From contig LXQJ01000012.1 of assembly GCA_001683895.1 (NCBI GenBank), positions 40,297 to 104,296 of the forward strand: a stretch of DNA of 64,000 nt, given 5' to 3'. The notes beneath the pieces were generated by a model. That model did not search any database and was not told the DNA's origin. It worked only from the letters and a program-made list of their open reading frames with translations. The DNA comes from Luteimonas sp. ANT-B3E. Lineage in GTDB: Bacteria > Pseudomonadota > Gammaproteobacteria > Xanthomonadales > Xanthomonadaceae. Made by a program: the position numbers and the translations under genes. Positions within the stretch are counted from its first letter, which is position 1. Each line of letters opens with the position of its first letter. Shown piece by piece: positions 1 through 64,000 of this stretch.

Positions 1-2
1 GG

Positions 3-2900
3 GGCGATTTCAGCGCGGTGATCCAGCCGTCGCGTCTGGCGCTGGACAACCAGGTACTCGAGGCCGCACCGCTGGTGGTCGACGTCTTCGACGGCCGCAT
101 CACCGCGCGCGGACGCGGCGACTTCAGCGACCGCGACGACGCATCGTTCCGGTTCTCGGTGGCCGCGCGCGGGCTGGTGTTCGCCCCGGCGGGCGATCCC
201 GACGATCCCGCCGCCGTGCCGCCGCCGGCGATCCGCGCCGACGCCGACCTCGGCATCGCCGGTACGCCCGAAGCGTGGACCACGACCGGCACCGCCACCC
301 TGCGCCGCGACGGCGAGGAAGCCGCGCTGGTGGTCGATGCCCGCGGCAACCGTGAAGCGGCCACGCTGCGCCAGCTGCGCGCGACGATGCCGACCGGCAG
401 CCTCGACGCCACCGGCCGCATCGCGTGGGTGCCTGCGCTGGGCTGGGACCTCGAGGCCACGCTGGCGGGATTCGACCCGGGCTACTTCGCGGCTGCGTTC
501 CCTGGGGCGGTTGACGGCAGCCTGGCCAGCACGGGCACTACCCGCGACGACGGCGGCCTCGACATCGCCGCCGAGGCGACGTCGCTCGGCGGGACACTGC
601 GCGGCCGCCGCCTCACTGGCGAAGCGCGGATGACGATGCAGGGCGCCGCCACCGGCCAGCCGGCGGCACCGGCGCGCTATGAGGGCGAGGTCGCGCTGGG
701 GCTGGGCGGGAGCCGCATCGACGCCCGCGGTACCGTGGATGATCGCGTCGACATCGACGCCACGCTGGCGCCGCTGCAGCTCGACGACCTGCTGCCGACC
801 GCCGCCGGCACGCTGCGCGGGTCGCTGGCGGTGACCGGCGCACGGACCGCTCCCGACATCGCCGTCGACCTTGACGGCAGCGGCCTGCGCTACGGCGCCT
901 ACACCGCCCGGACGCTACGGATCGACGGCAACCTGCCGTGGTCCGGCGGCGGCGGCCAGCTCGCGCTGGACGCCAGCGGCGTACAGGCCGGCGTCGCGCT
1001 GGACACGGTCGCGGTGCGCGCCCGCGGCGCGGTCGAGGACCTGGCGCTGGAAGTCGACGCGCGTGGCGAGATCGGCACGCTGGCACTGGCCGGCGACGCC
1101 CGCCGCGGCGGCGCGGGCTGGCAGGGCCAGCTGGCGTCGCTGCGGCTGGCGCCGGCGCGCGGCGCGGCCTGGCAGCTGCAATCCCCGGCGCGCTTCAGCC
1201 AGGCGCCGGGCCGGTTCACGCTGTCGGCGAGCTGCTTCTCCTCGGGCAAGGGATCGCTGTGCGCCAGCGCCGACTGGCCGCAGGGCGGGCTGACCGTCGA
1301 CGGCAACGGGCTGCCGCTCGCGCTTGCCACCCCCTACCTGCCCGCACGCAGCGACCGCCGGCCATGGCTGCTGCGCGGCGAGATCGCGATCGACGCCCAG
1401 GTGCGGCCATCGGGCGCCGCCTACGCCGGCAACATCACCGTGACGTCGCCCGGCGGCGGCCTGCGCCTGAGCGAGCGTGCGCGGCGCGATGTGCTCGACT
1501 ACAGCGACCTCGCCTTCGAAACGCGTTTCGACGCCAACGCGGTGCGCGCCACGCTGGCGACCAGCTTCAACGGCGATGGCCGCATCGATGCCCGCATCGA
1601 GACCGGCTGGCAGCCGACCTCGCCTCTGGGCGGCGAGGTCGCGTTCGACATCACCGAACTGACCTGGATGGAGCTGCTGTCGCCGGACATCGTGGATCCG
1701 ACCGGCACGCTGAGCGGCCGCCTGACGCTCGCCGGCACGCGCGGTGCGCCGGCGCTGGGTGGCCAGGCGCGGCTGTCGGCGTTCACCACCGAAGTGCCGG
1801 CGCTGGGCATTGTGCTCGAGCAGGGAGATGTGAGGCTGGACGCGCGGGCCGACGGCACCGCGGCGATCACTGGCAGCGTGCGCTCCGGCGGCGGTGTGCT
1901 CAACCTCGACGGCACACTCGGCTGGCGAAGTGACGACAGTGGCGGCACCGCGCCGCTGGTGCTCAACGTGCGCGGCACCGATGTGCTGGTCTCCGACACC
2001 CGCGACCTGCGCGCGGTCGCCAGCCCGGACCTGGTGGTGCGCATCGCCGCGGACGAGCCGCTGTCGGTCAGCGGCACTGTCGCCATTCCCAGCGCCACGA
2101 TCGACCTCGAGCGCCTCGACCAGGGGGTGTCGGCGTCACCCGACGTGGTCGTGCTGGACCCGGTTGATCCGGAGCGCAACGCCAGCGCCGCGCCAATCGA
2201 CCTCGACCTCACACTGGCGTTGGGTGACGACGTGCGCCTGAGGGGGTTTGGACTGGACGGCACGCTGGGCGGGTCGCTGCGCGTGCGCTCGCCCGCGGGC
2301 CGCGAAATGACCGCCACCGGCGCGCTCGAAGTCGGCGGCGAATACGCGGCCTATGGTCAGGAACTGCAGGTCACCCGTGGCGAGCTGCGATGGTCAAACG
2401 GCCCGGTCGGCGACCCGATCCTGAACATCCGCGCCGAGCGACGGATCGATGTAGAGGGCATTACCGCCGGGATCGACGTCACCGGGCGCGCCAGCGCGCC
2501 GCAGGCAAGGGTATGGAGCGAGCCTGCAACCACCGAATCCGAGGCACTGTCTTACCTGGCGCTCGGGCGGTCGACGTCCAACCTGTCCAGCGCCGAGGGC
2601 CAGCAGCTCAACGCAGCATCCGCCGCGCTCAACGCAGGCGGCAACCTGCTGGCATCGCAGATCGGCAGCCGTATCGGGCTCGACAGCGCCGGCGTGACGG
2701 AGTCACGCGCGCTCGGCGGCAGCGTGCTCGGCATCGGCAAGCAGCTGTCGCCGAAGCTCTACGTCGGCTTCGGTGTGTCCCTGCTCGGCACCGGCCAGGT
2801 GCTGATGCTGAGGTACCTGTTGGGTCGCGGCTTCGATGCCGAGATCGAGTCGTCGACGCTTGAAAGCCGCGGCTCGGTGAACTGGCGCCGCGAGAACTAA
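3..2900 (+). CDS. tamB: Translocation and assembly module TamB (C-terminal part; 5' end outside window)
   Basis: Long ORF open to the left edge; repetitive beta-rich AsmA/TamB-like sequence ending in a typical TamB C-terminus (YLALGRSTSNLSSAEGQQLNAASAALNAGGNLLASQIGSRIGLD...GKQLSPKLYVGFGVSLLGTGQVLMLRYLLGRGFDAEIESS). Confidence 0.85.
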   Translation, partial: GDFSAVIQPSRLALDNQVLEAAPLVVDVFDGRITARGRGDFSDRDDASFRFSVAARGLVFAPAGDPDDPAAVPPPAIRADADLGIAGTPEAWTTTGTATLRRDGEEAALVVDARGNREAATLRQLRATMPTGSLDATGRIAWVPALGWDLEATLAGFDPGYFAAAFPGAVDGSLASTGTTRDDGGLDIAAEATSLGGTLRGRRLTGEARMTMQGAATGQPAAPARYEGEVALGLGGSRIDARGTVDDRVDIDATLAPLQLDDLLPTAAGTLRGSLAVTGARTAPDIAVDLDGSGLRYGAYTARTLRIDGNLPWSGGGGQLALDASGVQAGVALDTVAVRARGAVEDLALEVDARGEIGTLALAGDARRGGAGWQGQLASLRLAPARGAAWQLQSPARFSQAPGRFTLSASCFSSGKGSLCASADWPQGGLTVDGNGLPLALATPYLPARSDRRPWLLRGEIAIDAQVRPSGAAYAGNITVTSPGGGLRLSERARRDVLDYSDLAFETRFDANAVRATLATSFNGDGRIDARIETGWQPTSPLGGEVAFDITELTWMELLSPDIVDPTGTLSGRLTLAGTRGAPALGGQARLSAFTTEVPALGIVLEQGDVRLDARADGTAAITGSVRSGGGVLNLDGTLGWRSDDSGGTAPLVLNVRGTDVLVSDTRDLRAVASPDLVVRIAADEPLSVSGTVAIPSATIDLERLDQGVSASPDVVVLDPVDPERNASAAPIDLDLTLALGDDVRLRGFGLDGTLGGSLRVRSPAGREMTATGALEVGGEYAAYGQELQVTRGELRWSNGPVGDPILNIRAERRIDVEGITAGIDVTGRASAPQARVWSEPATTESEALSYLALGRSTSNLSSAEGQQLNAASAALNAGGNLLASQIGSRIGLDSAGVTESRALGGSVLGIGKQLSPKLYVGFGVSLLGTGQVLMLRYLLGRGFDAEIESSTLESRGSVNWRREN

Positions 2901-3031
2901 CTGTTTGACGGTCCTTTGCCAGGTTTGTCGATCACGCATACACCGCTGGAGATCGACACCGGCTTGGCCGGGCGGCCGCCGATCACGCGGCAGGATGTCG
3001 AGGCTGCCTCGGGCAGCGTGATCGCGGGGGC
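2897..3031 (-). pseudogene. Coding-like remnant or unrecognised small ORF (AITLPEAASTSCRVIGGRPAKPVSISSGVCVIDKPGKGPSNS*)
   Basis: Minus-frame reading has coherent composition and codon use but no ATG/GTG/TTG at its apparent N-terminus; lies between tamB and the sialidase-like gene. Confidence 0.3.
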
Positions 3032-3104
3032 TAGACAAGCATGTCGCCGCCTCGTGCCTGGTGACGATTGGCGCGACTGACCAGGACGACGGTCGCGTCG
3101 CCGG

Positions 3105-4433
3105 TCAGGGCAGAACGCGCACTCCGCGCAACTGCGCTGCCCCGTCGACAACATCGGTCCAGACCACGTACGCGACGCCGTCGCGCAGGGCCAGCTTCGG
3201 GAAACCGGTTTCATGGCCGCGGCCGGCGAGGCGCGCCAGCTGCAGTCGCTCGTGCTCGGTCGCAAGGTCGGCGCTGCGCCGCGACAGCCACAGCGACTGG
3301 CCCTGCGCGTCCTCGCGCAGCCACAGCGACCAGGCCTCGCCATCGCCGAACGCGACGTCGACGCGGCCAAGCACGGCCTCGCCCTCGTCCAGCACCACGG
3401 CCGCGGCGAAGCTGTCGCCGGCGTCGGCGCTGCGCGCCAGCCGCACCTGCGGCGCGTCGCCCGGCGCGGTATACCAGCCCACCAGTACCTCGTCGCCGGC
3501 GGCCGCGGCTGCGGGACCATTGACCGGGCATGCCGGTGTGGTCCAGCCGTCGCCGTGGACGGCCGCCGGCGTGGCCCAGCCGCCGTCGCCCAGGCGAGTG
3601 GCGAGGATGTCGCGGACCTCGTCGTCGGTGCGTCCGCGATAGACCAGCAGCGGTCCGCGGGCGGTCACCGCGACGTCGGTCTGGCAGCAGTCGCAGGCAC
3701 TCGCGGCGATGGTGGCCGTATCACCGGTGCGCAGCGTAGCGTCGACCACGTTGGCACGCAGCGTGGTGCGTGCGCCGCCGTGACCGTCGTGGCCGTCAGG
3801 ATCGGCCGTCGCACCCGGGTTGCCAGCGGCGTGCCCCGGGTGCCGGGCGAGCGCGGGATCGCCGCCTTCCAGCCACGCGATCCCGACCGACGCGGCGCCC
3901 TGCGGCCACAGCGATACGAAGCCATGCTGCGCCGACACGCGGTCATAGGGCACCAGCGGCGTGCTCCAGCGCGCGCCGCCGTTGCGCGACGTGGCCAGCA
4001 TGATGTCGTGCGCCTGCGAGCCGTCGCCGCGCTGCTGCAGCCAGTGCACCCAGAGTGCGCCGTCGGCGGCCGCGACGATATGCGGCGTGTCGGCGCGGTT
4101 GACCAGCATGCTGTTGCCGATCGCGACTGTCATTGGCGCGCTCTGCCAGCGACCGGCGGCGGAGTCGAACGCGGAGAACTGCAGGATGTGGCGGCGGCCA
4201 AGCTGCGAATTGACCCATGCCAGCAGCAGCCGGCCGTCGGGCGCAACCACCAGGTCCGGCAGCGCCGATCCCGGCAGGTTGGCGGGCAGCGGCCAGGCCT
4301 CGACCCGGCTGGCGGCGGTGGGGTCGGTGCGCGCCGGTGCGCTGGCGGCGGCGGTGGGCGGCGCCGCGTCGCGCGCGCACCCAGCGAGCAGCGCCGCTGC
4401 CAGCACGGCGATCAGGTGAAGAGGGGTTCGCAT
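3105..4433 (-). CDS. Sialidase/beta-propeller-like exported lipoprotein
   Basis: ORF with lipoprotein signal MRTPLHLIAVLAAALLAGC; Asp-box-like repeats (LVVAPDGRLLLAW..., TSRNGGARWSTP, ARSADAGDSFAAAV). Confidence 0.6.
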   Translation of the reverse strand: MRTPLHLIAVLAAALLAGCARDAAPPTAAASAPARTDPTAASRVEAWPLPANLPGSALPDLVVAPDGRLLLAWVNSQLGRRHILQFSAFDSAAGRWQSAPMTVAIGNSMLVNRADTPHIVAAADGALWVHWLQQRGDGSQAHDIMLATSRNGGARWSTPLVPYDRVSAQHGFVSLWPQGAASVGIAWLEGGDPALARHPGHAAGNPGATADPDGHDGHGGARTTLRANVVDATLRTGDTATIAASACDCCQTDVAVTARGPLLVYRGRTDDEVRDILATRLGDGGWATPAAVHGDGWTTPACPVNGPAAAAAGDEVLVGWYTAPGDAPQVRLARSADAGDSFAAAVVLDEGEAVLGRVDVAFGDGEAWSLWLREDAQGQSLWLSRRSADLATEHERLQLARLAGRGHETGFPKLALRDGVAYVVWTDVVDGAAQLRGVRVLP

Positions 4434-4455
4434 CGCCCAAGGGTACCGTAGCCGC

Positions 4456-4839
4456 ATGTTCACCCTCGTCGCCAGCTACCTCGACCCCATCGAAGCGCAG
4501 ATCGCGCGCGGCCTGCTGGCAGCCGAGGGCATCGAGGCGCACGTTGGCGACGACCAGATCGCGCTGGCCAACTGGGAATGGCGGCTTGCGGTCGGTGGCA
4601 CCAAGCTGCGGGTACGCGCCGACCAGGCCGACCATGCACGGGCGGTGCTGCGCGACCTCGATGCCGGTGCGTACCGGCTCGACGACGACGATGACGCCGC
4701 GACGCGAAATCCCGAGCTGTCCGCGCCGGACCGCGAGTCGCCGTCCAGCCGCCTGGCGTGGCTGGGCGCGGTGCTGCTGGGGTTGCCGCTGCCGTGGCGC
4801 CGGCGGGCTTCGGACGACGACGCGACGCGCCAGGTCTGA
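4456..4839 (+). CDS. DUF2007-type putative signal-transducing protein
   Basis: N-terminus MFTLVASYLDPIEAQIARGLLAAEGIEAHVGDDQIA...GGTKLRVRADQADHARAVL matches the DUF2007 pattern. Confidence 0.7.
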   Translation: MFTLVASYLDPIEAQIARGLLAAEGIEAHVGDDQIALANWEWRLAVGGTKLRVRADQADHARAVLRDLDAGAYRLDDDDDAATRNPELSAPDRESPSSRLAWLGAVLLGLPLPWRRRASDDDATRQV

Positions 4840-4846
4840 GCCGCCG

Positions 4847-6751
4847 TCAGGCCACCTGCGCCCGCCGCGCGCGCGCCAGGTGCACCAGCAGCAGGGAGAT
4901 TGCTGCCGGCGTCATCCCCGGGATGCGCTGCGCCTGGCCGACGGTGTCCGGTCGCACGCGCTCGAGCTTCTGCCGCGTCTCCGCCGACAGTCCGTGCACC
5001 GACGCATAGTCGAAGCCGTCGGCGATCACGGAGTCCTCGTTGCGGCGCTGACGTGCGATCTCCTGCTGCTGGCGCACGAGGTAGCCGGCGTACTTGGTGC
5101 CAATCTCGACCTGCTCGGCGACTGCCGGGTCGGCGACCGGCGGGCCGAACGCCGGCAGCGCGGCAAGCCGCGCGTAGTCCAGCTCCGGCCGCCGCAGGAG
5201 GTCGAGCCCGCTGCTCTCCCGACTGATCTCGATGCCGAGCCGCGCGACCGCGTCGCGCCCGGCGGCGTTGCGCGGCGACGCCCAGATCGCGCCGAGGCGC
5301 GCGGTCTCGGCGTCCACCGCGTCACGCTTGCGTGCAAACGCTTCCCAGCGCACGTCGTCGACCAGCCCCAGATCGCGGCCGATCGCGGTCAGCCGCCGGT
5401 CGGCATTGTCCTCGCGCAGCTGCAGCCGGTATTCCGCGCGCGAGGTGAACATGCGGTATGGCTCGGTGGTGCCGTGGGTCACCAGGTCGTCGACCAGCAC
5501 CCCGATGTAGGCCTGGTCGCGGCGCGGTGACCAGGCAGGCAGCCCGCGCGCGTACCGGGACGCGTTGACGCCCGCCAGCAAGCCCTGCGCTGCCGCCTCC
5601 TCGTAGCCGGTGGTGCCGTTGACCTGGCCGGCGAAGAACAGCCCGGCAATGGCGTGGGTCTCCAGAGACGCGCGCAGCCCGCGTGGATCGAAGTAGTCAT
5701 ATTCGATGGCGTATCCCGGCCGCGTCAGGTGCGCACCGGCGAAGCCGCGGATCGACCGCACCAGCGCCACCTGCACCTCGAACGGCAGCGAGGTCGAGAT
5801 CCCGTTGGGATAGACCTCGGCGACATCGAGCCCCTCGGGTTCGACGAAGACCTGGTGGCTGTCCTTGTCGCCGAAGCGCACCACCTTGTCCTCGATGGAG
5901 GGGCAATAGCGCGGCCCGGTGCCCGAGATCTCTCCGGAGTACAGCGGCGACCGGTGCAGCGCCGCGCGGATGATGTCGTGGGTCAGGGCCGATGTGTGGG
6001 TGATCCAGCACGGCACCTGCCGCGGGTGGTCGCGACGGCTGCCCATGAACGAGAACACCGGCCGCGGGTCGTCCCCGGGCTGGCGCTCCATCAGGGCGTA
6101 GTCGAGCGTGCGGCCGTCGATGCGCGGCGGCGTGCCGGTCTTGAGGCGGCCGACGACGAACGGGCGCTCACGCAGGCGCTGCGCCAACGTGGTCGCCGGC
6201 GGCGCGCCGGCGCGGCCGCCGTCGTGCTGGTGCTCGCCCACGTGGATGCGGCCGGCAAGGAAGGTACCGGCGGTGAGCACGACGGCCGACGCACCGAAGC
6301 GCTGGCCCGATGCGGTCACGACGCCGCGCACCATGTCATCGCCGCCGTCGCTGTCAACCAGCAGGTCGTCGACAGCACCCTGGAACAGCGACAGCCCCGG
6401 CTGGGACTCGACTGCGCGGCGGATGTGGCCGCGATAGAGGTCGCGGTCGGCCTGGCAGCGGGTGGCGCGGACGGCGGGGCCCTTCGACGCGTTGAGCCGA
6501 CGCCACTGGATGCCGGCGGCATCGGCGGCACGCGCCATGACGCCGCCAAGGGCGTCGATCTCGCGCACCAGATGGCCCTTGCCGATGCCGCCGATCGCCG
6601 GGTTGCAGCTCATCGCGCCGATGGTGTCGATGGCATGGGTCAGCAGCAGGGTGCGGGCGCCGCTGCGAGCGGCCGCCAGCGCAGCCTCGGTGCCGGCGTG
6701 GCCCCCGCCGATGACGATGACGTCGTAGCGGTGCAGGTCGGGGATCGACAT
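4847..6751 (-). CDS. mnmG: tRNA uridine-5-carboxymethylaminomethyl(34) synthesis enzyme MnmG (GidA)
   Basis: [62 protein letters not shown]; start re-set to [10 protein letters not shown] inside the longer ORF 4847..7012. Confidence 0.97.
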
Positions 6752-6923
6752 CGTCGGGCTCTGGCGTTGGCGTGGTGCCATGGTATCGGCACGTCGGGGC
6801 GCGGTGCGCAACCAGGGTTGGCACGCAACCTGCGTACACCTCTGGCGCACCCGGAATGGCGGCGCCGTAGGGCGCGGCCGGAGATTGGAACAGGGCTGGC
6901 CACGTGCATGCCGGGGAAGCGCA

Positions 6924-6962
6924 GGGGTCGGACGTCGGGGGACGTCCGGCCCCGTTTTTTTT
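6924..6962 (+). terminator. Strong intrinsic terminator (12-bp GC-rich stem, then T8)
   Basis: GGGGTCGGACGT-cggggg-ACGTCCGGCCCC then GTTTTTTTT; oriented to stop plus-strand transcription. Confidence 0.8.
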
Positions 6963-7006
6963 GCGTCACCTGGCCAGCGCGTGGCGCTGGGCCGGCGATC
7001 AGGAGC

Positions 7007-7060
7007 CGACACCCGACAGGAGCGGAACAGGGGGGATCCGGAATCCCCCGCCGGGTGTCG
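7007..7060 (+). ncRNA. Nested hairpin; possible structured RNA
   Basis: Outer stem CGACACCCG (7007-7015)/CGGGTGTCG (7052-7060) enclosing inner stem GGGGGAT (7031-7037)/ATCCCCC (7043-7049). Confidence 0.3.
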
Positions 7061-7160
7061 ACATGGGTCAGACCAAGAAACGTCCTATTGCGACGCATCC
7101 GGTCAGTCGGGCCAGCTTGCGACCAACGCGCGGCCGCCGCAAGTGCCCGTAAGGCGCGGA

Positions 7161-7781
7161 TCAGGGGCGGGCGTCGCGGATCCGGTTGCGCGCGCCACCT
7201 GACGGACGGGGGGCTGGCATAGGGCGGGACGCCGGCGCCGAGATCCGCGACGGCCTGTCGTCAGCGCCTCGGAACGACGCCGGCGCAGGGGCGGACTGGA
7301 CGGGCGTTGAACCCATCCGCACGCGCGGACCGCGATCCAGCTTCGGATTCGACGCGCCGCGCTGTCCGGGGTCCACACCGATCACACCCGTCGGCCGGCC
7401 CTGGCTGACGTTGCCCGGCTTGTTGGGAAAGACAGTCGCCCCTGGCGGGTAATCGAAGCCACTGATCGGCTTGTTGGGCACCATCACCCGGCGGGGTGTC
7501 TGATCGACATGGCCCCTCCGGGGATACGGATACGCCGGGGCGTAGCCGTAGTACGGATAGCCGTAGCCGCCGTAGGAGAAGTACGGGTCGCGATACCCGT
7601 AGCCGACGCCGCCATACCCGTATCCCACGCCGCCGTACCCATAGCCGTGGGGGGCGCCGTAGGACGAGCCGCGGCCATGGTAGTAGTCGCCGCCGGTGGC
7701 GCCACGGTACCCGTAGCCGCTCGACACGCAGCCGCTGAGTCCGGCGGCGGCGAGAAGCGCGATGGAAAGCCTGCGGATCAT
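7161..7781 (-). CDS. Gly/Tyr-rich putative lipoprotein, function unknown
   Basis: MIRRLSIALLAAAGLSGC lipobox followed by a GYGYGGVGYGYGGVGYGYRDPYFSYGGYGYPYYGYAPAYPYP repeat tract. Confidence 0.65.
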   Translation of the reverse strand: MIRRLSIALLAAAGLSGCVSSGYGYRGATGGDYYHGRGSSYGAPHGYGYGGVGYGYGGVGYGYRDPYFSYGGYGYPYYGYAPAYPYPRRGHVDQTPRRVMVPNKPISGFDYPPGATVFPNKPGNVSQGRPTGVIGVDPGQRGASNPKLDRGPRVRMGSTPVQSAPAPASFRGADDRPSRISAPASRPMPAPRPSGGARNRIRDARP

Positions 7782-7900
7782 GGCGTTACCCCTGTTTGTC
7801 AGTACCCCACCATCGGCCTGACGCATTGAATTGGCGCTTAACCCTGTCGGTGGCGTTCACGCAGCCATCAAGCAACCGGCGCGTCGGCTAACCTGTAAGG

Positions 7901-8866
7901 ATGTCTGCGTCCTCCCCGTGCCCGCCCGGATTCGACGACCTGCTTGCCGCTGCGGCGCGGATCGCCGTGCATGCGCACGCCACGCCGGTGCTGCGCTCCT
8001 CGACCGTCGACGGGCTCGCTGGATGCCGCATCGCGTTCAAGGCCGAGCACCTGCAGCGCGGCGGCGCGTTCAAGTTCCGCGGCGCGTGCAACGCGGCGTG
8101 GGCGCTGCCGACCGAGGCGGTGCCGCGCGGCGTGGCGACCCATTCCTCAGGCAACCACGGCGCCGCGCTGGCGCTGGCGGCCCGCAGCCGCGGCATGCCT
8201 TGCCATGTCGTCGTGCCTGATGGCGCGGTCGCAGCCAAGGTCGCCGCGATCGCCGCATACGGTGCGGTCATGCACCGCTGTGCACTCGGCATCGCCGCGC
8301 GCGAGGCTGCGTGCGCGCAGGTAGTGGCCACGCACGGTGCGACCCTGGTGCATCCCTATGCCGACCCGCTGGTGATCGCCGGCCAGGGCACCGCCGCGCT
8401 CGAACTGCTGCGCGAGGCCGGACCGTTGGACGCGCTGGTGGTGCCGGTCGGCGGCGGCGGCCTCGCCGCCGGCACCGCGATTGCGATGCGCGCTCTCGCG
8501 CCCGGCTGCCGGCTGTACCTCGCCGAGCCGTCTGGCGCGGCGGACACCTCGGCGTCGCTGCGTGACGGGACGCTGGTCGCGGGAGACCCGCCGGACACGG
8601 TCTGCGATGGCCTCCGCGGGACCCTGGGCGCGCCGAACTTCGCCCTGCTGTACGCCGACGACGTCGAGGTGATCGAGGTCGACGACGTCGACACCGTCGC
8701 GGCGATGCGGCTGCTGGCCATGCGCACCAAGCAGCTGGTCGAACCCTCTTCGGCGATCGCGCTCGCCGCGGTGCTCGCCCGGCCGCGCACCTTCGCCGGG
8801 CTGCGGGTCGGCATCGTGCTGTCGGGCGGCAACGTCGACCTCGACGCCCTGCCCTGGACCGCCTGA
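7901..8866 (+). CDS. PLP-dependent serine/threonine dehydratase-like protein
   Basis: FKAEHLQRGGAFKFRGACNA (PLP lysine motif), SSGNHGAALALAA, GGGGLAAG motifs. Confidence 0.85.
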   Translation: MSASSPCPPGFDDLLAAAARIAVHAHATPVLRSSTVDGLAGCRIAFKAEHLQRGGAFKFRGACNAAWALPTEAVPRGVATHSSGNHGAALALAARSRGMPCHVVVPDGAVAAKVAAIAAYGAVMHRCALGIAAREAACAQVVATHGATLVHPYADPLVIAGQGTAALELLREAGPLDALVVPVGGGGLAAGTAIAMRALAPGCRLYLAEPSGAADTSASLRDGTLVAGDPPDTVCDGLRGTLGAPNFALLYADDVEVIEVDDVDTVAAMRLLAMRTKQLVEPSSAIALAAVLARPRTFAGLRVGIVLSGGNVDLDALPWTA

Positions 8867-9477
8867 TGCCGCGCCGCTCCGCTGCGGGTAGCGCCTTCCT
8901 CGCCCTGCTGCGGCTGGCCGTGGCCTGCGCGCTGTGGCTGGGGGGGGTGGCAGCGTGGATCGTGCACGTTGGTGGCCGCGACGAAGCGGTCGGCGTGCGC
9001 GCCGATGCGATCGTGGTGCTGGGCGCGGCAGCCTACGACGCGCGCCCGTCGCCGGTGTTCACCGAGCGCATCCGCCACGGGCTGGCCCTCTACCGCGACG
9101 GGCATGCGCCGCGGCTGATCTTCACCGGCGGCTACGGCTTCGGCGCGCGCTTCTCGGAGTCGCAGGTGGCGCGTCGCTACGCGCTGCGCGAGGGTGTGCC
9201 CGCGGACGCGATCCTGATCGAGACGCTGTCGCGCACCACGCAGGAGAACCTGGTGCAGGCGCGCGCGCTGATGCTGGAGCACGACCTGCGCCGCGTCATC
9301 GTTGTCAGCGACCCGCTGCACATGGCGCGTGCACTGCGGCTGAGCCGCGCGCTGGGCATCGACGCGGTGGGCTCGCCGACACCCAGCACGCGTTTCCGCA
9401 CGGCGCGCACGCAGTGGACATTCCTGGCACGCGAGGTCTACTTCTTCCACCGCGACCTGGTGATCCCGCCACGATGA
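8866..9477 (+). CDS. YdcF/SanA/ElyC-type DUF218 protein
   Basis: ADAIVVLGAAAYDARPSPVFTERIRHGLALYRDGHAPRLIFTGG...IETLSRTTQENLVQAR...VVSDPLHMARALRLSRALG is typical DUF218. Confidence 0.85.
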   Translation: MPRRSAAGSAFLALLRLAVACALWLGGVAAWIVHVGGRDEAVGVRADAIVVLGAAAYDARPSPVFTERIRHGLALYRDGHAPRLIFTGGYGFGARFSESQVARRYALREGVPADAILIETLSRTTQENLVQARALMLEHDLRRVIVVSDPLHMARALRLSRALGIDAVGSPTPSTRFRTARTQWTFLAREVYFFHRDLVIPPR

Positions 9478-9507
9478 CGACTGCCGCCGCGCGGCGGCGT
9501 GCGCGCC

Positions 9508-10119
9508 TCAGCGCCGCCCGTCGGCGACCAGCGTCAGGCCTTCCTGCAGCAGCCAGCGAGTGGCCGCTGCGCGTTCCCGCACCGGCGCGCCGTTGAGCAC
9601 GCCCACAATCCAGCGGAAAGACCGGCAGCGCGCGTCGCGACTGGCGGCGTCGGTGCCGGTGGCGGTCATGCCGGCCATGAAGCCGTCGTGCAGCATCGCG
9701 GCCTTGACCGCGGACGACTTCAGCACCTGCTGCGCCATCGCCGGGTCGTAGGGCTGCGGCTGGCCCTGAAGCCCGGTCACCGCGATCTGCGTGAACGCGG
9801 CCGCGAAGCGCTCGCGGCTGCCGTCGCCCAGCCGGTTGGCGGCGCGCTGGAATGCGCCGACGCTGCGGTCGGCGTCGGGATCGAACAGCGCGCACAGCAC
9901 CGCGGATTCCTCCGGCACGCGCGAGCTCGCGTGCACCGCCTGGAACAGCTGGTCTAGCGCGCTGTCGGGCGCGCGCACCAGCACGTCGCCGCCGACCGCC
10001 ATCACCAGTGCGGGATCCAGCTGCGACAGGTCGATCTCGTAGCGCTGGGCGGACGCGTCGACAACCGCGGCGGTGGCAAGCAGCACGACGAGGCTGGCGC
10101 GATGCAGGATCGGGATCAT
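9508..10119 (-). CDS. Hypothetical exported protein
   Basis: Signal-peptide-like MIPILHRASLVVLLATAAVVDASA; ORF consistent with codon bias. Confidence 0.55.
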   Translation of the reverse strand: MIPILHRASLVVLLATAAVVDASAQRYEIDLSQLDPALVMAVGGDVLVRAPDSALDQLFQAVHASSRVPEESAVLCALFDPDADRSVGAFQRAANRLGDGSRERFAAAFTQIAVTGLQGQPQPYDPAMAQQVLKSSAVKAAMLHDGFMAGMTATGTDAASRDARCRSFRWIVGVLNGAPVRERAAATRWLLQEGLTLVADGRR

Positions 10120-10195
10120 CTTGGGCGGTCCGGGCGGCGGGGCGCTCGAGTCTAGGGCGGCGGCGCTGAACCGACGTCGCGCATCATGCGATCGG

Positions 10196-11110
10196 TCACC
10201 CTTCGCGCTGGCGTCCACGAACGCGGATACCTGCTGCCGGGAACCGCGCCACCTCGGCGTCGCCTTCGCGCATCGGCGCGCCGTGGTCCGGGGCCCAGGC
10301 CAGTGCGGTGATCGTCTCCCACGTCGCCGGCAGCAGCCCGTCCGCGCCGCGCAATGGCTCGTAGGCGGCGCGCGCGGCGTCGAAGCGGCTGCAGCCGGTC
10401 AGCGCCCGCCGGCGCGACGCCAGCGCGTTGGTGGCGCCGATCTCCCGCAGCCCGCGCATCAGCGACGCCAGATCCGCATGGCGCTCCTCGCGCAGCGTTC
10501 GGTCGACCACCGGATCGCGGAACCCAGCCTGCATCAGCGCATCGCCGACCGCGGCGATCGACGCGAACGGGCTGACGTGGCCGGCGCTGTCGGCCGCCGC
10601 GAACGCCGCGCGCAGCTCGTGCAGCGTGTCGCCGCCGAAGGTCGAGAACAGCAGCAGGCCGCCGGGCCGCAGTACGCGGCGGAAGCCCGCCAGCGCCGCC
10701 GGCAGGTCGGCGACCCACTGCAGGCACAGGTTGCAGAACAGCACGTCCAGGCTGTCTTCGGCCAGCGGCAGCGCGCGCGCGTCGGCGTTGACGCGGGCGA
10801 TCGCCGGCCGTAGCGGATGCCAGCGCGGGCGCAGCGACGGCTGCCGCAGCATCGGCAGCGCCAGGTCCATCGCCAGCAGCTGCGCACGCGGCCAGCGCGC
10901 GCGCATCGCGACGGTGGCGGAGCCCGGACCGCAACCGAGGTCGAGCACGCGACGCGGCGACCAGTCGTCGCCATGGCGCAGCGCCAGGTAGTCCAGCGAC
11001 TCCAGCAGCTCGGACTCGACCTCGCGCTGCAGCGGCGACGCGGCGGCATAGCGGTCCGACGCGCGCGAAAACGCGCGCCGCACCTGCCGACTATCGAAGA
11101 CCTCGTTCAC
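10196..11110 (-). CDS. bioC: Malonyl-ACP O-methyltransferase BioC
   Basis: SAM-methyltransferase motif VLDLGCGPGSATVAMRARWP; N-terminus DSRQVRRAFSRASDRYAAASPLQREVESELLE typical of BioC; adjacent to bioH/bioF/bioB. Confidence 0.9.
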   Translation of the reverse strand: MNEVFDSRQVRRAFSRASDRYAAASPLQREVESELLESLDYLALRHGDDWSPRRVLDLGCGPGSATVAMRARWPRAQLLAMDLALPMLRQPSLRPRWHPLRPAIARVNADARALPLAEDSLDVLFCNLCLQWVADLPAALAGFRRVLRPGGLLLFSTFGGDTLHELRAAFAAADSAGHVSPFASIAAVGDALMQAGFRDPVVDRTLREERHADLASLMRGLREIGATNALASRRRALTGCSRFDAARAAYEPLRGADGLLPATWETITALAWAPDHGAPMREGDAEVARFPAAGIRVRGRQREG

Positions 11111-11928
11111 CGCGCGGGTCCCGTGGCGAGGTCCGCGGCGGCGGCGGTGTCAGCGAGGAAGGCGCGCAGCAGCGACGCGATCGCGTCGGCGTGGGTCAGG
11201 AACGGCGCGTGCCCGGCGTGCGCCAGCACCTCGCAGCGTGATCCGGGCGCGAGCGCCGACGCCTCGCGCAGCGCCCGCGGGTCGACCAGCCGGTCGCGAC
11301 GGCCGCCGATCCACAGCGACGGCACCGCCAGCGTCGGCAGGCACGCGCGCAGGTCGGTGGTCTGCAGCAGGTCGAGGCCGTCGGCGAGCACGTGGGCGGC
11401 GGGTTCTCCGCGCGCGAACAGCTGCGCGCGCAGCGCACGCAGCTCGCCGCGCGCGTCGTTGGACCCGAACGCCTCCAGCGCGAGGAACCGCTCCAGCGTG
11501 CCGCGGTAGTCGCAGCGCAGGCCGTCGGCGAAGTCGCGGAAGATCTCCGCCGACATGCCCCAGCGCCAGGGGTCGGACGCATCGGGCGCGCTTTTTACAA
11601 ACCGGGGGCTGGCACACAGCATCATCAGCGCCGGCACCGCGTCGGGACGCGTCGTCGCCGCGCGCAGCGCCACCAGCCCGCCCAGCGACCAGCCGCACCA
11701 CGGCGCCACGGGTACCTGCGCGGCGATCGCGTTGACACAGGCATCCAGCGCCAGCGGCAACGCGGCATCGCGGCTGCCGCCGTGGCCGGGCAGGTCGACC
11801 AGGTGTACGCGATGGTGCTCGCGCAGCCGCTCGACCAGCGGCGCGAACACGCCGCCGTGCATTGCCCAGCCGTGCAGCAGCACCAGCGGCGGCCCATCGC
11901 CCACAACCTCGACATGCAGCGCGCTCAT
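11107..11928 (-). CDS. bioH: Pimeloyl-ACP methyl ester esterase BioH
   Basis: MSALHVEVVGDGPPLVLLHGWAMHGGVF...WCGWSLGGLVALRAA; overlaps bioC by 4 nt; start re-set inside ORF 11107..13125. Confidence 0.9.
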   Translation of the reverse strand: MSALHVEVVGDGPPLVLLHGWAMHGGVFAPLVERLREHHRVHLVDLPGHGGSRDAALPLALDACVNAIAAQVPVAPWCGWSLGGLVALRAATTRPDAVPALMMLCASPRFVKSAPDASDPWRWGMSAEIFRDFADGLRCDYRGTLERFLALEAFGSNDARGELRALRAQLFARGEPAAHVLADGLDLLQTTDLRACLPTLAVPSLWIGGRRDRLVDPRALREASALAPGSRCEVLAHAGHAPFLTHADAIASLLRAFLADTAAAADLATGPAR

Positions 11929-12014
11929 GCGCAGGTATCTGTACAGAGCGCGTCGCGAAAGTGTTCGCGCGCACGGGGCGCGACGCCGGCGGCGGCGGCA
12001 GGCGCGCCCACCGC

Positions 12015-13262
12015 TCAGGCGCCGTCGGCGGCGCCGCCCGGCGCCTCCACGCTGGCCGGGAACCGCTCCTGCGCGCGCGCAAGCGCCTCCACCAGCGCGT
12101 CGACCTGCGCGTGGTCGTGCCCGGCGGTCAGCGTGATCCGCAGCCGCGCGCGGCCCTCGGCCACGGTCGGGGGGCGGATCGCGACCACCCAGCAGCCCGC
12201 CTGCCGCAGCGAGGCCGCCATCGCCAGCGCGCGCGCGTTGTCGCCGCACAGCAATGGCTGGATCGGCGTGTCCGACGGCATCAGCGGCAGGCCGAGCTTC
12301 GCCGCGCGCACCTTGAAGTGCCCGACAACGGCGTTGAGCTTGTCGCGGCGCCAGTGCTCGCGCCGCGCGAGCCGCACCGCGGCCAGCGACGCCGCCGCCT
12401 GCGCGGGCGGCAGCGCGGTGGTGTAGATGTACGGGCGCGCGGTCTGCAGCAGGTGCTCCACCAGGGCGTCGTCGCCTGCGACCACCGCGCCGTGGCCGCC
12501 GAGCGCCTTGCCCAGCGTCGCCAGTTGCAGCGGCACGTCGGTCGACGTCAGGCGCGCGGCGGCGACACTGCCGCGGCCCTCCGGGCCGAGCACGCCAACC
12601 CCGTGCGCATCGTCGACGTACAGCAGCGCACGCTGAAGCCGCGCGGCGATCGCAAGCTCGCGCAGCGGCGCGACGTCGCCGTCCATGCTGAAGACGCCGT
12701 CGCTGGCGAGCATTGCCGCGCCGGCCGGCACGCTGCGCAGCTGGCGCATCGCGCCCTCGGCATCGGCGTGCGGATAGCGGCGCAGGCGGCAGCCCGCCAG
12801 GCGCGCGGCGTCGATCAGGCTGGCGTGGTTGAGCCGGTCCTGCACGCACAGGTCCTCGTCGCCCAGCAGCGCCTGCATCACCGCCAGGTTGGCGAGGTAG
12901 CCGCCGCCGAACAGCAGCGCGCGTGGCGCCTGCAGCCAGTCGGCGAGCTCGCGCTCGAGCGCCTCGTGCGCGGCATGGTGGCCGGAGACCAGGTGCGACG
13001 CGATGCCGCCGGCACCGTCGCGCAGGGCGGCGTCCTGCAGCGCATCCACCACCTGGAACTGCTGCGACAGCCCGAGGTAGTCGTTGCTGCTCCAGTTGAC
13101 CAGCCACGCGCCGTCGACCTCGCAACGTGACCCGTCGCGCCGGGTGACCGCATGGCGCACGCGCTCGGTGTCCGAGGCCTGGCGCCGGGCCGCGGCGTCG
13201 GCGACGCGCTGGCGCAGGTCGAGCCGTGGCGGCGGGCCGGACGCGGCGCCTGGCTCAGGCAC
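12015..13262 (-). CDS. bioF: 8-amino-7-oxononanoate synthase BioF
   Basis: [12 protein letters not shown]...[17 protein letters not shown]...[16 protein letters not shown]...[15 protein letters not shown]...[18 protein letters not shown] start at 13262. Confidence 0.93.
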
Positions 13263-13620
13263 CCTGGCGGATCCAGACCGCGAGCGCGCCCAGCGCGATC
13301 GCCGGCAGCAGCGCCAGCGAGCCCAGCGCGACGCCCACGCGCGCGGCGGGCGGCAGCCGGCGCACGCGCAGTTGCGCGGCGTCTGTGGCGGCCTTCTGCG
13401 CGTGCAGCAGCACCGCGACGAACAGCAGCGCCGCGTAGCCGAGCCCCGCAGCCAGGTCGGGGCGATGGAACGCAACCACGCCGTAACCGAACACGACGAA
13501 CGTCGCCAGCCGCAGCGCCGCCATCCATGGCGGCGTGCCGTCGCGGCGCGCGGTCGCAAAACCGCCGGCACCGATGAGGGCCAGCAGCGCCAGGTACGCC
13601 CATGTGTACCAGGGCGTCAC
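13255..13620 (-). CDS. Small multi-pass membrane protein inside the biotin operon, function unknown
   Basis: 121 aa hydrophobic ORF; GTGA start/stop overlap with bioB and 8-nt overlap with bioF. Confidence 0.65.
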
Positions 13621-14684
13621 GCCGCCGCGGTCCTTGCCGGGGCGGCGGTGATGTCGGCGTGCACCGTCGCCGGATGGTCGTGGCCGGCGGCATCGACCGG
13701 GACCGCCATGGGCCGCAGGCCAAGCCGCTCAAACAGCGCACGGTCGCGCGCGGTGTCCGGATTGCCGGTGGTCAGCAGGCGGTCGCCGTGGAAGATCGAG
13801 TTGGCCCCGGCAGCAAAGCACAACGCCTGCAGCTCGTCGGACATCTGCTCGCGGCCGGCCGACAGCCGCACCATCGACGCCGGCATCGTGATGCGCGCCA
13901 CCGCGATGGTGCGCACGAACTCGAACGGATCCAGCTCCACGGTGCCATGGAGCGGCGTGCCCGCCACCTGCACCAGACGGTTGATCGGCACCGAGTCCGG
14001 ATGCGCCGGCAGCGTCGCCAGCAGCTGCAGCAGCCCGGCGCGCTGGCGCCGGGTCTCGCCCATGCCGACGATGCCGCCGCAGCAGGTCTTCATGCCGGTG
14101 TCGCGGACGTGGGCCAGCGTGTCCAGCCGGTCCTGCATGCCGCGGGTGTGGATGATGTCGCCGTAGTACTCGGGGTCGGTGTCGAGGTTGTGGTTGTAGT
14201 AGTCGAGGCCGGCGTCGCGCAGCGCCGCGGCCTGGGGCGCGGTCAGCATGCCGAGGGTGGCGCAGGTCTCCAGCCCCAGCGCCTTGACCTCGCGGATCAT
14301 CGCCGCGACCTTGGGGATATCGCGGTCCTTGGGCGAGCGCCACGCCGCACCCATGCAGAAGCGCGACGCGCCGGCGTCCCTGGCGCGACGCGCGCTGGCC
14401 ACCACGTCGGAGGTGTCCATCAGCTTCTGCGCATCGACGCCGGTGTCGTAGCGCTGCGCCTGCGGGCAATAGGCGCAGTCCTCCGGACAGCCGCCGGTCT
14501 TGACCGACAGCAGGGTGCTGACCTGGACCTCGGCGGGGTCGAAGCGCTCGCGGTGGACGCTGGCGGCGCGGAACAGCAGCTCGGTGAACGGCAGCGCCAA
14601 CAGCGCCTCGACCTCGCTGCGGGTCCAGTCGTGGCGCAGGGGCGCCGCCCCGCTGGCGATGGGGCGGTCACTGACGGCGGGCAT
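13617..14684 (-). CDS. bioB: Biotin synthase BioB
   Basis: Radical-SAM motif [41 protein letters not shown]. Confidence 0.97.
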
Positions 14685-14733
14685 GTGCGGTTCCTGAGCG
14701 GCGTGGCGGCGCGAGACCGGCAGTCTGGAAACC

Positions 14734-15480
14734 ATGCAGGGCACTGTCAACCGAACCCGGCCGCCCGCGGTTGACGGCTGGCTGCAGCGGGTCGGCCAGG
14801 CGGTCTGTCCGCCGCGCTGCCTGGTCTGCGGCGAGCGCGGTGCCGGGGGCCGCGACCTGTGTGCGGCGTGCACAGCGTCGCTGCCATGGAACCGCATCGC
14901 GTGCGCCACCTGCGCGGTCCCGCTGCCGGCGGCGTGCGCGACGCCTTCAGCGGCCGCGCACTGCGGAGCCTGCCTGCGCCGGCCGCCGCCGCTCCACGCC
15001 GCACACGCCGCCTTCGTCTATGCCTCGCCGTTGGACCAGCTGCTGCCGCGCTTCAAGTTCCACCGCGACCTGGCCGCCGGCCGCCTGCTGTCACAGGCCA
15101 TGGCCACCGCTTTCGCCGCGCTGCCCCGTCCAGTCGCGCTGATGCCGGTGGCGCTGCACCGCGTCCGCCTGCGCAGCCGCGGCTACGACCAGGCGCTGGA
15201 GCTGGCGCGGCTGCTGGCACCGCCGCTGGGCCTGCCGGTCCGCGATGACCTGCTGCGGCGGCTGCGCGACACCGCCCCGCAGTCGACGCTGGACGCCCGC
15301 CACCGGCACCGCAACCTGCACGGTGCCTTCGGTGTGCGCGAAGGCATAGCGGTACCGGCGCACGTCGCGCTGGTCGACGATGTCATGACGACGGGCGCCA
15401 CCCTGCACGCCGCGGCGCGTGCCCTTCGCCGCGCCGGCGTGGAACGGGTGGACGCGTGGGTCTGCGCGCGGGTGTCTTGA
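14734..15480 (+). CDS. comF: ComF family amidophosphoribosyltransferase-like protein
   Basis: Cys-rich N-terminus [15 protein letters not shown]...[21 protein letters not shown] motif [14 protein letters not shown]. Confidence 0.9.
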
Positions 15481-15482
15481 CG

Positions 15483-16910
15483 CTAGCCCTGCATCTGCTC
15501 CAGCTCCTTGCCCCTGGTTTCGTGCACGTACTTCAGCACGAAGACGACGGAAGCGATCGCCGCGAGCGTATAGAGCCCGTATGCGCCGGCCAGGCCGATG
15601 CTGGCCAGCAGGATCGGGAAGGTCATGGTGATCGCGAAGTTGGAGGTCCACTGCGCGGCGCCGGCGACCGCCAGTCCGGAACCGCGGATCCGGTTCGGGA
15701 ACATTTCGCCGAGCATGACCCACATCACCGGGCCCCACGACATGTTGAAGAACACCACGTAGACATTGGCTGCGACCAGCGCCAGCGTACCCATCGCGTC
15801 CGACAGCGCGAGCCTGCCGCTGGCGTCGACCGATGCACTGGCGAAAGCCAGCGTGACCAGCGCCAGCGACACCGCCATCCCGGCCGAGCCGAACCACAGC
15901 AGCGGCCTGCGGCCGATGCGGTCGATCAGCAGGACGGTGACCAGGCAGGCACCGATGCTCAGGGCCCCGGACAGCACGTTGATGAGCAGCGCGTCACTCT
16001 CGGAGAATCCGACGGCCTGCCACAGCACCGCACCGTAATAGAAGACCACGTTGATGCCGACCAGCTGCTGGAACGTCGCCAGCCCGATGCCTACCCAGAC
16101 GATCGACCGGACACGACCCGTGGTATCGCTGCGCAGATCCGACAGCCGCGGCTGGCGATGGTCACCCAAAGACGCCTGGATCTCGCCCAACTTGATGGCT
16201 GCCGCGCGCGCGCCGTACAGCCTCGTCAGGACACGCATCGCATCGGCGTCGCGACGCCGGAACGCGAGGAAGCGGGGGCTTTCGGGGATGAACAACAGGG
16301 TGACGAGGAACAGCGTTGCCGGCAGGATCTCGACCCAGAACATCCAGCGCCAGGCGGCGAGTCCGCCCCACAGGGCCTGGGTCGACGCACCCGCAAGGTT
16401 GGCCAGCAGGTAATTGCTGAGGAACGCGAGAAACAATCCGCCGATGATGGCGATCTGCTGCACCGTGGCCAGACGCCCCCGATAGCGTGCCGACGCCACT
16501 TCGCTGATGTACGCCGGCGAGATCACGCTGGCAGCGCCCACAGCGAGTCCGCCGATGATGCGGTAGACGATGAACTCCAGCGAGCTGTCGGCGATGCCCG
16601 AACCCCATGCCGACACCAGGAAGCAGACCGCGGCCACGATCAGCACCGAGCGACGCCCGTAGAGGTCGGCGAGGCGGCCGGCGAAGAACGCGCCGAATGC
16701 GCAGCCGAGCAGCATGGACGCGACGTTGAACCCGGTGCCGACCGAATCGGAGTTGAACGCCGCGCGCAGCCCGTCGACGGTGCCGTTGATCACGCCGCTG
16801 TCGAAACCGAACAGGAAGCCGCCGATCGTGGCGACGCAGCTGACGCGCACGATCAGCCGGGTGTTCTCTCCAGCATCGAGCTCGTCATCGGCCAGCGCTT
16901 CATGGCTCAT
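15483..16910 (-). CDS. MFS sugar porter family transporter
   Basis: GFLFGFDSGVINGT, GRLADLYGRRSVL, FIPESPRFLAFR, GRRPLLWFGSAGM motifs of the sugar porter family. Confidence 0.9.
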   Translation of the reverse strand: MSHEALADDELDAGENTRLIVRVSCVATIGGFLFGFDSGVINGTVDGLRAAFNSDSVGTGFNVASMLLGCAFGAFFAGRLADLYGRRSVLIVAAVCFLVSAWGSGIADSSLEFIVYRIIGGLAVGAASVISPAYISEVASARYRGRLATVQQIAIIGGLFLAFLSNYLLANLAGASTQALWGGLAAWRWMFWVEILPATLFLVTLLFIPESPRFLAFRRRDADAMRVLTRLYGARAAAIKLGEIQASLGDHRQPRLSDLRSDTTGRVRSIVWVGIGLATFQQLVGINVVFYYGAVLWQAVGFSESDALLINVLSGALSIGACLVTVLLIDRIGRRPLLWFGSAGMAVSLALVTLAFASASVDASGRLALSDAMGTLALVAANVYVVFFNMSWGPVMWVMLGEMFPNRIRGSGLAVAGAAQWTSNFAITMTFPILLASIGLAGAYGLYTLAAIASVVFVLKYVHETRGKELEQMQG

Positions 16911-16979
16911 GGTGTGACCGCCTGGTGGTCGCAAAGGGTGGGACGTCTTCAGCGCAGCATGCGCTCGTTGGGGAGGTCC

Positions 16980-17894
16980 TCATACGCCTGCCTGCGCTGC
17001 GCCAGTCAACGCAAAGTGCAGCGCGATGCCCGCGAACACCGCCATGCCGACCCAGTGGTTCTGCCGGAACGCCGCGAAGCACGCGGCGCGGTCGCGGTAG
17101 CGCGCCAGCCGGAACTGCAGCGACACCAGCACCGCCGCGACGACCAGCCCGGCCCAGTACGGCGCGCCCAGCGCGGCCTGGCGGCCGACGAGCGCCAGCG
17201 CGACCAGCGCCAGCGAGAACAGCAGCGCCTGCGCGACCAGGTCGAGGTCGCCGAACAGGATCGCGGTCGACTTCGACCCGGCGCGGATGTCGTCGTCGCG
17301 GTCGACCATCGCATACCAGGTGTCGTAGGCGGTCGCCCAGAAGATGTTGGCGCCGTACAGCAGCCACGCCACCGGCGGCACCGCCCCATGCACCGCGGCG
17401 AACGCCATCGGGATGCCCCAGCCGAAGGCCATGCCGAGGTAGACCTGCGGCAGGTAGGTGTGGCGCTTGAGGTAGGGATAGGTGGCCGCCAGCAGCAGGC
17501 CGACACCGCTCAGCAGCACGGTCAGCCGGTTGGTGGTCAGCACCAGCGCGAACGCCACCAGCATCAGCACCACGAACACCGCCAACGCCTCGCGACCCGA
17601 GACCGCGCCGGTCGCCAGCGGGCGGTCGCGGGTGCGTTCGACCTGGCCGTCCAGCCAGCGGTCGGCGTAGTCGTTGATCACGCAGCCGGCCGAGCGCGTC
17701 AACCAGACGCCGGCCGTGAACACCAGCAGCGTCCACGCCGGCGGCACGCCGCCGGCGGCGATCCACAGCGCCCACCATGTGGGCCACAACAGCAGCAGCC
17801 AGCCCACAGGGCGGTCGCCGCGGACCAGCGTCCAGTACAGCGACAGGCGGTCGCGCCAGACGGCTGGGGGTTCGACATGAGGGTGGCCGGGCAT
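16980..17894 (-). CDS. ubiA: 4-hydroxybenzoate octaprenyltransferase UbiA
   Basis: [58 protein letters not shown]. Confidence 0.93.
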
Positions 17895-17998
17895 CGCGAC
17901 AGCGTAGCGGCGGTGGCCACGCCGCGGAACGGCCGGCTGACGTGCGTGCCGTCCCGGCTCGCGCGCCGCCGCGCGATCGTGGACAATGCGCGGCCAGC

Positions 17999-18075
17999 GC
18001 GCCCGTAGCTCAGCCGGATAGAGTAGTGGCTTCCGAAGCCATTGGTCGGGGGTTCGAATCCCTCCGGGCGCACCA
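17999..18075 (+). tRNA. tRNA-Arg (anticodon CCG), CCA encoded
   Basis: gcgcccgtagctcagccggatagagtagtggcttccgaagccattggtcgggggttcgaatccctccgggcgcacca; 7-bp acceptor GCGCCCG/CGGGCGC, loop TTCCGAA, T-loop GTTCGAATC. Confidence 0.95.
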
Positions 18076-18168
18076 TAGTTCCAGGATCGCGCGTGCGGAG
18101 CGACTCGCCGGACGCTGTCCTATACTCCGTCGTCAGCTGTGGCCCGGTGGCCACGCGCAAGGGCCCAC

Positions 18169-18684
18169 GTGCGCAACTACGATCTCGATTTCCTCAAGAA
18201 GTTCTCTCTGCTGCTGCTGTTCCTGGCGGTGCTGACGGGCGGCTTGATCCTCGGCGCATACCTGCTGCACAACACCATCGCGCGCGACCCCGATCCGTCG
18301 GTGGCGCAGCGCACCCAGAACCGCATCGCGCCGGTGGGCTCGGTGTACGCCGGCGCCACCGGTGCCGCATCGCAGGCGGCGGCGACCGCCGCCGCTGCCG
18401 CCGCCGCCGCTGCGCAGGTCGCCTACGGCGGCACCCTGGACGGCGCGGTGATCTACCAGAACCTCTGCGCCGGTTGCCACACCTCCGGGGCCGGTGGCGC
18501 GCCAAAACTCGTGACGGCGGTGTGGACCGCGCGCATCGCGCAGGGTGCCGATACGCTGAACCGCCACGCGATCGAGGGCTATGTCGGCGCGGCCGGCGTG
18601 ATGCCGGCCAAGGGCGGCAACCCGGCGCTGACCGACGAACAGGTCGTGGCGTCGGTCGACTGGATGGTCGACAACCTGCAGTAG
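18169..18684 (+). CDS. Membrane-anchored c-type cytochrome (c5-like)
   Basis: N-terminal TM helix, poly-Ala linker, heme motif CAGCH, C-terminal ALTDEQVVASVDWMVDNL. Confidence 0.85.
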   Translation: MRNYDLDFLKKFSLLLLFLAVLTGGLILGAYLLHNTIARDPDPSVAQRTQNRIAPVGSVYAGATGAASQAAATAAAAAAAAAQVAYGGTLDGAVIYQNLCAGCHTSGAGGAPKLVTAVWTARIAQGADTLNRHAIEGYVGAAGVMPAKGGNPALTDEQVVASVDWMVDNLQ

Positions 18685-18710
18685 CCGTGCCGCCGGGCGT
18701 GGCGCAGCCG

Positions 18711-18732
18711 ACGCCGCCGCGAGGCGGCGTTG
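18711..18732 (+). terminator. Hairpin downstream of cytochrome c gene
   Basis: ACGCCGCC-gcga-GGCGGCGT, weak T content afterwards. Confidence 0.4.
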
Positions 18733-18796
18733 TCATGTCGGGACCACGCGGACCGCGCGTCGCGCCCGGCCTTTCTATCGCCCAACAGGAAACGAC

Positions 18797-20224
18797 ATGT
18801 CCCGATACGCCCCACGTCTCGCCGTCGCGCTGCTGCTGGCGCTGTCGGGCTGCCGCTCGCTGCCGCCGGGCGAGGCACCGGCGACCGCCACCGCGACCCC
18901 GGCCGACGTCGTCGTGCTGGCCGCGCCGCCGGCCGACTGGGCCGCGCTCCACGGCCGCCGCGTGCGCATCGCCGCGCCGCTGACGATCACCGGCAACGCC
19001 GGCCTCGACCGCGACGCGCGCATCGTCGCCAGCTTCGGCGGGCGGCTGTGGGCGCCGACCGAGATGGCGCGGCCCGGGGCCGACGCCGCGCGGGTTGCCG
19101 CCGGCAACCGCGCGCGCCGGCTGGCGATCGCGCTGCCGATGGAGGCCGCGGGGCAGCCCGCCCGCTGGCGCAGCGGCGGCACCCTGGCAACCGGTATCGA
19201 GGGCGAGCTGCGGCTCGACGACGGCATGCCGGTGCTGCACCTCGCATCGGTGCCCGACGTGCGCACGGCGGAACGCCCGGCGGCGCCGCGGGTCGCTGGC
19301 GACCTGCGGCTGGCGACGCTCAACGTCGAGAACCTGTTCAACGGCGACGGCCGCGGCGGCGGTTTCCCGACCACGCGAGGCGCGGCCAGTCATGACGCGT
19401 ACCTGCGCCAGCGCGGCAAGCTGGTGGCGACGCTGCGCGGGCTGGACGCCGACGTGGTGGCGCTGATGGAGATCGAGAACGACGGCTTCGGCGCCGAGGC
19501 CAGCATCACCCAGCTGGTGGACGCGCTGAACGTCGGCGGCGGCGCGTGGCAGGCGGTGGCGACCGAGGCGACCGCGCTGGGCGGCGACCAGATCGCCGTT
19601 GGGATCATCTACCGCGCCGACCGCGTGTCCGCCGTCGGCGCTCCGGCAACGTTGTCCGGCGGTCCGTTCGACTGGGGCAGCCGGGTGCCGCTGGCGCAGG
19701 CGTTCCGCGCCGGCGACGGCCCGGTGTTCACCGTGATCGCCAACCACTTCAAATCCAAGAGCTGCGGCGACGCCACCGGCGAGCAGGCCGACCAGGGCGA
19801 CGGCCAGGCCTGCTGGAACCCGCTGCGACGCGACGCCGCGGACCGGCTGGCGACGTGGGTACAGACGGATCCCACCCGATCCGGCACTGATCTTGCAGCC
19901 ATCGTCGGCGATTTCAACGCCTACGCGCAGGAAGATCCGATCCAGCTGCTGGCTGCCGCTGGCTGGCGCGACGCGCTGGTGCGCGGCGGTGTATCGCGCC
20001 CTTACAGCTTCGTCTTCGACGCGCAGGCGGGGCGGCTGGACCACGTGCTGGTCACCGACGCGATGGCGGTACGCATCGCCGGGGCCGCGGAGTGGCATGC
20101 GAATGCCGACGAGGCGCGCAACGTCGGCTATGAGGACGACATCACGCCGCCATCGGCCAGCACGCCATGGCGCAGTTCGGACCACGACCCGGCGGTGGTC
20201 GGCTTCCGCCTGCACGCGCGCTGA
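18797..20224 (+). CDS. ExeM/NucH-like secreted endonuclease (endonuclease/exonuclease/phosphatase fold)
   Basis: Lipobox LLALSGC; LATLNVENLFNGD, VVALMEIENDGFG, ANHFKSKSC, GDFNAYAQEDPI, SDHDPAVVGF. Confidence 0.88.
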   Translation: MSRYAPRLAVALLLALSGCRSLPPGEAPATATATPADVVVLAAPPADWAALHGRRVRIAAPLTITGNAGLDRDARIVASFGGRLWAPTEMARPGADAARVAAGNRARRLAIALPMEAAGQPARWRSGGTLATGIEGELRLDDGMPVLHLASVPDVRTAERPAAPRVAGDLRLATLNVENLFNGDGRGGGFPTTRGAASHDAYLRQRGKLVATLRGLDADVVALMEIENDGFGAEASITQLVDALNVGGGAWQAVATEATALGGDQIAVGIIYRADRVSAVGAPATLSGGPFDWGSRVPLAQAFRAGDGPVFTVIANHFKSKSCGDATGEQADQGDGQACWNPLRRDAADRLATWVQTDPTRSGTDLAAIVGDFNAYAQEDPIQLLAAAGWRDALVRGGVSRPYSFVFDAQAGRLDHVLVTDAMAVRIAGAAEWHANADEARNVGYEDDITPPSASTPWRSSDHDPAVVGFRLHAR

Positions 20225-20249
20225 CGACGCGCCGCCTATCATCGCCGCC

Positions 20250-20939
20250 ATGCCCAGCGCGCCGACCCTGCCCGATTTCCCCGCCGCCGACGGCACCGTG
20301 CTGCTGCTTGGCCCCGCCGGCGTGCTGGAGGTGGCGGTCGACACGCCGGAGGCCGACGTCGCCGCGATGCCGGTGGTCGCCATCGTGTGCCATCCGCTGC
20401 CGACCGAAGGCGGCACCATGCACAACAAGGTGGTGACCATGGCCGCGCGCGCGCTGCGCGAGCTGGGCGCGACCACCGTGCGCTTCAACTTCCGCGGCAC
20501 CGGCGGGTCGGCCGGCAGCTACGACGAGGGTATCGGCGAGGTCGACGACCTGCGCGCGGTCGCGGCCTGGGTGCGCGCGGGGCGGCCGGACGCGGCGCTG
20601 TGGCTCGCGGGCTTCAGCTTCGGCGCCTATGTGTCGCTGCGCGCGGCGAAAGCGCTGTCGCCGGCGGTGTTGCTGTCGATCGCGCCCCCAGCCGGTCGCT
20701 GGGACTTCGACGCCATCGCGCTGCCGACAATGCCGTGGCTGGTGATCCAGGGCGACGCCGACGAGGTCGTCGATCCGCAGGCCGTGGTCGACTGGCTGGC
20801 GCACAGCAAGGCGCGCGCCACGCTGGTGCGCATGCCCGACACCAGCCACTTCTTCCATCGCAAGCTCATCGACCTGCGCGGTGCGATCAAGAACGGACTC
20901 CGGCCGCACCTGCCGACGGCACCGACCGCGGGTGGTTGA
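20250..20939 (+). CDS. Alpha/beta hydrolase (COG2945-like)
   Basis: CHPLPTEGGTMHNKVVTMAARALRELGATTVRFNFRGTGGSAGSYDEGIGEVDDLRA...GFSFGAYV. Confidence 0.88.
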   Translation: MPSAPTLPDFPAADGTVLLLGPAGVLEVAVDTPEADVAAMPVVAIVCHPLPTEGGTMHNKVVTMAARALRELGATTVRFNFRGTGGSAGSYDEGIGEVDDLRAVAAWVRAGRPDAALWLAGFSFGAYVSLRAAKALSPAVLLSIAPPAGRWDFDAIALPTMPWLVIQGDADEVVDPQAVVDWLAHSKARATLVRMPDTSHFFHRKLIDLRGAIKNGLRPHLPTAPTAGG

Positions 20940-22059
20940 GGCGGCAGCGACACGGCCGTCCGCGGCCTACGCCGCCGGCGCGGCCCGCGGGGACTGGAAC
21001 GACGATCCGGCGCAACACCCCGCGCTGCGCGAGCTCGACCGGATGCACGACGCGCTGGCACGTCCCGCCCCGCGCGGCCTGCTGTCGCGGCTGCGCGCGC
21101 GCGCCCCCGACCCGGTCCGCGGCCTGTACCTCTGGGGCGGCGTCGGCCGCGGCAAGACCTTCCTCGTCGACCTGTTCTTCGACGGACTGCCGCTGCCTGA
21201 AGTAAAGCGCGGCGTGACCGGCGCGGCGGGCAAGCGGCGCACGCATTTCCACCGCTTCATGCGTGACGTCCATGCGCGGCTGCGCGCACACGCCGGCGAG
21301 CGCGATCCGCTGGCCGCGATCGCGCGCGAGTGGGGCCGGGATGTGCGGGTGCTGGTGCTCGACGAGTTCTTCGTCAGCGACATCGGCGACGCGATGCTGC
21401 TGGCACGGCTGCTGGAAGGCCTGTTCGCCGAGGACGTGTTGCTGGTGACGACGTCCAACGCGGCGCCGTCGGCGCTGTACCCCGACGGCCTGCAGCGCGC
21501 GCGCTTCCTGCCGGCGATCGCGCTGGTGGAGGAGGCCTGCGCGGTGGTCGAGCTGGCCAGCGACATCGACTACCGGCTACGCGAACTGACCCGGTCGCCG
21601 GTGTACCGCACGCCGCTGGACGCCGGGGCAGACGACTGGCTGGAGGCGCGCTGGCACGCACTGGGCGGCGACGACGCGCACCGCGCCGGCGGGGTCGAGA
21701 TCGACGGACGGCGGATCCCGGTACGGGCGCGTGCGACCGGCATGGCCTGGTTCGACTTCGCGGCGCTGTGCGAGGGTCCGCGCGGCGCGACCGACTACAT
21801 CGAGGTCGCGCGCGAGTTCCATACCGTCTTCCTCGGCGGCATCCCGGTGTTCGACGCGCTGCGCGACGACGCCGCGCGCCGCTTCGTCACCCTGGTCGAC
21901 GAGTTCTACGATCGCCACGTCAACCTGGTGTGCACCGCCGACGCGGCTCCGCCGGCGCTGTATGCGGGCGAGCGCCTGTCCGGGGCGTTCGAGCGCTGTG
22001 CGTCGCGTCTGATCGAGATGCGCAGCGCCGAGTATCTGGCGTTGGCGCACCTCGAGTGA
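20932..22059 (+). CDS. zapE: Cell division protein ZapE (AFG1-like ATPase)
   Basis: GLYLWGGVGRGKTFLVDLFFDGLP; HFHRFMRDVHARL; LVLDEFFVSDIGDAMLL; GTG start overlapping the preceding stop. Confidence 0.9.
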   Translation: MVEAAATRPSAAYAAGAARGDWNDDPAQHPALRELDRMHDALARPAPRGLLSRLRARAPDPVRGLYLWGGVGRGKTFLVDLFFDGLPLPEVKRGVTGAAGKRRTHFHRFMRDVHARLRAHAGERDPLAAIAREWGRDVRVLVLDEFFVSDIGDAMLLARLLEGLFAEDVLLVTTSNAAPSALYPDGLQRARFLPAIALVEEACAVVELASDIDYRLRELTRSPVYRTPLDAGADDWLEARWHALGGDDAHRAGGVEIDGRRIPVRARATGMAWFDFAALCEGPRGATDYIEVAREFHTVFLGGIPVFDALRDDAARRFVTLVDEFYDRHVNLVCTADAAPPALYAGERLSGAFERCASRLIEMRSAEYLALAHLE

Positions 22060-22081
22060 GGATCTCGACGCCTCTCCCCGG

Positions 22082-22129
22082 ACACCAGATATTGCGTTGA
22101 CGGATCAGTGTGACCGCCCTATCTTGTGG
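22082..22129 (+). promoter_or_regulatory. Candidate NrdR box pair overlapping the nrdAB promoter (-35 TTGACG 22097-22102, -10 TATCTT 22120-22125)
   Basis: acaccagatattgcgt (22082-22097) matches about 13/16 of the NrdR consensus acaCwAtATaTwGtgt; weaker second site (about 10/16) at 22114-22129, 32 bp apart; 17-bp promoter spacer. Confidence 0.6.
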
Positions 22130-22130
22130 A

Positions 22131-22335
22131 TGTCGGTTCCCGCGGCCGCACGCCACGGGATGAAAAGGGAAGCCGGTGACGACCGTCGAGGTCCAGTCCG
22201 GCACTGCCCCGCAGCGGTTATTGGGAACGCACCTGTCATTGGCACTGGGACCCCGCGTCCCGGGAAGCGACAGGCAAGGTGACGGCCACGCGGCCGTCGT
22301 GCCCATGAGTCCGAAGACCTGCCGACAGCCGCGCG
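22131..22335 (+). ncRNA. Cobalamin (B12) riboswitch upstream of nrdAB
   Basis: Conserved blocks in order: gtcggttccc ... gggatgaaaagggaagccggtg ... tccggcactgccccgcagcggt ... gagtccgaagacctgcc (B12 box). Confidence 0.9.
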
Positions 22336-22403
22336 AAGCACGCCGCGCGGTACCGGCCGCGGAATCTCCGGGGTGAGATGGCTGGTGACGCCCACCCACG
22401 ATG

Positions 22404-22425
22404 CCGCCCGCGGCGTCGCGGGCGG
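22404..22425 (+). other. Perfect 9-bp hairpin between riboswitch and nrdA (candidate expression platform)
   Basis: CCGCCCGCG-gcgt-CGCGGGCGG. Confidence 0.5.
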
Positions 22426-22515
22426 TGCGACGCCGCCTTCCCACCCTGTGTGCCCGCCCGCCATGTCGCCTTCCGAGGGGAGGGCCGACCGGTGCGTCTC
22501 CAGGAACGCCACGCC

Positions 22516-24957
22516 ATGACCCATGCACCCTCCGACACCGCAACCCTCGATGCACCCGACGCGATCGACCCCTCCGCTCCAAGTTTCCTGCTGACGCCGC
22601 CCCCGGCCGCGGTGTCGATGCGCGTCGCCAAGCGCAACGGCGGCAGCGAGGCCGTCGACCTCAACAAGATTGTGCGCGCGGTGACGCGCGCGGCAGCCGG
22701 CCTGCACGCGGTGGACCCGATGCGCGTCGCCACGCGCACCATCTCCGGCCTGTACGACGGCGCCACCACGCAGGAGCTCGACGAGCTCTCGATCCGCACC
22801 GCAGCGCTGCTGACCGGTGAGGAGCCGGAGTACGGCCGGCTCGCTGCGCGGCTGCTCGCGGCCTACATCGCCAAGGAGGTCGCCGGTCAGGAGATCCATG
22901 CGTTCACGCAGTCGGTCGCGCGCGGCCACGAGGTCGGTCTGATCGGCGACCGCCTGCTCGGCTTCGTGCAGGCCAATGCGCGCAAGCTCAACGGGGCCAT
23001 CGACGCCAGCCTCGACCTCGGATTCGACTACTTCGGCCTGCGCACGCTGTACGACCGCTATCTGCTGCGCCACCCGCACACGCGCAGGGTCATCGAGACG
23101 CCGCAGCAGTTCTTCCTGCGCATCGCCAGCGCGCTGTCGGAGGACGTGCCCGAGGCGCTGGCGCTGTACCGGCGCATGGGCCAGCTGGACTACCTGCCCA
23201 GTTCGCCGACGCTGTTCAACGCCGGCACCCGCCACGAGCAGCTGTCGTCGTGCTTCCTGCTCGACTCGCCGCGCGACACGCTGGAGGCGATCTACGCCAG
23301 CTACGGCGACATGGCCCAGCTGTCGAAGTTCAGCGGCGGCATCGGCGTGTCGTACTCACGGGTGCGCTCGCGTGGGTCGCTGATCCGCTCCACCAACGGC
23401 CACTCCAACGGCATCGTGCCGTGGCTGAAGACGCTCGACTCCTCGGTCGCGGCCGTCAACCAGGGCGGCAAGCGCAAGGGCGCGGCCTGCGTGTACCTGG
23501 AGACCTGGCACGCCGACATCGAGGACTTCCTGGAGCTGCGCGACAACGCGGGCGATGACGCCCGCCGCACCCACAACCTCAACCTCGCCAACTGGGTGCC
23601 CGACCTGTTCATGCGCCGCGTCGAGGCCGACGCGGCGTGGTCGCTGTTCGACCCGCGGGTGGTGCCGGAGCTCACCGACCTGCACGGCGATGCCTTCGAC
23701 CGCGCCTACGCGCAGGCCGAGGCGCAGGGCAAGGCGCAGCGCACGCTGCCCGCGCGCAAGCTGTACTCGCGGATGATGCGCACCCTGGCCGAGACCGGCA
23801 ACGGCTGGATGACGTTCAAGGACAAGTGCAACCGCGCCAGCAACCAGACGCTGCGGCCAGGCAACGTGATCCACCTTTCCAACCTGTGCACCGAGATCCT
23901 CGAGGTCACCTCGGGCGAGGAAACCGCGGTCTGCAACCTCGGGTCGATCAACCTGGCGCACCACCTCGACGCGCACGGCGACGTCGACTTCGACCGGCTG
24001 GCGGAGACCGTGCGGCTGGCGGTGCGCCAGCTCGACCGCGTGATCGACCTCAACTTCTATCCGATCGAAAGCACGCGCCGCGGCAACATGCGCTGGCGCC
24101 CGGTGGGGCTGGGCTGCATGGGGCTGCAGGACGTGTTCTTCCGCCAGCGACTGGCGTTCGATTCCCCCGCCGCGCGCGCGCTGTCGGACCGCATCGCCGA
24201 GGCCATCTACTTCCACGCGCTGGACGCCTCGTGCGAGCTCGCCCAGGAGCGCGGCCGCCATCCGGCGTTCGCCGACACCCGCGCCGCGACCGGTGAACTG
24301 CAGTTCGACGCCTGGGACGTGGTGCCGGCGGACCAGGGGCGCTGGGACGCGCTGCGCGCGCGCATCGTCGAGCACGGCCTGCGCAACTCGCTGCTGGTCG
24401 CGATCGCGCCAACTGCGACCATCGCCTCGATCGCCGGCTGCTACGAATGCATCGAGCCGCAGGTGTCCAACCTGTTCAAGCGCGAGACGCTGTCCGGCGA
24501 CTTCCTGCAGGTCAACCGCTACCTGGTGGACGAGCTCAAGAAGCTCGGGCTGTGGACCGCGGAGATGCGCGACGCCATCAAGCTCGCCGAAGGCTCGATC
24601 CAGGGCATCGCCCGGATCCCGGACACGCTGCGCAACGTCTACCGCACCGCGTGGGAGTTGCCGATGCGCGCGCTGATCGACATGGCCGCGGGCCGCGGCG
24701 CGTACATCGACCAGTCGGCGTCGCTCAACCTGTTCATGGAGAGCCCCAGCATTGGCGCGATGTCGTCGATGTACATGCACGCGTGGAAGCAGGGGTTGAA
24801 GACCACCTACTACTTGCGCTCGCGCCCGGCGACGCGGATCGCCAAGACCACCGTCGGCCACGTGGCGGCGATGGCGCCGCCACCGCCAGAGGACGAGGAC
24901 GCGCAGGTGGTCGCCTGCTCGCTGGAGAATCCCGGCAGCTGCGAGGCCTGCCAGTGA
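22516..24957 (+). CDS. nrdA: Class I ribonucleoside-diphosphate reductase alpha subunit
   Basis: N-terminal ATP-cone (MRVAKRNGGSEAVDLNKI), SSCFLLDSP, NLCTEILE, FKRETLSGDF, redox-tail cysteines CEACQ at C-terminus. Confidence 0.95.
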   Translation: MTHAPSDTATLDAPDAIDPSAPSFLLTPPPAAVSMRVAKRNGGSEAVDLNKIVRAVTRAAAGLHAVDPMRVATRTISGLYDGATTQELDELSIRTAALLTGEEPEYGRLAARLLAAYIAKEVAGQEIHAFTQSVARGHEVGLIGDRLLGFVQANARKLNGAIDASLDLGFDYFGLRTLYDRYLLRHPHTRRVIETPQQFFLRIASALSEDVPEALALYRRMGQLDYLPSSPTLFNAGTRHEQLSSCFLLDSPRDTLEAIYASYGDMAQLSKFSGGIGVSYSRVRSRGSLIRSTNGHSNGIVPWLKTLDSSVAAVNQGGKRKGAACVYLETWHADIEDFLELRDNAGDDARRTHNLNLANWVPDLFMRRVEADAAWSLFDPRVVPELTDLHGDAFDRAYAQAEAQGKAQRTLPARKLYSRMMRTLAETGNGWMTFKDKCNRASNQTLRPGNVIHLSNLCTEILEVTSGEETAVCNLGSINLAHHLDAHGDVDFDRLAETVRLAVRQLDRVIDLNFYPIESTRRGNMRWRPVGLGCMGLQDVFFRQRLAFDSPAARALSDRIAEAIYFHALDASCELAQERGRHPAFADTRAATGELQFDAWDVVPADQGRWDALRARIVEHGLRNSLLVAIAPTATIASIAGCYECIEPQVSNLFKRETLSGDFLQVNRYLVDELKKLGLWTAEMRDAIKLAEGSIQGIARIPDTLRNVYRTAWELPMRALIDMAAGRGAYIDQSASLNLFMESPSIGAMSSMYMHAWKQGLKTTYYLRSRPATRIAKTTVGHVAAMAPPPPEDEDAQVVACSLENPGSCEACQ

Positions 24958-25976
24958 CTGCCGCCCGGCCCCGCCAGATGCTGCTCGACCCCGGCTTCGA
25001 GCTGACGCTGCGCCCGATGCGCTACCCGCAGTTCTACGAGATGTACCGCAACGCGATCCGCAACAGCTGGACCGTGGACGAGATCAACTTCCAGATCGAC
25101 ATCACCGACCTGCACGGCCGGATGTCGCCCGCCGACCGCCACCTGATCCACCGACTGGTGGCGTTCTTCGCCACCGGCGACTCGATCGTGTCCAACAACC
25201 TGGTGCTCAACCTCTACCAGCACCTCAACGCGCCCGAAGCGCGCATGTACCTGTCGCGCCAGCTGTACGAGGAGGCGCTGCACGTGCAGTTCTACCTGAC
25301 CCTGCTGGACAACTACCTGCCAGACCCGGCCGAGCGGGTGAAGGCGTTCGCCGCGGTCGAGAACATCCCGTCGATCCGCAACAAGGCCGCGTTCTGCTTC
25401 AAGTGGATCGATTCCATCCAGGGCCTGGTGCGCATCGAGACGCGCGCGCAGCGGCGCCGGTTCCTGCTCAACCAGATCTGCTTCGCGGCCTGCATCGAGG
25501 GGCTGTTCTTCTTCGCGGCGTTCGCCTACGTGTACTACTACCGCTCGCGCGGGCTGCTGCCGGGGCTGGCGTCGGGCACCAACTGGGTGTTCCGTGACGA
25601 AAGCGCGCACATGGACTTCGCGTTCGAGTGCGTGCGCCAGATCCGCGAGGAGGAGCCGGACCTGTTCGACGACAGCATGCGCGACGAGGTGTACGCGATG
25701 CTGGAGGAGGCGATCGCGTGCGAGGTGCAGTTCGCCGAGGACGTGCTGTCGGGCGGGGTCGCCGGCATCTCGACGCGCGACATGCGCCAGTACCTGCAGC
25801 ACTGCGCCGACAACCACTTCGTGCGCCTCGGCATGCCCAAGCGCTACGACGTGCGCAACCCACTGCCGTTCATGGAGCTGCAGGACGTGCAGGAGCTGAC
25901 CAACTTCTTCGAGCGCCGCGTGTCGTCGTATCAGGTCGGCGTGCAGGGAGAGGTCGGGTTCGACCATGCGTTCTGA
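24954..25976 (+). CDS. nrdB: Class I ribonucleoside-diphosphate reductase beta subunit
   Basis: QLYEEALHVQFYLTLLDNYLPD (E-x2-H-x3-Y), FRDESAHMDFAF; GTGA overlap with nrdA. Confidence 0.95.
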   Translation: MTAARPRQMLLDPGFELTLRPMRYPQFYEMYRNAIRNSWTVDEINFQIDITDLHGRMSPADRHLIHRLVAFFATGDSIVSNNLVLNLYQHLNAPEARMYLSRQLYEEALHVQFYLTLLDNYLPDPAERVKAFAAVENIPSIRNKAAFCFKWIDSIQGLVRIETRAQRRRFLLNQICFAACIEGLFFFAAFAYVYYYRSRGLLPGLASGTNWVFRDESAHMDFAFECVRQIREEEPDLFDDSMRDEVYAMLEEAIACEVQFAEDVLSGGVAGISTRDMRQYLQHCADNHFVRLGMPKRYDVRNPLPFMELQDVQELTNFFERRVSSYQVGVQGEVGFDHAF

Positions 25977-26000
25977 GATGCCGAAGCTAGCCCGAGAGTC

Positions 26001-26024
26001 AGAGCAAGAGCCAGAGCAAGAGCC
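26001..26024 (+). repeat. Two exact tandem copies of AGAGCAAGAGCC
   Basis: Direct reading of sequence. Confidence 0.9.
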
Positions 26025-26044
26025 GCGTCGGCAGGATCTTCTAG

Positions 26045-26071
26045 GGAGGCCGGTGACGGGGGTGCTGCTCC
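26045..26071 (+). repeat. Solo copy of GGAGGCCGGTGACGGGG(G)TGCTGCTCC repeat
   Basis: Near-identical to 26132-26157. Confidence 0.85.
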
Positions 26072-26131
26072 ATCGCTGCGTCATGAGAAGGCCAAAGCTG
26101 GAGCTGGAGCCGCTTCGGCTGGTGCCGCGAC

Positions 26132-26243
26132 GGAGGCCGGTGACGGGGTGCTGCTCCCCCCCTCCGTCCGGCCATCCATGGCCGGAGTCGGGGCCGTGGG
26201 CCACCCATGGCCCACCCTCCGCAGCACCCCATCACCCGCCTCC
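26132..26243. repeat. 112-bp inverted-repeat-flanked element carrying two REP-like hairpins
   Basis: Arms GGAGGCCGGTGACGGGGTGCTGC.. (26132-26155) and its imperfect inverse (26220-26243); internal hairpins CCGGCCAT-CC-ATGGCCGG (26168-26185) and GTGGGCCA-ccca-TGGCCCAC (26196-26215). Confidence 0.65.
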
Positions 26244-26377
26244 TGGATGACCAACGTGGTTTCGGACGATCAAGCGGATGCGTTGCCACGGAATCCGGCG
26301 TTGTGCATGGCCACCAACAACGCAGTGCGCCTGTCGATGTCACCGCGCCGCGACGGGGTGCGGGGGTGTCGCGTAAA

Positions 26378-26422
26378 GGGCACATGGATGTGCCCGCCGG
26401 TGAGTCGGCCATGGATGGCCGA
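26378..26422. repeat. Second REP-like hairpin doublet
   Basis: GGGCACAT-GG-ATGTGCCC (26378-26395) and TCGGCCAT-GG-ATGGCCGA (26405-26422). Confidence 0.75.
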
Positions 26423-26618
26423 TCGAACCGGGTAGCGATACCCCCGTATCCCGGCGCAAAGGCCCGAAGCCCGGGCTCTGGCCTCTGCGCTTTGAGCTTT
26501 GAGCTTTACGTTGCTTTCTGGCCTTGTGCTGTAGCGCCGCCTCCCGCGCCTCACAGCGATGAGAGCAATCGCTCCAGCCGCAGCGCTAGCATCCACGACC
26601 CCTCGAGGAGCCGTCGCC

Positions 26619-28019
26619 ATGCCCCACCATGCCCGCTGCACCCGGTCCACCAGCGCGCGTGGGCCGGCGCGCCTCCCGCGTTGGCCCACGCTCGTGGCGC
26701 TGGCGCTGCTCTGCGCCCCGGCCATGGCGCAGGACGATGCGACGGCCGTGCAACGCGGCGCCGACGTGGTCGGCGACACGCCGGCGGCGCTGCGCCAGCG
26801 TGTCGTCGACTGGCGGCGCGACCTGCATGCGCACCCGGAGCTGGGCCACGCCGAGAAGCGCACCGCGGCGCTGGTCGCCGACCACCTGCGTGCGCTTGGC
26901 CTGTCGCCGGTGACCGGCATCGCTGGTACCGGCGTGACCGCCGTGCTGAAAGGCGCGCGGCCGGGCCCGCGGATCGCACTGCGCGCCGACATGGACGCGT
27001 TGCCGGTGACCGAGGCCACCGGCCTGCCGTATGCATCCACCGCCATCGGCGAGTACCGCGGCCAGCCGGTGGGGCTGATGCACGCCTGCGGCCACGACAT
27101 GCACGTGGCGATCCTGATGGGCGTCGCCGAAGCGCTGGCGGCGCGGCGCGACACGCTGGCGGGCGAGGTGATGTTCGTGTTCCAGCCGGCGGAAGAAGGC
27201 CCGCCGGTCGCGGGCGCGGTATTCGGCGCCAAGCAGATGCTCGACGAGGGCGTGTTCGACGACTTCATGCCCGACGCGATCCTCGGCCTGCACGTCTGGT
27301 CGCGGCTCAGCGTCGGCCAGGTCGGGGTGCGGGCGGGTCCGTTCATGGCCAGCGCCGACGAATGGACGCTGGCGATCCGGGGCGAACAGACGCACGGCTC
27401 GCAGCCGTGGGCCGGCGTCGACCCGATCACCGTGGCCGCGCAGGTGCTGCTGGGCACGCAGGCGATCATCGCGCGCCAGGTCGACATCACCGCGACCCCG
27501 GTGGTGCTGACCGCGGGCCAGCTCAACGCCGGCACCCGCTTCAACATCATCCCTGACAGCGCCACCATGGTGGGCACGCTGCGCACTTTCGACATGGGCG
27601 TGCGCGACGATGTCATCGCGCGCTTCCGCCGCACCGCGGAACACTTCGCCGCGGCCAGTGGCGCCAGCGCCGAGCTCACGGTGGCGATGAACGCGCCGGT
27701 GACCCGCAACGATCCGGCACTGACCGCGCGCCTGCAGCCGTCGCTGGCGCGCGTCGTGGGTGCCGGCAACGTGGTCGAGACGCCGCTGTACACGATCGCC
27801 GAGGACTTTTCGCAGTTTGCCGACCGCGTGCCGGGGTTCTACTTCTTTGTCGGCACCACGCCGGTGGGCACCGATCCCGCGAGGGCGCCGATCAACCATT
27901 CGCCGCTGTACGCCCCCGACGAGGGCGCGCTGGACGTCGGCCTGCGCGCACTGCTGCAGGCGACGCTGGATTTCCTCGGGTCGCCGCCTGCGGCGGGGAC
28001 GTCCCCGCCTCGGGCCTGA
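26619..28019 (+). CDS. M20 family amidohydrolase/peptidase, exported
   Basis: RRDLHAHPELGHAEKRTAALVADHL, RADMDALPVTE, MHACGHDMHVAILMG, FQPAEEGP; signal peptide. Confidence 0.93.
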   Translation: MPHHARCTRSTSARGPARLPRWPTLVALALLCAPAMAQDDATAVQRGADVVGDTPAALRQRVVDWRRDLHAHPELGHAEKRTAALVADHLRALGLSPVTGIAGTGVTAVLKGARPGPRIALRADMDALPVTEATGLPYASTAIGEYRGQPVGLMHACGHDMHVAILMGVAEALAARRDTLAGEVMFVFQPAEEGPPVAGAVFGAKQMLDEGVFDDFMPDAILGLHVWSRLSVGQVGVRAGPFMASADEWTLAIRGEQTHGSQPWAGVDPITVAAQVLLGTQAIIARQVDITATPVVLTAGQLNAGTRFNIIPDSATMVGTLRTFDMGVRDDVIARFRRTAEHFAAASGASAELTVAMNAPVTRNDPALTARLQPSLARVVGAGNVVETPLYTIAEDFSQFADRVPGFYFFVGTTPVGTDPARAPINHSPLYAPDEGALDVGLRALLQATLDFLGSPPAAGTSPPRA

Positions 28020-28079
28020 CGTGATGTCGCACATCCGCCGGGCCCAATGCCCAGCGGATGCGGCAGACCATGGTCGCCG

Positions 28080-30002
28080 TCAGCGCGACGCGTTGGCGCT
28101 CATGGTCGCGTTGCGCGCGGCGTCGAGGTACTGCGCGGGGTCGCGCATGCCGGCGGTGTGGCACTGGCCGGTGGTGTGCCCGCGGTTCACCGCGCCCGGC
28201 AGCTGCGCATAGGCGCGCTCGACGGTCCCGTCCTCGGGGTCACCCAGCACCAGGTCGGAGGCGAAGTTGCAGTAGTCGTTGGTCCACCAGTTGGTGCTGC
28301 GGAACGAGGTCGAGTAATAGTTCACCTGCGCCCGCGCCCACGTGGGGATGCCGGCCAGCCACGCCGATGCGCCGCTGTAGGTCATGTTGGCATTCGACCC
28401 GCAGGCGACGCCGAACCAGTTGCCCACGGTGGCGAGGATGCCCGACAGGTTGGTGCCCTGGTACGGCGTGCCCACCGACTGCATGCGACGGCCGCCGCTG
28501 GCGTTGTCGAGCCCGCTCCAGTAGTACGTGTACAGGTGCAGCGACGCCGCGCCACCCTGGCTGTGGGCGACGGTGCCAAACGAGTTCCACTGCGCGCCGA
28601 AGTCGCGGATGCGCTGCGCGAACTGGTCGTGGCTGCGGTTCTGGTCAGCGTCGAGGAACGTCGACGAGGTCGCGAACTGCGACTGGGGCCAGACGCCGCC
28701 GGAGCAGTAACCGTGCACCAGCACCAGCCGGCTGCCGGCGCCCTTGGTCGACAGGTCGCCGGGACGCACGCCTATCGTCATCAGCTCGTCGATCGCGATG
28801 TCGGCGGCCTTGGCGGCGCGCAGCGCGGGCAGCGCCAGCGGCAGGCGGTCGGCGGTGGCGACGGGAATGAACTCGTCAGCGTCCTCGACGCGCAGTTGCC
28901 GCAGCTCGAACGGCGCCTGCGCGCCGGCGCGCGCGATCCAGCGCTCATCCAGGCCCAGCACCAGCTGGCCGCCCACGCTCTCGGCCATGCCGCCGATCCA
29001 CGCCACCGGCGTCATCGCGCGCTTGCCGTCGCGACCCCAGATCTCACCGACCACCCGGTAGCGCCGGACACCGTCGTCAGCCGCGAGCGGCAGCGTGATC
29101 GACAGGCGCCCCGGCCCGGCCCGCACCGCGGTGGCGGCCGGCGCCAGGCGCAGCGTCGACGCGATCACCGGAACCACGTGCTCCGCGGTGCGCAGGAGCG
29201 GCGCACCGCGCTGGTCCCGGCCTTCCACGATCACCTGCGCGATGTGCTGCCCCGCGGTGCGCGCGACGAACGACGCGCCGTAGCGGCCGTCGCCGGCGGC
29301 GCCGTCGTCGTGGCGGCCGTCGTCGAACATCCGGAGCCGCTGCTCGCTGCCATCGGGTGAGATGACGCGCAGCGTGGCCTGGCCGATCCGTCCCGCGGCG
29401 TGGCCCATGCGCAGCGTGCCGCCGGCGTCGTCGGCGGCCAGCTGCGCGGTGTAGCCGATGCGCTCGCCAACCAGCTGCCGGCGGTGGGTCTGGTACGAGG
29501 CGAGCTCGGTCGCGGGGTCGCCTTCGACCAGCACGTAGCCACGCTGTGCGACCCCGCCGGGCGCACGCAGCCGCAGCGTCCAGGCTCCGTCACGCAGCCC
29601 CTGCAGGCTGGCCTGCTGCACCGGCTGGCCGTCCGCGGTGCCGCCGATCCGCGCCGCGCGCATGCCGTCGTCGAGCGATTTCGCCGCCAGCGGCGTGCCA
29701 TCGGGCGAGCGCATCTCCGCCTGCCACATGGTGCCGCCCGACATCAGCGCGAAGCGCAGCTGGCCCGCGACCGGATGCAGCGTGCCCTGCCATTCGCCGG
29801 CAGCATCGAACGCCACCGGCAGCAGCGCGTGCTTCGAAATGATGGCGGTGGACCCCGGATCGGGCGCGCGCATCGCCGCAAACTCCGATACAGGTCCCGC
29901 CAGCTGCTTGGCCGCCAGCGGCGCGCCGTCCTGCGCCATCGCGGTGGTGGTGCACAGGCACAGTGCGCCCAGCCAGCCGAGTGTCCTCGCATGCATTGCC
30001 AT
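28080..30002 (-). CDS. Secreted lipase-like alpha/beta hydrolase with beta-rich N-terminal region
   Basis: Signal peptide MHARTLGWLGALCLCTTTAMAQ; LVLVHGYCSGGVWP, VAHSQGGAASLHLYTYYWSGLDNASGGRRMQSVGTPYQGTNLSG. Confidence 0.7.
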   Translation of the reverse strand: MAMHARTLGWLGALCLCTTTAMAQDGAPLAAKQLAGPVSEFAAMRAPDPGSTAIISKHALLPVAFDAAGEWQGTLHPVAGQLRFALMSGGTMWQAEMRSPDGTPLAAKSLDDGMRAARIGGTADGQPVQQASLQGLRDGAWTLRLRAPGGVAQRGYVLVEGDPATELASYQTHRRQLVGERIGYTAQLAADDAGGTLRMGHAAGRIGQATLRVISPDGSEQRLRMFDDGRHDDGAAGDGRYGASFVARTAGQHIAQVIVEGRDQRGAPLLRTAEHVVPVIASTLRLAPAATAVRAGPGRLSITLPLAADDGVRRYRVVGEIWGRDGKRAMTPVAWIGGMAESVGGQLVLGLDERWIARAGAQAPFELRQLRVEDADEFIPVATADRLPLALPALRAAKAADIAIDELMTIGVRPGDLSTKGAGSRLVLVHGYCSGGVWPQSQFATSSTFLDADQNRSHDQFAQRIRDFGAQWNSFGTVAHSQGGAASLHLYTYYWSGLDNASGGRRMQSVGTPYQGTNLSGILATVGNWFGVACGSNANMTYSGASAWLAGIPTWARAQVNYYSTSFRSTNWWTNDYCNFASDLVLGDPEDGTVERAYAQLPGAVNRGHTTGQCHTAGMRDPAQYLDAARNATMSANASR

Positions 30003-30186
30003 GATGTCGCTCCCCGGAAGTGATGACGCCACGGCACCGCTGCGATCGCGGCGAAGGTGGCTGTCGTCGGTGGATCCCCATCCCCTGTCGGGCGTTTATA
30101 CGGAGGCGCATGGGGCCGGCGCATCCTGCGCTGCAGCAATGCGGCGGCCGGCGGCGTACGGACGGCCCGGGCGCAGGCGTGCGCGA

Positions 30187-30294
30187 GACGCATCGGCGCT
30201 GGACCTCGGCCTGCGCGCGATGCTGCAAGGGGCGCTGGGCTACCTGCACGGCGGAGCCGTGCCTGCCGCGGCGTCTGCGACCGCCGCGCGCTGA
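30187..30294 (+). pseudogene. C-terminal remnant of an M20 amidohydrolase
   Basis: [25 protein letters not shown]...* resembles the C-terminus of the intact gene at 26619-28019 (DEGALDVGLRALLQATLDFLGSPP). Confidence 0.55.
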
Positions 30295-30316
30295 CGCGCC
30301 GCGCCATAATGCCGGC

Positions 30317-31141
30317 ATGCCTGTCGACACCATTCCGCTGGGGCGCGAGGTCGCGTATCCGGAGCGCTACGATCCCGGTCTGCTGTTCCCGATCGCGCGA
30401 GCGGCCGGCCGCGACGCGCTCGGTATCGCCCGCGCCGCCGCGCCGTTTATCGGCCACGACCGCTGGCATGCCTATGAGCTGTCGTGGCTCGACCCGCGCG
30501 GCAAACCGGTGGTGGCCACCGCGACGCTGACAGTGCCCGCCGACACCCCGCACCTGGTCGAATCGAAGTCGCTGAAGCTCTATCTCAATTCGCTCAACAG
30601 CTCGCGGTTCGACGCGCCCGAGGCGGCGCGTGCGCGGATCGCGGACGACCTGTCGTTCGCCGCGGGCGGCGCGGTCGCGGTCGCGTTCGGGCTGCCGCCG
30701 ATGGCGGACGTCGAGGCGGCCGACGACGATGCAGTCGACGTCGACACGCAGGACATCGTGATTGACGCCCACGATGGCCCGTGCCCGGCGCTGCTGGCGT
30801 CGGACCCCGCGCAACCCGCGGCCGAGACCCTGGTCTCGGCGCTGCTGAAGTCCAACTGCCCGGTGACCGGGCAGCCGGACTGGGCCAGCGTGCGGATCGC
30901 CTACGCGGGGCCGCGGATCGACCGCGCCGGCCTGCTGCGCTACCTGGTGTCGTACCGCGACCACGCCGGCTTCCACGAGCAATGCGTGGAGCGGATCTTC
31001 GGCGATGTGCTGGCGCGCTGCGCGCCGACGCGGCTGTCGGTGGAGGCGCGCTACACCCGCCGCGGCGGGCTGGACATCAACCCTTGGCGCGCGACCCCGG
31101 GGACACCGGCGCCGGTTGCGCGACGCGACCTGCGGCAGTAA
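30317..31141 (+). CDS. queF: NADPH-dependent 7-cyano-7-deazaguanine reductase QueF (long form)
   Basis: [62 protein letters not shown]. Confidence 0.95.
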
Positions 31142-31310
31142 CCACGGCGTGGGAGCATCGCATGCGCCATGGACACGATGCGGCGTTGACGCTGGCGATG
31201 TGAGCCTCGTCTGCACTGTGCGCCTGCCGGGCGCAGGTGCCGCCCGCCGCCGCTAACCACAACACCGGGCCATCTTGGCCCCCGCCACCTTCCCCCCGAC
31301 AGGACACGCC

Positions 31311-31811
31311 ATGCATCGCACGCCGCCCGTACCCGCCCTGACCGCCGTCCTGCTGGCCAGCCTGGCCGTGGCCGGTTGCAACCGCGGCGCCCCGGCGCCG
31401 GCCCCGCAGACCGGCGCACCGGTCGCGGCTCCCGCAGCGGCTCCCCCGCCAGCACCGACGCCGCCCCCCGCTGTCACCGTGACCGGCATCGATCTCGGCA
31501 ACGCGGTCGACGACGACGACCGCGTGGCGACGCCGCTGGTCGCCTTCACTCGCACCGACACGCTGCACGCGTCGGTCGCGACCACCGCTCCGGATGGCGC
31601 GACGGCGATCCCCGGCAAGCTGACCGCGCGCTGGACCTACCAGGATGGCCAGCTGGTCGACGAGCTGAGCCAGGACTACACCTTCAGCGGCAGCACCCAC
31701 CACGCTTTCCAGGTCAGCCACCCGGAAGGCTGGCCGGCGGGGCGTTACAAGCTGGAAATCCTGCTCGACGACGCGCTGGTACAGACCCGCGAGTTCACCG
31801 TCGACGAGTAG
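31311..31811 (+). CDS. Hypothetical lipoprotein
   Basis: MHRTPPVPALTAVLLASLAVAGC lipobox followed by Pro/Ala linker and beta-rich domain. Confidence 0.65.
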   Translation: MHRTPPVPALTAVLLASLAVAGCNRGAPAPAPQTGAPVAAPAAAPPPAPTPPPAVTVTGIDLGNAVDDDDRVATPLVAFTRTDTLHASVATTAPDGATAIPGKLTARWTYQDGQLVDELSQDYTFSGSTHHAFQVSHPEGWPAGRYKLEILLDDALVQTREFTVDE

Positions 31812-31866
31812 CGCCGCGTGCCCGGCTTTGCCCCATTTGCGCCCAGCCGCGACAATGGCGCGTTGA

Positions 31867-34212
<2,346 letters not shown>

Positions 34213-34383
34213 CGGAGCTTCCTTCGTGGACGGACCTTGTGGCACGCGGTGGCAGCGCGGGCTCAGTCGGCAACGCAAGGCGCCCGGAGGCCATGCACGG
34301 TGCATTCGGAGCTGGCACGGCGCGAGAAAGCCCGCGTCGGGTCACTGTTGTCATCTACCATCCGCGCTAGCTTCAGAGGCCTG

Positions 34384-34410
34384 CAGTGCCGGACCGACCG
34401 TCCGGCACTG
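34384..34410 (+). other. Perfect 11-bp inverted repeat in 5' region of the next gene
   Basis: CAGTGCCGGAC-cgacc-GTCCGGCACTG. Confidence 0.75.
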
Positions 34411-34459
34411 GCGCGGTGCCATTCCCGTTCTTCCGCCAACCGACACAAGGATCGCTGCA

Positions 34460-36532
34460 ATGACGACACCCGCTGTTCTCGCAAGCGCCGCGGCAGCCCG
34501 ATTCGCGATCGTCGTGCTGTCGGTGTCGGCATGCCTGCCTCTGTCCGCCAATCCTGGCACTGGCGACGAGACACCAGGCGCCACCCCGATCATCGATGCG
34601 TCGGCCATTCGTCGCAGGCCATCCAACCCAACTGCGCCCCCGAGGACAGGGAACCCGAACGATCGCGTGGCGCGCATCTCCGATGGGCGCGTGTTCTATC
34701 TCGACGCAGCGGGGGACACGCGGTTCCACGATGCGCACGCGCTGTCCGACGGCACCTGGCTGCTGGCGGGCGAGGCGGCCGATCTCGCCTGGCTGCCGGC
34801 GGGTACGCCACGGGTGGCGCTTGGCCTCGGAGGCATTGCCTCGAACGCCCCGGGCCGGATCGGATTCCTCATGCAGGTCTCCGCCGACCTGTCGCAGGTT
34901 CGCGCCGTCGCGCACTTCCCTGCCGGGAGCGTGCGCAGCGTCGCGCGCATCCGGACGACCAGCCTGCCGGGAGCCGCGACCGGTGCGGTGTTCGTGTCGG
35001 GCCATCGTGACGGCGTTGCGGGCGACGGTTACTACCTTGCACGACTCGACGGGAACTTCGTGCAACGTCTGCCTACCAGCCTGGTCTGGGCGCGCAATGT
35101 CGACACCCGCAGCAGCGGCAGCGGAAGCAATTCACACAAGGACCTGCAGCCCTGGGACGTGGGCAGCGACGGCAAGGTGGTGTACACCGAAGGCGCCGCC
35201 TTCGCGACCAGCTGGGCGGCCATCCACCGCCTCGACGAAACCGGGGAGCGGGAAGTCGTCGAGCACTGGCGCGCCCACTGGACGCTGCAGGGTGCGGAGT
35301 GGCGCGGCACGCCCGCATCAAGCGCACCCGGCGCACTCGGTTACAGCGGGATCGTCATGAAGAACCGGCGTGTGGGGCAGTTGCGCTCTGCCGATGCGTT
35401 CGACCAGGCGTGGACGACCGTCGATGAAAACGGCAACCCCGGACGCCGCGGTCGCTGGCCCGACGACTACTACTTCCAGCAGCACTGCGCGTATGAGGCC
35501 TGCAGCATCGTGCAGCCTGGATACACCGGCTACCGCGTCGGTGCGAACGACACCCAGCGGGTCGGCGCGATTGCGATCGATCGCCGCGACAACAGCCTGT
35601 ACTTCGGCTACAGCACCCAGAGTAAGCTGCCCGGTGGCAACCCGGACTTCGAGCCTGCGGTCGTCGCGATGGACGCCGATGGCAGGCAGCGCTGGTGGGC
35701 GCGGCTGTATCGCGAAACGACCGCGAACAGCTCCCCTGACCAGTACGTCGATGGACTGGCGATCGACTACTCCAGCGGGGCGCTGGTGGTGCTCGCACGC
35801 TCGCATGGAAACAACACGGTCAATTTCTGGAGCGGCAACGCCATCGCCGCCAATCCGGCAGGGAGCGGATACCAGAACCGGTTTACAGGCACGAACGGCA
35901 ACATCCACCTGTCGTGGCTCGGCAAGTACGCGCTGGGCGACGGACGACTGCAGCACGCGACCTGGATCGGCGAGTTCAACGAGGGCGTCATAGGCGGCGC
36001 GCCGCATCCGGACCCGCTGATGGGTGGTTGGCCAAACCCGAACGCCGGCTGGCCCAACCTCAACACCACCCGCTGCCGCAACGCGGTCTCGGTGTATGCA
36101 GACGGTTCGGTGCTGGTGAGCTGCACCGGCCGGCGCACCGCCACCACCGTCAACGCCTTCCAGCGGATGCCGCTGCCCGGGCAGCAGGTCGGCACCTGGA
36201 ACGACTTCGTGCGCGTGTACCTGCCCGATCTTTCCGGGCTGCGCTACAGTTCCCTGATCACCGGCGACTGGAACCGCAGCGATGGCAGCGGTGGCGCCAA
36301 TACGACCATCGCGGCAGCCGTGCCCGCACGCGGCGGCGTTCTGGCGCTCGGTCACCATCACAAGGACGCGGCAACCGGCCAGCCGCGAGGCGTGCCGATG
36401 CCAACACGCAACGTTCCGGCGTGGGGACGGGCGACACCGGCAGGCGAAACGGGGCTGGTGGCGCTGCTGCGCATCTCGCGCCCCGCGAGTGCGCCGGGCC
36501 CCTGCAGGATGAAGCGCTGCACCTTGCCCTGA
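34460..36532 (+). CDS. Large exported protein of unknown function
   Basis: 690-codon ORF with signal-like N-terminus MTTPAVLASAAAARFAIVVLSVSACLPLSA; repeated ISDGRVFYLDAAGDTRFHD / VGSDGKVVYTEGAAF / AIDRRDNSLYFGY segments suggest a beta-propeller. Confidence 0.65.
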   Translation: MTTPAVLASAAAARFAIVVLSVSACLPLSANPGTGDETPGATPIIDASAIRRRPSNPTAPPRTGNPNDRVARISDGRVFYLDAAGDTRFHDAHALSDGTWLLAGEAADLAWLPAGTPRVALGLGGIASNAPGRIGFLMQVSADLSQVRAVAHFPAGSVRSVARIRTTSLPGAATGAVFVSGHRDGVAGDGYYLARLDGNFVQRLPTSLVWARNVDTRSSGSGSNSHKDLQPWDVGSDGKVVYTEGAAFATSWAAIHRLDETGEREVVEHWRAHWTLQGAEWRGTPASSAPGALGYSGIVMKNRRVGQLRSADAFDQAWTTVDENGNPGRRGRWPDDYYFQQHCAYEACSIVQPGYTGYRVGANDTQRVGAIAIDRRDNSLYFGYSTQSKLPGGNPDFEPAVVAMDADGRQRWWARLYRETTANSSPDQYVDGLAIDYSSGALVVLARSHGNNTVNFWSGNAIAANPAGSGYQNRFTGTNGNIHLSWLGKYALGDGRLQHATWIGEFNEGVIGGAPHPDPLMGGWPNPNAGWPNLNTTRCRNAVSVYADGSVLVSCTGRRTATTVNAFQRMPLPGQQVGTWNDFVRVYLPDLSGLRYSSLITGDWNRSDGSGGANTTIAAAVPARGGVLALGHHHKDAATGQPRGVPMPTRNVPAWGRATPAGETGLVALLRISRPASAPGPCRMKRCTLP

Positions 36533-36633
36533 CGCCGCCCGCGCGCCGGGCAGCAGCCGGGGAGGCCACGGTCCGGGCTCGCCCGGGGAGCCGCCGCTGA
36601 CGGGTGCAGGCCGGCGGCAGCGCACGCGCCGCA

Positions 36634-36657
36634 TGCATGCAACGCGGCTTGCATGCA
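36634..36657. repeat. Perfect 9-bp inverted repeat upstream of methyltransferase gene
   Basis: TGCATGCAA-cgcggc-TTGCATGCA. Confidence 0.75.
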
Positions 36658-36763
36658 ATGCGAAGTTGCCACCGCCACGGCCCGCCATGCGGCAGCGAGA
36701 GCGCCCTGTGCGCGGCGGCTGTGGCACCCTGCGCTCCCGATTCGCCATATCTCCGGAGTTGCC

Positions 36764-37663
36764 ATGCGCCGTTCGACGCCCTCCCTGTTGACCTCTGCCG
36801 TGCTCGCCACGCTGCTCCCGCTGACGCTCTCGGCCTGCGCCTCATCTTCGCCGGCCATGACTGCCGACGCGGCCGCACAGGCCGCGGGACCTGGCATGGG
36901 CGTCTCGGCGCGCGCGCCCGACCCGCTGCTCGACACCGTCCTCGCCGGCAGCTGGCGCTCACGCGACAACGTCGCGCGCGACCAGTACCGCCACCCGCGC
37001 GAAACGCTGTCGTTCTTCGGCATCGCCGCCGATCAGGCCATCGTCGAGATCAGCCCCGGCGGCGGCTGGTACACCGAAATCCTGGCGCCCTACGTGCGCG
37101 ACGCCGGCCAGTACGTCGGCGCGGTGGTCGATCCGGCGGCGCTGCCCGCGGGACGTGCGCGCGAGAACGCCGAGAAGGGCCGCGCGGCGACCCAGGCGCG
37201 CTTCGCCGGCGCGCCCGCGCAGTATCGCGGCGCGACGCTGGTGTCGTACGACCCGGGCGCGCCGCGCTTCGGCGCGCCGGCGTCGGCCGACGCGGTGCTC
37301 ACCTTCCGCAACGTCCACAACTGGCGCATGTCGGGCCAGGCCGAGGGCATGTTCAATGGGTTCTTCGAGGTGCTGAAGCCGGGCGGCGTGCTTGGCGTGG
37401 TCGAGCACCGCGCCGACGCCGACGTGCCGTCCGACGACAGCACCGGCTACGTCAGCGAGGCGCAGGTGATCGCGCTGGCGCAGGCGGCCGGCTTCCGACT
37501 GGATGCGCGCAGCGAAGCCAACGCCAACCCGCGCGACACCAAGGACCATCCCAACGGCGTGTGGACGCTGCCGCCAGCCAAGCGCCATGACGCCGAGGAC
37601 GCGCAGAAGTACCTGGCGATCGGCGAGAGCGACCGCATGACCCTGCGCTTCGTCAAGCCGTAA
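36764..37663 (+). CDS. Predicted exported/lipoprotein SAM methyltransferase-like protein (COG4798 type)
   Basis: Lipobox LTLSAC; NVARDQYRHPRETLSFFGIAADQAIVEISPGGGWYTEILAPYV; FRNVHNW; VVEHRAD. Confidence 0.8.
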   Translation: MRRSTPSLLTSAVLATLLPLTLSACASSSPAMTADAAAQAAGPGMGVSARAPDPLLDTVLAGSWRSRDNVARDQYRHPRETLSFFGIAADQAIVEISPGGGWYTEILAPYVRDAGQYVGAVVDPAALPAGRARENAEKGRAATQARFAGAPAQYRGATLVSYDPGAPRFGAPASADAVLTFRNVHNWRMSGQAEGMFNGFFEVLKPGGVLGVVEHRADADVPSDDSTGYVSEAQVIALAQAAGFRLDARSEANANPRDTKDHPNGVWTLPPAKRHDAEDAQKYLAIGESDRMTLRFVKP

Positions 37664-37733
37664 CCGGCGCCCGCCGTCGCGCCGCCCCGGTGGCGCGCGC
37701 GCGGGCCATGGCACCACCGCCCGGACCCGCTAC

Positions 37734-38279
37734 ATGCTGATCGCGTGCAACAAGCCGTTCGGCATGCTCTGCCAGTTCACCGACCGCACCCTACCTGCAC
37801 GGCCCACGCTGGCCGCACTCGGCCTGCCCGCGGCCGTCTACCCGGCAGGCCGGCTGGACCACGACAGCGAAGGGCTGTTGCTGCTCACCGACGACGGTGC
37901 GCTGGCGCATCGGCTGACCGATCCCCGCCACAAGCAGCCCAAGACCTACGTGGTGCAGGTGGAAGGCGCGCCGACCGCAGCGCAGGTCGACGCATTAAGC
38001 GCGGGCGTCGTGCTGCGCGACGGCCCGACACGTCCGGCCGGGGTACGGCTGCTGTCAGCACCTCCGGCACTGTGGCCACGCGATCCGCCGGTGCGCGTGC
38101 GGCTGACGATTCCCGACGCCTGGCTTGAGCTCACGATTTGCGAGGGCCGCAACCGGCAGGTACGGCGCATGACCGCAGCCGTCGGGCTGCCGACGCTTCG
38201 TCTCGTGCGGGTTGCGATCGCCGGCCATCGGCTCGACGCGCTGGCATCTGGCGCCTGGCGACAGATCGTCAAGGACTGA
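37734..38279 (+). CDS. rluE: 23S rRNA pseudouridine synthase, RluE-like
   Basis: ACNKPFGMLCQFTD; YPAGRLDHDSEGLLLLTDDG; EGRNRQVRRMTAAVGLPTLRLVR. Confidence 0.88.
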   Translation: MLIACNKPFGMLCQFTDRTLPARPTLAALGLPAAVYPAGRLDHDSEGLLLLTDDGALAHRLTDPRHKQPKTYVVQVEGAPTAAQVDALSAGVVLRDGPTRPAGVRLLSAPPALWPRDPPVRVRLTIPDAWLELTICEGRNRQVRRMTAAVGLPTLRLVRVAIAGHRLDALASGAWRQIVKD

Positions 38280-38427
38280 ACCATTCATCGAAGATGTGGC
38301 GATAGGTCCTCCGTCGCGTTTTGCGGCAGCGGCGCAATGGGTCTTTCTGCTAACGTGCGACGGCGCAGGGATACCGTATTCAGTTTGGTGTCGCCCGCGT
38401 CACAAGTCCAAGGATCCCCCTCAGTCC

Positions 38428-39534
38428 ATGACCGCAGCCACACCGGCCTCGGGCCGCATCCTGGTCGTCGACGACCAGCTGGCCAACCTCCGCGTTGTCA
38501 GCGCGCTGCTGGCGCGCCACGGCTATGCCGTGGTCACCGCCAAGGACGGCGAGGAAGCGCTGCAGATGGCGTTGGCGCAGGTGCCCGACCTGATGCTGCT
38601 GGACATGATGATGCCGGGCATGGACGGCTTCGGCCTGCTGGCCGAGGTCAAGCAGCGACCGGAGCTGCTGCGCCTGCCGGTGGTGTTCCTGACCGCCGCG
38701 CACGACCGCGAGCTGCTGCTGCGCGCGTTCGACGCCGGCGCCGTGGACTACGTCACCAAGCCGTTCATGCCGGAGGAGCTGCTGGCGCGCGTCAACGCCC
38801 ACGTCGGCCTGAAGCTGGCGCGCGACCGGCTGGAGCGCGTGGCCCGCGAGCGCCAGGAGCTCGTCAACCTGGTGGCGCACGACCTCAAGAACCCGCTGAC
38901 CAGCGTGCTCTTCGCCAGCGACATCCTGCTCAGTGGCGGCGTGCGCAGCGAGCGCGTGCCGCGCTACATGCAGATGATCCAGGACAGCGCGCAGGACGCG
39001 CTGGGCTACATCAAGTGCTACCTCGAGACCCAGGCCGACACCGCTGCGCACGGCCGCGCCAACCGCGCAGCGTCGGTCGCGCTGCGCGAGGTGGTGGACT
39101 GGATCACCGGGCGCTATGCGCTGCAGCTGGAGGGCCGCGGCTGCCAGCTGCTGCTGGCGGGCAACGCCGAAGGCGTGGTGGCGATGGATGGCCTGGTGCT
39201 GCGCCAGGTGGCCGAGAACCTCATCAGCAACGCGATGAAGTACGCGCCCGGCAGCGACGTCGAACTCGCCACCTGCGGCAGCGCGCCGGGGTTCTGGCAG
39301 CTGCTGGTCGAAGACCGCGGGCCGGGCATCCCGAAGGCGAAGCAGCGCGAACTGTTCAAGCCGTTCGTGCGCTTGACCGATGTCGATCCCACCGCCGGCG
39401 GTACGTCGTCGGGACTGGGCCTGTCGCTGGCCAAGCAGATCGTCGCGCAGGCCGGCGGCCAGCTCTGGTACGAGGACCGCGAAGGCGGCGGCGCGCGCTT
39501 CATCATCGAACTGCCGGAGACCGCCAGCGCCTGA
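38428..39534 (+). CDS. Hybrid response regulator/histidine kinase (REC-HisKA-HATPase)
   Basis: RILVVDDQLANLRVV...LMLLDMMMPGMDGFGLL...VTKPF; VAHDLKNPLTSVL; SGLGLSLAKQIV; no TM or PAS segment evident. Confidence 0.88.
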   Translation: MTAATPASGRILVVDDQLANLRVVSALLARHGYAVVTAKDGEEALQMALAQVPDLMLLDMMMPGMDGFGLLAEVKQRPELLRLPVVFLTAAHDRELLLRAFDAGAVDYVTKPFMPEELLARVNAHVGLKLARDRLERVARERQELVNLVAHDLKNPLTSVLFASDILLSGGVRSERVPRYMQMIQDSAQDALGYIKCYLETQADTAAHGRANRAASVALREVVDWITGRYALQLEGRGCQLLLAGNAEGVVAMDGLVLRQVAENLISNAMKYAPGSDVELATCGSAPGFWQLLVEDRGPGIPKAKQRELFKPFVRLTDVDPTAGGTSSGLGLSLAKQIVAQAGGQLWYEDREGGGARFIIELPETASA

Positions 39535-39560
39535 GCGCATTGGCGGGTCATGGCGACGCC

Positions 39561-39594
39561 GGGTGGGCGCACGCTTCGGGTGGGCGCACGCTTG
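39561..39594 (+). repeat. 17-bp tandem duplication GGGTGGGCGCACGCTT(C/G)
   Basis: Two adjacent copies differing only at the last base. Confidence 0.85.
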
Positions 39595-39636
39595 GGGAAT
39601 TCGCGCGAGGGGAATACACGCGGGGCCCTGACACGA

Positions 39637-39661
39637 TGACGCCGGCACGGGGCCGGCGTCA
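39637..39661. terminator. Hairpin between convergent genes
   Basis: TGACGCCGGC-acggg-GCCGGCGTCA; no U-tract. Confidence 0.45.
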
Positions 39662-39707
39662 CCGATGGGCGCTCAACGGGGTCCGTCGCGCTGGCGCAGG
39701 CGGGGCC

Positions 39708-40064
39708 TTAGTCGGCGCTGCGGCTTGTCGCAGTCTTCTTCGCGGCACGCTTGCGCGGCGCCGCGCGCTTTGCCTCGATCCGCGTCGCGCGGCCGTCGAT
39801 GACGCCCTGCTCGGATTTTTTCTGCTGCCGCCGTGCGGCGAACCACAGCAGGCCAGCGCCCGCGGCGGCGGCCAGCGCCATCGCCGGGTTACGGCGGATC
39901 AGCGCGCCCGCGACGCGCGTGCCGGTACGGGCCATGCCCAAGGCAGCCCCGGTCTGCAGCAGCTTGCCGGCGCTGTCGGGCAGCGAATGCCGGAGGCTGC
40001 CGCCAACCTGCGAGGCCAGCGCGATCGCCTTGTCGGTCAGGGAGTCGGACTTGAAGATGGACAT
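39708..40064 (-). CDS. Hypothetical protein with hydrophobic segment and Lys/Arg-rich tail
   Basis: MSIFKSDSLTDKAIALASQVGGSLRHSLPDSAGKLLQTG...RKRAAKKTATSRSAD. Confidence 0.6.
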   Translation of the reverse strand: MSIFKSDSLTDKAIALASQVGGSLRHSLPDSAGKLLQTGAALGMARTGTRVAGALIRRNPAMALAAAAGAGLLWFAARRQQKKSEQGVIDGRATRIEAKRAAPRKRAAKKTATSRSAD

Positions 40065-40191
40065 GGGGTTTCCTCGTCGAAGTGATGGCGGCCACATGGC
40101 CGGCCGGGCAGGGAGCCGGCGTACGGGGGCGGAGTCTCCCGCCACCGACGTCAGTCCAGCGTGAGCGGCGTCGGCAGGCTGAACGTTCCGC

Positions 40192-42741
40192 TCAGGGACG
40201 CGGCTTGGCGCGGTGCGTCGCCTGTGCGTGCCACGGGTCCTGCGGCCACGGGTGTTTCGGGTAGCGCCCCTGCATCTCGCGGCGGACTTCTGGATAGGTG
40301 CGCTCCCAGAAGCCGCGCAGGTCGCGCGTGACCTGCAGCGGCCGGCCCGCGGGCGACAGCAGGTGCAGGGTGAGCGTCACCGCACCATTGGCGATGCGGG
40401 GCGTCTCGGCCAGGCCGAACAGTTCCTGCAGCTTGACCGCAAGCACCGGCGCCAGCGGCGCGCCGTCGTCGTCGATGCCGTAGGTGATCGCCCGTTCCTG
40501 CCCCGAGGGAACGCGGATGCGCGCTGGCGCCAGCGCCTCCAGCGGCCCGCGCAGTGCACGGTCGAGCCGCGCGTGCAGCGCAGCCGAGAGTCCATCGGGC
40601 GACAGTGCGTCGAGCCGCGTGCGGCCGGCGAACGCGGGCGCCAGCCACTGCGCGGCGTCGGCCAGCAGGGCGTCGTCGGACAGGTCCGGCAGCCCCAGCG
40701 CCGGCTGCCACGCACGCACGCAGCGCACGCGCGCCCGCCACTGCTGCAGCGCGGGCGTCCACGGCAGCAGTGCCAAGCCGCCAGCGCGCACCGCGTCGGT
40801 CAGCGCGGCCGCGGCCGCGGCGGGATCCACGCGACCGCCGGCACGCGCTTCGATGACGATCCCGTCGAAGCGCTGCACGCGCTCGGCGACCAGCGCGCGG
40901 CGGTCGCCGTCCCAGCGCACCTCGTCGCGGTCGATGAAACGTTCGCCGAAGGCGTGGCGCAGCGCGGCGACGTCCACCGGCGCGCCGCGCAGCAGCAGCG
41001 CGTCGCGCGACTCGTGGCGCAGCTCCACCGCGACCAGCCACGGCTCGCCGACCAGCGCGCTGTCGTCGAACAACCGCGCCATGCGTCCGTTGGCGAGCTG
41101 GTAGCGCAGGCGGTCGGTCGCATGCCGGTACGCGATGCGGTCCGGGAACGCGTGTGCCAGCAGTACGCCGAGCACGTGCGTCGACACGGCCGCCGGCGCT
41201 TCACCGGAGACGCCCAGCCGTCGTCGCCACTGCCGCGCCGCGGCGTCGATCGCGGCCAGCGCGCCGCGATGGGCATCCGCTGGCGCGCGACCAGCGCGGA
41301 ATGCCGCCAGCGCCTGCCAGCGCGCTGCGACCGCGTCGGACCTTCCCGCCCCCGCAGCGGCGCGCAGCGGATCGCGCGCCTCGATCAGCGCCGCGAGGTC
41401 ACAGGCGAGCGCACGCCCTGCCGGCGTGGTCGCGGCCAGCAGCATCGCCGCCAGCCGCGGGTGCGTCCCGAGCGCGAGCATGCTCCGCCCCAACGGCGTC
41501 GGCATGCCGTCGTCCTGCAGCGCGGCCAAGCGACGCAACAGGTCGCGCGCGGCGGCGAGCGCCCCGGGAGGTGGTGGATCCAGGAAGCGCACGGCGTCGC
41601 TGCCCCAGCCGGCCAGCTCAAGCGCCAACGCCGCCAGCTCGACCTGCGCGATTTCGGGCCGCCGCTGCGGCTCCAGCCGCTGCGACGCCGGCCACAGCCG
41701 GTACGCCCATCCGTCGGCGACGCGTCCGGCGCGGCCGGTGCGCTGGTCGGCGGAGGCCTGCGCGATGGCGACCACGTCGAGCCGCGAGAAGCCGCTGCCG
41801 GGATCGAACCGCGGCTCGCGTGCCAACCCGCTGTCGACGACCACGCGCACGCCGGACAGCGTCACGCTGCTCTCGGCGACATTGGTCGCCAGCACCACGC
41901 GCCGGCGGCCGTCGGCAGCCGGCGCCAGCAGCGCGGACTGCTGTGCCACGGGCAGGTCGCCGTGCAGCGCCAGCACGTCCACCGAATCCACGCCGTCGGC
42001 CGGCAGCGCGACGTCCAGTGCGCGCTGCATCCGGTCGATCTCGCGACGGCCGGGCAGGAACACCAGCACGTCGCCGGGATGCGCCGCCAGCGCGTCGACC
42101 ACCGCGCGTCGGCACTGCGCCTCCAGCGGCTCGTCGCGCCGCGCCGCCACGTGCGCCACCGCGACCGGATACGCGCGGCCCGGGCTGGACAGCTGCGGCG
42201 CGTCCAACCACGCCGCCAGCCGCGCGCCGTCCAGCGTCGCCGACATCAGCACGATGCGCAGCCCGGGCCGCATCGAAGCCTGCACGTCGAGCGCCAGCGC
42301 CAGCCCGAGGTCTGCCGCCAGGTGGCGCTCGTGGAACTCGTCGAACAGCAGCGCGCCGACCGCCTGGTCGCCGCCCTCGCCCAGCGTCGGGTCGTCCTGC
42401 AGCATCCGGGTCAGGATGCCCTCGGTGACGACCAGGATCCGCGTGCGCGGACCGACGCGCGATTCGAAGCGGATGCGGTAGCCGACCGTGTCGCCTGGCG
42501 CCTCGCCGAGCTGCCGCGCCATGAACGCCGCCGCCGCGCGCGCGGCCACCCGCCGCGGCTCCAGCATCACGATGCGCTGCCCCGCGAGCCACGGCGCGTC
42601 CAGCAACGCCAGCGGCACCTGCGTGGTCTTGCCGGCACCCGGCGGCGCTTCCAGCACCAGCCGCGGATGCGCGGCCAGGCTGTCGCGCACCGCGGGCAGC
42701 AGCACATCGATCGGGAACGTCGTCGGCGGAGCGCGTGACAT
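40192..42741 (-). CDS. hrpB: ATP-dependent helicase HrpB
   Basis: LVLEAPPGAGKTTQVPLALLD, MLEPRRVAARAAA, LLFDEFHERHLAADLGLAL, QRTGRAGRVADGWAYRLW; start re-set inside ORF 40192..43491. Confidence 0.95.
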   Translation of the reverse strand: MSRAPPTTFPIDVLLPAVRDSLAAHPRLVLEAPPGAGKTTQVPLALLDAPWLAGQRIVMLEPRRVAARAAAAFMARQLGEAPGDTVGYRIRFESRVGPRTRILVVTEGILTRMLQDDPTLGEGGDQAVGALLFDEFHERHLAADLGLALALDVQASMRPGLRIVLMSATLDGARLAAWLDAPQLSSPGRAYPVAVAHVAARRDEPLEAQCRRAVVDALAAHPGDVLVFLPGRREIDRMQRALDVALPADGVDSVDVLALHGDLPVAQQSALLAPAADGRRRVVLATNVAESSVTLSGVRVVVDSGLAREPRFDPGSGFSRLDVVAIAQASADQRTGRAGRVADGWAYRLWPASQRLEPQRRPEIAQVELAALALELAGWGSDAVRFLDPPPPGALAAARDLLRRLAALQDDGMPTPLGRSMLALGTHPRLAAMLLAATTPAGRALACDLAALIEARDPLRAAAGAGRSDAVAARWQALAAFRAGRAPADAHRGALAAIDAAARQWRRRLGVSGEAPAAVSTHVLGVLLAHAFPDRIAYRHATDRLRYQLANGRMARLFDDSALVGEPWLVAVELRHESRDALLLRGAPVDVAALRHAFGERFIDRDEVRWDGDRRALVAERVQRFDGIVIEARAGGRVDPAAAAAALTDAVRAGGLALLPWTPALQQWRARVRCVRAWQPALGLPDLSDDALLADAAQWLAPAFAGRTRLDALSPDGLSAALHARLDRALRGPLEALAPARIRVPSGQERAITYGIDDDGAPLAPVLAVKLQELFGLAETPRIANGAVTLTLHLLSPAGRPLQVTRDLRGFWERTYPEVRREMQGRYPKHPWPQDPWHAQATHRAKPRP

Positions 42742-42798
42742 CGCGGCAGGATAGGGCTGCTGCGGTGGCGCGTCGAAACGCGTTGCTAGACTCCAACG

Positions 42799-43617
42799 AT
42801 GGATCTCATCGACATCGGCGCGAACCTCACCCACGACAGTTTCGAGGCCGATCGCGACGCCGTGCTGCAGCGCGCGCAAGATGCGGGCGTATCGCGCATC
42901 GTGGTGACTGGCGCCAGCCGTGAGGACTCGCCGAAGGCGCTCGCGCTGGCGCTGGCCCACCCGGGCGTGCTCTACGCCACCGCGGGCGTGCATCCGCACC
43001 ACGCCCTGGAATACACCGAGGAATGCGACGCCGAGCTGCGGGCACTGGCGGCGCACCCGGAGGTGGTCGCGATCGGCGAAGCCGGGCTGGACTACTACCG
43101 CGACCTCGCGCCACGGCCGGCGCAGCGACGCGCGTTTTCGCGCCAGCTGCAGATCGCGGCCGACACCGGCAAGCCGCTGTTCCTGCACCAGCGCGACGCC
43201 CACGACGACTTCGTCGCGGTGATGAAGGATTTCGACGGCCAACTGGGGCCGGCGGTGGTGCACTGCTTCACGGGTGACCGGCGGGCGCTGTTCGCCTGCC
43301 TCGACCGCGACTGGCACATCGGCATCACCGGCTGGCTGTGCGACGAGCGCCGAGGCGCGCACCTGCGCGAGCTGGTGCCGCACATCCCCGCCAACCGGCT
43401 GATGGTCGAAACCGACGCGCCCTACCTGCTCCCGCGCACGCTGTCGCCGATGCCGAAGGACCGCCGCAACGAGCCGGCGTTCCTGCCGCACATCGTCGCC
43501 GAGCTGGCGCGCGATCGCGGCGAGGAAGTGGCGCTGACCGCGGGTGCGGCGACGGCCACCGCGCGCGCCTTCTTCGGCCTGTCAGCGGAACCCAGGCACC
43601 TAGCGTCGATCCCCTGA
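42799..43617 (+). CDS. tatD: TatD family metal-dependent hydrolase
   Basis: MDLIDIGANLTHDSFEADRDAVLQRAQDAGV; AGVHPHHA; IGEAGLDYYRD; VHCFTGDRRAL; ETDAPYLLPR. Confidence 0.93.
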   Translation: MDLIDIGANLTHDSFEADRDAVLQRAQDAGVSRIVVTGASREDSPKALALALAHPGVLYATAGVHPHHALEYTEECDAELRALAAHPEVVAIGEAGLDYYRDLAPRPAQRRAFSRQLQIAADTGKPLFLHQRDAHDDFVAVMKDFDGQLGPAVVHCFTGDRRALFACLDRDWHIGITGWLCDERRGAHLRELVPHIPANRLMVETDAPYLLPRTLSPMPKDRRNEPAFLPHIVAELARDRGEEVALTAGAATATARAFFGLSAEPRHLASIP

Positions 43618-43786
43618 TCGACGAGGTCCACGACTACGACGGCAGCACGGCGCCCGGACAGGCGTTGATTCGACGCTGCATCGCCAGAACCATCGACGTC
43701 GTGGTGCCGCTACGGGCGACAGGGCCCGCGGGAACGCGCCTGACCCGGGCTCGCACGCGTAGAGGGGAATGGCCGGAGGTCATGCC

Positions 43787-44188
43787 TCAGCTTCCTTGCA
43801 TGCGGCCGGCCTGGGCACAGGCACGTTCGCGGTCTGCCGCACTTGCACCCGCCATCTTCGTTTTGCCCTCGGCGTACCCCGCATCGAACGCTGCATCGAA
43901 TGCCGGACCCGGCATGCCCGACTGACCCGACAACATGCGTTGCGCTTCCTTCATATCGCCAAGCTGGGCAGCGCTGTAATCGCCGCAAACCTCTGCGAGG
44001 GCCAGTATCCCACCGCCAAAGTGCGCCATCTGGGCAGCCACCGGGGCGACGGGGACCACCTGCGATGCGACGGCGGGTTCAGCGGCAGCCGGGGCGGTCG
44101 CCGCGTCATTGCTGCACGCCGTCGCTGCAACGACCATGGCCAGCGCCAGGATCAGCTGCCCACGACACGATCTCTGCGAGGTTGCCAT
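43787..44188 (-). CDS. Hypothetical lipoprotein-like protein
   Basis: MATSQRSCRGQLILALAMVVAATAC signal; no family recognised. Confidence 0.5.
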   Translation of the reverse strand: MATSQRSCRGQLILALAMVVAATACSNDAATAPAAAEPAVASQVVPVAPVAAQMAHFGGGILALAEVCGDYSAAQLGDMKEAQRMLSGQSGMPGPAFDAAFDAGYAEGKTKMAGASAADRERACAQAGRMQGS

Positions 44189-44373
44189 GGACTCAACTCC
44201 TGTCAGTGGGGAGACGCCGCGGATGTTGACCGGGCGAGCCGGACCTCCGCACTTTGACATCGCCGTACCTGCGGCGCTGGCCAAGCTGTGCATGCGTTCC
44301 GGGTGATGGACCTGTTTCCTGCTTCACGGCAACGGGGGCATGTGCAGAAGTACGCCGCCGTAGCTGCGACTGC

Positions 44374-45930
44374 TCAGAGCCTCACCAGCTCGACGCGACG
44401 GTTCAATGCCTTGCCTGCATCGGTTGCATTGTCCGCGACCGCCCTCTCGGCGCCATGGCCCGTCGCCCGCAGCCGGTCCGCCACGATTCCGGCCTCGACC
44501 AATGACGCCATGACGGATTGAGCCCGCGCTAGTGACAGCGCCTTGTTGCGGGCGGCGTCGCCGCTGGCATCGGTATGTCCGTCGATCGAGAGTCGCAGTG
44601 AGCGGTCGTCGCGCAGCAGCGCCACCACCTGGTCCAGCTGTGGCTGCGAGTCCGGCAGGATGTCGGCCTTGTCGACCGCGAAGTTGACCGCGATCGCGAC
44701 CCGACCGTCTTCGGCGATGCCCTGCTTCAGCGCATCCGCGGGCAGCAGCGCCGCGGTCTGCTGGAAGCCCTCGCGCTCGACGACGACCCAGCCCGCGATC
44801 AGCGGGTCGAGCCGCGCGTGGATCCAGACCTGGCGGCCGTCATCGAGATCGACGCGCCAGGTACTGCGGTCGTCCTCGTCCCAGCTGTACCCGGCAGCGT
44901 TCCCATACGGGCTCTTGCGCTCGAAGGAGATGCCCTCTGACGCCGCGACCGGAACAGGCCCGGCGTGCACCAGCGCGCCACCGGCCTCGGCCATCATTGC
45001 TTCGAGATGCCGTCGCACCTCGTGCATGGAGGTGGTGTCCTCTTCGGCATCGAAGGCGATCGCGTACGCCTTGCCTTCGACCTCCTCGAACGCCGCACCC
45101 GTCCAGAACGGGAACGCGTCGTAGTCGCGCCGCAGCGGCTGATCGCGCTGGTCGTAGCCGGCGGGCAGGATCAGGTACGGGAACTCGCCGGACCAGCGCG
45201 CGGTCGGCCGGAACGGCTGCTCGTCGACCGCTACCACCCCGGTGGAGCTGCCGTCATACGCCAGTTGGACCCAGACCGTGCGGTCGGCGCGGCGGATGAC
45301 GAAGACCGCCGTGGGTGTGGTGGCGTCGTAATTCACTGCGTCGATGTACCCGTGGCCGATCTCATCCTTCAGCGACCCGTAATAGACGTCGCGCTGCAGC
45401 GGCCCGTCGTAGACGCGGCGGCCGCCCGCCTGCTCCAGCACCGCCTCGAGATTGCGGCGCACCTCGAGAGGCGAATAGTCCTTGCCCGGCGCCGCGTCGC
45501 GGTCGATGCCGATCGCGGCCGACCAGCTCGGTCCCTCGACCCAGTGCACGCCGTGACCAAGCCGGAACGGGAAGCGCGCATAAGCCCGCGTGCGGGCTCT
45601 GTTGACGGCCCTATAACCGCGCGGCATGGAAAACACGGGAAGCGCGCCTAGTGCGCCTTGGGTGACCGGCACGCTGTCTGGATCGAACGCCACCTGCGGC
45701 ACCGGCGTGCCGTCGCGGTCAACCAGGGCCGCGCCAGCGACGCCGCCCGGCGTGACGCTGGCACGGGCCGTCGTCGCGTCGCCTCCGGCCGCGGCAACGT
45801 CGGCGGTCGCCGCGGGCGGAGCGGCGCCGGCATCGACTCTTGGCGCTGCTGGTCCGTCGGATGCACCGTTGCATGCCGACAGCGCAGTCAGCAGGACGAG
45901 GACAATCAAGGTGGAGCGGGCATGGCGCAT
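44374..45930 (-). CDS. OmpA-family lipoprotein with internally duplicated N-terminal domain
   Basis: Lipobox LLTALSAC; C-terminal OmpA peptidoglycan-binding motif (LSIDGHTDASGDAARNKALSLARAQSV...GKALNRRVELVRL). Confidence 0.85.
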   Translation of the reverse strand: MRHARSTLIVLVLLTALSACNGASDGPAAPRVDAGAAPPAATADVAAAGGDATTARASVTPGGVAGAALVDRDGTPVPQVAFDPDSVPVTQGALGALPVFSMPRGYRAVNRARTRAYARFPFRLGHGVHWVEGPSWSAAIGIDRDAAPGKDYSPLEVRRNLEAVLEQAGGRRVYDGPLQRDVYYGSLKDEIGHGYIDAVNYDATTPTAVFVIRRADRTVWVQLAYDGSSTGVVAVDEQPFRPTARWSGEFPYLILPAGYDQRDQPLRRDYDAFPFWTGAAFEEVEGKAYAIAFDAEEDTTSMHEVRRHLEAMMAEAGGALVHAGPVPVAASEGISFERKSPYGNAAGYSWDEDDRSTWRVDLDDGRQVWIHARLDPLIAGWVVVEREGFQQTAALLPADALKQGIAEDGRVAIAVNFAVDKADILPDSQPQLDQVVALLRDDRSLRLSIDGHTDASGDAARNKALSLARAQSVMASLVEAGIVADRLRATGHGAERAVADNATDAGKALNRRVELVRL

Positions 45931-46055
45931 GCGACGTCCTTATCGGCAGGCCCGGCGCCTATGCGCCGGACGGGAAGCGGGAATCTACACCGCCACCCGG
46001 CACCGTGCGCACAACACGCACACCGCCCACACCGCTGTTGCGCCCCCGGCCAGCA

Positions 46056-46868
46056 TCAGCTGCGCAGCCCCACCCCGCGGCGCAGCAGCCACAGCGCCAG
46101 CGCGGCCAGCGCCACCACGAACGTCAGCATCAGCGCGTACGCGATCCACACCGGCACGTCGCTGGTGCCCAGCAGGCCGTAGCGGAACGCGTTGACCATG
46201 TAGAACACCGGGTTGGCGTGGGTGGCGGCCTCGGCCCATGGCGGCAGCAGCTTGACCGAATAGAACACGCCGCCCAGGTAGGTGAGCGGGGTCAGGACGA
46301 AGATCGGCACGATGGCGACGTCGTCGAACTTCTTGGCATACACCGCGTTGACGAACCCGGCCAGCGAGAAGATCGTCGCGCCCAGCAGCACCGTGGTCAG
46401 CGTCACCAGCGGGTGCGGGATGCGCACGCTGGTGAACAGCATCGCGATGCACAGCACGATGATGCCGACCAGCAGGCCGCGCAGCACCGCGCCGGCGACG
46501 TAGCCACCCAGAATTACCCAGCTCGGCATCGGGCTGACCAGCAGCTCCTCGACGTGGCGCCCGAACTTGGCGCCGAAGAAACTCGACGAGATGTTGCCGT
46601 AACTGTTCTGGATGACGGCCATCATCACCAGGCCGGGCACGATGAACTCCATGTAGCTGAAGCCGTCCATGGTGCCGATGCGCGAGCCGATGAGGCCGCC
46701 GAAGATCAGGAAGTACAGCGTCATCGTGATCCCCGGCGGTACCAGCGTCTGGCCCCAGATGCGCAGGATGCGGACCACCTCGCGGCGCGCGATGGTGCGC
46801 AGTGCGGTCCAGTTGCGGCGGGTGTCGGAGATCGATGCGAGCTCGCGGACGGCGGGATCGGTGCTCAT
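46056..46868 (-). CDS. ABC-2 type transporter permease (YadH-like)
   Basis: IVPGLVMMAVIQNSYGNISSSFFGAKFGRHVEELLVSPMPSWVILGGYV. Confidence 0.88.
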   Translation of the reverse strand: MSTDPAVRELASISDTRRNWTALRTIARREVVRILRIWGQTLVPPGITMTLYFLIFGGLIGSRIGTMDGFSYMEFIVPGLVMMAVIQNSYGNISSSFFGAKFGRHVEELLVSPMPSWVILGGYVAGAVLRGLLVGIIVLCIAMLFTSVRIPHPLVTLTTVLLGATIFSLAGFVNAVYAKKFDDVAIVPIFVLTPLTYLGGVFYSVKLLPPWAEAATHANPVFYMVNAFRYGLLGTSDVPVWIAYALMLTFVVALAALALWLLRRGVGLRS

Positions 46869-47857
46869 GCCGACGCCCCCTCAGCCTGCGGCCCGGTCAT
46901 GCGCACGAACAGCTCCTCGAGCCGGTTGGACTTGGTGCGCATCGAGCGCACCCGGATGCCGGCGGCGTCGAGCGCCGCGAACACGCCGTTGAGGTCCATC
47001 GCGCGTGGCTTGTCGACTTCCAGCGTCTGGTCATCGACGCGGCCCAGCTCGGCGCCCGTGATCGTCGGCAGCGTCGCCGGCAACGCGCCGTCGATGTCGA
47101 GCACGAAGCCCTCCACGTCCAGCCGCGCCAGCAGCTCGCGCATCGGTCCGTGCGCGACGATGCCGCCGCGGTCGATGATCGCGAGATGGCGGCACAGGTG
47201 CTCCGCCTCTTCGAGGTAGTGCGTGGTCAGGATGATGGTAGTGCCGGAGGCGTTGATCTCGCGCAGCGTGGTCCACATGCCGCGACGGATCTCGATGTCG
47301 ACGCCGGCGGTCGGCTCGTCGAGGATCAGCAGCCGCGGCCGCGTCATCATCGCGCGCGCGATCATCAGCCGCCGCTTCATGCCGCCCGACAGCGTGCGCG
47401 CCATGGTGTGCGCCTTTTCCCACAGCTGGGCGCGCCTGAGCTCCTGCTCCGCGCGCACCGTCGCCTCGGCGCGCGGGATGCCGTAGAAGCCGGCGTAGTT
47501 GATCAGGATGTCGAGCGGCTTCTCGAACATGTTGAAGTTGATTTCCTGCGGCACCAGGCCGATCAGGCGCATGGCGTCGTCGCGGCGCGCGTGCAGGTCG
47601 ACCCCGAACACGCGGACCTCGCCGGAGGTCTTGTTGACCAGCGACGAGACGATGCCGATCAGGGTCGACTTGCCGGCGCCGTTGGGGCCCAGCAGCGCGA
47701 AGAAGTCGCCGGGGGCCACGTCCAGCGAGGTGCCCTTCAAAGCCTCGACGCCACCGTCATAGGTCTTGCGCAGGTCGCGGATGGACAGCGCCGGCGGGAC
47801 AGCGTCGCTGGCGGCGTGCGCCAGTGCGCCCGTGGCGGAATGGGGTGTGGTGGCCAT
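46865..47857 (-). CDS. ABC transporter ATP-binding protein (YadG-like)
   Basis: Walker A GPNGAGKSTLIG, signature LSGGMKRRLMIARAM, Walker B LLILDEPTAGVD. Confidence 0.93.
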   Translation of the reverse strand: MATTPHSATGALAHAASDAVPPALSIRDLRKTYDGGVEALKGTSLDVAPGDFFALLGPNGAGKSTLIGIVSSLVNKTSGEVRVFGVDLHARRDDAMRLIGLVPQEINFNMFEKPLDILINYAGFYGIPRAEATVRAEQELRRAQLWEKAHTMARTLSGGMKRRLMIARAMMTRPRLLILDEPTAGVDIEIRRGMWTTLREINASGTTIILTTHYLEEAEHLCRHLAIIDRGGIVAHGPMRELLARLDVEGFVLDIDGALPATLPTITGAELGRVDDQTLEVDKPRAMDLNGVFAALDAAGIRVRSMRTKSNRLEELFVRMTGPQAEGASA

Positions 47858-47951
47858 GGGGATCCTCGCCGCGGTGGCTGCGGCGGAGCCGCTATTATAG
47901 GCGTCCTGCGGAGCGCGGCCCCTCGCCGCCCCGCCGCCCGAGGCAATCCAC

Positions 47952-48722
47952 ATCAACGTTCCCCGCACCTTCCCGCTCAGGCTCGTCGGTCGCCGCATGC
48001 TGGCCCCGACCATCGCGCACCTGTCATTCGTCCGCGACGACGGACTGCCGCTGGACTTCATACCGGGGCAGTTCGTGCAGGTGCATTTCACCTACGCCGA
48101 CGGCACCGCCACCAAGCGCAGCTATTCACTCGCAACGATCCACGACCACGCCATCGGCCCGGGCGAGGCGGTGGACATCGCGGTCAGCTACGTGCCCGGC
48201 GGCTCGGCGACGGCGCTGTTCGAGAGCCTCGACATCGACGGCGTGGTGCAGGCCAGCGGTCCCTACGGCCGCTTCTGCCTGATGCCGGCTGACACCAACG
48301 CGCGCTATTTGCTGATCGCAACCGGCACCGGCGTCACCCCGTACCGGGCGATGCTCCCGCTGCTGGAGCAGCAGGTCGTCGAACGAGGACTGCAGGTGGT
48401 GGTGCTGTTCGGCGCGCGCTCGCCCGAAGAGCTGCTGTACGGCGACGAGTTCCGCGCCGCCGCCGCGCGCCACCCGGGCCGCTTCCGCTTCGTGCCGTGC
48501 TTCTCGCGCGAACTGCCGGACCCGGGCTCGGCGCACTCGCACGACGACGTCCGCCACGGCTACGTGCAGCAGTTCATCGACGAGTTCGCGCCGACCGCCG
48601 ACGACGACATCGCCTATCTCTGCGGCAACCCGAACATGGTCGACGCCTGTTTCGAGGCGCTGAAGGCGCATGGCTTGCCGGTACCGCAGATCCGCCGCGA
48701 GAAGTACGTCAGCAGCAAATAG
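47952..48722 (+). CDS. fpr: Ferredoxin--NADP reductase
   Basis: FIPGQFVQVHF, KRSYSLAT, GPYGRFCL, LLIATGTGVTPYRAM, YLCGNPNMVD; first ATG (47997) is internal to the expected first beta strand, possible ATC start at 47952. Confidence 0.85.
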   Translation: MNVPRTFPLRLVGRRMLAPTIAHLSFVRDDGLPLDFIPGQFVQVHFTYADGTATKRSYSLATIHDHAIGPGEAVDIAVSYVPGGSATALFESLDIDGVVQASGPYGRFCLMPADTNARYLLIATGTGVTPYRAMLPLLEQQVVERGLQVVVLFGARSPEELLYGDEFRAAAARHPGRFRFVPCFSRELPDPGSAHSHDDVRHGYVQQFIDEFAPTADDDIAYLCGNPNMVDACFEALKAHGLPVPQIRREKYVSSK

Positions 48723-48732
48723 TTGTGCGGCC

Positions 48733-48794
48733 TGTCAAGGTTGCTTGACAACGCGCGTCGACGCCGGCATCCTCAATGTCAAGCTTCCTTGACA
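48733..48794. promoter_or_regulatory. Two identical-arm operator palindromes (TGTCAAG-N4-CTTGACA)
   Basis: TGTCAAGgttgCTTGACA (48733-48750) and TGTCAAGcttcCTTGACA (48777-48794), 44 bp apart, immediately before the ATG at 48799. Confidence 0.7.
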
Positions 48795-48798
48795 GGCC

Positions 48799-49197
48799 AT
48801 GCCGATGCGTCCCAACCACGTCCGCTACCGCCGCCAGCTGCTGGCCTCGATGCTCGCCTACGTCGTGGTCCTGTGGGCCGCGGTCTACGCGCAGCGCCTG
48901 ATCGAACCCCTGCCGCTGCGTACACTGGTCGCGCTGCTGCCGCTGGTGCCGCTGGCCTTTGCGGCGCGCGCGATGCTGCGCCACGTGCGCGCCTGCGACG
49001 AGCTCGAACAGCGCATCGAGCTGGAGTCGCTGGCTGTCGCCGCGCTGGTGCTGACGATGGGGACGTTCGCGCTGGGCCTGCTGTCGATGGCGCGTGTGGT
49101 GTCGATCGACGGCACGGTGGCGCTGGTGTGGATCCTGCCGCTGTTCATCCTGCTGCACGGCGCCTGCCGCCATGTCGCGCACCGGCGCTACCGGTAG
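48799..49197 (+). CDS. Small multi-pass membrane protein, function unknown
   Basis: 133-codon hydrophobic ORF upstream of the HTH gene. Confidence 0.75.
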   Translation: MPMRPNHVRYRRQLLASMLAYVVVLWAAVYAQRLIEPLPLRTLVALLPLVPLAFAARAMLRHVRACDELEQRIELESLAVAALVLTMGTFALGLLSMARVVSIDGTVALVWILPLFILLHGACRHVAHRRYR

Positions 49198-49207
49198 GGC
49201 GCTGGCA

Positions 49208-49402
49208 GTGAAAAGCCACGTACGTCAACTCCGCGACGCCGAGGGCTGGTCGCAGGCCCGGCTGGCGGAGCTGCTGGGCGTGTCGCGGCAGACCGTCAAC
49301 GCGATCGAGACCGGCAAGTACGACCCGAGCCTGCCGCTCGCGTTTGCCATCGCGGCATTGTTCTCGCGCCGCATCGAGGACATCTTCCTGCCTGGCGGTT
49401 GA
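49208..49402 (+). CDS. Small XRE/Cro-type HTH transcriptional regulator
   Basis: VKSHVRQLRDAEGWSQARLAELLGVSRQTVNAIETGKYDPSLPLAFAIAALFSRRIEDIFLPGG. Confidence 0.9.
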   Translation: MKSHVRQLRDAEGWSQARLAELLGVSRQTVNAIETGKYDPSLPLAFAIAALFSRRIEDIFLPGG

Positions 49403-49481
49403 GCGCCGGCCTGGAGCGGTCACGTTCCGCCCGTCGCACCGTCATGGTTCCACACGCGCCACCACCAAGGACCTCCGCACC

Positions 49482-50990
49482 ATGCGCACGCCCCTCGCGT
49501 CTCCATTGATCCTGTCGACCGCGCTGGCACTTGCCGCCTGCGCGCCGACGACCGGCGATCCCGCCGTCGCACGCGACGGACGGCTGCAGTACGGCAGCCT
49601 CGCGTTCACGCCGTGTTCGCTGGCCACCACCGGTGCCGACGCCGTCGAGGCGCAGTGCACCACGCTCGATGTCCCCGAGAACCACGACGCACCCGAGGGC
49701 CGCACGATCACGCTGGCGATCGCCTGGCTGCCGGCGCGCGGCCTCGCCGAAGACGACCCGATCTTCATGATCGCCGGCGGGCCCGGCCAGTCGGCCCTGG
49801 AATCGTATCCGCAGGTGGACCGCGCCTTTGCCGACGCGCGCCGCAACCGGCACGTGGTGCTGGTCGACGCCCGCGGCACGGGCGGCTCGCATCCGCTGAA
49901 GTGCAAGGGCGCCGATGGCGACAACGCCTTCGTCGACGCCAACGACGCCACCCCCCAGGGCGCGGCGGCGTTCGCCGTGCGCTGCCGCGACGCACTGTCG
50001 AAGACGACCGACCTGCGCTTTTACGGCACCGCCGACCACGTGCGCGACCTCGACCTGGTGCGCCGGCGGTTGGGCGCGGAGCGCATCAACCTGGTCGGCA
50101 TTTCCTACGGCACGCGCGTGGCGCAGCAGTACGCCGCGCGCCATCCTGGCCACGTGCGCACCGTGGTGCTCGACTCGGTGGTGCCCAACACGCTGGCGCT
50201 GGGCCAGGACCACGCGCGCAACCTCGAGGCGGCGCTGGAGACGCAGTTCGCGCGCTGCCGCGACGTGCCGGCGTGCGGCGACAGCCTCGGCGACCCGCGC
50301 CGCCAGCTGGACGCCGTCCGCGACGCGCTGCGCGCCGGCGGCATCGCACCGGTGCGCTTCCGCGACCCGGTCGGCGGTGCGTGGCGCACCGAGGTGCCGC
50401 AGTACGGCGACCTCGCCGCGCTGCTGCGCATGTACTCCTACCAGCCGCTGGCGGCGGCCACGCTGCCGCTGCTGCTGCACGAGGCATCGGAGGGCCGCTA
50501 CGAGGCGCTGCTGGCGCAGTCGCGGATGCTGACCGACAGCATCGGCGACAGCATCATGCACGGCATGCAGCTGTCGGTGATGTGCACCGAGGACGCCGCC
50601 GACATGCGCATCGACGATGGCGACGCCGCCACCGTTCTCGGCAACGAGCTGGTTGTTTTCTCGCAGGCGCAGTGCGCGGTGTGGCCGAAGGGCGCGCGCG
50701 ACCCGGCGTTCCGCACGCCACTCGCGGGCGGCGTGCCGCTGCTCGCGATCAGCGGCGAGTTCGACCCGGTGACCCCGCCGCGCTACGGCGACGAGGTCGT
50801 CGCCACCCTGCCCAATGCCCGCCACCTGGTGCTGCCGGGCCAGGGCCACAACGTGATCGGCGCCGGCTGCATGCCCAAGCTGTTCGCGCAGTTCGTCGAG
50901 CGCGCCGATGCCTCCGCGCTGGATGCCGCGTGCCTCGCGCGCTTGTCACCGCTGCCGCCGTTCGCCGGCAACCATGGCTGGGAGCCCTGA
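49482..50990 (+). CDS. Exported alpha/beta hydrolase with TAP-like C-terminus
   Basis: Lipobox ALAAC; FMIAGGPGQSALESYPQ, DARGTGGSHPLKC, GISYGTRVAQQYAARHP, SGEFDPVTPPRYGDEV. Confidence 0.85.
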   Translation: MRTPLASPLILSTALALAACAPTTGDPAVARDGRLQYGSLAFTPCSLATTGADAVEAQCTTLDVPENHDAPEGRTITLAIAWLPARGLAEDDPIFMIAGGPGQSALESYPQVDRAFADARRNRHVVLVDARGTGGSHPLKCKGADGDNAFVDANDATPQGAAAFAVRCRDALSKTTDLRFYGTADHVRDLDLVRRRLGAERINLVGISYGTRVAQQYAARHPGHVRTVVLDSVVPNTLALGQDHARNLEAALETQFARCRDVPACGDSLGDPRRQLDAVRDALRAGGIAPVRFRDPVGGAWRTEVPQYGDLAALLRMYSYQPLAAATLPLLLHEASEGRYEALLAQSRMLTDSIGDSIMHGMQLSVMCTEDAADMRIDDGDAATVLGNELVVFSQAQCAVWPKGARDPAFRTPLAGGVPLLAISGEFDPVTPPRYGDEVVATLPNARHLVLPGQGHNVIGAGCMPKLFAQFVERADASALDAACLARLSPLPPFAGNHGWEP

Positions 50991-50991
50991 G

Positions 50992-51734
<743 letters not shown>

Positions 51735-51738
<4 letters not shown>

Positions 51739-52958
51739 ACACCCAAGACACCACGCAGCAGCGCCGCGGCGGCATCGCGCGGCTGTTCGACCACGGCGTG
51801 TTCGCGGTAGCGCGCAAGGAGCTGCGCGACCTGTTCCGCGACCGGCGCACGGTGATGATCGGCCTGCTGATGGGGCCGATCCTGTTCCCGGTGCTGATCC
51901 TGGGCCTCGGCGCGATGGCCGAGAAGCGCGCGCGGACCCAGCTGGAGTCCACGCTTGAACTCCCGGTGATTGGCGCCGAGCAAGCGCCCAACCTGGTGCG
52001 CTACCTCGCCAGCCAGAACATCGCGCCGAAGCCGGCCCCGGCCGACCCTGACCGCGACGTGCGCGAGCAGGCGTACGACGTGGTGCTGCGCATTGCGCCT
52101 GACTACGCGCAGGACTGGCGCGGCAGCCGTCCCGCCGGGGTGGAGCTGATCTACGACAGCTCACGGCAGGATTCGCGCATTCCGGTGGACCGCCTGCGGC
52201 TGGCGCTGGCGCAGTACGGGCAGCAGGCGGGTGCGCTGCGCGGCCTGTCGCGCGGCAGCAGCCCGCAGCTCGGCAACGCACTGCAGATCGCGCAGCGCGA
52301 CGTCGCCACGCCGGAGGCACGGCGCGGCATGCTGCTGGCCTTCCTGCCGTACCTGCTGATCCTGTCGGCCTTCATCGGCGGCGCCTACCTGGTGATCGAC
52401 GTGACCGCCGGCGAGCGCGAGCGGCAGTCACTCGAGCCGCTGCTGGCGACACCCGCGGCGCGCAGCGCAATCATGAGCGGCAAGATCCTGGCCGCCACGC
52501 TGTTCGGGATGCTCAGCCTGCTGCTGATCCTGGTAGCGTTCAAGCTGAGCTTCGCGTTCGCGCCGCGCGCGATGCAGCTGGTCGACGTGTCGACGCCGAT
52601 GCTGCTGCAGCTGCTGGTGGTGCTGCTGCCGATGGTGCTGATCGGCACCACGCTGCTGACCCTGATCTCGGCCAGCGTCAAGTCGGTGAAGGAGGCCCAG
52701 AGCTACATGAGCATGCTGATGCTGCTGCCGATCATCCCGACCGTGGTACTGCTGGTGAATCCGGTGAAGAACGCACTCTGGCAGTTCGCGGTGCCGTTCC
52801 TGGCGCAGAACCAGATGCTGCTGAAGCTGATCCGCAGCGAGTGGATCAGCACGCAGGAGTGGGCGGTGTACCTGGGGGCGGGATTCGGGCTGGGCCTGCT
52901 GCTGTGGCTGCTGGCCGCGCGCCTGTACCACCGCGAGAAGCTGGCGATCTCGGCCTAG
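51735..52958 (+). CDS. ABC transporter permease (NatB-like, ABC-2 family)
   Basis: VFAVARKELRDLFRDRRTVMIGLLMGPILFPVLI; TAGERERQSLEPLLATPA; 4-nt overlap with ATPase gene. Confidence 0.9.
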
Positions 52959-53021
52959 GCGACGGCCGTCGACGCGCGGCCCGCGGCGCGCATGTCGCCG
53001 GCGGGCTGCAGCGGATCGTCG

Positions 53022-54074
53022 TCAGCCGCCCGGGTTGAAGCCGATCGTGCGACGGGTAGTCACGGGCGCGGCGACCGGCTCGAAGCGCCAGCGGCGCACG
53101 GCGGCGACCGCCTCGCGGTCGAACACACGCGGCGGGTTGGAACGCACCACGCGGGCGTTGGCCACCGATCCGTCCGGGTTGACGGTGAACTCGACCTGCA
53201 CCTCGCCGGACTGCCCCGTGCGCAGCGCATCCGCCGGATAGCGCGGCGCCGGGGTGCTGATCGCGCGCAGCTCGGTGTTGGCCGCGGCGGGCGCCGGGGT
53301 CGGCGCCGGTCGTGGCGCGGCTTGTGCGGCCTGCTGCGCCGCGCGCTGCGCGGCTGCCTGCTCCTCGGCGCGCGCGGCGGCCGCGCGCTGTTCGGCCTCG
53401 CGCTGCGCGGCGGCCTGCGTTTCGGCCTGTTGCTGCGTTGCCAGCTGCTGTGCGGCCTGCTGTTGCTGCTGCTGCTGCTGGGTAGCACGCTCCGCCGCCA
53501 GCTCGACCTGGCGCGCGGCTTCCTGCGTAGCGGTCAGCTGCTGCTCCGCCGCGCGCCTGGTCACGGCTTCCTGCGCCGCCGCGATCGATGCCTTGAGCCG
53601 GGGCAGCGCCGGGTGCCGCGCGTCGGCCTTCTCGATCAGCGCCTGCAGCCGCTGCGCCTCGGTGAAGTCCTCGCGGTCGCGGCTCTGCTCCGTGGCGATG
53701 ACCGCCATCGGCATCAGGTCGGTCAATGCGCTGGACACCCCGGCGTCGGCCGGCTGCTTGTCGCGCAGCGCGAGGTTGTATTCCATGGCGTTGTCGCCCG
53801 CCGGTGCGTACAGCTTGCTCTGGGCATACGCTGCCCGGGCGCGGTCACGCAGCTGCTCGACCCCGAGCGCGGCGACCTCGGCGGAAACCGCCGACGCCGG
53901 CGTCGGCGCGGGCGCGGCGACAGCCGCGGGATCCGCTGCGGCGTCGGCAGGCGCGGGCTCGTCACGCTCGCAAGCGGACACCAGCAGCGCGATGGCGGCC
54001 CCGAGCGCGAGCGCCCCCGACCACTGCTTGACGGCGGATGGGTGCAGGGCACCCCTGTTCTTGACTGACATCAA
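53022..54074 (-). CDS. TonB-like energy transducer domain protein with lipoprotein signal
   Basis: LLVSAC lipobox, Gln/Ala-rich coil, C-terminal TonB domain APRYPADALRTGQSGEVQVEFTVNPDGSVANARVV...REAVAAVRRWRFEP. Confidence 0.82.
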   Translation of the reverse strand: MMSVKNRGALHPSAVKQWSGALALGAAIALLVSACERDEPAPADAAADPAAVAAPAPTPASAVSAEVAALGVEQLRDRARAAYAQSKLYAPAGDNAMEYNLALRDKQPADAGVSSALTDLMPMAVIATEQSRDREDFTEAQRLQALIEKADARHPALPRLKASIAAAQEAVTRRAAEQQLTATQEAARQVELAAERATQQQQQQQQAAQQLATQQQAETQAAAQREAEQRAAAARAEEQAAAQRAAQQAAQAAPRPAPTPAPAAANTELRAISTPAPRYPADALRTGQSGEVQVEFTVNPDGSVANARVVRSNPPRVFDREAVAAVRRWRFEPVAAPVTTRRTIGFNPGG

Positions 54075-54175
54075 CGACTCTCCCCTGTCGGTGCGCGGCG
54101 CGCAGCATGGCGTAGGACGCGGCAGCGGCGACCGTTTGTCAACTCCCGGCGCCTGCCCCGCCCCCGCGCGCGATG

Positions 54176-55534
54176 CTACTTGCCGATGCAGAAGGTCGCA
54201 AAAACGTGGCCCAGCAGCTGGTCCGGCGTCACCCGGCCCGTGACCTCCCCGAGCGCATCGTGGCCGGCGCGCAGCGCCTCGGCGGCGAGCTCCAGCGCTT
54301 CATCGCGCAGCGCCTCGCCCGCGGCGGCGAGTTCGCCGCCGGCGCGGCCGATCGCCTCGACGTGACGCGCGCGGGCGGTAAACGCGCCGCCAACTTCGTC
54401 GCCGCCGTCGCCGGACGCGATATCACGCAGTCGCGCCGCCACTTCGGCGACACCGTCGCCGTTCAGCACAGACAGGCGCAGGTGCCCGGCTGGCAGCGGC
54501 ATGCCCCCGACCGCCTCGCCCAGGTCGCACTTGTTGAGGAGCCACAACACCCGTGGCGCGTCGGCAATGGCCGCCTCGATATCGGCGCGTCCACGCTCCG
54601 GTGCCAGGGCGTCCAGCACCGCGATTGCCACGTCGGCGCGCGCAAGCTCGGCGCGAGCGCGGCGCATGCCCTCGCGCTCGATGTCGTCGCCGCCCTCATG
54701 CAGGCCGGCCGTGTCGACCAGGGTCAGCGCAACGCCGTCTAGTTGCACGGTCTCGCGCAGCAGGTCACGGGTGGTACCGGCGGTCGCGGTGACGATGGCG
54801 CGGTCGGTGGCGGCGAGCGCGTTGAGCAGCGAGCTCTTGCCCGCGTTCGGCGGGCCGACGATCACCGCATGCAGGCCATCCCGCAGGCGCAGGCCCCGGC
54901 TCGCGTCGGCCTGCAGCTGTGCGACCGCGGTGCGGGCCGCTTCCAGCCGCGCGCCAAGTGCGTCGATGCCGAGCGTCTCCAGCGGTTCATCGACGAAGTC
55001 GATCAACGCCTCCACCTGCACACGGATCGCCAGCACCGCATCCGCCAGCGCATCGACACGCGCGGAAAAGACGCCCTCGAGCGAGCGCCGCGCCGCCCGC
55101 GCCGCGCGCAGGTCGCCGGCGGCGATCAGGTCGGCCACGGCCTCGGCCTGGGCGAGGTCCAGCTTGCCGTTGGCGAACGCGCGCGCGCTGAATTCGCCGG
55201 CGAGCGCGCGGCGGGCACCGAGCGCGCAACAGCGGTCCACCAGCGCCTGCAGCAGCGGCGGGCTGCCGTGCGCCTGCAGCTCGGCCACGTCCTCGCCGGT
55301 GAAGCTGGCCGGAGCGTCGAACAGCAGCGCAATGCCGTCGTCGATCACGCTGCCGTCGCCGTCGCGCAGCTGCACGTGGCGCGCGCGACGCGCGGGGAGC
55401 GCCACGCCGCCGCAGACCGTCGCGGCAACGGCGTGCGCGCGCGGACCGGACATCCGCACGATGCCGACCCCGCCGGCGCCGGCTGGCGTGGCGATGGCGA
55501 CGATGGTGTCGGTGTCGGCGTGGGTCTCGACGAT
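54176..55534 (-). CDS. mnmE: tRNA modification GTPase MnmE (TrmE)
   Basis: [65 protein letters not shown]-terminal FCIGK. Start codon uncertain (ATC at 55534 proposed). Confidence 0.93.
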
Positions 55535-55599
55535 GGCAGGTGCCCCGCGGCGCCGGTCGCGCGCCCGCGCGGACCGCGGGCGACGCAGGCCGGAGTTGA

Positions 55600-57324
55600 T
55601 CAGGCCGGCGTCGCCGGAGCCTCGGCGTACTTGCGGATCAGCAGCCACTGCTGCAGCAGGCCGAGCGTGCCGTTGGTGACCCAGTACAGCACCAGGCCCG
55701 CCGGGAAGAAGATCATGATCGCGCCGAACACGATCGGCATGAACTGCATCATCTTCTGCTGCATCGGGTCCATGCCGGTCATCGGAGACAGCTTCTGCGT
55801 CGCCCACATCACCGCGATGTTGATAACCGGCAGGATGTAGTACGGGTCCTGCGCGGTGAGGTCCTGGATCCACAGGATCCACGGGGCATGGCGCAGTTCG
55901 ACCGACTCCAGCAGCACCCAGTACAGCGCCAGGAAGATCGGCATCTGCAGCAGGAGCGGCAGGCAGCCACCAACCGGGTTGATCTTCTCCTTCTTGTACA
56001 GCTCCATCATCGCGACCTGGAACTTCTGCCGGTCGTCGCCGTAGCGTTCCTTGAGCTGCGCGACGCGCGGCTGGAACTTGCGCATCCTGGCCATCGACTT
56101 GTATTGCGCCGACGACAGCGGGAACAGCGCCAGCTTCACCAGTACCACCAGGCCCACGATCGCCCAGCCCCAGTTGTTCACCAGGCCATGCACCAGGTCG
56201 AGGATCCAGAACAGGCCCTCGCCGAGGAACGCGAAGATGGAGAAGCGGCTGTAGTCGACCGCGCGGTCGAGGCCCGGGACGTCCTGCGCCTTGATCTGGC
56301 CGACCAGCTTGGGCCCGACCCAGATGCGCGCGGTGGTGGCGGCCTCGGTGCCGGGGGCGACGCTGATGCCGGGACCGACGGCGCGGATGAAGAACCGGCC
56401 CGCGGTGCCGTCTGCGCCGACAGAGATCGTGGAGGTGTCGACGTTGTCCGGGATCCAGGCGCTGAAGAAGTGGTGCTGCAGGAACGCCAACCAGGCACCG
56501 CCGGCCTGGCGGTCGAGCGGACCGTCGTCGACGAAGTCGCCGAATGCGCGCCGCTCGTAGCCTTCCTGACTGCTGAACCAGGTCGCCCCGCTGAAGCTGA
56601 AGGATTCCGGGTTGGTCATGCCGCGCTTGACCACCGGCGGCACGCGGATCAGCTGCCGGTAGGCGAAGCCCTGCCATTCGGACGCACCGGCGTTGGCCAC
56701 CGTGTCGCGCACCGTGATGGCATAGCTGCCGCGCGCCAAGGTGTAGCTACGGCGAATGGTGACGCCGTCATCGCCGCGCCAGATGAAGGGAACCACCAGC
56801 TGGTCCTGTCCCTGGGCGAGCGCAAGCGCACCGGGCGCACCGTCGTAGACGAACCCGCTTTCATGGGTGGGCGCCGCGTTGCTGCCGCTGACCCAGCCGC
56901 TCTGCGCGGCGTAGAAGGTCGCGGGATCGCTGTCGAACAGCTTGACCGGCGGACTGCCGGCATCCTTGGTCCGCGGATAGCCGAGCAGCTCGGCGTCGGT
57001 GACCGCACCGCCCGACAGCGACAGGCGCAGCACGTCGGTGGTGACGCTGACGCTGCCTGCATCGGTCGCGGGGCCGGCGCTCGCCTGCGGCATAGCGCCG
57101 GCCAGCGGGACGGCTGGCGCGGCGGGCACCGCGCCGGCTGCCGCGGCGCCTGGCGTCATCGCGCGCGGCGCTGCCGGGATGCTGCCCGTGGCGGGCGGTG
57201 CGCCGGTGGTCGTCGCCTGAGCGGGCGTCGTGGCAGGCGCGCTGCGCTCCTTGCTCCACTCCATCCACAGCAATGTCGCCACCATGAACCAGGCAACGAT
57301 CAGGAAGGTGCGGGTCTGGTTCAT
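55600..57324 (-). CDS. yidC: Membrane protein insertase YidC
   Basis: [84 protein letters not shown]. Confidence 0.97.
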
Positions 57325-57337
57325 CGGGCGGGCAGGC

Positions 57338-57754
57338 TCATTCGCCGGACGAGGCCGGTACGGGATGGAGGGGAGACGCGCGGCCGGGCATTGTGCCGGG
57401 CGGGGTCGGCAGGGGCAACGCGCCAGCGCGCCGTAACGCGTCGACCAACGCCTGCTGCAGCGCCGACTGGTCGCTGCGTGCGGCCAACGGTCGCGCGACC
57501 ACCACGTAGGCGCCGCTGGCGAGCTGATGCCGCAGGTGGCGAAACTGTTCGCGCAGCGCGCGCTTGATGCGGTTGCGGCCGACCGCACGGCGGTCGACCT
57601 TGCGCGAGACCGCCAGGCCCATGCGCGCGCCGTCGCCATCGGGGCGCCAGTGCAGCGCCAGCAGCGGTGATGCGGTACGCTTGCCCTCCGCGAACACGCG
57701 GTCGAACTCGGGGCGCGCGCGGACGCGCGCCTCGCGCGGGAGGCAGCGATTCAT
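57338..57754 (-). CDS. rnpA: Ribonuclease P protein component
   Basis: [47 protein letters not shown]. Confidence 0.95.
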
Positions 57755-57810
57755 CGTCGGGACGTCGTGGGTGGAGCTGCGGTCGGCATGCGCGACCGCG
57801 ACCGGCACGA

Positions 57811-57951
57811 TCAGGCCGTGAGGCGCTTGCGGCCCTTGGCGCGGCGACGGGCGAGGATCTTGCGGCCGTCTGCGGTCGCCATGCGCGCACGGAAGCCGTG
57901 GTCACGCTTGCGCTTGAGGTTGCTGGGCTGGTACGTGCGCTTGGTGGCCAT
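57811..57951 (-). CDS. rpmH: 50S ribosomal protein L34
   Basis: 46-aa reading [46 protein letters not shown] (too short for the supplied ORF list). Confidence 0.97.
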
Positions 57952-58165
57952 GACGGACTCGGACGGGACGCTGAAAGAACCGGCGATTCTAGGGCGTGGT
58001 CCGCTGGCGGGTCAAGCCGGAGGCTGGTTGGGGCACAAATGCGCACCTTCCACCGCGCGGCAGGCGGGACCGGATGGTAGTCTGCGGCATCCCCGTCCAC
58101 CCAGGTCGCGCCTGCGCCACGCACGCCCGGCGGGGCGACCGTCTGTCATCGAGAAGCCGAACTGC

Positions 58166-59491
58166 ATGGATCCCTGGCCGCGCTGCCTCGAACGCCTGGA
58201 AGCGGAATACCCGGCCGAGGATGTGCATGCGTGGCTGCGCCCGCTGCAGGCCAGCCGCCGGGACGACACGACCGTGCTGTACGCGCCCAACGCCTTCGTC
58301 CGTGACGAGGTCCGCACCCGCTACCTCGACAGGATCCGTGAGCTGCTCGGTCATTTCGCCGGCAGTCCGGACGTGATGCTGGAGATCGGCTCGCTGCCGC
58401 GGGCGGCGATGCCCGCGATCGACGCCGCAGCCCTGCCCACGCCACGCCTTCAGGGGCTGATGCCGTTCCAGGGCAACCTGGATGCGCACTACACCTTCGA
58501 CAACTTCGTGGAAGGCCGCAGCAACCAGCTGGGCCGTGCCGCAGCCTGGCACGCGGCGCAGAAGCCCGGCGACCGCGCCCACAACCCGCTACTCCTCTAC
58601 GGGGGCACCGGGCTGGGCAAGACGCACCTGATGTTTGCGGCGGGCAACGCGATGCAGCGCCAGAATCCCGGTATGCGCGTGCTGTACGTGCGCTCCGAGC
58701 AGTTCTTCAGCGCGATGATGAAGGCGCTGCAGGAAAAGGCGATGGACGGCTTCAAGCGCCAGTTCCAGCAGGTCGACGCGCTGCTGATCGACGACATCCA
58801 GTTCTTCGCCGGCAAGGACCGCACGCAGGAGGAGTTCTTCCACACATTCAACGCGCTGTTCGACGGCCGCCAGCAGATCATCATGACCTGCGACCGCTTC
58901 CCGAGGGAGGTCGAGGGTCTGGAGCCACGGCTGAAGTCGCGGCTGGCCTCGGGCCTGAGCGTTCCCATCGACCCGCCCGACTTCGAGACCCGCGCCCAGA
59001 TCGTACTGGCCAAAGCGCGGGAGCGCGGCGCCGACATCCCCGAGGACGTCGCGTTCCTGATCGCCAAGAAGATGCGCTCCAACGTGCGCGACCTCGAGGG
59101 GGCGCTGAATACACTGGCGGCGCGGGCCAACTTCACAGGCCGCGCGATCACCCAGGAGTTCGCGCAGGAAACGCTGCGCGACCTGCTTCGCTCCCAGCAG
59201 CAGTCCATTGGCGTCGGCAACATCCAGAAGACCGTGGCAGACTACTACGGCCTCCAGATCAAGGACTTGCTGTCGAAACGGCGCACCCGCTCGCTGGCGC
59301 GTCCGCGCCAGGTGGCGATGGCGCTGACCAAGGAACTGACCGAACACAGTCTGCCGGAGATCGGCGACGCCTTCGCCGGTCGCGACCACACCACCGTGCT
59401 GCACGCCTGCCGGCAGATCAGGCACCTGATGGAGGCCGACGGCAAGCTGCGCGAGGACTGGGACAAGCTGATCCGAAAGCTGAGCGAGTGA
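58166..59491 (+). CDS. dnaA: Chromosomal replication initiator DnaA
   Basis: [66 protein letters not shown]-terminal [14 protein letters not shown]. Confidence 0.98.
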
Positions 59492-59782
59492 GGTGAGGTG
59501 ATGATCGTTGACGGGGCAAATGCGGGACCCCCATCCAGCCAAGGTGGTCCGGTCGGCAAGTGCGGTACAAGCTGTGGATATCCTGCGGTAACAGCTCCGC
59601 CGGAAAAGTTGTCCACAGCTTGCAGGAGGCGCCGACAGCAACTTGTACACCCACTCTCGTCGACATAAATATCTTTAAAATCAATAACTAGAATTACTTA
59701 CCACCGGCTTTTCGCGACTCCATCACCACCGTCTTTTGATATATATCCATTTATTGAAGCTTGGCCCAGGGGATCAACCGGC
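59492..59782. other. Chromosomal origin region (oriC) with DnaA boxes and AT-rich unwinding region
   Basis: dnaA-dnaN intergenic; DnaA-box-like TGTGGATAT (59573-59581), TTGTCCACA (59609-59617), TTGTACACC (59643-59651); AT-rich stretch about 59661-59760. Confidence 0.85.
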
Positions 59783-60883
59783 ATGCGTTTCAGTCTGCAG
59801 CGAGAAGTGTTCCTCAAGCCTCTGGGCCAGGTCGTCAACGTGGTCGAGCGTCGTCAGACGCTCCCCGTGCTGGCCAACCTCCTGGCCGTCGTCAGCGACG
59901 GACAGCTGTCTTTGACCGGTACCGACCTGGAAGTCGAAATGGTGGCCCGCTGCGCGGTCGACGACGCGGAATCCGGTGACGCGACGATTCCGGCGCGCAA
60001 GCTGTTCGACATCGTGCGTGCCCTGCCCGACGGCAGCCGGGTCACGGTGTCGCAGGTCGGCGACAAGATCACGGTGCAGGCAGGGCGCAGCCGATTCACG
60101 CTGGCCAGCTTACCCGCGAACGATTTCCCGTCGGTGGACGAAGTCGAGGCCACCGAGCGCGTGACCGTGCCCGAGGCCGCGCTGAAGGAGTTGATCGAGC
60201 GCACCGCATTCGCGATGGCACAGCAGGACGTGCGGTACTACCTGAATGGGCTGCTGTTCGACCTCGCCGACAAGCGCCTGCGCTGCGTCGCCACCGATGG
60301 CCATCGGCTGGCACTCTGCGAGGCGGCGCTGGACGAAGCGGTGCAGACCAAGCGCCAGATCATCGTGCCGCGCAAGGGCGTGCAGGAGCTGCAGCGGCTG
60401 CTGGAAGGCGGCGACCGCAGCCTTGAGCTGGAGATGGGTCGCAGCCATATCCGCGTGAAGCGGGACGATGTGACTTTCACCAGCAAGCTGATCGATGGCC
60501 GCTTCCCCGATTACGAAGCTGTGATCCCGATCGGGGCCGACCGCGAGGTAAAGGTCGATCGCGAGGTGCTGCGCGCGGCGCTGCAGCGCGCGGCGATCCT
60601 CTCCAACGAGAAGTACCGAGGCGTTCGCCTCGAGGTGTCACCCGGCCAGCTGCGCATCAACGCCCACAATCCGGAGCAGGAAGAGGCGCAGGAAGAGATC
60701 GAGGCAAACACCAAGGTCGATGGGCTGGCAGTAGGCTTCAACGTCAATTACCTTCTCGACGCGCTGTCCGCGCTGCGCGACGAGACTGTAGTGATCGCGC
60801 TGCGCGACGCTAATTCCTCTGCGCTGGTGCGCGAGGCGACAAACGAGCGTTCGCGGCATGTCGTGATGCCTCTGCGGCTTTGA
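59783..60883 (+). CDS. dnaN: DNA polymerase III subunit beta
   Basis: MRFSLQREVFLKPLGQVVNVVERRQTLPVLANLLAVV; YYLNGLLFDLADKRLRCVATDGHRLA; C-terminal RHVVMPLRL. Confidence 0.98.
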   Translation: MRFSLQREVFLKPLGQVVNVVERRQTLPVLANLLAVVSDGQLSLTGTDLEVEMVARCAVDDAESGDATIPARKLFDIVRALPDGSRVTVSQVGDKITVQAGRSRFTLASLPANDFPSVDEVEATERVTVPEAALKELIERTAFAMAQQDVRYYLNGLLFDLADKRLRCVATDGHRLALCEAALDEAVQTKRQIIVPRKGVQELQRLLEGGDRSLELEMGRSHIRVKRDDVTFTSKLIDGRFPDYEAVIPIGADREVKVDREVLRAALQRAAILSNEKYRGVRLEVSPGQLRINAHNPEQEEAQEEIEANTKVDGLAVGFNVNYLLDALSALRDETVVIALRDANSSALVREATNERSRHVVMPLRL

Positions 60884-60892
60884 TGTCGCAGG

Positions 60893-60908
60893 CGTTCCAC
60901 GTGGAACA
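60893..60908. promoter_or_regulatory. parS-like centromere site 1
   Basis: CGTTCCACGTGGAACA; 14-bp palindrome GTTCCACGTGGAAC, 15/16 to TGTTCCACGTGGAACA. Confidence 0.75.
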
Positions 60909-60950
60909 TCGACGCCCGGACCTGTCCGGGCGTCTTGCTGAGGGCAACCG

Positions 60951-62021
60951 GTGTTGATCCGTCGGTTGGAGGTCAGCAACGTCCGAAGTATCCGCCACAC
61001 CTCCCTGCACCCCGCCCCCGGCCTCAACGAGTTCGTTGGCGGCAACGGCGCCGGCAAGACCAGCCTGCTCGAGGCGCTGCACGTCCTCGCATACGGTCGA
61101 AGCTTTCGAGCGCGGGTTCGCGACGGATTGGTGCGCTCGGGTGAGGACGCGCTGTCGATCTTCTGCGAATGGCGCGACGCCGAGGACGCGTCCCTGCGAC
61201 GGGCCGGGCTGCGCCACGCAGGCAGTACCTGGCAGGGGCGCCTGGACGGGGCGGCCGTCAGCCATCTGGGGGAGTTGTGCGCGGCGTTCATGGTGGTCTG
61301 CTTCGAGCCGGGAAGCCATGCGTTAGTCTCAGGCACCGGTGAGCCCCGCAGGCGGTTCATGGACTGGGGCCTGTTCCACGTGGAACCAGGCTTCCTTGCC
61401 CTGTGGCGTCGTTACAGCCGCACGCTGAAACAGCGCAACAGCCTGCTGAAGAGCGGTGCGCCGCGGGGGCATCTCGAGGCCTGGGACCATGAGTTGGCAG
61501 ACGCGGGCGAGACGCTGACCACGCGGCGCGAGCTGTACCTTGCTCGGCTGCATGAAGGCCTCGCACCGATCCTCGGGCATATCGCCCCGATGCTGGGTGA
61601 CGTCGCGATGCGCTTCGAACCCGGATGGCGCCGTGGCGAGATCTCGCTGGCAGATGCGCTGTTGCTGGCGCACGATCGGGACCGGCTGGTGGGCCACACG
61701 ACGGTAGGGCCCCATCGCGCCGACTGGCGGCTGTCGTTCGCGGCGGCGCCGCATGGGGAATCGTTGTCGCGTGGCCAGGCCAAGCTGGCCGCGCTCGCCT
61801 GCCTGCTGGCCCAGGCGCGCGACTGCGCCGAGACCCGCGGCGGATGGCCGGCGATCGCTCTCGACGATCTGGCATCGGAACTGGATCCGGGACATCGCCG
61901 TCGGGTCCTGGAGACTCTGGCAGGCACCGGTGCCCAGGTGTTTCTCACGGGCACAGAGGGCACCGGCGCCCCGGGCGCCACGTTGTTCCACGTGGAACAC
62001 GGCCAGATCATTCCGGCCTGA
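60951..62021 (+). CDS. recF: DNA replication/repair protein RecF
   Basis: LIRRLEVSNVRSIRHTSLHPAPGLNEFVGGNGAGKTSLLEALHVLAYGRSFR; ABC-type signature LSRGQAKLAALACLLAQA; DDLASELDPGHR. Confidence 0.97.
   Translation: MLIRRLEVSNVRSIRHTSLHPAPGLNEFVGGNGAGKTSLLEALHVLAYGRSFRARVRDGLVRSGEDALSIFCEWRDAEDASLRRAGLRHAGSTWQGRLDGAAVSHLGELCAAFMVVCFEPGSHALVSGTGEPRRRFMDWGLFHVEPGFLALWRRYSRTLKQRNSLLKSGAPRGHLEAWDHELADAGETLTTRRELYLARLHEGLAPILGHIAPMLGDVAMRFEPGWRRGEISLADALLLAHDRDRLVGHTTVGPHRADWRLSFAAAPHGESLSRGQAKLAALACLLAQARDCAETRGGWPAIALDDLASELDPGHRRRVLETLAGTGAQVFLTGTEGTGAPGATLFHVEHGQIIPA
61372..61387. promoter_or_regulatory. parS-like centromere site 2 (inside recF)
   Basis: TGTTCCACGTGGAACC. Confidence 0.8.
61984..61999. 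promoter_or_regulatory. parS-like centromere site 3 (inside recF 3' end)
   Basis: TGTTCCACGTGGAACA, perfect 16-bp palindrome. Confidence 0.85.
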
Positions 62022-62049
62022 GCCGGCCCCGGGCCCTGCCGACCGGCAG

Positions 62050-62058
62050 TGGTATAAT
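62050..62058 (+). promoter_or_regulatory. Extended -10 promoter element for gyrB
   Basis: TGG-TATAAT in the recF-gyrB gap; no clear -35. Confidence 0.6.
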
Positions 62059-62064
62059 GGCGGC

Positions 62065-62096
62065 TCCGTGCCCTTTAGATTCCGTGCCCTTTAGAT
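62065..62096 (+). repeat. Exact tandem duplication of TCCGTGCCCTTTAGAT
   Basis: Two adjacent identical 16-mers (62065-62080, 62081-62096). Confidence 0.95.
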
Positions 62097-62098
62097 AA

Positions 62099-64000
<1,902 letters not shown>

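Follow-up and report, generated by a model that had tools for sequence, protein, structure and literature searches.

How might a bacterium that owns both a B12-independent and a B12-dependent ribonucleotide reductase set the output of the former, and which elements of its leader would do so? The question is raised by the nrdAB operon of Luteimonas sp. ANT-B3E, which lies within the 64,000-nucleotide stretch analysed here (the window) and for which an earlier note had proposed dual control by NrdR at the promoter and by cobalamin in the leader. The operon consists of nrdA (22516–24957, + strand), encoding the ATP-cone-bearing alpha subunit of the oxygen-dependent class I reductase (PF02867, PF00317 and PF03477; TIGR02506, 724 bits), and nrdB (24978–25976, + strand), encoding the beta subunit (PF00268, 257 bits); NrdA gave no match to defence-system families. 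The dual control proposed is supported by the NrdR box pair, the RF00174 match and the NrdR and NrdJ proteins encoded in the genome. As judged from sequence, we consider it very probable that nrdAB is under two layers of control, in which the box pair, a cobalamin aptamer and an L5 loop with two serial partner loops (H2 and H4) would all take part.

NrdR boxes, promoter and cobalamin aptamer

NrdR boxes were scored out of 16 positions against the reference ACACWATATATWGTGT. Box 1, ACACCAGATATTGCGT, at 22082–22097 (+) scores 13/16, reproducing the earlier estimate, is kept in relatives and is the only site of at least 13/16 in the 64-kb window (0.0 expected from 20 Markov simulations). The weaker box 2, CCGCCCTATCTTGTGG, at 22114–22129 (+) scores 10/16, lies exactly 32 bp further on and overlaps the −10 element, as had been read previously, and its consensus among relatives is CCCCACTATCTTGTGG. 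The two boxes form the only such pair at a spacing of 31–33 bp in the window, with none in simulated sequence, and are thereby arranged as in the NrdR regulon, where promoters carry two boxes separated by roughly three helical turns. They enclose a sigma-70-type promoter, TTGACG-17-TATCTT (22097–22125, +), that is the sole promoter-like site in 22040–22620, where 0.0 are expected by chance. Box 1 had been described as abutting the −35; the adjacency holds, but the precise position does not, as the two share one base. The promoter with its box pair recurs at 77 of 81 nrdA loci (80 relatives and the window), with or without a riboswitch, and 71 of these 77 have the exact 32-bp spacing. The genome (searched as 2.81 Mb in 57 contigs, 89% complete) encodes NrdR (TIGR00244, 197.8 bits against a cut-off of 124.65), and we infer that NrdR binds the promoter-covering pair and represses transcription when dATP is plentiful. 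The weakness of box 2 counts against two-layer control of nrdAB.

The leader contains a cobalamin riboswitch aptamer at 22117–22340 (+), in agreement with the earlier proposal, that matches RF00174 over the full model length with 101.2 bits (E 3.7e-24; gathering score 31.5). L5, the B12 box and P1 are intact, and the L5 loop core CCCCG (22207–22211, +) belongs to CTGCCCCGC, found in 41/41 riboswitch-bearing leaders. The transcript had been expected to start near the first conserved block of the riboswitch; we place the predicted start at about 22131–22133, 6–8 nt past the −10 and at the 5′ strand of P1, such that the aptamer would begin at about the first transcribed base of the nrdAB RNA. Elsewhere in the window, Rfam returned a match to asX1, a Xanthomonadaceae sRNA (6848–6959, +; 74.5 bits, gathering score 70).

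The presumed B12 repression of nrdAB had led to the prediction of a class II reductase or B12 uptake elsewhere in the genome, and both are present. The B12-dependent NrdJ is encoded (TIGR02504, 572 bits against a cut-off of 399.95), as expected for a B12-switched class I/class II reductase pair of the Streptomyces nrdABS type. One further cobalamin riboswitch, on contig C29 (L007:5798–10053, − strand), stands ahead of a TonB-dependent receptor, cobT (PF02277) and cobS (PF02654), and thus marks B12 uptake and salvage; its leader has just one hairpin capped by CGTGGG, located 28 nt upstream of the start. Neither of the genomic findings that the earlier note had named as fatal to its reading, no RF00174 match and no NrdR, occurred. 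Upstream of nrdJ, an 11–13/16 site near the gene start is followed 31–33 bp on by a weaker partner box in 17/17 genomes (16 relatives and the Luteimonas genome itself), which suggests that NrdR probably acts on both reductases, sensing dATP at the promoters of nrdAB and nrdJ alike, although the weakness of the partner boxes is again a point against the two-layer reading. Both enzymes would probably be limited by NrdR, with only the B12-independent one switched off by B12.

An expression platform with two L13-like hairpins

The platform between the aptamer and nrdA (22329–22516) follows an order shared by riboswitch-bearing relatives, namely H1, H2, a variable H3, a pyrimidine-rich stretch, H4 and the ribosome-binding site. 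The earlier note had delimited the feature as 22082–22425; its start stands, whereas its end does not, since the functional unit continues to the nrdA start at 22516. H1 (CCGCGCG/CGCGCGG; 22329–22350, +) has 99.6% of cells paired, with two pairs changed on both sides, and in the proximal, L13-like H2 (22353–22385, +) all four pairs of the inner helix show two-sided changes. Taken together, 6 of 17 pairs in H1 and H2 carry such changes, a value reached in 0 of 500 shuffles, and the pairing is lost when the pairs are slid. A covariance model of H1–H2 matches 124 of 199 family genomes and, in a 274-genome sample of the class, yields three matches only, all from family members. H3 (22404–22425, +) is the 9-bp hairpin of the earlier note and reads directly from the window; the picture of a lone hairpin before nrdA, however, gives way to that of a larger conserved platform, of which H3 is a member variable in sequence. 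The start-proximal, L13-like H4 (22468–22485, +; CGAGGG at 22474–22479) presents one loop on 26 distinct stems. All but one of its 33 aligned copies have three or more pairs adjoining the loop, and the total of 166 stem pairs exceeds the permuted mean of 88 and maximum of 123, indicative of covariation. Of the 41 leaders with an aptamer, 34 carry a CGNGGG hairpin no more than 90 nt from the start, as against 0 of 40 leaders that have no aptamer. The minimum-energy fold of the window platform (z −2.9) is a long mixed structure, and comparative evidence was therefore preferred. Rfam offered nothing credible as a second known RNA family 3′ of the aptamer at E up to 10. An upstream open reading frame beginning at an in-frame ATG at 22378, inside H2, was also considered and rejected, as several relatives have ACG there with the stem kept, so that it is not a conserved start.

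The L5 core CCCCG is complementary to both the H2 loop CGGGGT and the H4 loop CGAGGG, and CGNGGG could pair with it over five pairs if N bulges. Among the 41 riboswitch-bearing Lysobacteraceae nrdA leaders, there are on average 1.95 hairpins with a CGNGGG cap per leader; dinucleotide shuffles yield 0.14 (at most 0.34 in 200 rounds), and permuted versions of the motif never exceed 0.78; two are present in 35 leaders, three in 2 and one in 4. In the window, the strict motif occurs in H4 and in a stretch inside the H3 stem, whereas the H2 loop, CGNGGG in most relatives, is the still L5-complementary CGGGGT, a deviation that counts against the two-layer reading. The metE leaders of the family (n = 16) likewise have two hairpins in 12 cases, three in 1 and one in 3. 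Among uptake-type leaders (n = 15), nine have none and six have one, mostly located 28–30 nt ahead of the start; the L5 of these leaders carries an extra C. The metE leaders with a locatable start (L110, L114 and L149–L165) share the L5 of nrdA and usually have two CGNGGG hairpins; their distal stem GCGAAGG could alternatively pair with a CCTTCG further on. What appears to be new here is a duplicated ‘latch’ hairpin, common to nrdA and metE and missing from B12-uptake genes; a search of the open-licence literature found no report of serially arranged L13 hairpins.

In the mechanism that we favour, binding of B12 would lead L5 to pair with a downstream CGNGGG-type loop and nrdAB expression would be lowered, with the cell relying on the B12-dependent NrdJ. 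L5 would have two serial partners, H2 immediately downstream of the aptamer and H4 close to the nrdA start codon. The location of H4 suggests translation control, most likely through an effect on ribosome binding, and H2 may serve as an earlier checkpoint (by pausing or Rho) or as a holding partner. As a tentative proposal that we hold at somewhat below even confidence, L5 of the nrdA and metE riboswitches in Lysobacteraceae would engage the early and the later L13 hairpin serially, giving a tighter or two-level shut-off (elongation and translation) relative to the one-latch uptake riboswitches, with the sensing half decaying on loss of nrdJ and the rest of the leader being kept. An alternative that we put at just under even odds is that only one of the CGNGGG hairpins is a real L13, the other being structural or serving Rho or an RsmA/CsrA-type protein. 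RsmA/CsrA-type proteins also favour GGA in hairpin loops. In several leaders whose aptamer has been lost, H1 and H2 are retained and carry compensatory changes, so that H2 may act without B12, and uptake-gene leaders manage with at most one hairpin; against this, both loops keep the L5-complementary motif under diverging stems, and the arrangement is repeated in metE leaders.

The level of control bears on a further alternative. No intrinsic terminator (hairpin with U-run) was found on the + strand of 22040–22620, and the 9-bp stem of H3 has no U-run after it; a cobalamin riboswitch of the intrinsic-terminator type is ruled out on this strand, which makes translational or Rho-dependent control likely. 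That B12 works mainly on transcription elongation via Rho, rather than on translation, we judge unlikely, although several features speak for it: the missing terminator, a long leader reaching about 175 nt beyond the aptamer, the conserved pyrimidine-rich stretch after H3, and nrdAB reads of Propionibacterium acnes that seem to stop within the leader (PMC3848588). In this family, however, uptake riboswitches with one latch lie some 30 nt ahead of the start, a distance that suggests regulation of translation as the local habit.

Co-occurrence of aptamer and nrdJ, and decay of the aptamer

In 80 named relatives, the nrdA riboswitch was called by Rfam and/or a B12-box pattern, which agree in 60 of 60 Rfam-scanned loci, the other 20 being called by pattern alone. 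A riboswitch precedes nrdA in 40 relatives and NrdJ exceeds its cut-off in 42, and the two agree in 74 of 80 (38 with both, 36 with neither). Four relatives have nrdJ without the aptamer (L012, L017, L027 and L034) and two show the converse, an aptamer with no intact nrdJ called, namely L047, where nrdJ is truncated, and L087, a small and possibly incomplete MAG; these six count against the two-layer reading. Mapped onto a NrdA tree, the aptamer changes state just three times, and an independent-pairs test of aptamer against nrdJ is not significant owing to too few changes; with descent taken into account, the association, though consistent, does not reach significance. One of the loci, L012 (JAHREJ010000008.1), is titled Bacillus subtilis and holds a Stenotrophomonas-type nrdA locus, and is therefore mislabelled or contaminated.

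In aptamer-less leaders the promoter and NrdR boxes stay, often together with H1 and H2, and 14 of 40 such leaders have a CGNGGG hairpin at −127 to −168, the H2 position. Several lineages that lack nrdJ show decay of both the aptamer and the start-proximal loop but retain the promoter and the NrdR boxes (with four exceptions). S. pennii keeps an L5-like fragment at 18.7 bits in Rfam, below threshold; genus group g19 (probably Xanthomonas, without nrdJ) keeps the box pair and the H1/H2 stems, with the H2 loop motif missing; and genome G251, with no NrdJ over the cut-off evident, has a 72.7-bit aptamer with an altered L5. That the window riboswitch is itself a functionless relic of this kind is most improbable. 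Decayed versions are indeed common in related lineages and the window H2 loop is a variant, but decayed copies score below threshold, whereas the window aptamer reaches 101 bits with L5, B12 box and P1 intact, in a genome with NrdJ and uptake genes.

Several further observations accompany this series. In g19 (L129, L132) and G251 (L130), the nrdA leader and NrdR boxes precede a different class I nrdA (NF006665), as though the gene itself had been replaced and its leader retained. A candidate NrdJ in S. maltophilia was rejected, its partial TIGR02504 matches being a second class I NrdA (NF006665). In L090, L092, L093 and L094, a long in-frame insertion, probably an intein, interrupts the match to the NrdJ family, and three of these four genomes are Stenotrophomonas-like and have no nrdA aptamer. 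In Stenotrophomonas mori, the nrdJ match is confined to the C-terminal part (L095:1728–2927, −), and the nrdA aptamer is present with a low score (73 bits), which may reflect loss in its early phase. A sub-threshold Rfam match to a microRNA family (L016:1413–1477) in S. pennii corresponds to no more than a long inverted repeat ahead of nrdA.

Relation to known systems and significance

Control by NrdR is also a feature of Streptomyces coelicolor. In the passages of PMC4991794 and PMC5962746 that cite Borovok et al. (2006), its nrdABS operon is described as having a B12 riboswitch, beside nrdJ. The window locus resembles it in having a class I operon leader with a B12 riboswitch and NrdJ in the same genome, but that system is actinobacterial, and the comparison made here covers the riboswitch and nrdJ. 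In Propionibacterium (Cutibacterium) acnes, an NrdR box over the nrdAB promoter is combined with a cobalamin riboswitch, NrdR boxes are present at the nrdRJ promoter and the same logic has been proposed (PMC3848588); it differs in having one NrdR box at nrdAB, where Luteimonas has a pair, in transcripts that appear to terminate in the leader, and in a riboswitch at nrdDG as well. The L5–L13 kissing loop is the established switch of the cobalamin riboswitch class, with P. megaterium metE, E. coli btuB and env8HyCbl as examples (PMC10653944, PMC9600662). The RF00174 aptamer with L5 CCCCG and CG(N)GGG loops fits these known partners, with a possible one-base bulge in the pairing of the kind reported for env8HyCbl, whereas the described riboswitches have a single P13/L13 and the Lysobacteraceae nrdA and metE leaders usually two in series.

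As the circuit is known in P. acnes and Streptomyces, what is added here is a further family, its expression platform and the decay series. Combined NrdR/B12 logic at nrdAB, documented earlier in actinobacteria, is widespread in one gammaproteobacterial family that spans environmental, plant-associated and clinical genera, with a predicted division of labour in which NrdR would act on both reductases and B12 on one. The graded decay of the aptamer without nrdJ offers a natural series of riboswitch death in which promoter and downstream hairpins are kept, and the serial double-L13 platform, present at nrdA and metE and unseen at uptake genes, provides a concrete hypothesis for how a single aptamer may be wired to give a tighter shut-off.

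Follow-up and report, generated by a model that had tools for sequence, protein, structure and literature searches.

Putative parS centromere sites double-coded as RecF codons in Luteimonas and across the Gammaproteobacteria

Three copies of a 14-bp palindrome at the dnaA-dnaN-recF-gyrB locus of Luteimonas sp. ANT-B3E are very probably the parS sites of a chromosomal ParABS system, two of them being double-coded as RecF codons under parS selection. A broader reading, which we regard as likely, is that the ancestral centromere of the Gammaproteobacteria (GTDB) was a parS pair in recF, kept across many families, dictating two FHV[EK] motifs, and kept or rebuilt after recF loss. The initial annotation had suggested that the centromere is written into recF; the sequence comparisons support this for most of the class and not just for the Luteimonas genome.

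The palindromes and the ParABS genes

The window, meaning the whole 64,000-nt stretch of DNA that was analysed, carries the gene order dnaA-dnaN-recF-gyrB, as judged from translation. The identity of recF was supported by TIGR00611 (E 8.6e-92) and by solved RecF structures (E 3e-30). The features of the locus are:

57767..59491, + strand: dnaA open frame (start probably internal to the frame), from translation and gene order
59783..60883, + strand: dnaN, beta clamp, from translation and gene order
60893..60908, no strand assigned: putative parS site 1, CGTTCCACGTGGAACA, in the 67-bp dnaN-recF gap, exact 14-mer
60951..62021, + strand: recF, 356 aa, GTG start or TTG at 60954, hosting sites 2 and 3
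61372..61387, no strand assigned: putative parS site 2 (site A), TGTTCCACGTGGAACC, recF codons L-F-H-V-E-P, residues 141-146
61984..61999, no strand assigned: putative parS site 3 (site B), TGTTCCACGTGGAACA, recF codons L-F-H-V-E-H, residues 345-350
62159..64000, + strand: gyrB, extending past the window end, from translation and gene order

The 14-mer GTTCCACGTGGAAC was found exactly at positions 60894-60907, 61373-61386 and 61985-61998, confirming the three palindromes within 1.1 kb that had been described at the outset, with the 16-mers as written there. The accompanying statement that both recF copies read F-H-V-E was right for the two sites, which lie in a single recF gene and not in two copies of it. 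Sites A and B occupy the same reading frame, with the codons xTG-TTY-CAC-GTG-RAA. Site 3 is the only perfect 16-bp palindrome, sites 1 and 2 having a mismatch at positions 1/16; all three sites fit the 16-bp parS form TGTTYCACGTGRAACA, whose outer position is tolerant and is where these two differ.

No further GTTCCACGTGGAAC-like site was detected in the window, even with up to three mismatches. In the 2.81-Mb draft genome (57 contigs, 89% complete) the only exact copies were the three in the window, no copy with one mismatch was present, and five copies with two mismatches were counted (12 for the reversed control pattern). Further parS sites may be located in the part of the genome that the draft lacks. 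The even genome-wide spread of the 14-mer that had been named as evidence against parS was therefore absent, all three copies lying at one locus beside dnaA-dnaN, clustered near the presumed origin and rare elsewhere, as is typical of parS. The same clustering was observed in complete Luteimonas and Xanthomonas chromosomes. The strict DnaA box TTWTNCACA was not found in the 64,000-nt window, and the dnaA-dnaN gap had the highest AT of the four gaps measured.

Chance, or the recent duplication of a short palindrome, has practically no probability as an explanation: shuffled windows gave 0 expected copies for the 3 observed, in line with the early assertion that such a cluster is very unlikely by chance, and most recF genes of the class have sites at the same positions, so this explanation was already refuted. 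The site bound by Noc in nucleoid occlusion is a different palindrome, ATTTCCCGGGAAAT, spread over the chromosome; it was rejected because its sequence differs and because the Luteimonas sites are confined to one locus.

A ParB protein (TIGR00180, E 2.4e-59) is encoded on contig C25, separate from the contig of the sites, with ParA directly upstream, in agreement with the remark that parAB lie outside the window. This ParB carries the GERRWR and ENIQREDLNP boxes and its nearest solved relatives are ParB proteins; the draft genome thus encodes a chromosomal-type ParB with a cognate, adjacent ParA, and the lack of ParB that had been proposed as contrary evidence was not observed. Immediately upstream of parA in this genome there is a run of N (L009, 377-521; masked or unresolved bases).

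In three complete relatives all the canonical sites lay at recF, within 1.3-1.8 kb of each other, and parB was 125 kb away from them in Luteimonas granuli, ~571 kb in Xanthomonas hortorum jj2001 and ~546 kb in Xanthomonas sp. LMG 31884. These parAB-to-site distances of 125-571 kb are unlike the situation in P. aeruginosa, where parAB lie ~7 kb from oriC, whereas the Luteimonas parAB are on another contig. Comparison of these genomes suggests that the parAB genes moved and the parS sites stayed at recF.

As homology with the P. aeruginosa and Burkholderia systems suggests, ParB would bind the three parS sites in Luteimonas and load with CTP onto the surrounding origin DNA, and ParA would move the ParB-DNA complex and thereby separate the new origins. 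At sites A and B the same 16 bases would serve both as centromere and as RecF codons. Selection for parS would fix the third base of the H, V and E codons, and the freedom left would be that tolerated by ParB, i.e. TTC or TTT for F and GAA or AAA (E or K) for the fourth codon, so that FHV[EK] would be imposed twice on RecF.

Codon use at the recF sites

In 81 recF genes of the family, the histidine of site A was encoded by CAC in 81/81, the valine by GTG in 81/81 and the glutamate by GAA in 80/81, and at site B the same three codons were each present in 81/81. Control conserved histidines in these genes used mixed codons (CAC in 32-55/81), as did most other conserved glutamates. Across 141 class-wide recF genes, H143, V144, E145, H347, V348 and E349 were the six columns of lowest synonymous entropy out of 93, exceeding the expectation from the codon usage of their own genes with z values of 8.6-15.6 (related genomes being counted as independent). 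The comparison of synonymous FHVE positions among relatives, proposed in the initial annotation, thus revealed locked codons both in the family and class-wide, and at the recF sites the DNA is conserved beyond what the protein needs.

The fourth codon was class-wide either GAA or AAA (E or K), matching the degeneracy of parS, and GAG and AAG were rare. Parsimony counts of changes, a partial cure for relatedness, were made on a RecF tree that excluded the site columns. Site B had undergone 21 GAA/AAA changes versus 2 GAA/GAG changes, and site A 13 versus 4, while two control glutamates showed 43 and 46 silent GAA/GAG changes; CAC/CAT changes numbered 2-3 at the site histidines versus 39 at a control histidine. 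The wobble base of the F codon covaried with the E or K three codons further on, as expected of a palindrome, with p = 1.8e-6 at site B and p = 0.025 at site A (genomes treated as independent). As a separate observation, both recF sites of L135 (G543) carried the same silent GAA to GAG change (GTTYCACGTGGAGC); this genome has five ParB-like matches, and the change possibly reflects a specificity shift or shared decay.

Among the recF genes lacking site A just 3/28 kept FHVE, and FHV[EK] was kept in 4/29 of those lacking site B. F142 and F346 remained nearly invariant even after site loss, and H, V and E turned into many other residues. The simplest reading of this pattern of loss is that F belongs to RecF's own framework and that H-V-E/K was written in by parS.

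The opposite reading, in which RecF function preserves FHVE and the palindrome arises as a by-product of those residues, could draw on the near-invariance of F142 and F346 without a site and on the parts of the motif retained in E. coli and in family f168. We consider it highly unlikely, given a synonymous codon lock far beyond codon usage, charge swaps at site B that outnumber silent changes, the wide variation of H, V and E once the palindrome is lost, the finding of neither FHVE motif at these positions in recF sampled from other classes of the phylum, and the two sites still present in families that have no recF. Protein constraint as the only cause was ruled out by the codon tests together with the recF-less loci. 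In f168 and f197, which have their sites elsewhere, the protein at site B still reads FHVE with a silent CAT, so a degree of protein constraint on site B may exist.

Distribution in the class and fate of the sites

A genome-wide search detected the exact 14-mer in 168/200 relatives, mostly in 2-3 copies, two of them ~620 bp apart. Eighty relatives had names, mainly Luteimonas, Lysobacter, Stenotrophomonas, Pseudoxanthomonas and Xanthomonas. Site A was present in 75/80 family recF loci, site B in 74/80 and both in 71/80; the third site was variable, lying up to 120 bp upstream of recF in 11/80 and otherwise mostly further upstream, towards dnaA-dnaN. Amino-acid conservation in these 80 loci is biased because the search peptides contained parts of the motif; the codon choice and the genome-wide 14-mer search in the 200 relatives are free of this bias.

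At the level of the class, GTTYCACGTGRAAC occurred in 323/377 genomes, most commonly in 2 copies, with a reversed control near 0. The class-wide recF set, identified by TIGR00611 and HMM search in 141 genomes sampled evenly over the class (G495 counted once), comprised 100 genes with both sites, 13 with A only, 12 with B only and 16 with neither (site A, 113/141; site B, 112/141). The full 16-mer TGTTYCACGTGRAACA was found in 159/227 class-wide sites, the preceding codon being mostly NTG and the following one mostly C-initial. Two individual records stood apart: L273 (G564) has six parS near recF, three of these in the recF-gyrB interval at distances of 39-43 bp, and the recF of L019 (JAHREJ010000062.1), a record titled Bacillus subtilis SK7B5, is of xanthomonad type (63% identity) and has parS sites, which probably reflects contamination or mislabelling.

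Several genomes, e.g. G326, G413 and G273, have a strong ParB and no canonical site, so the presence of ParB does not always mean recF sites. Together with G201, G203, G223, G480 and G536, these genomes have no GTTYCACGTGRAAC anywhere, so that their parS must either differ in sequence or be located on DNA that is missing. In family f50 (G237, G347, G429, G495, G551) recF is present without parS and ParB is only distant (E ~1e-35); a parS of another kind or a different system is possible in these chromosomes.

The recF-less families f75, f124 and f137 (8 genomes) have exactly two parS, 25-106 bp apart, in the dnaN-gyrB gap:

L120-L127: two-site gap loci of f75, f124 and f137, in G262, G441, G411, G324, G311, G400, G471 and G529

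The same gap holds two sites in one f57 genome and one site in two others, and in four other recF-less genomes the sites adjoin parAB. In L264 (G353, 4325-5215) a recF-sized dnaN-gyrB gap has parS at both ends, 722 bp apart; no recognisable recF remnants were found between the two sites, so the pair there can equally be read as retained or rebuilt. L275 (G456, 4299-4498), from a genome with no detectable recF, shows four tandem parS (GTTCCACGTGAAAC) at an exact 62-bp spacing, an array which in sequence looks like a repeated centromere unit.

No ParB was found in G337, G421 and G396, and the recF sites of all three were broken, those of G337 and G421 containing CAT, GCG or GTA and those of G396 reading LFHHHT and LFEVNV. 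The E. coli family has no chromosomal par genes (PMC3909081, PMC4368675). At the site positions, E. coli K-12 recF reads TTT CAC AAC GAA and TTT ACC GTG GAA; these decayed-looking versions of both sites (L263; TTTCACAACGAA, TTTACCGTGGAA) are possibly the remnants of a fossil centromere. Genomes of f168 carry 3-5 sites, and in G625 all of these lie outside recF; in f168 the site A position encodes residues such as VFHSES and site B contains CAT. We regard f168 as Vibrio-like, in keeping with the location of the V. cholerae parS sites at +63 to +69 kb (PMC5098823). Codon decay at the recF sites accompanies both the absence of ParB and the placement of sites elsewhere.

These loci also bear on whether the palindrome might be bound by some regulator other than ParB, for instance one of the dnaA-dnaN-recF-gyrB operon. 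The sites do lie within one operon, and in P. aeruginosa an excess of ParB lowers the expression of neighbouring genes (PMC5521831), which makes a side effect on regulation possible; the chance that another regulator is the binding protein nevertheless seems very slim, since the sequence is that of parS with the degeneracy tolerated by ParB, the sites are broken where ParB is absent, and four recF-less genomes have them beside parAB. Under the preferred parS reading, the codon lock, the E/K swaps, the recF-less pairs and the codon decay indicate an overlap between the centromere and part of RecF, whose sequence there is probably dictated by the centromere.

Known systems and meaning of the recF sites

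In P. aeruginosa the closest parS lies inside recF (PMC3909081), parS1 and parS2 being intragenic there, ~4 kb from oriC (PMC3909081, PMC5521831). The intragenic sites have been mutated with the coding sequence unchanged and parS4 deleted, and for chromosomes to segregate properly one of the four oriC-proximal sites (parS1-4) was both required and sufficient (PMC4368675). The Luteimonas sites share with parS1 and parS2 the core palindrome and the host gene; of the ten putative sites of P. aeruginosa some oriC-proximal ones lie outside recF, whereas three were found in Luteimonas, all at recF. The placement of parS within recF is thus already published for P. aeruginosa, and the Luteimonas sites themselves are ordinary parS.

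For Xanthomonas citri, which belongs to the same bacterial family as Luteimonas and has the same palindrome, at least one parS has been reported, TGTTCCACGTGGAACG at the 3' end of dnaN being the sole site named (PMC3937727); the related Xanthomonas loci analysed here also carry both recF sites, beyond the one published. Burkholderia parSc1, the canonical parS of chromosome 1, tolerates only a transition at positions 5/12 and changes at the outer positions 1/16, the same freedom as the recF codons show, and the passages covered give no recF placement for it (PMC5450999); the pair of the recF-less family f75 lies between dnaN and gyrB. Searches for intragenic parS, for parS with recF or for synonymous change there returned the P. 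aeruginosa work only, and the class-wide recF pair, the RecF imprint and the pair after recF loss were unreported in the literature searched, whose coverage did not include the parS survey of Livny et al. 2007.

The point of interest is the evolutionary pattern and not the sites. A chromosome-level DNA element would here override protein-level selection in an old repair gene, one that accepts radical E/K swaps and not silent changes, and conserved RecF residues could be centromere imprints. If this is true, the two FHV[EK] motifs in RecF would be misread as functional by protein comparison. The recF sites would also allow centromere position to be predicted simply across the class, and the loss of recF, the loss of ParB and the relocation of parS would be natural experiments that make it testable why parS stays at the origin.
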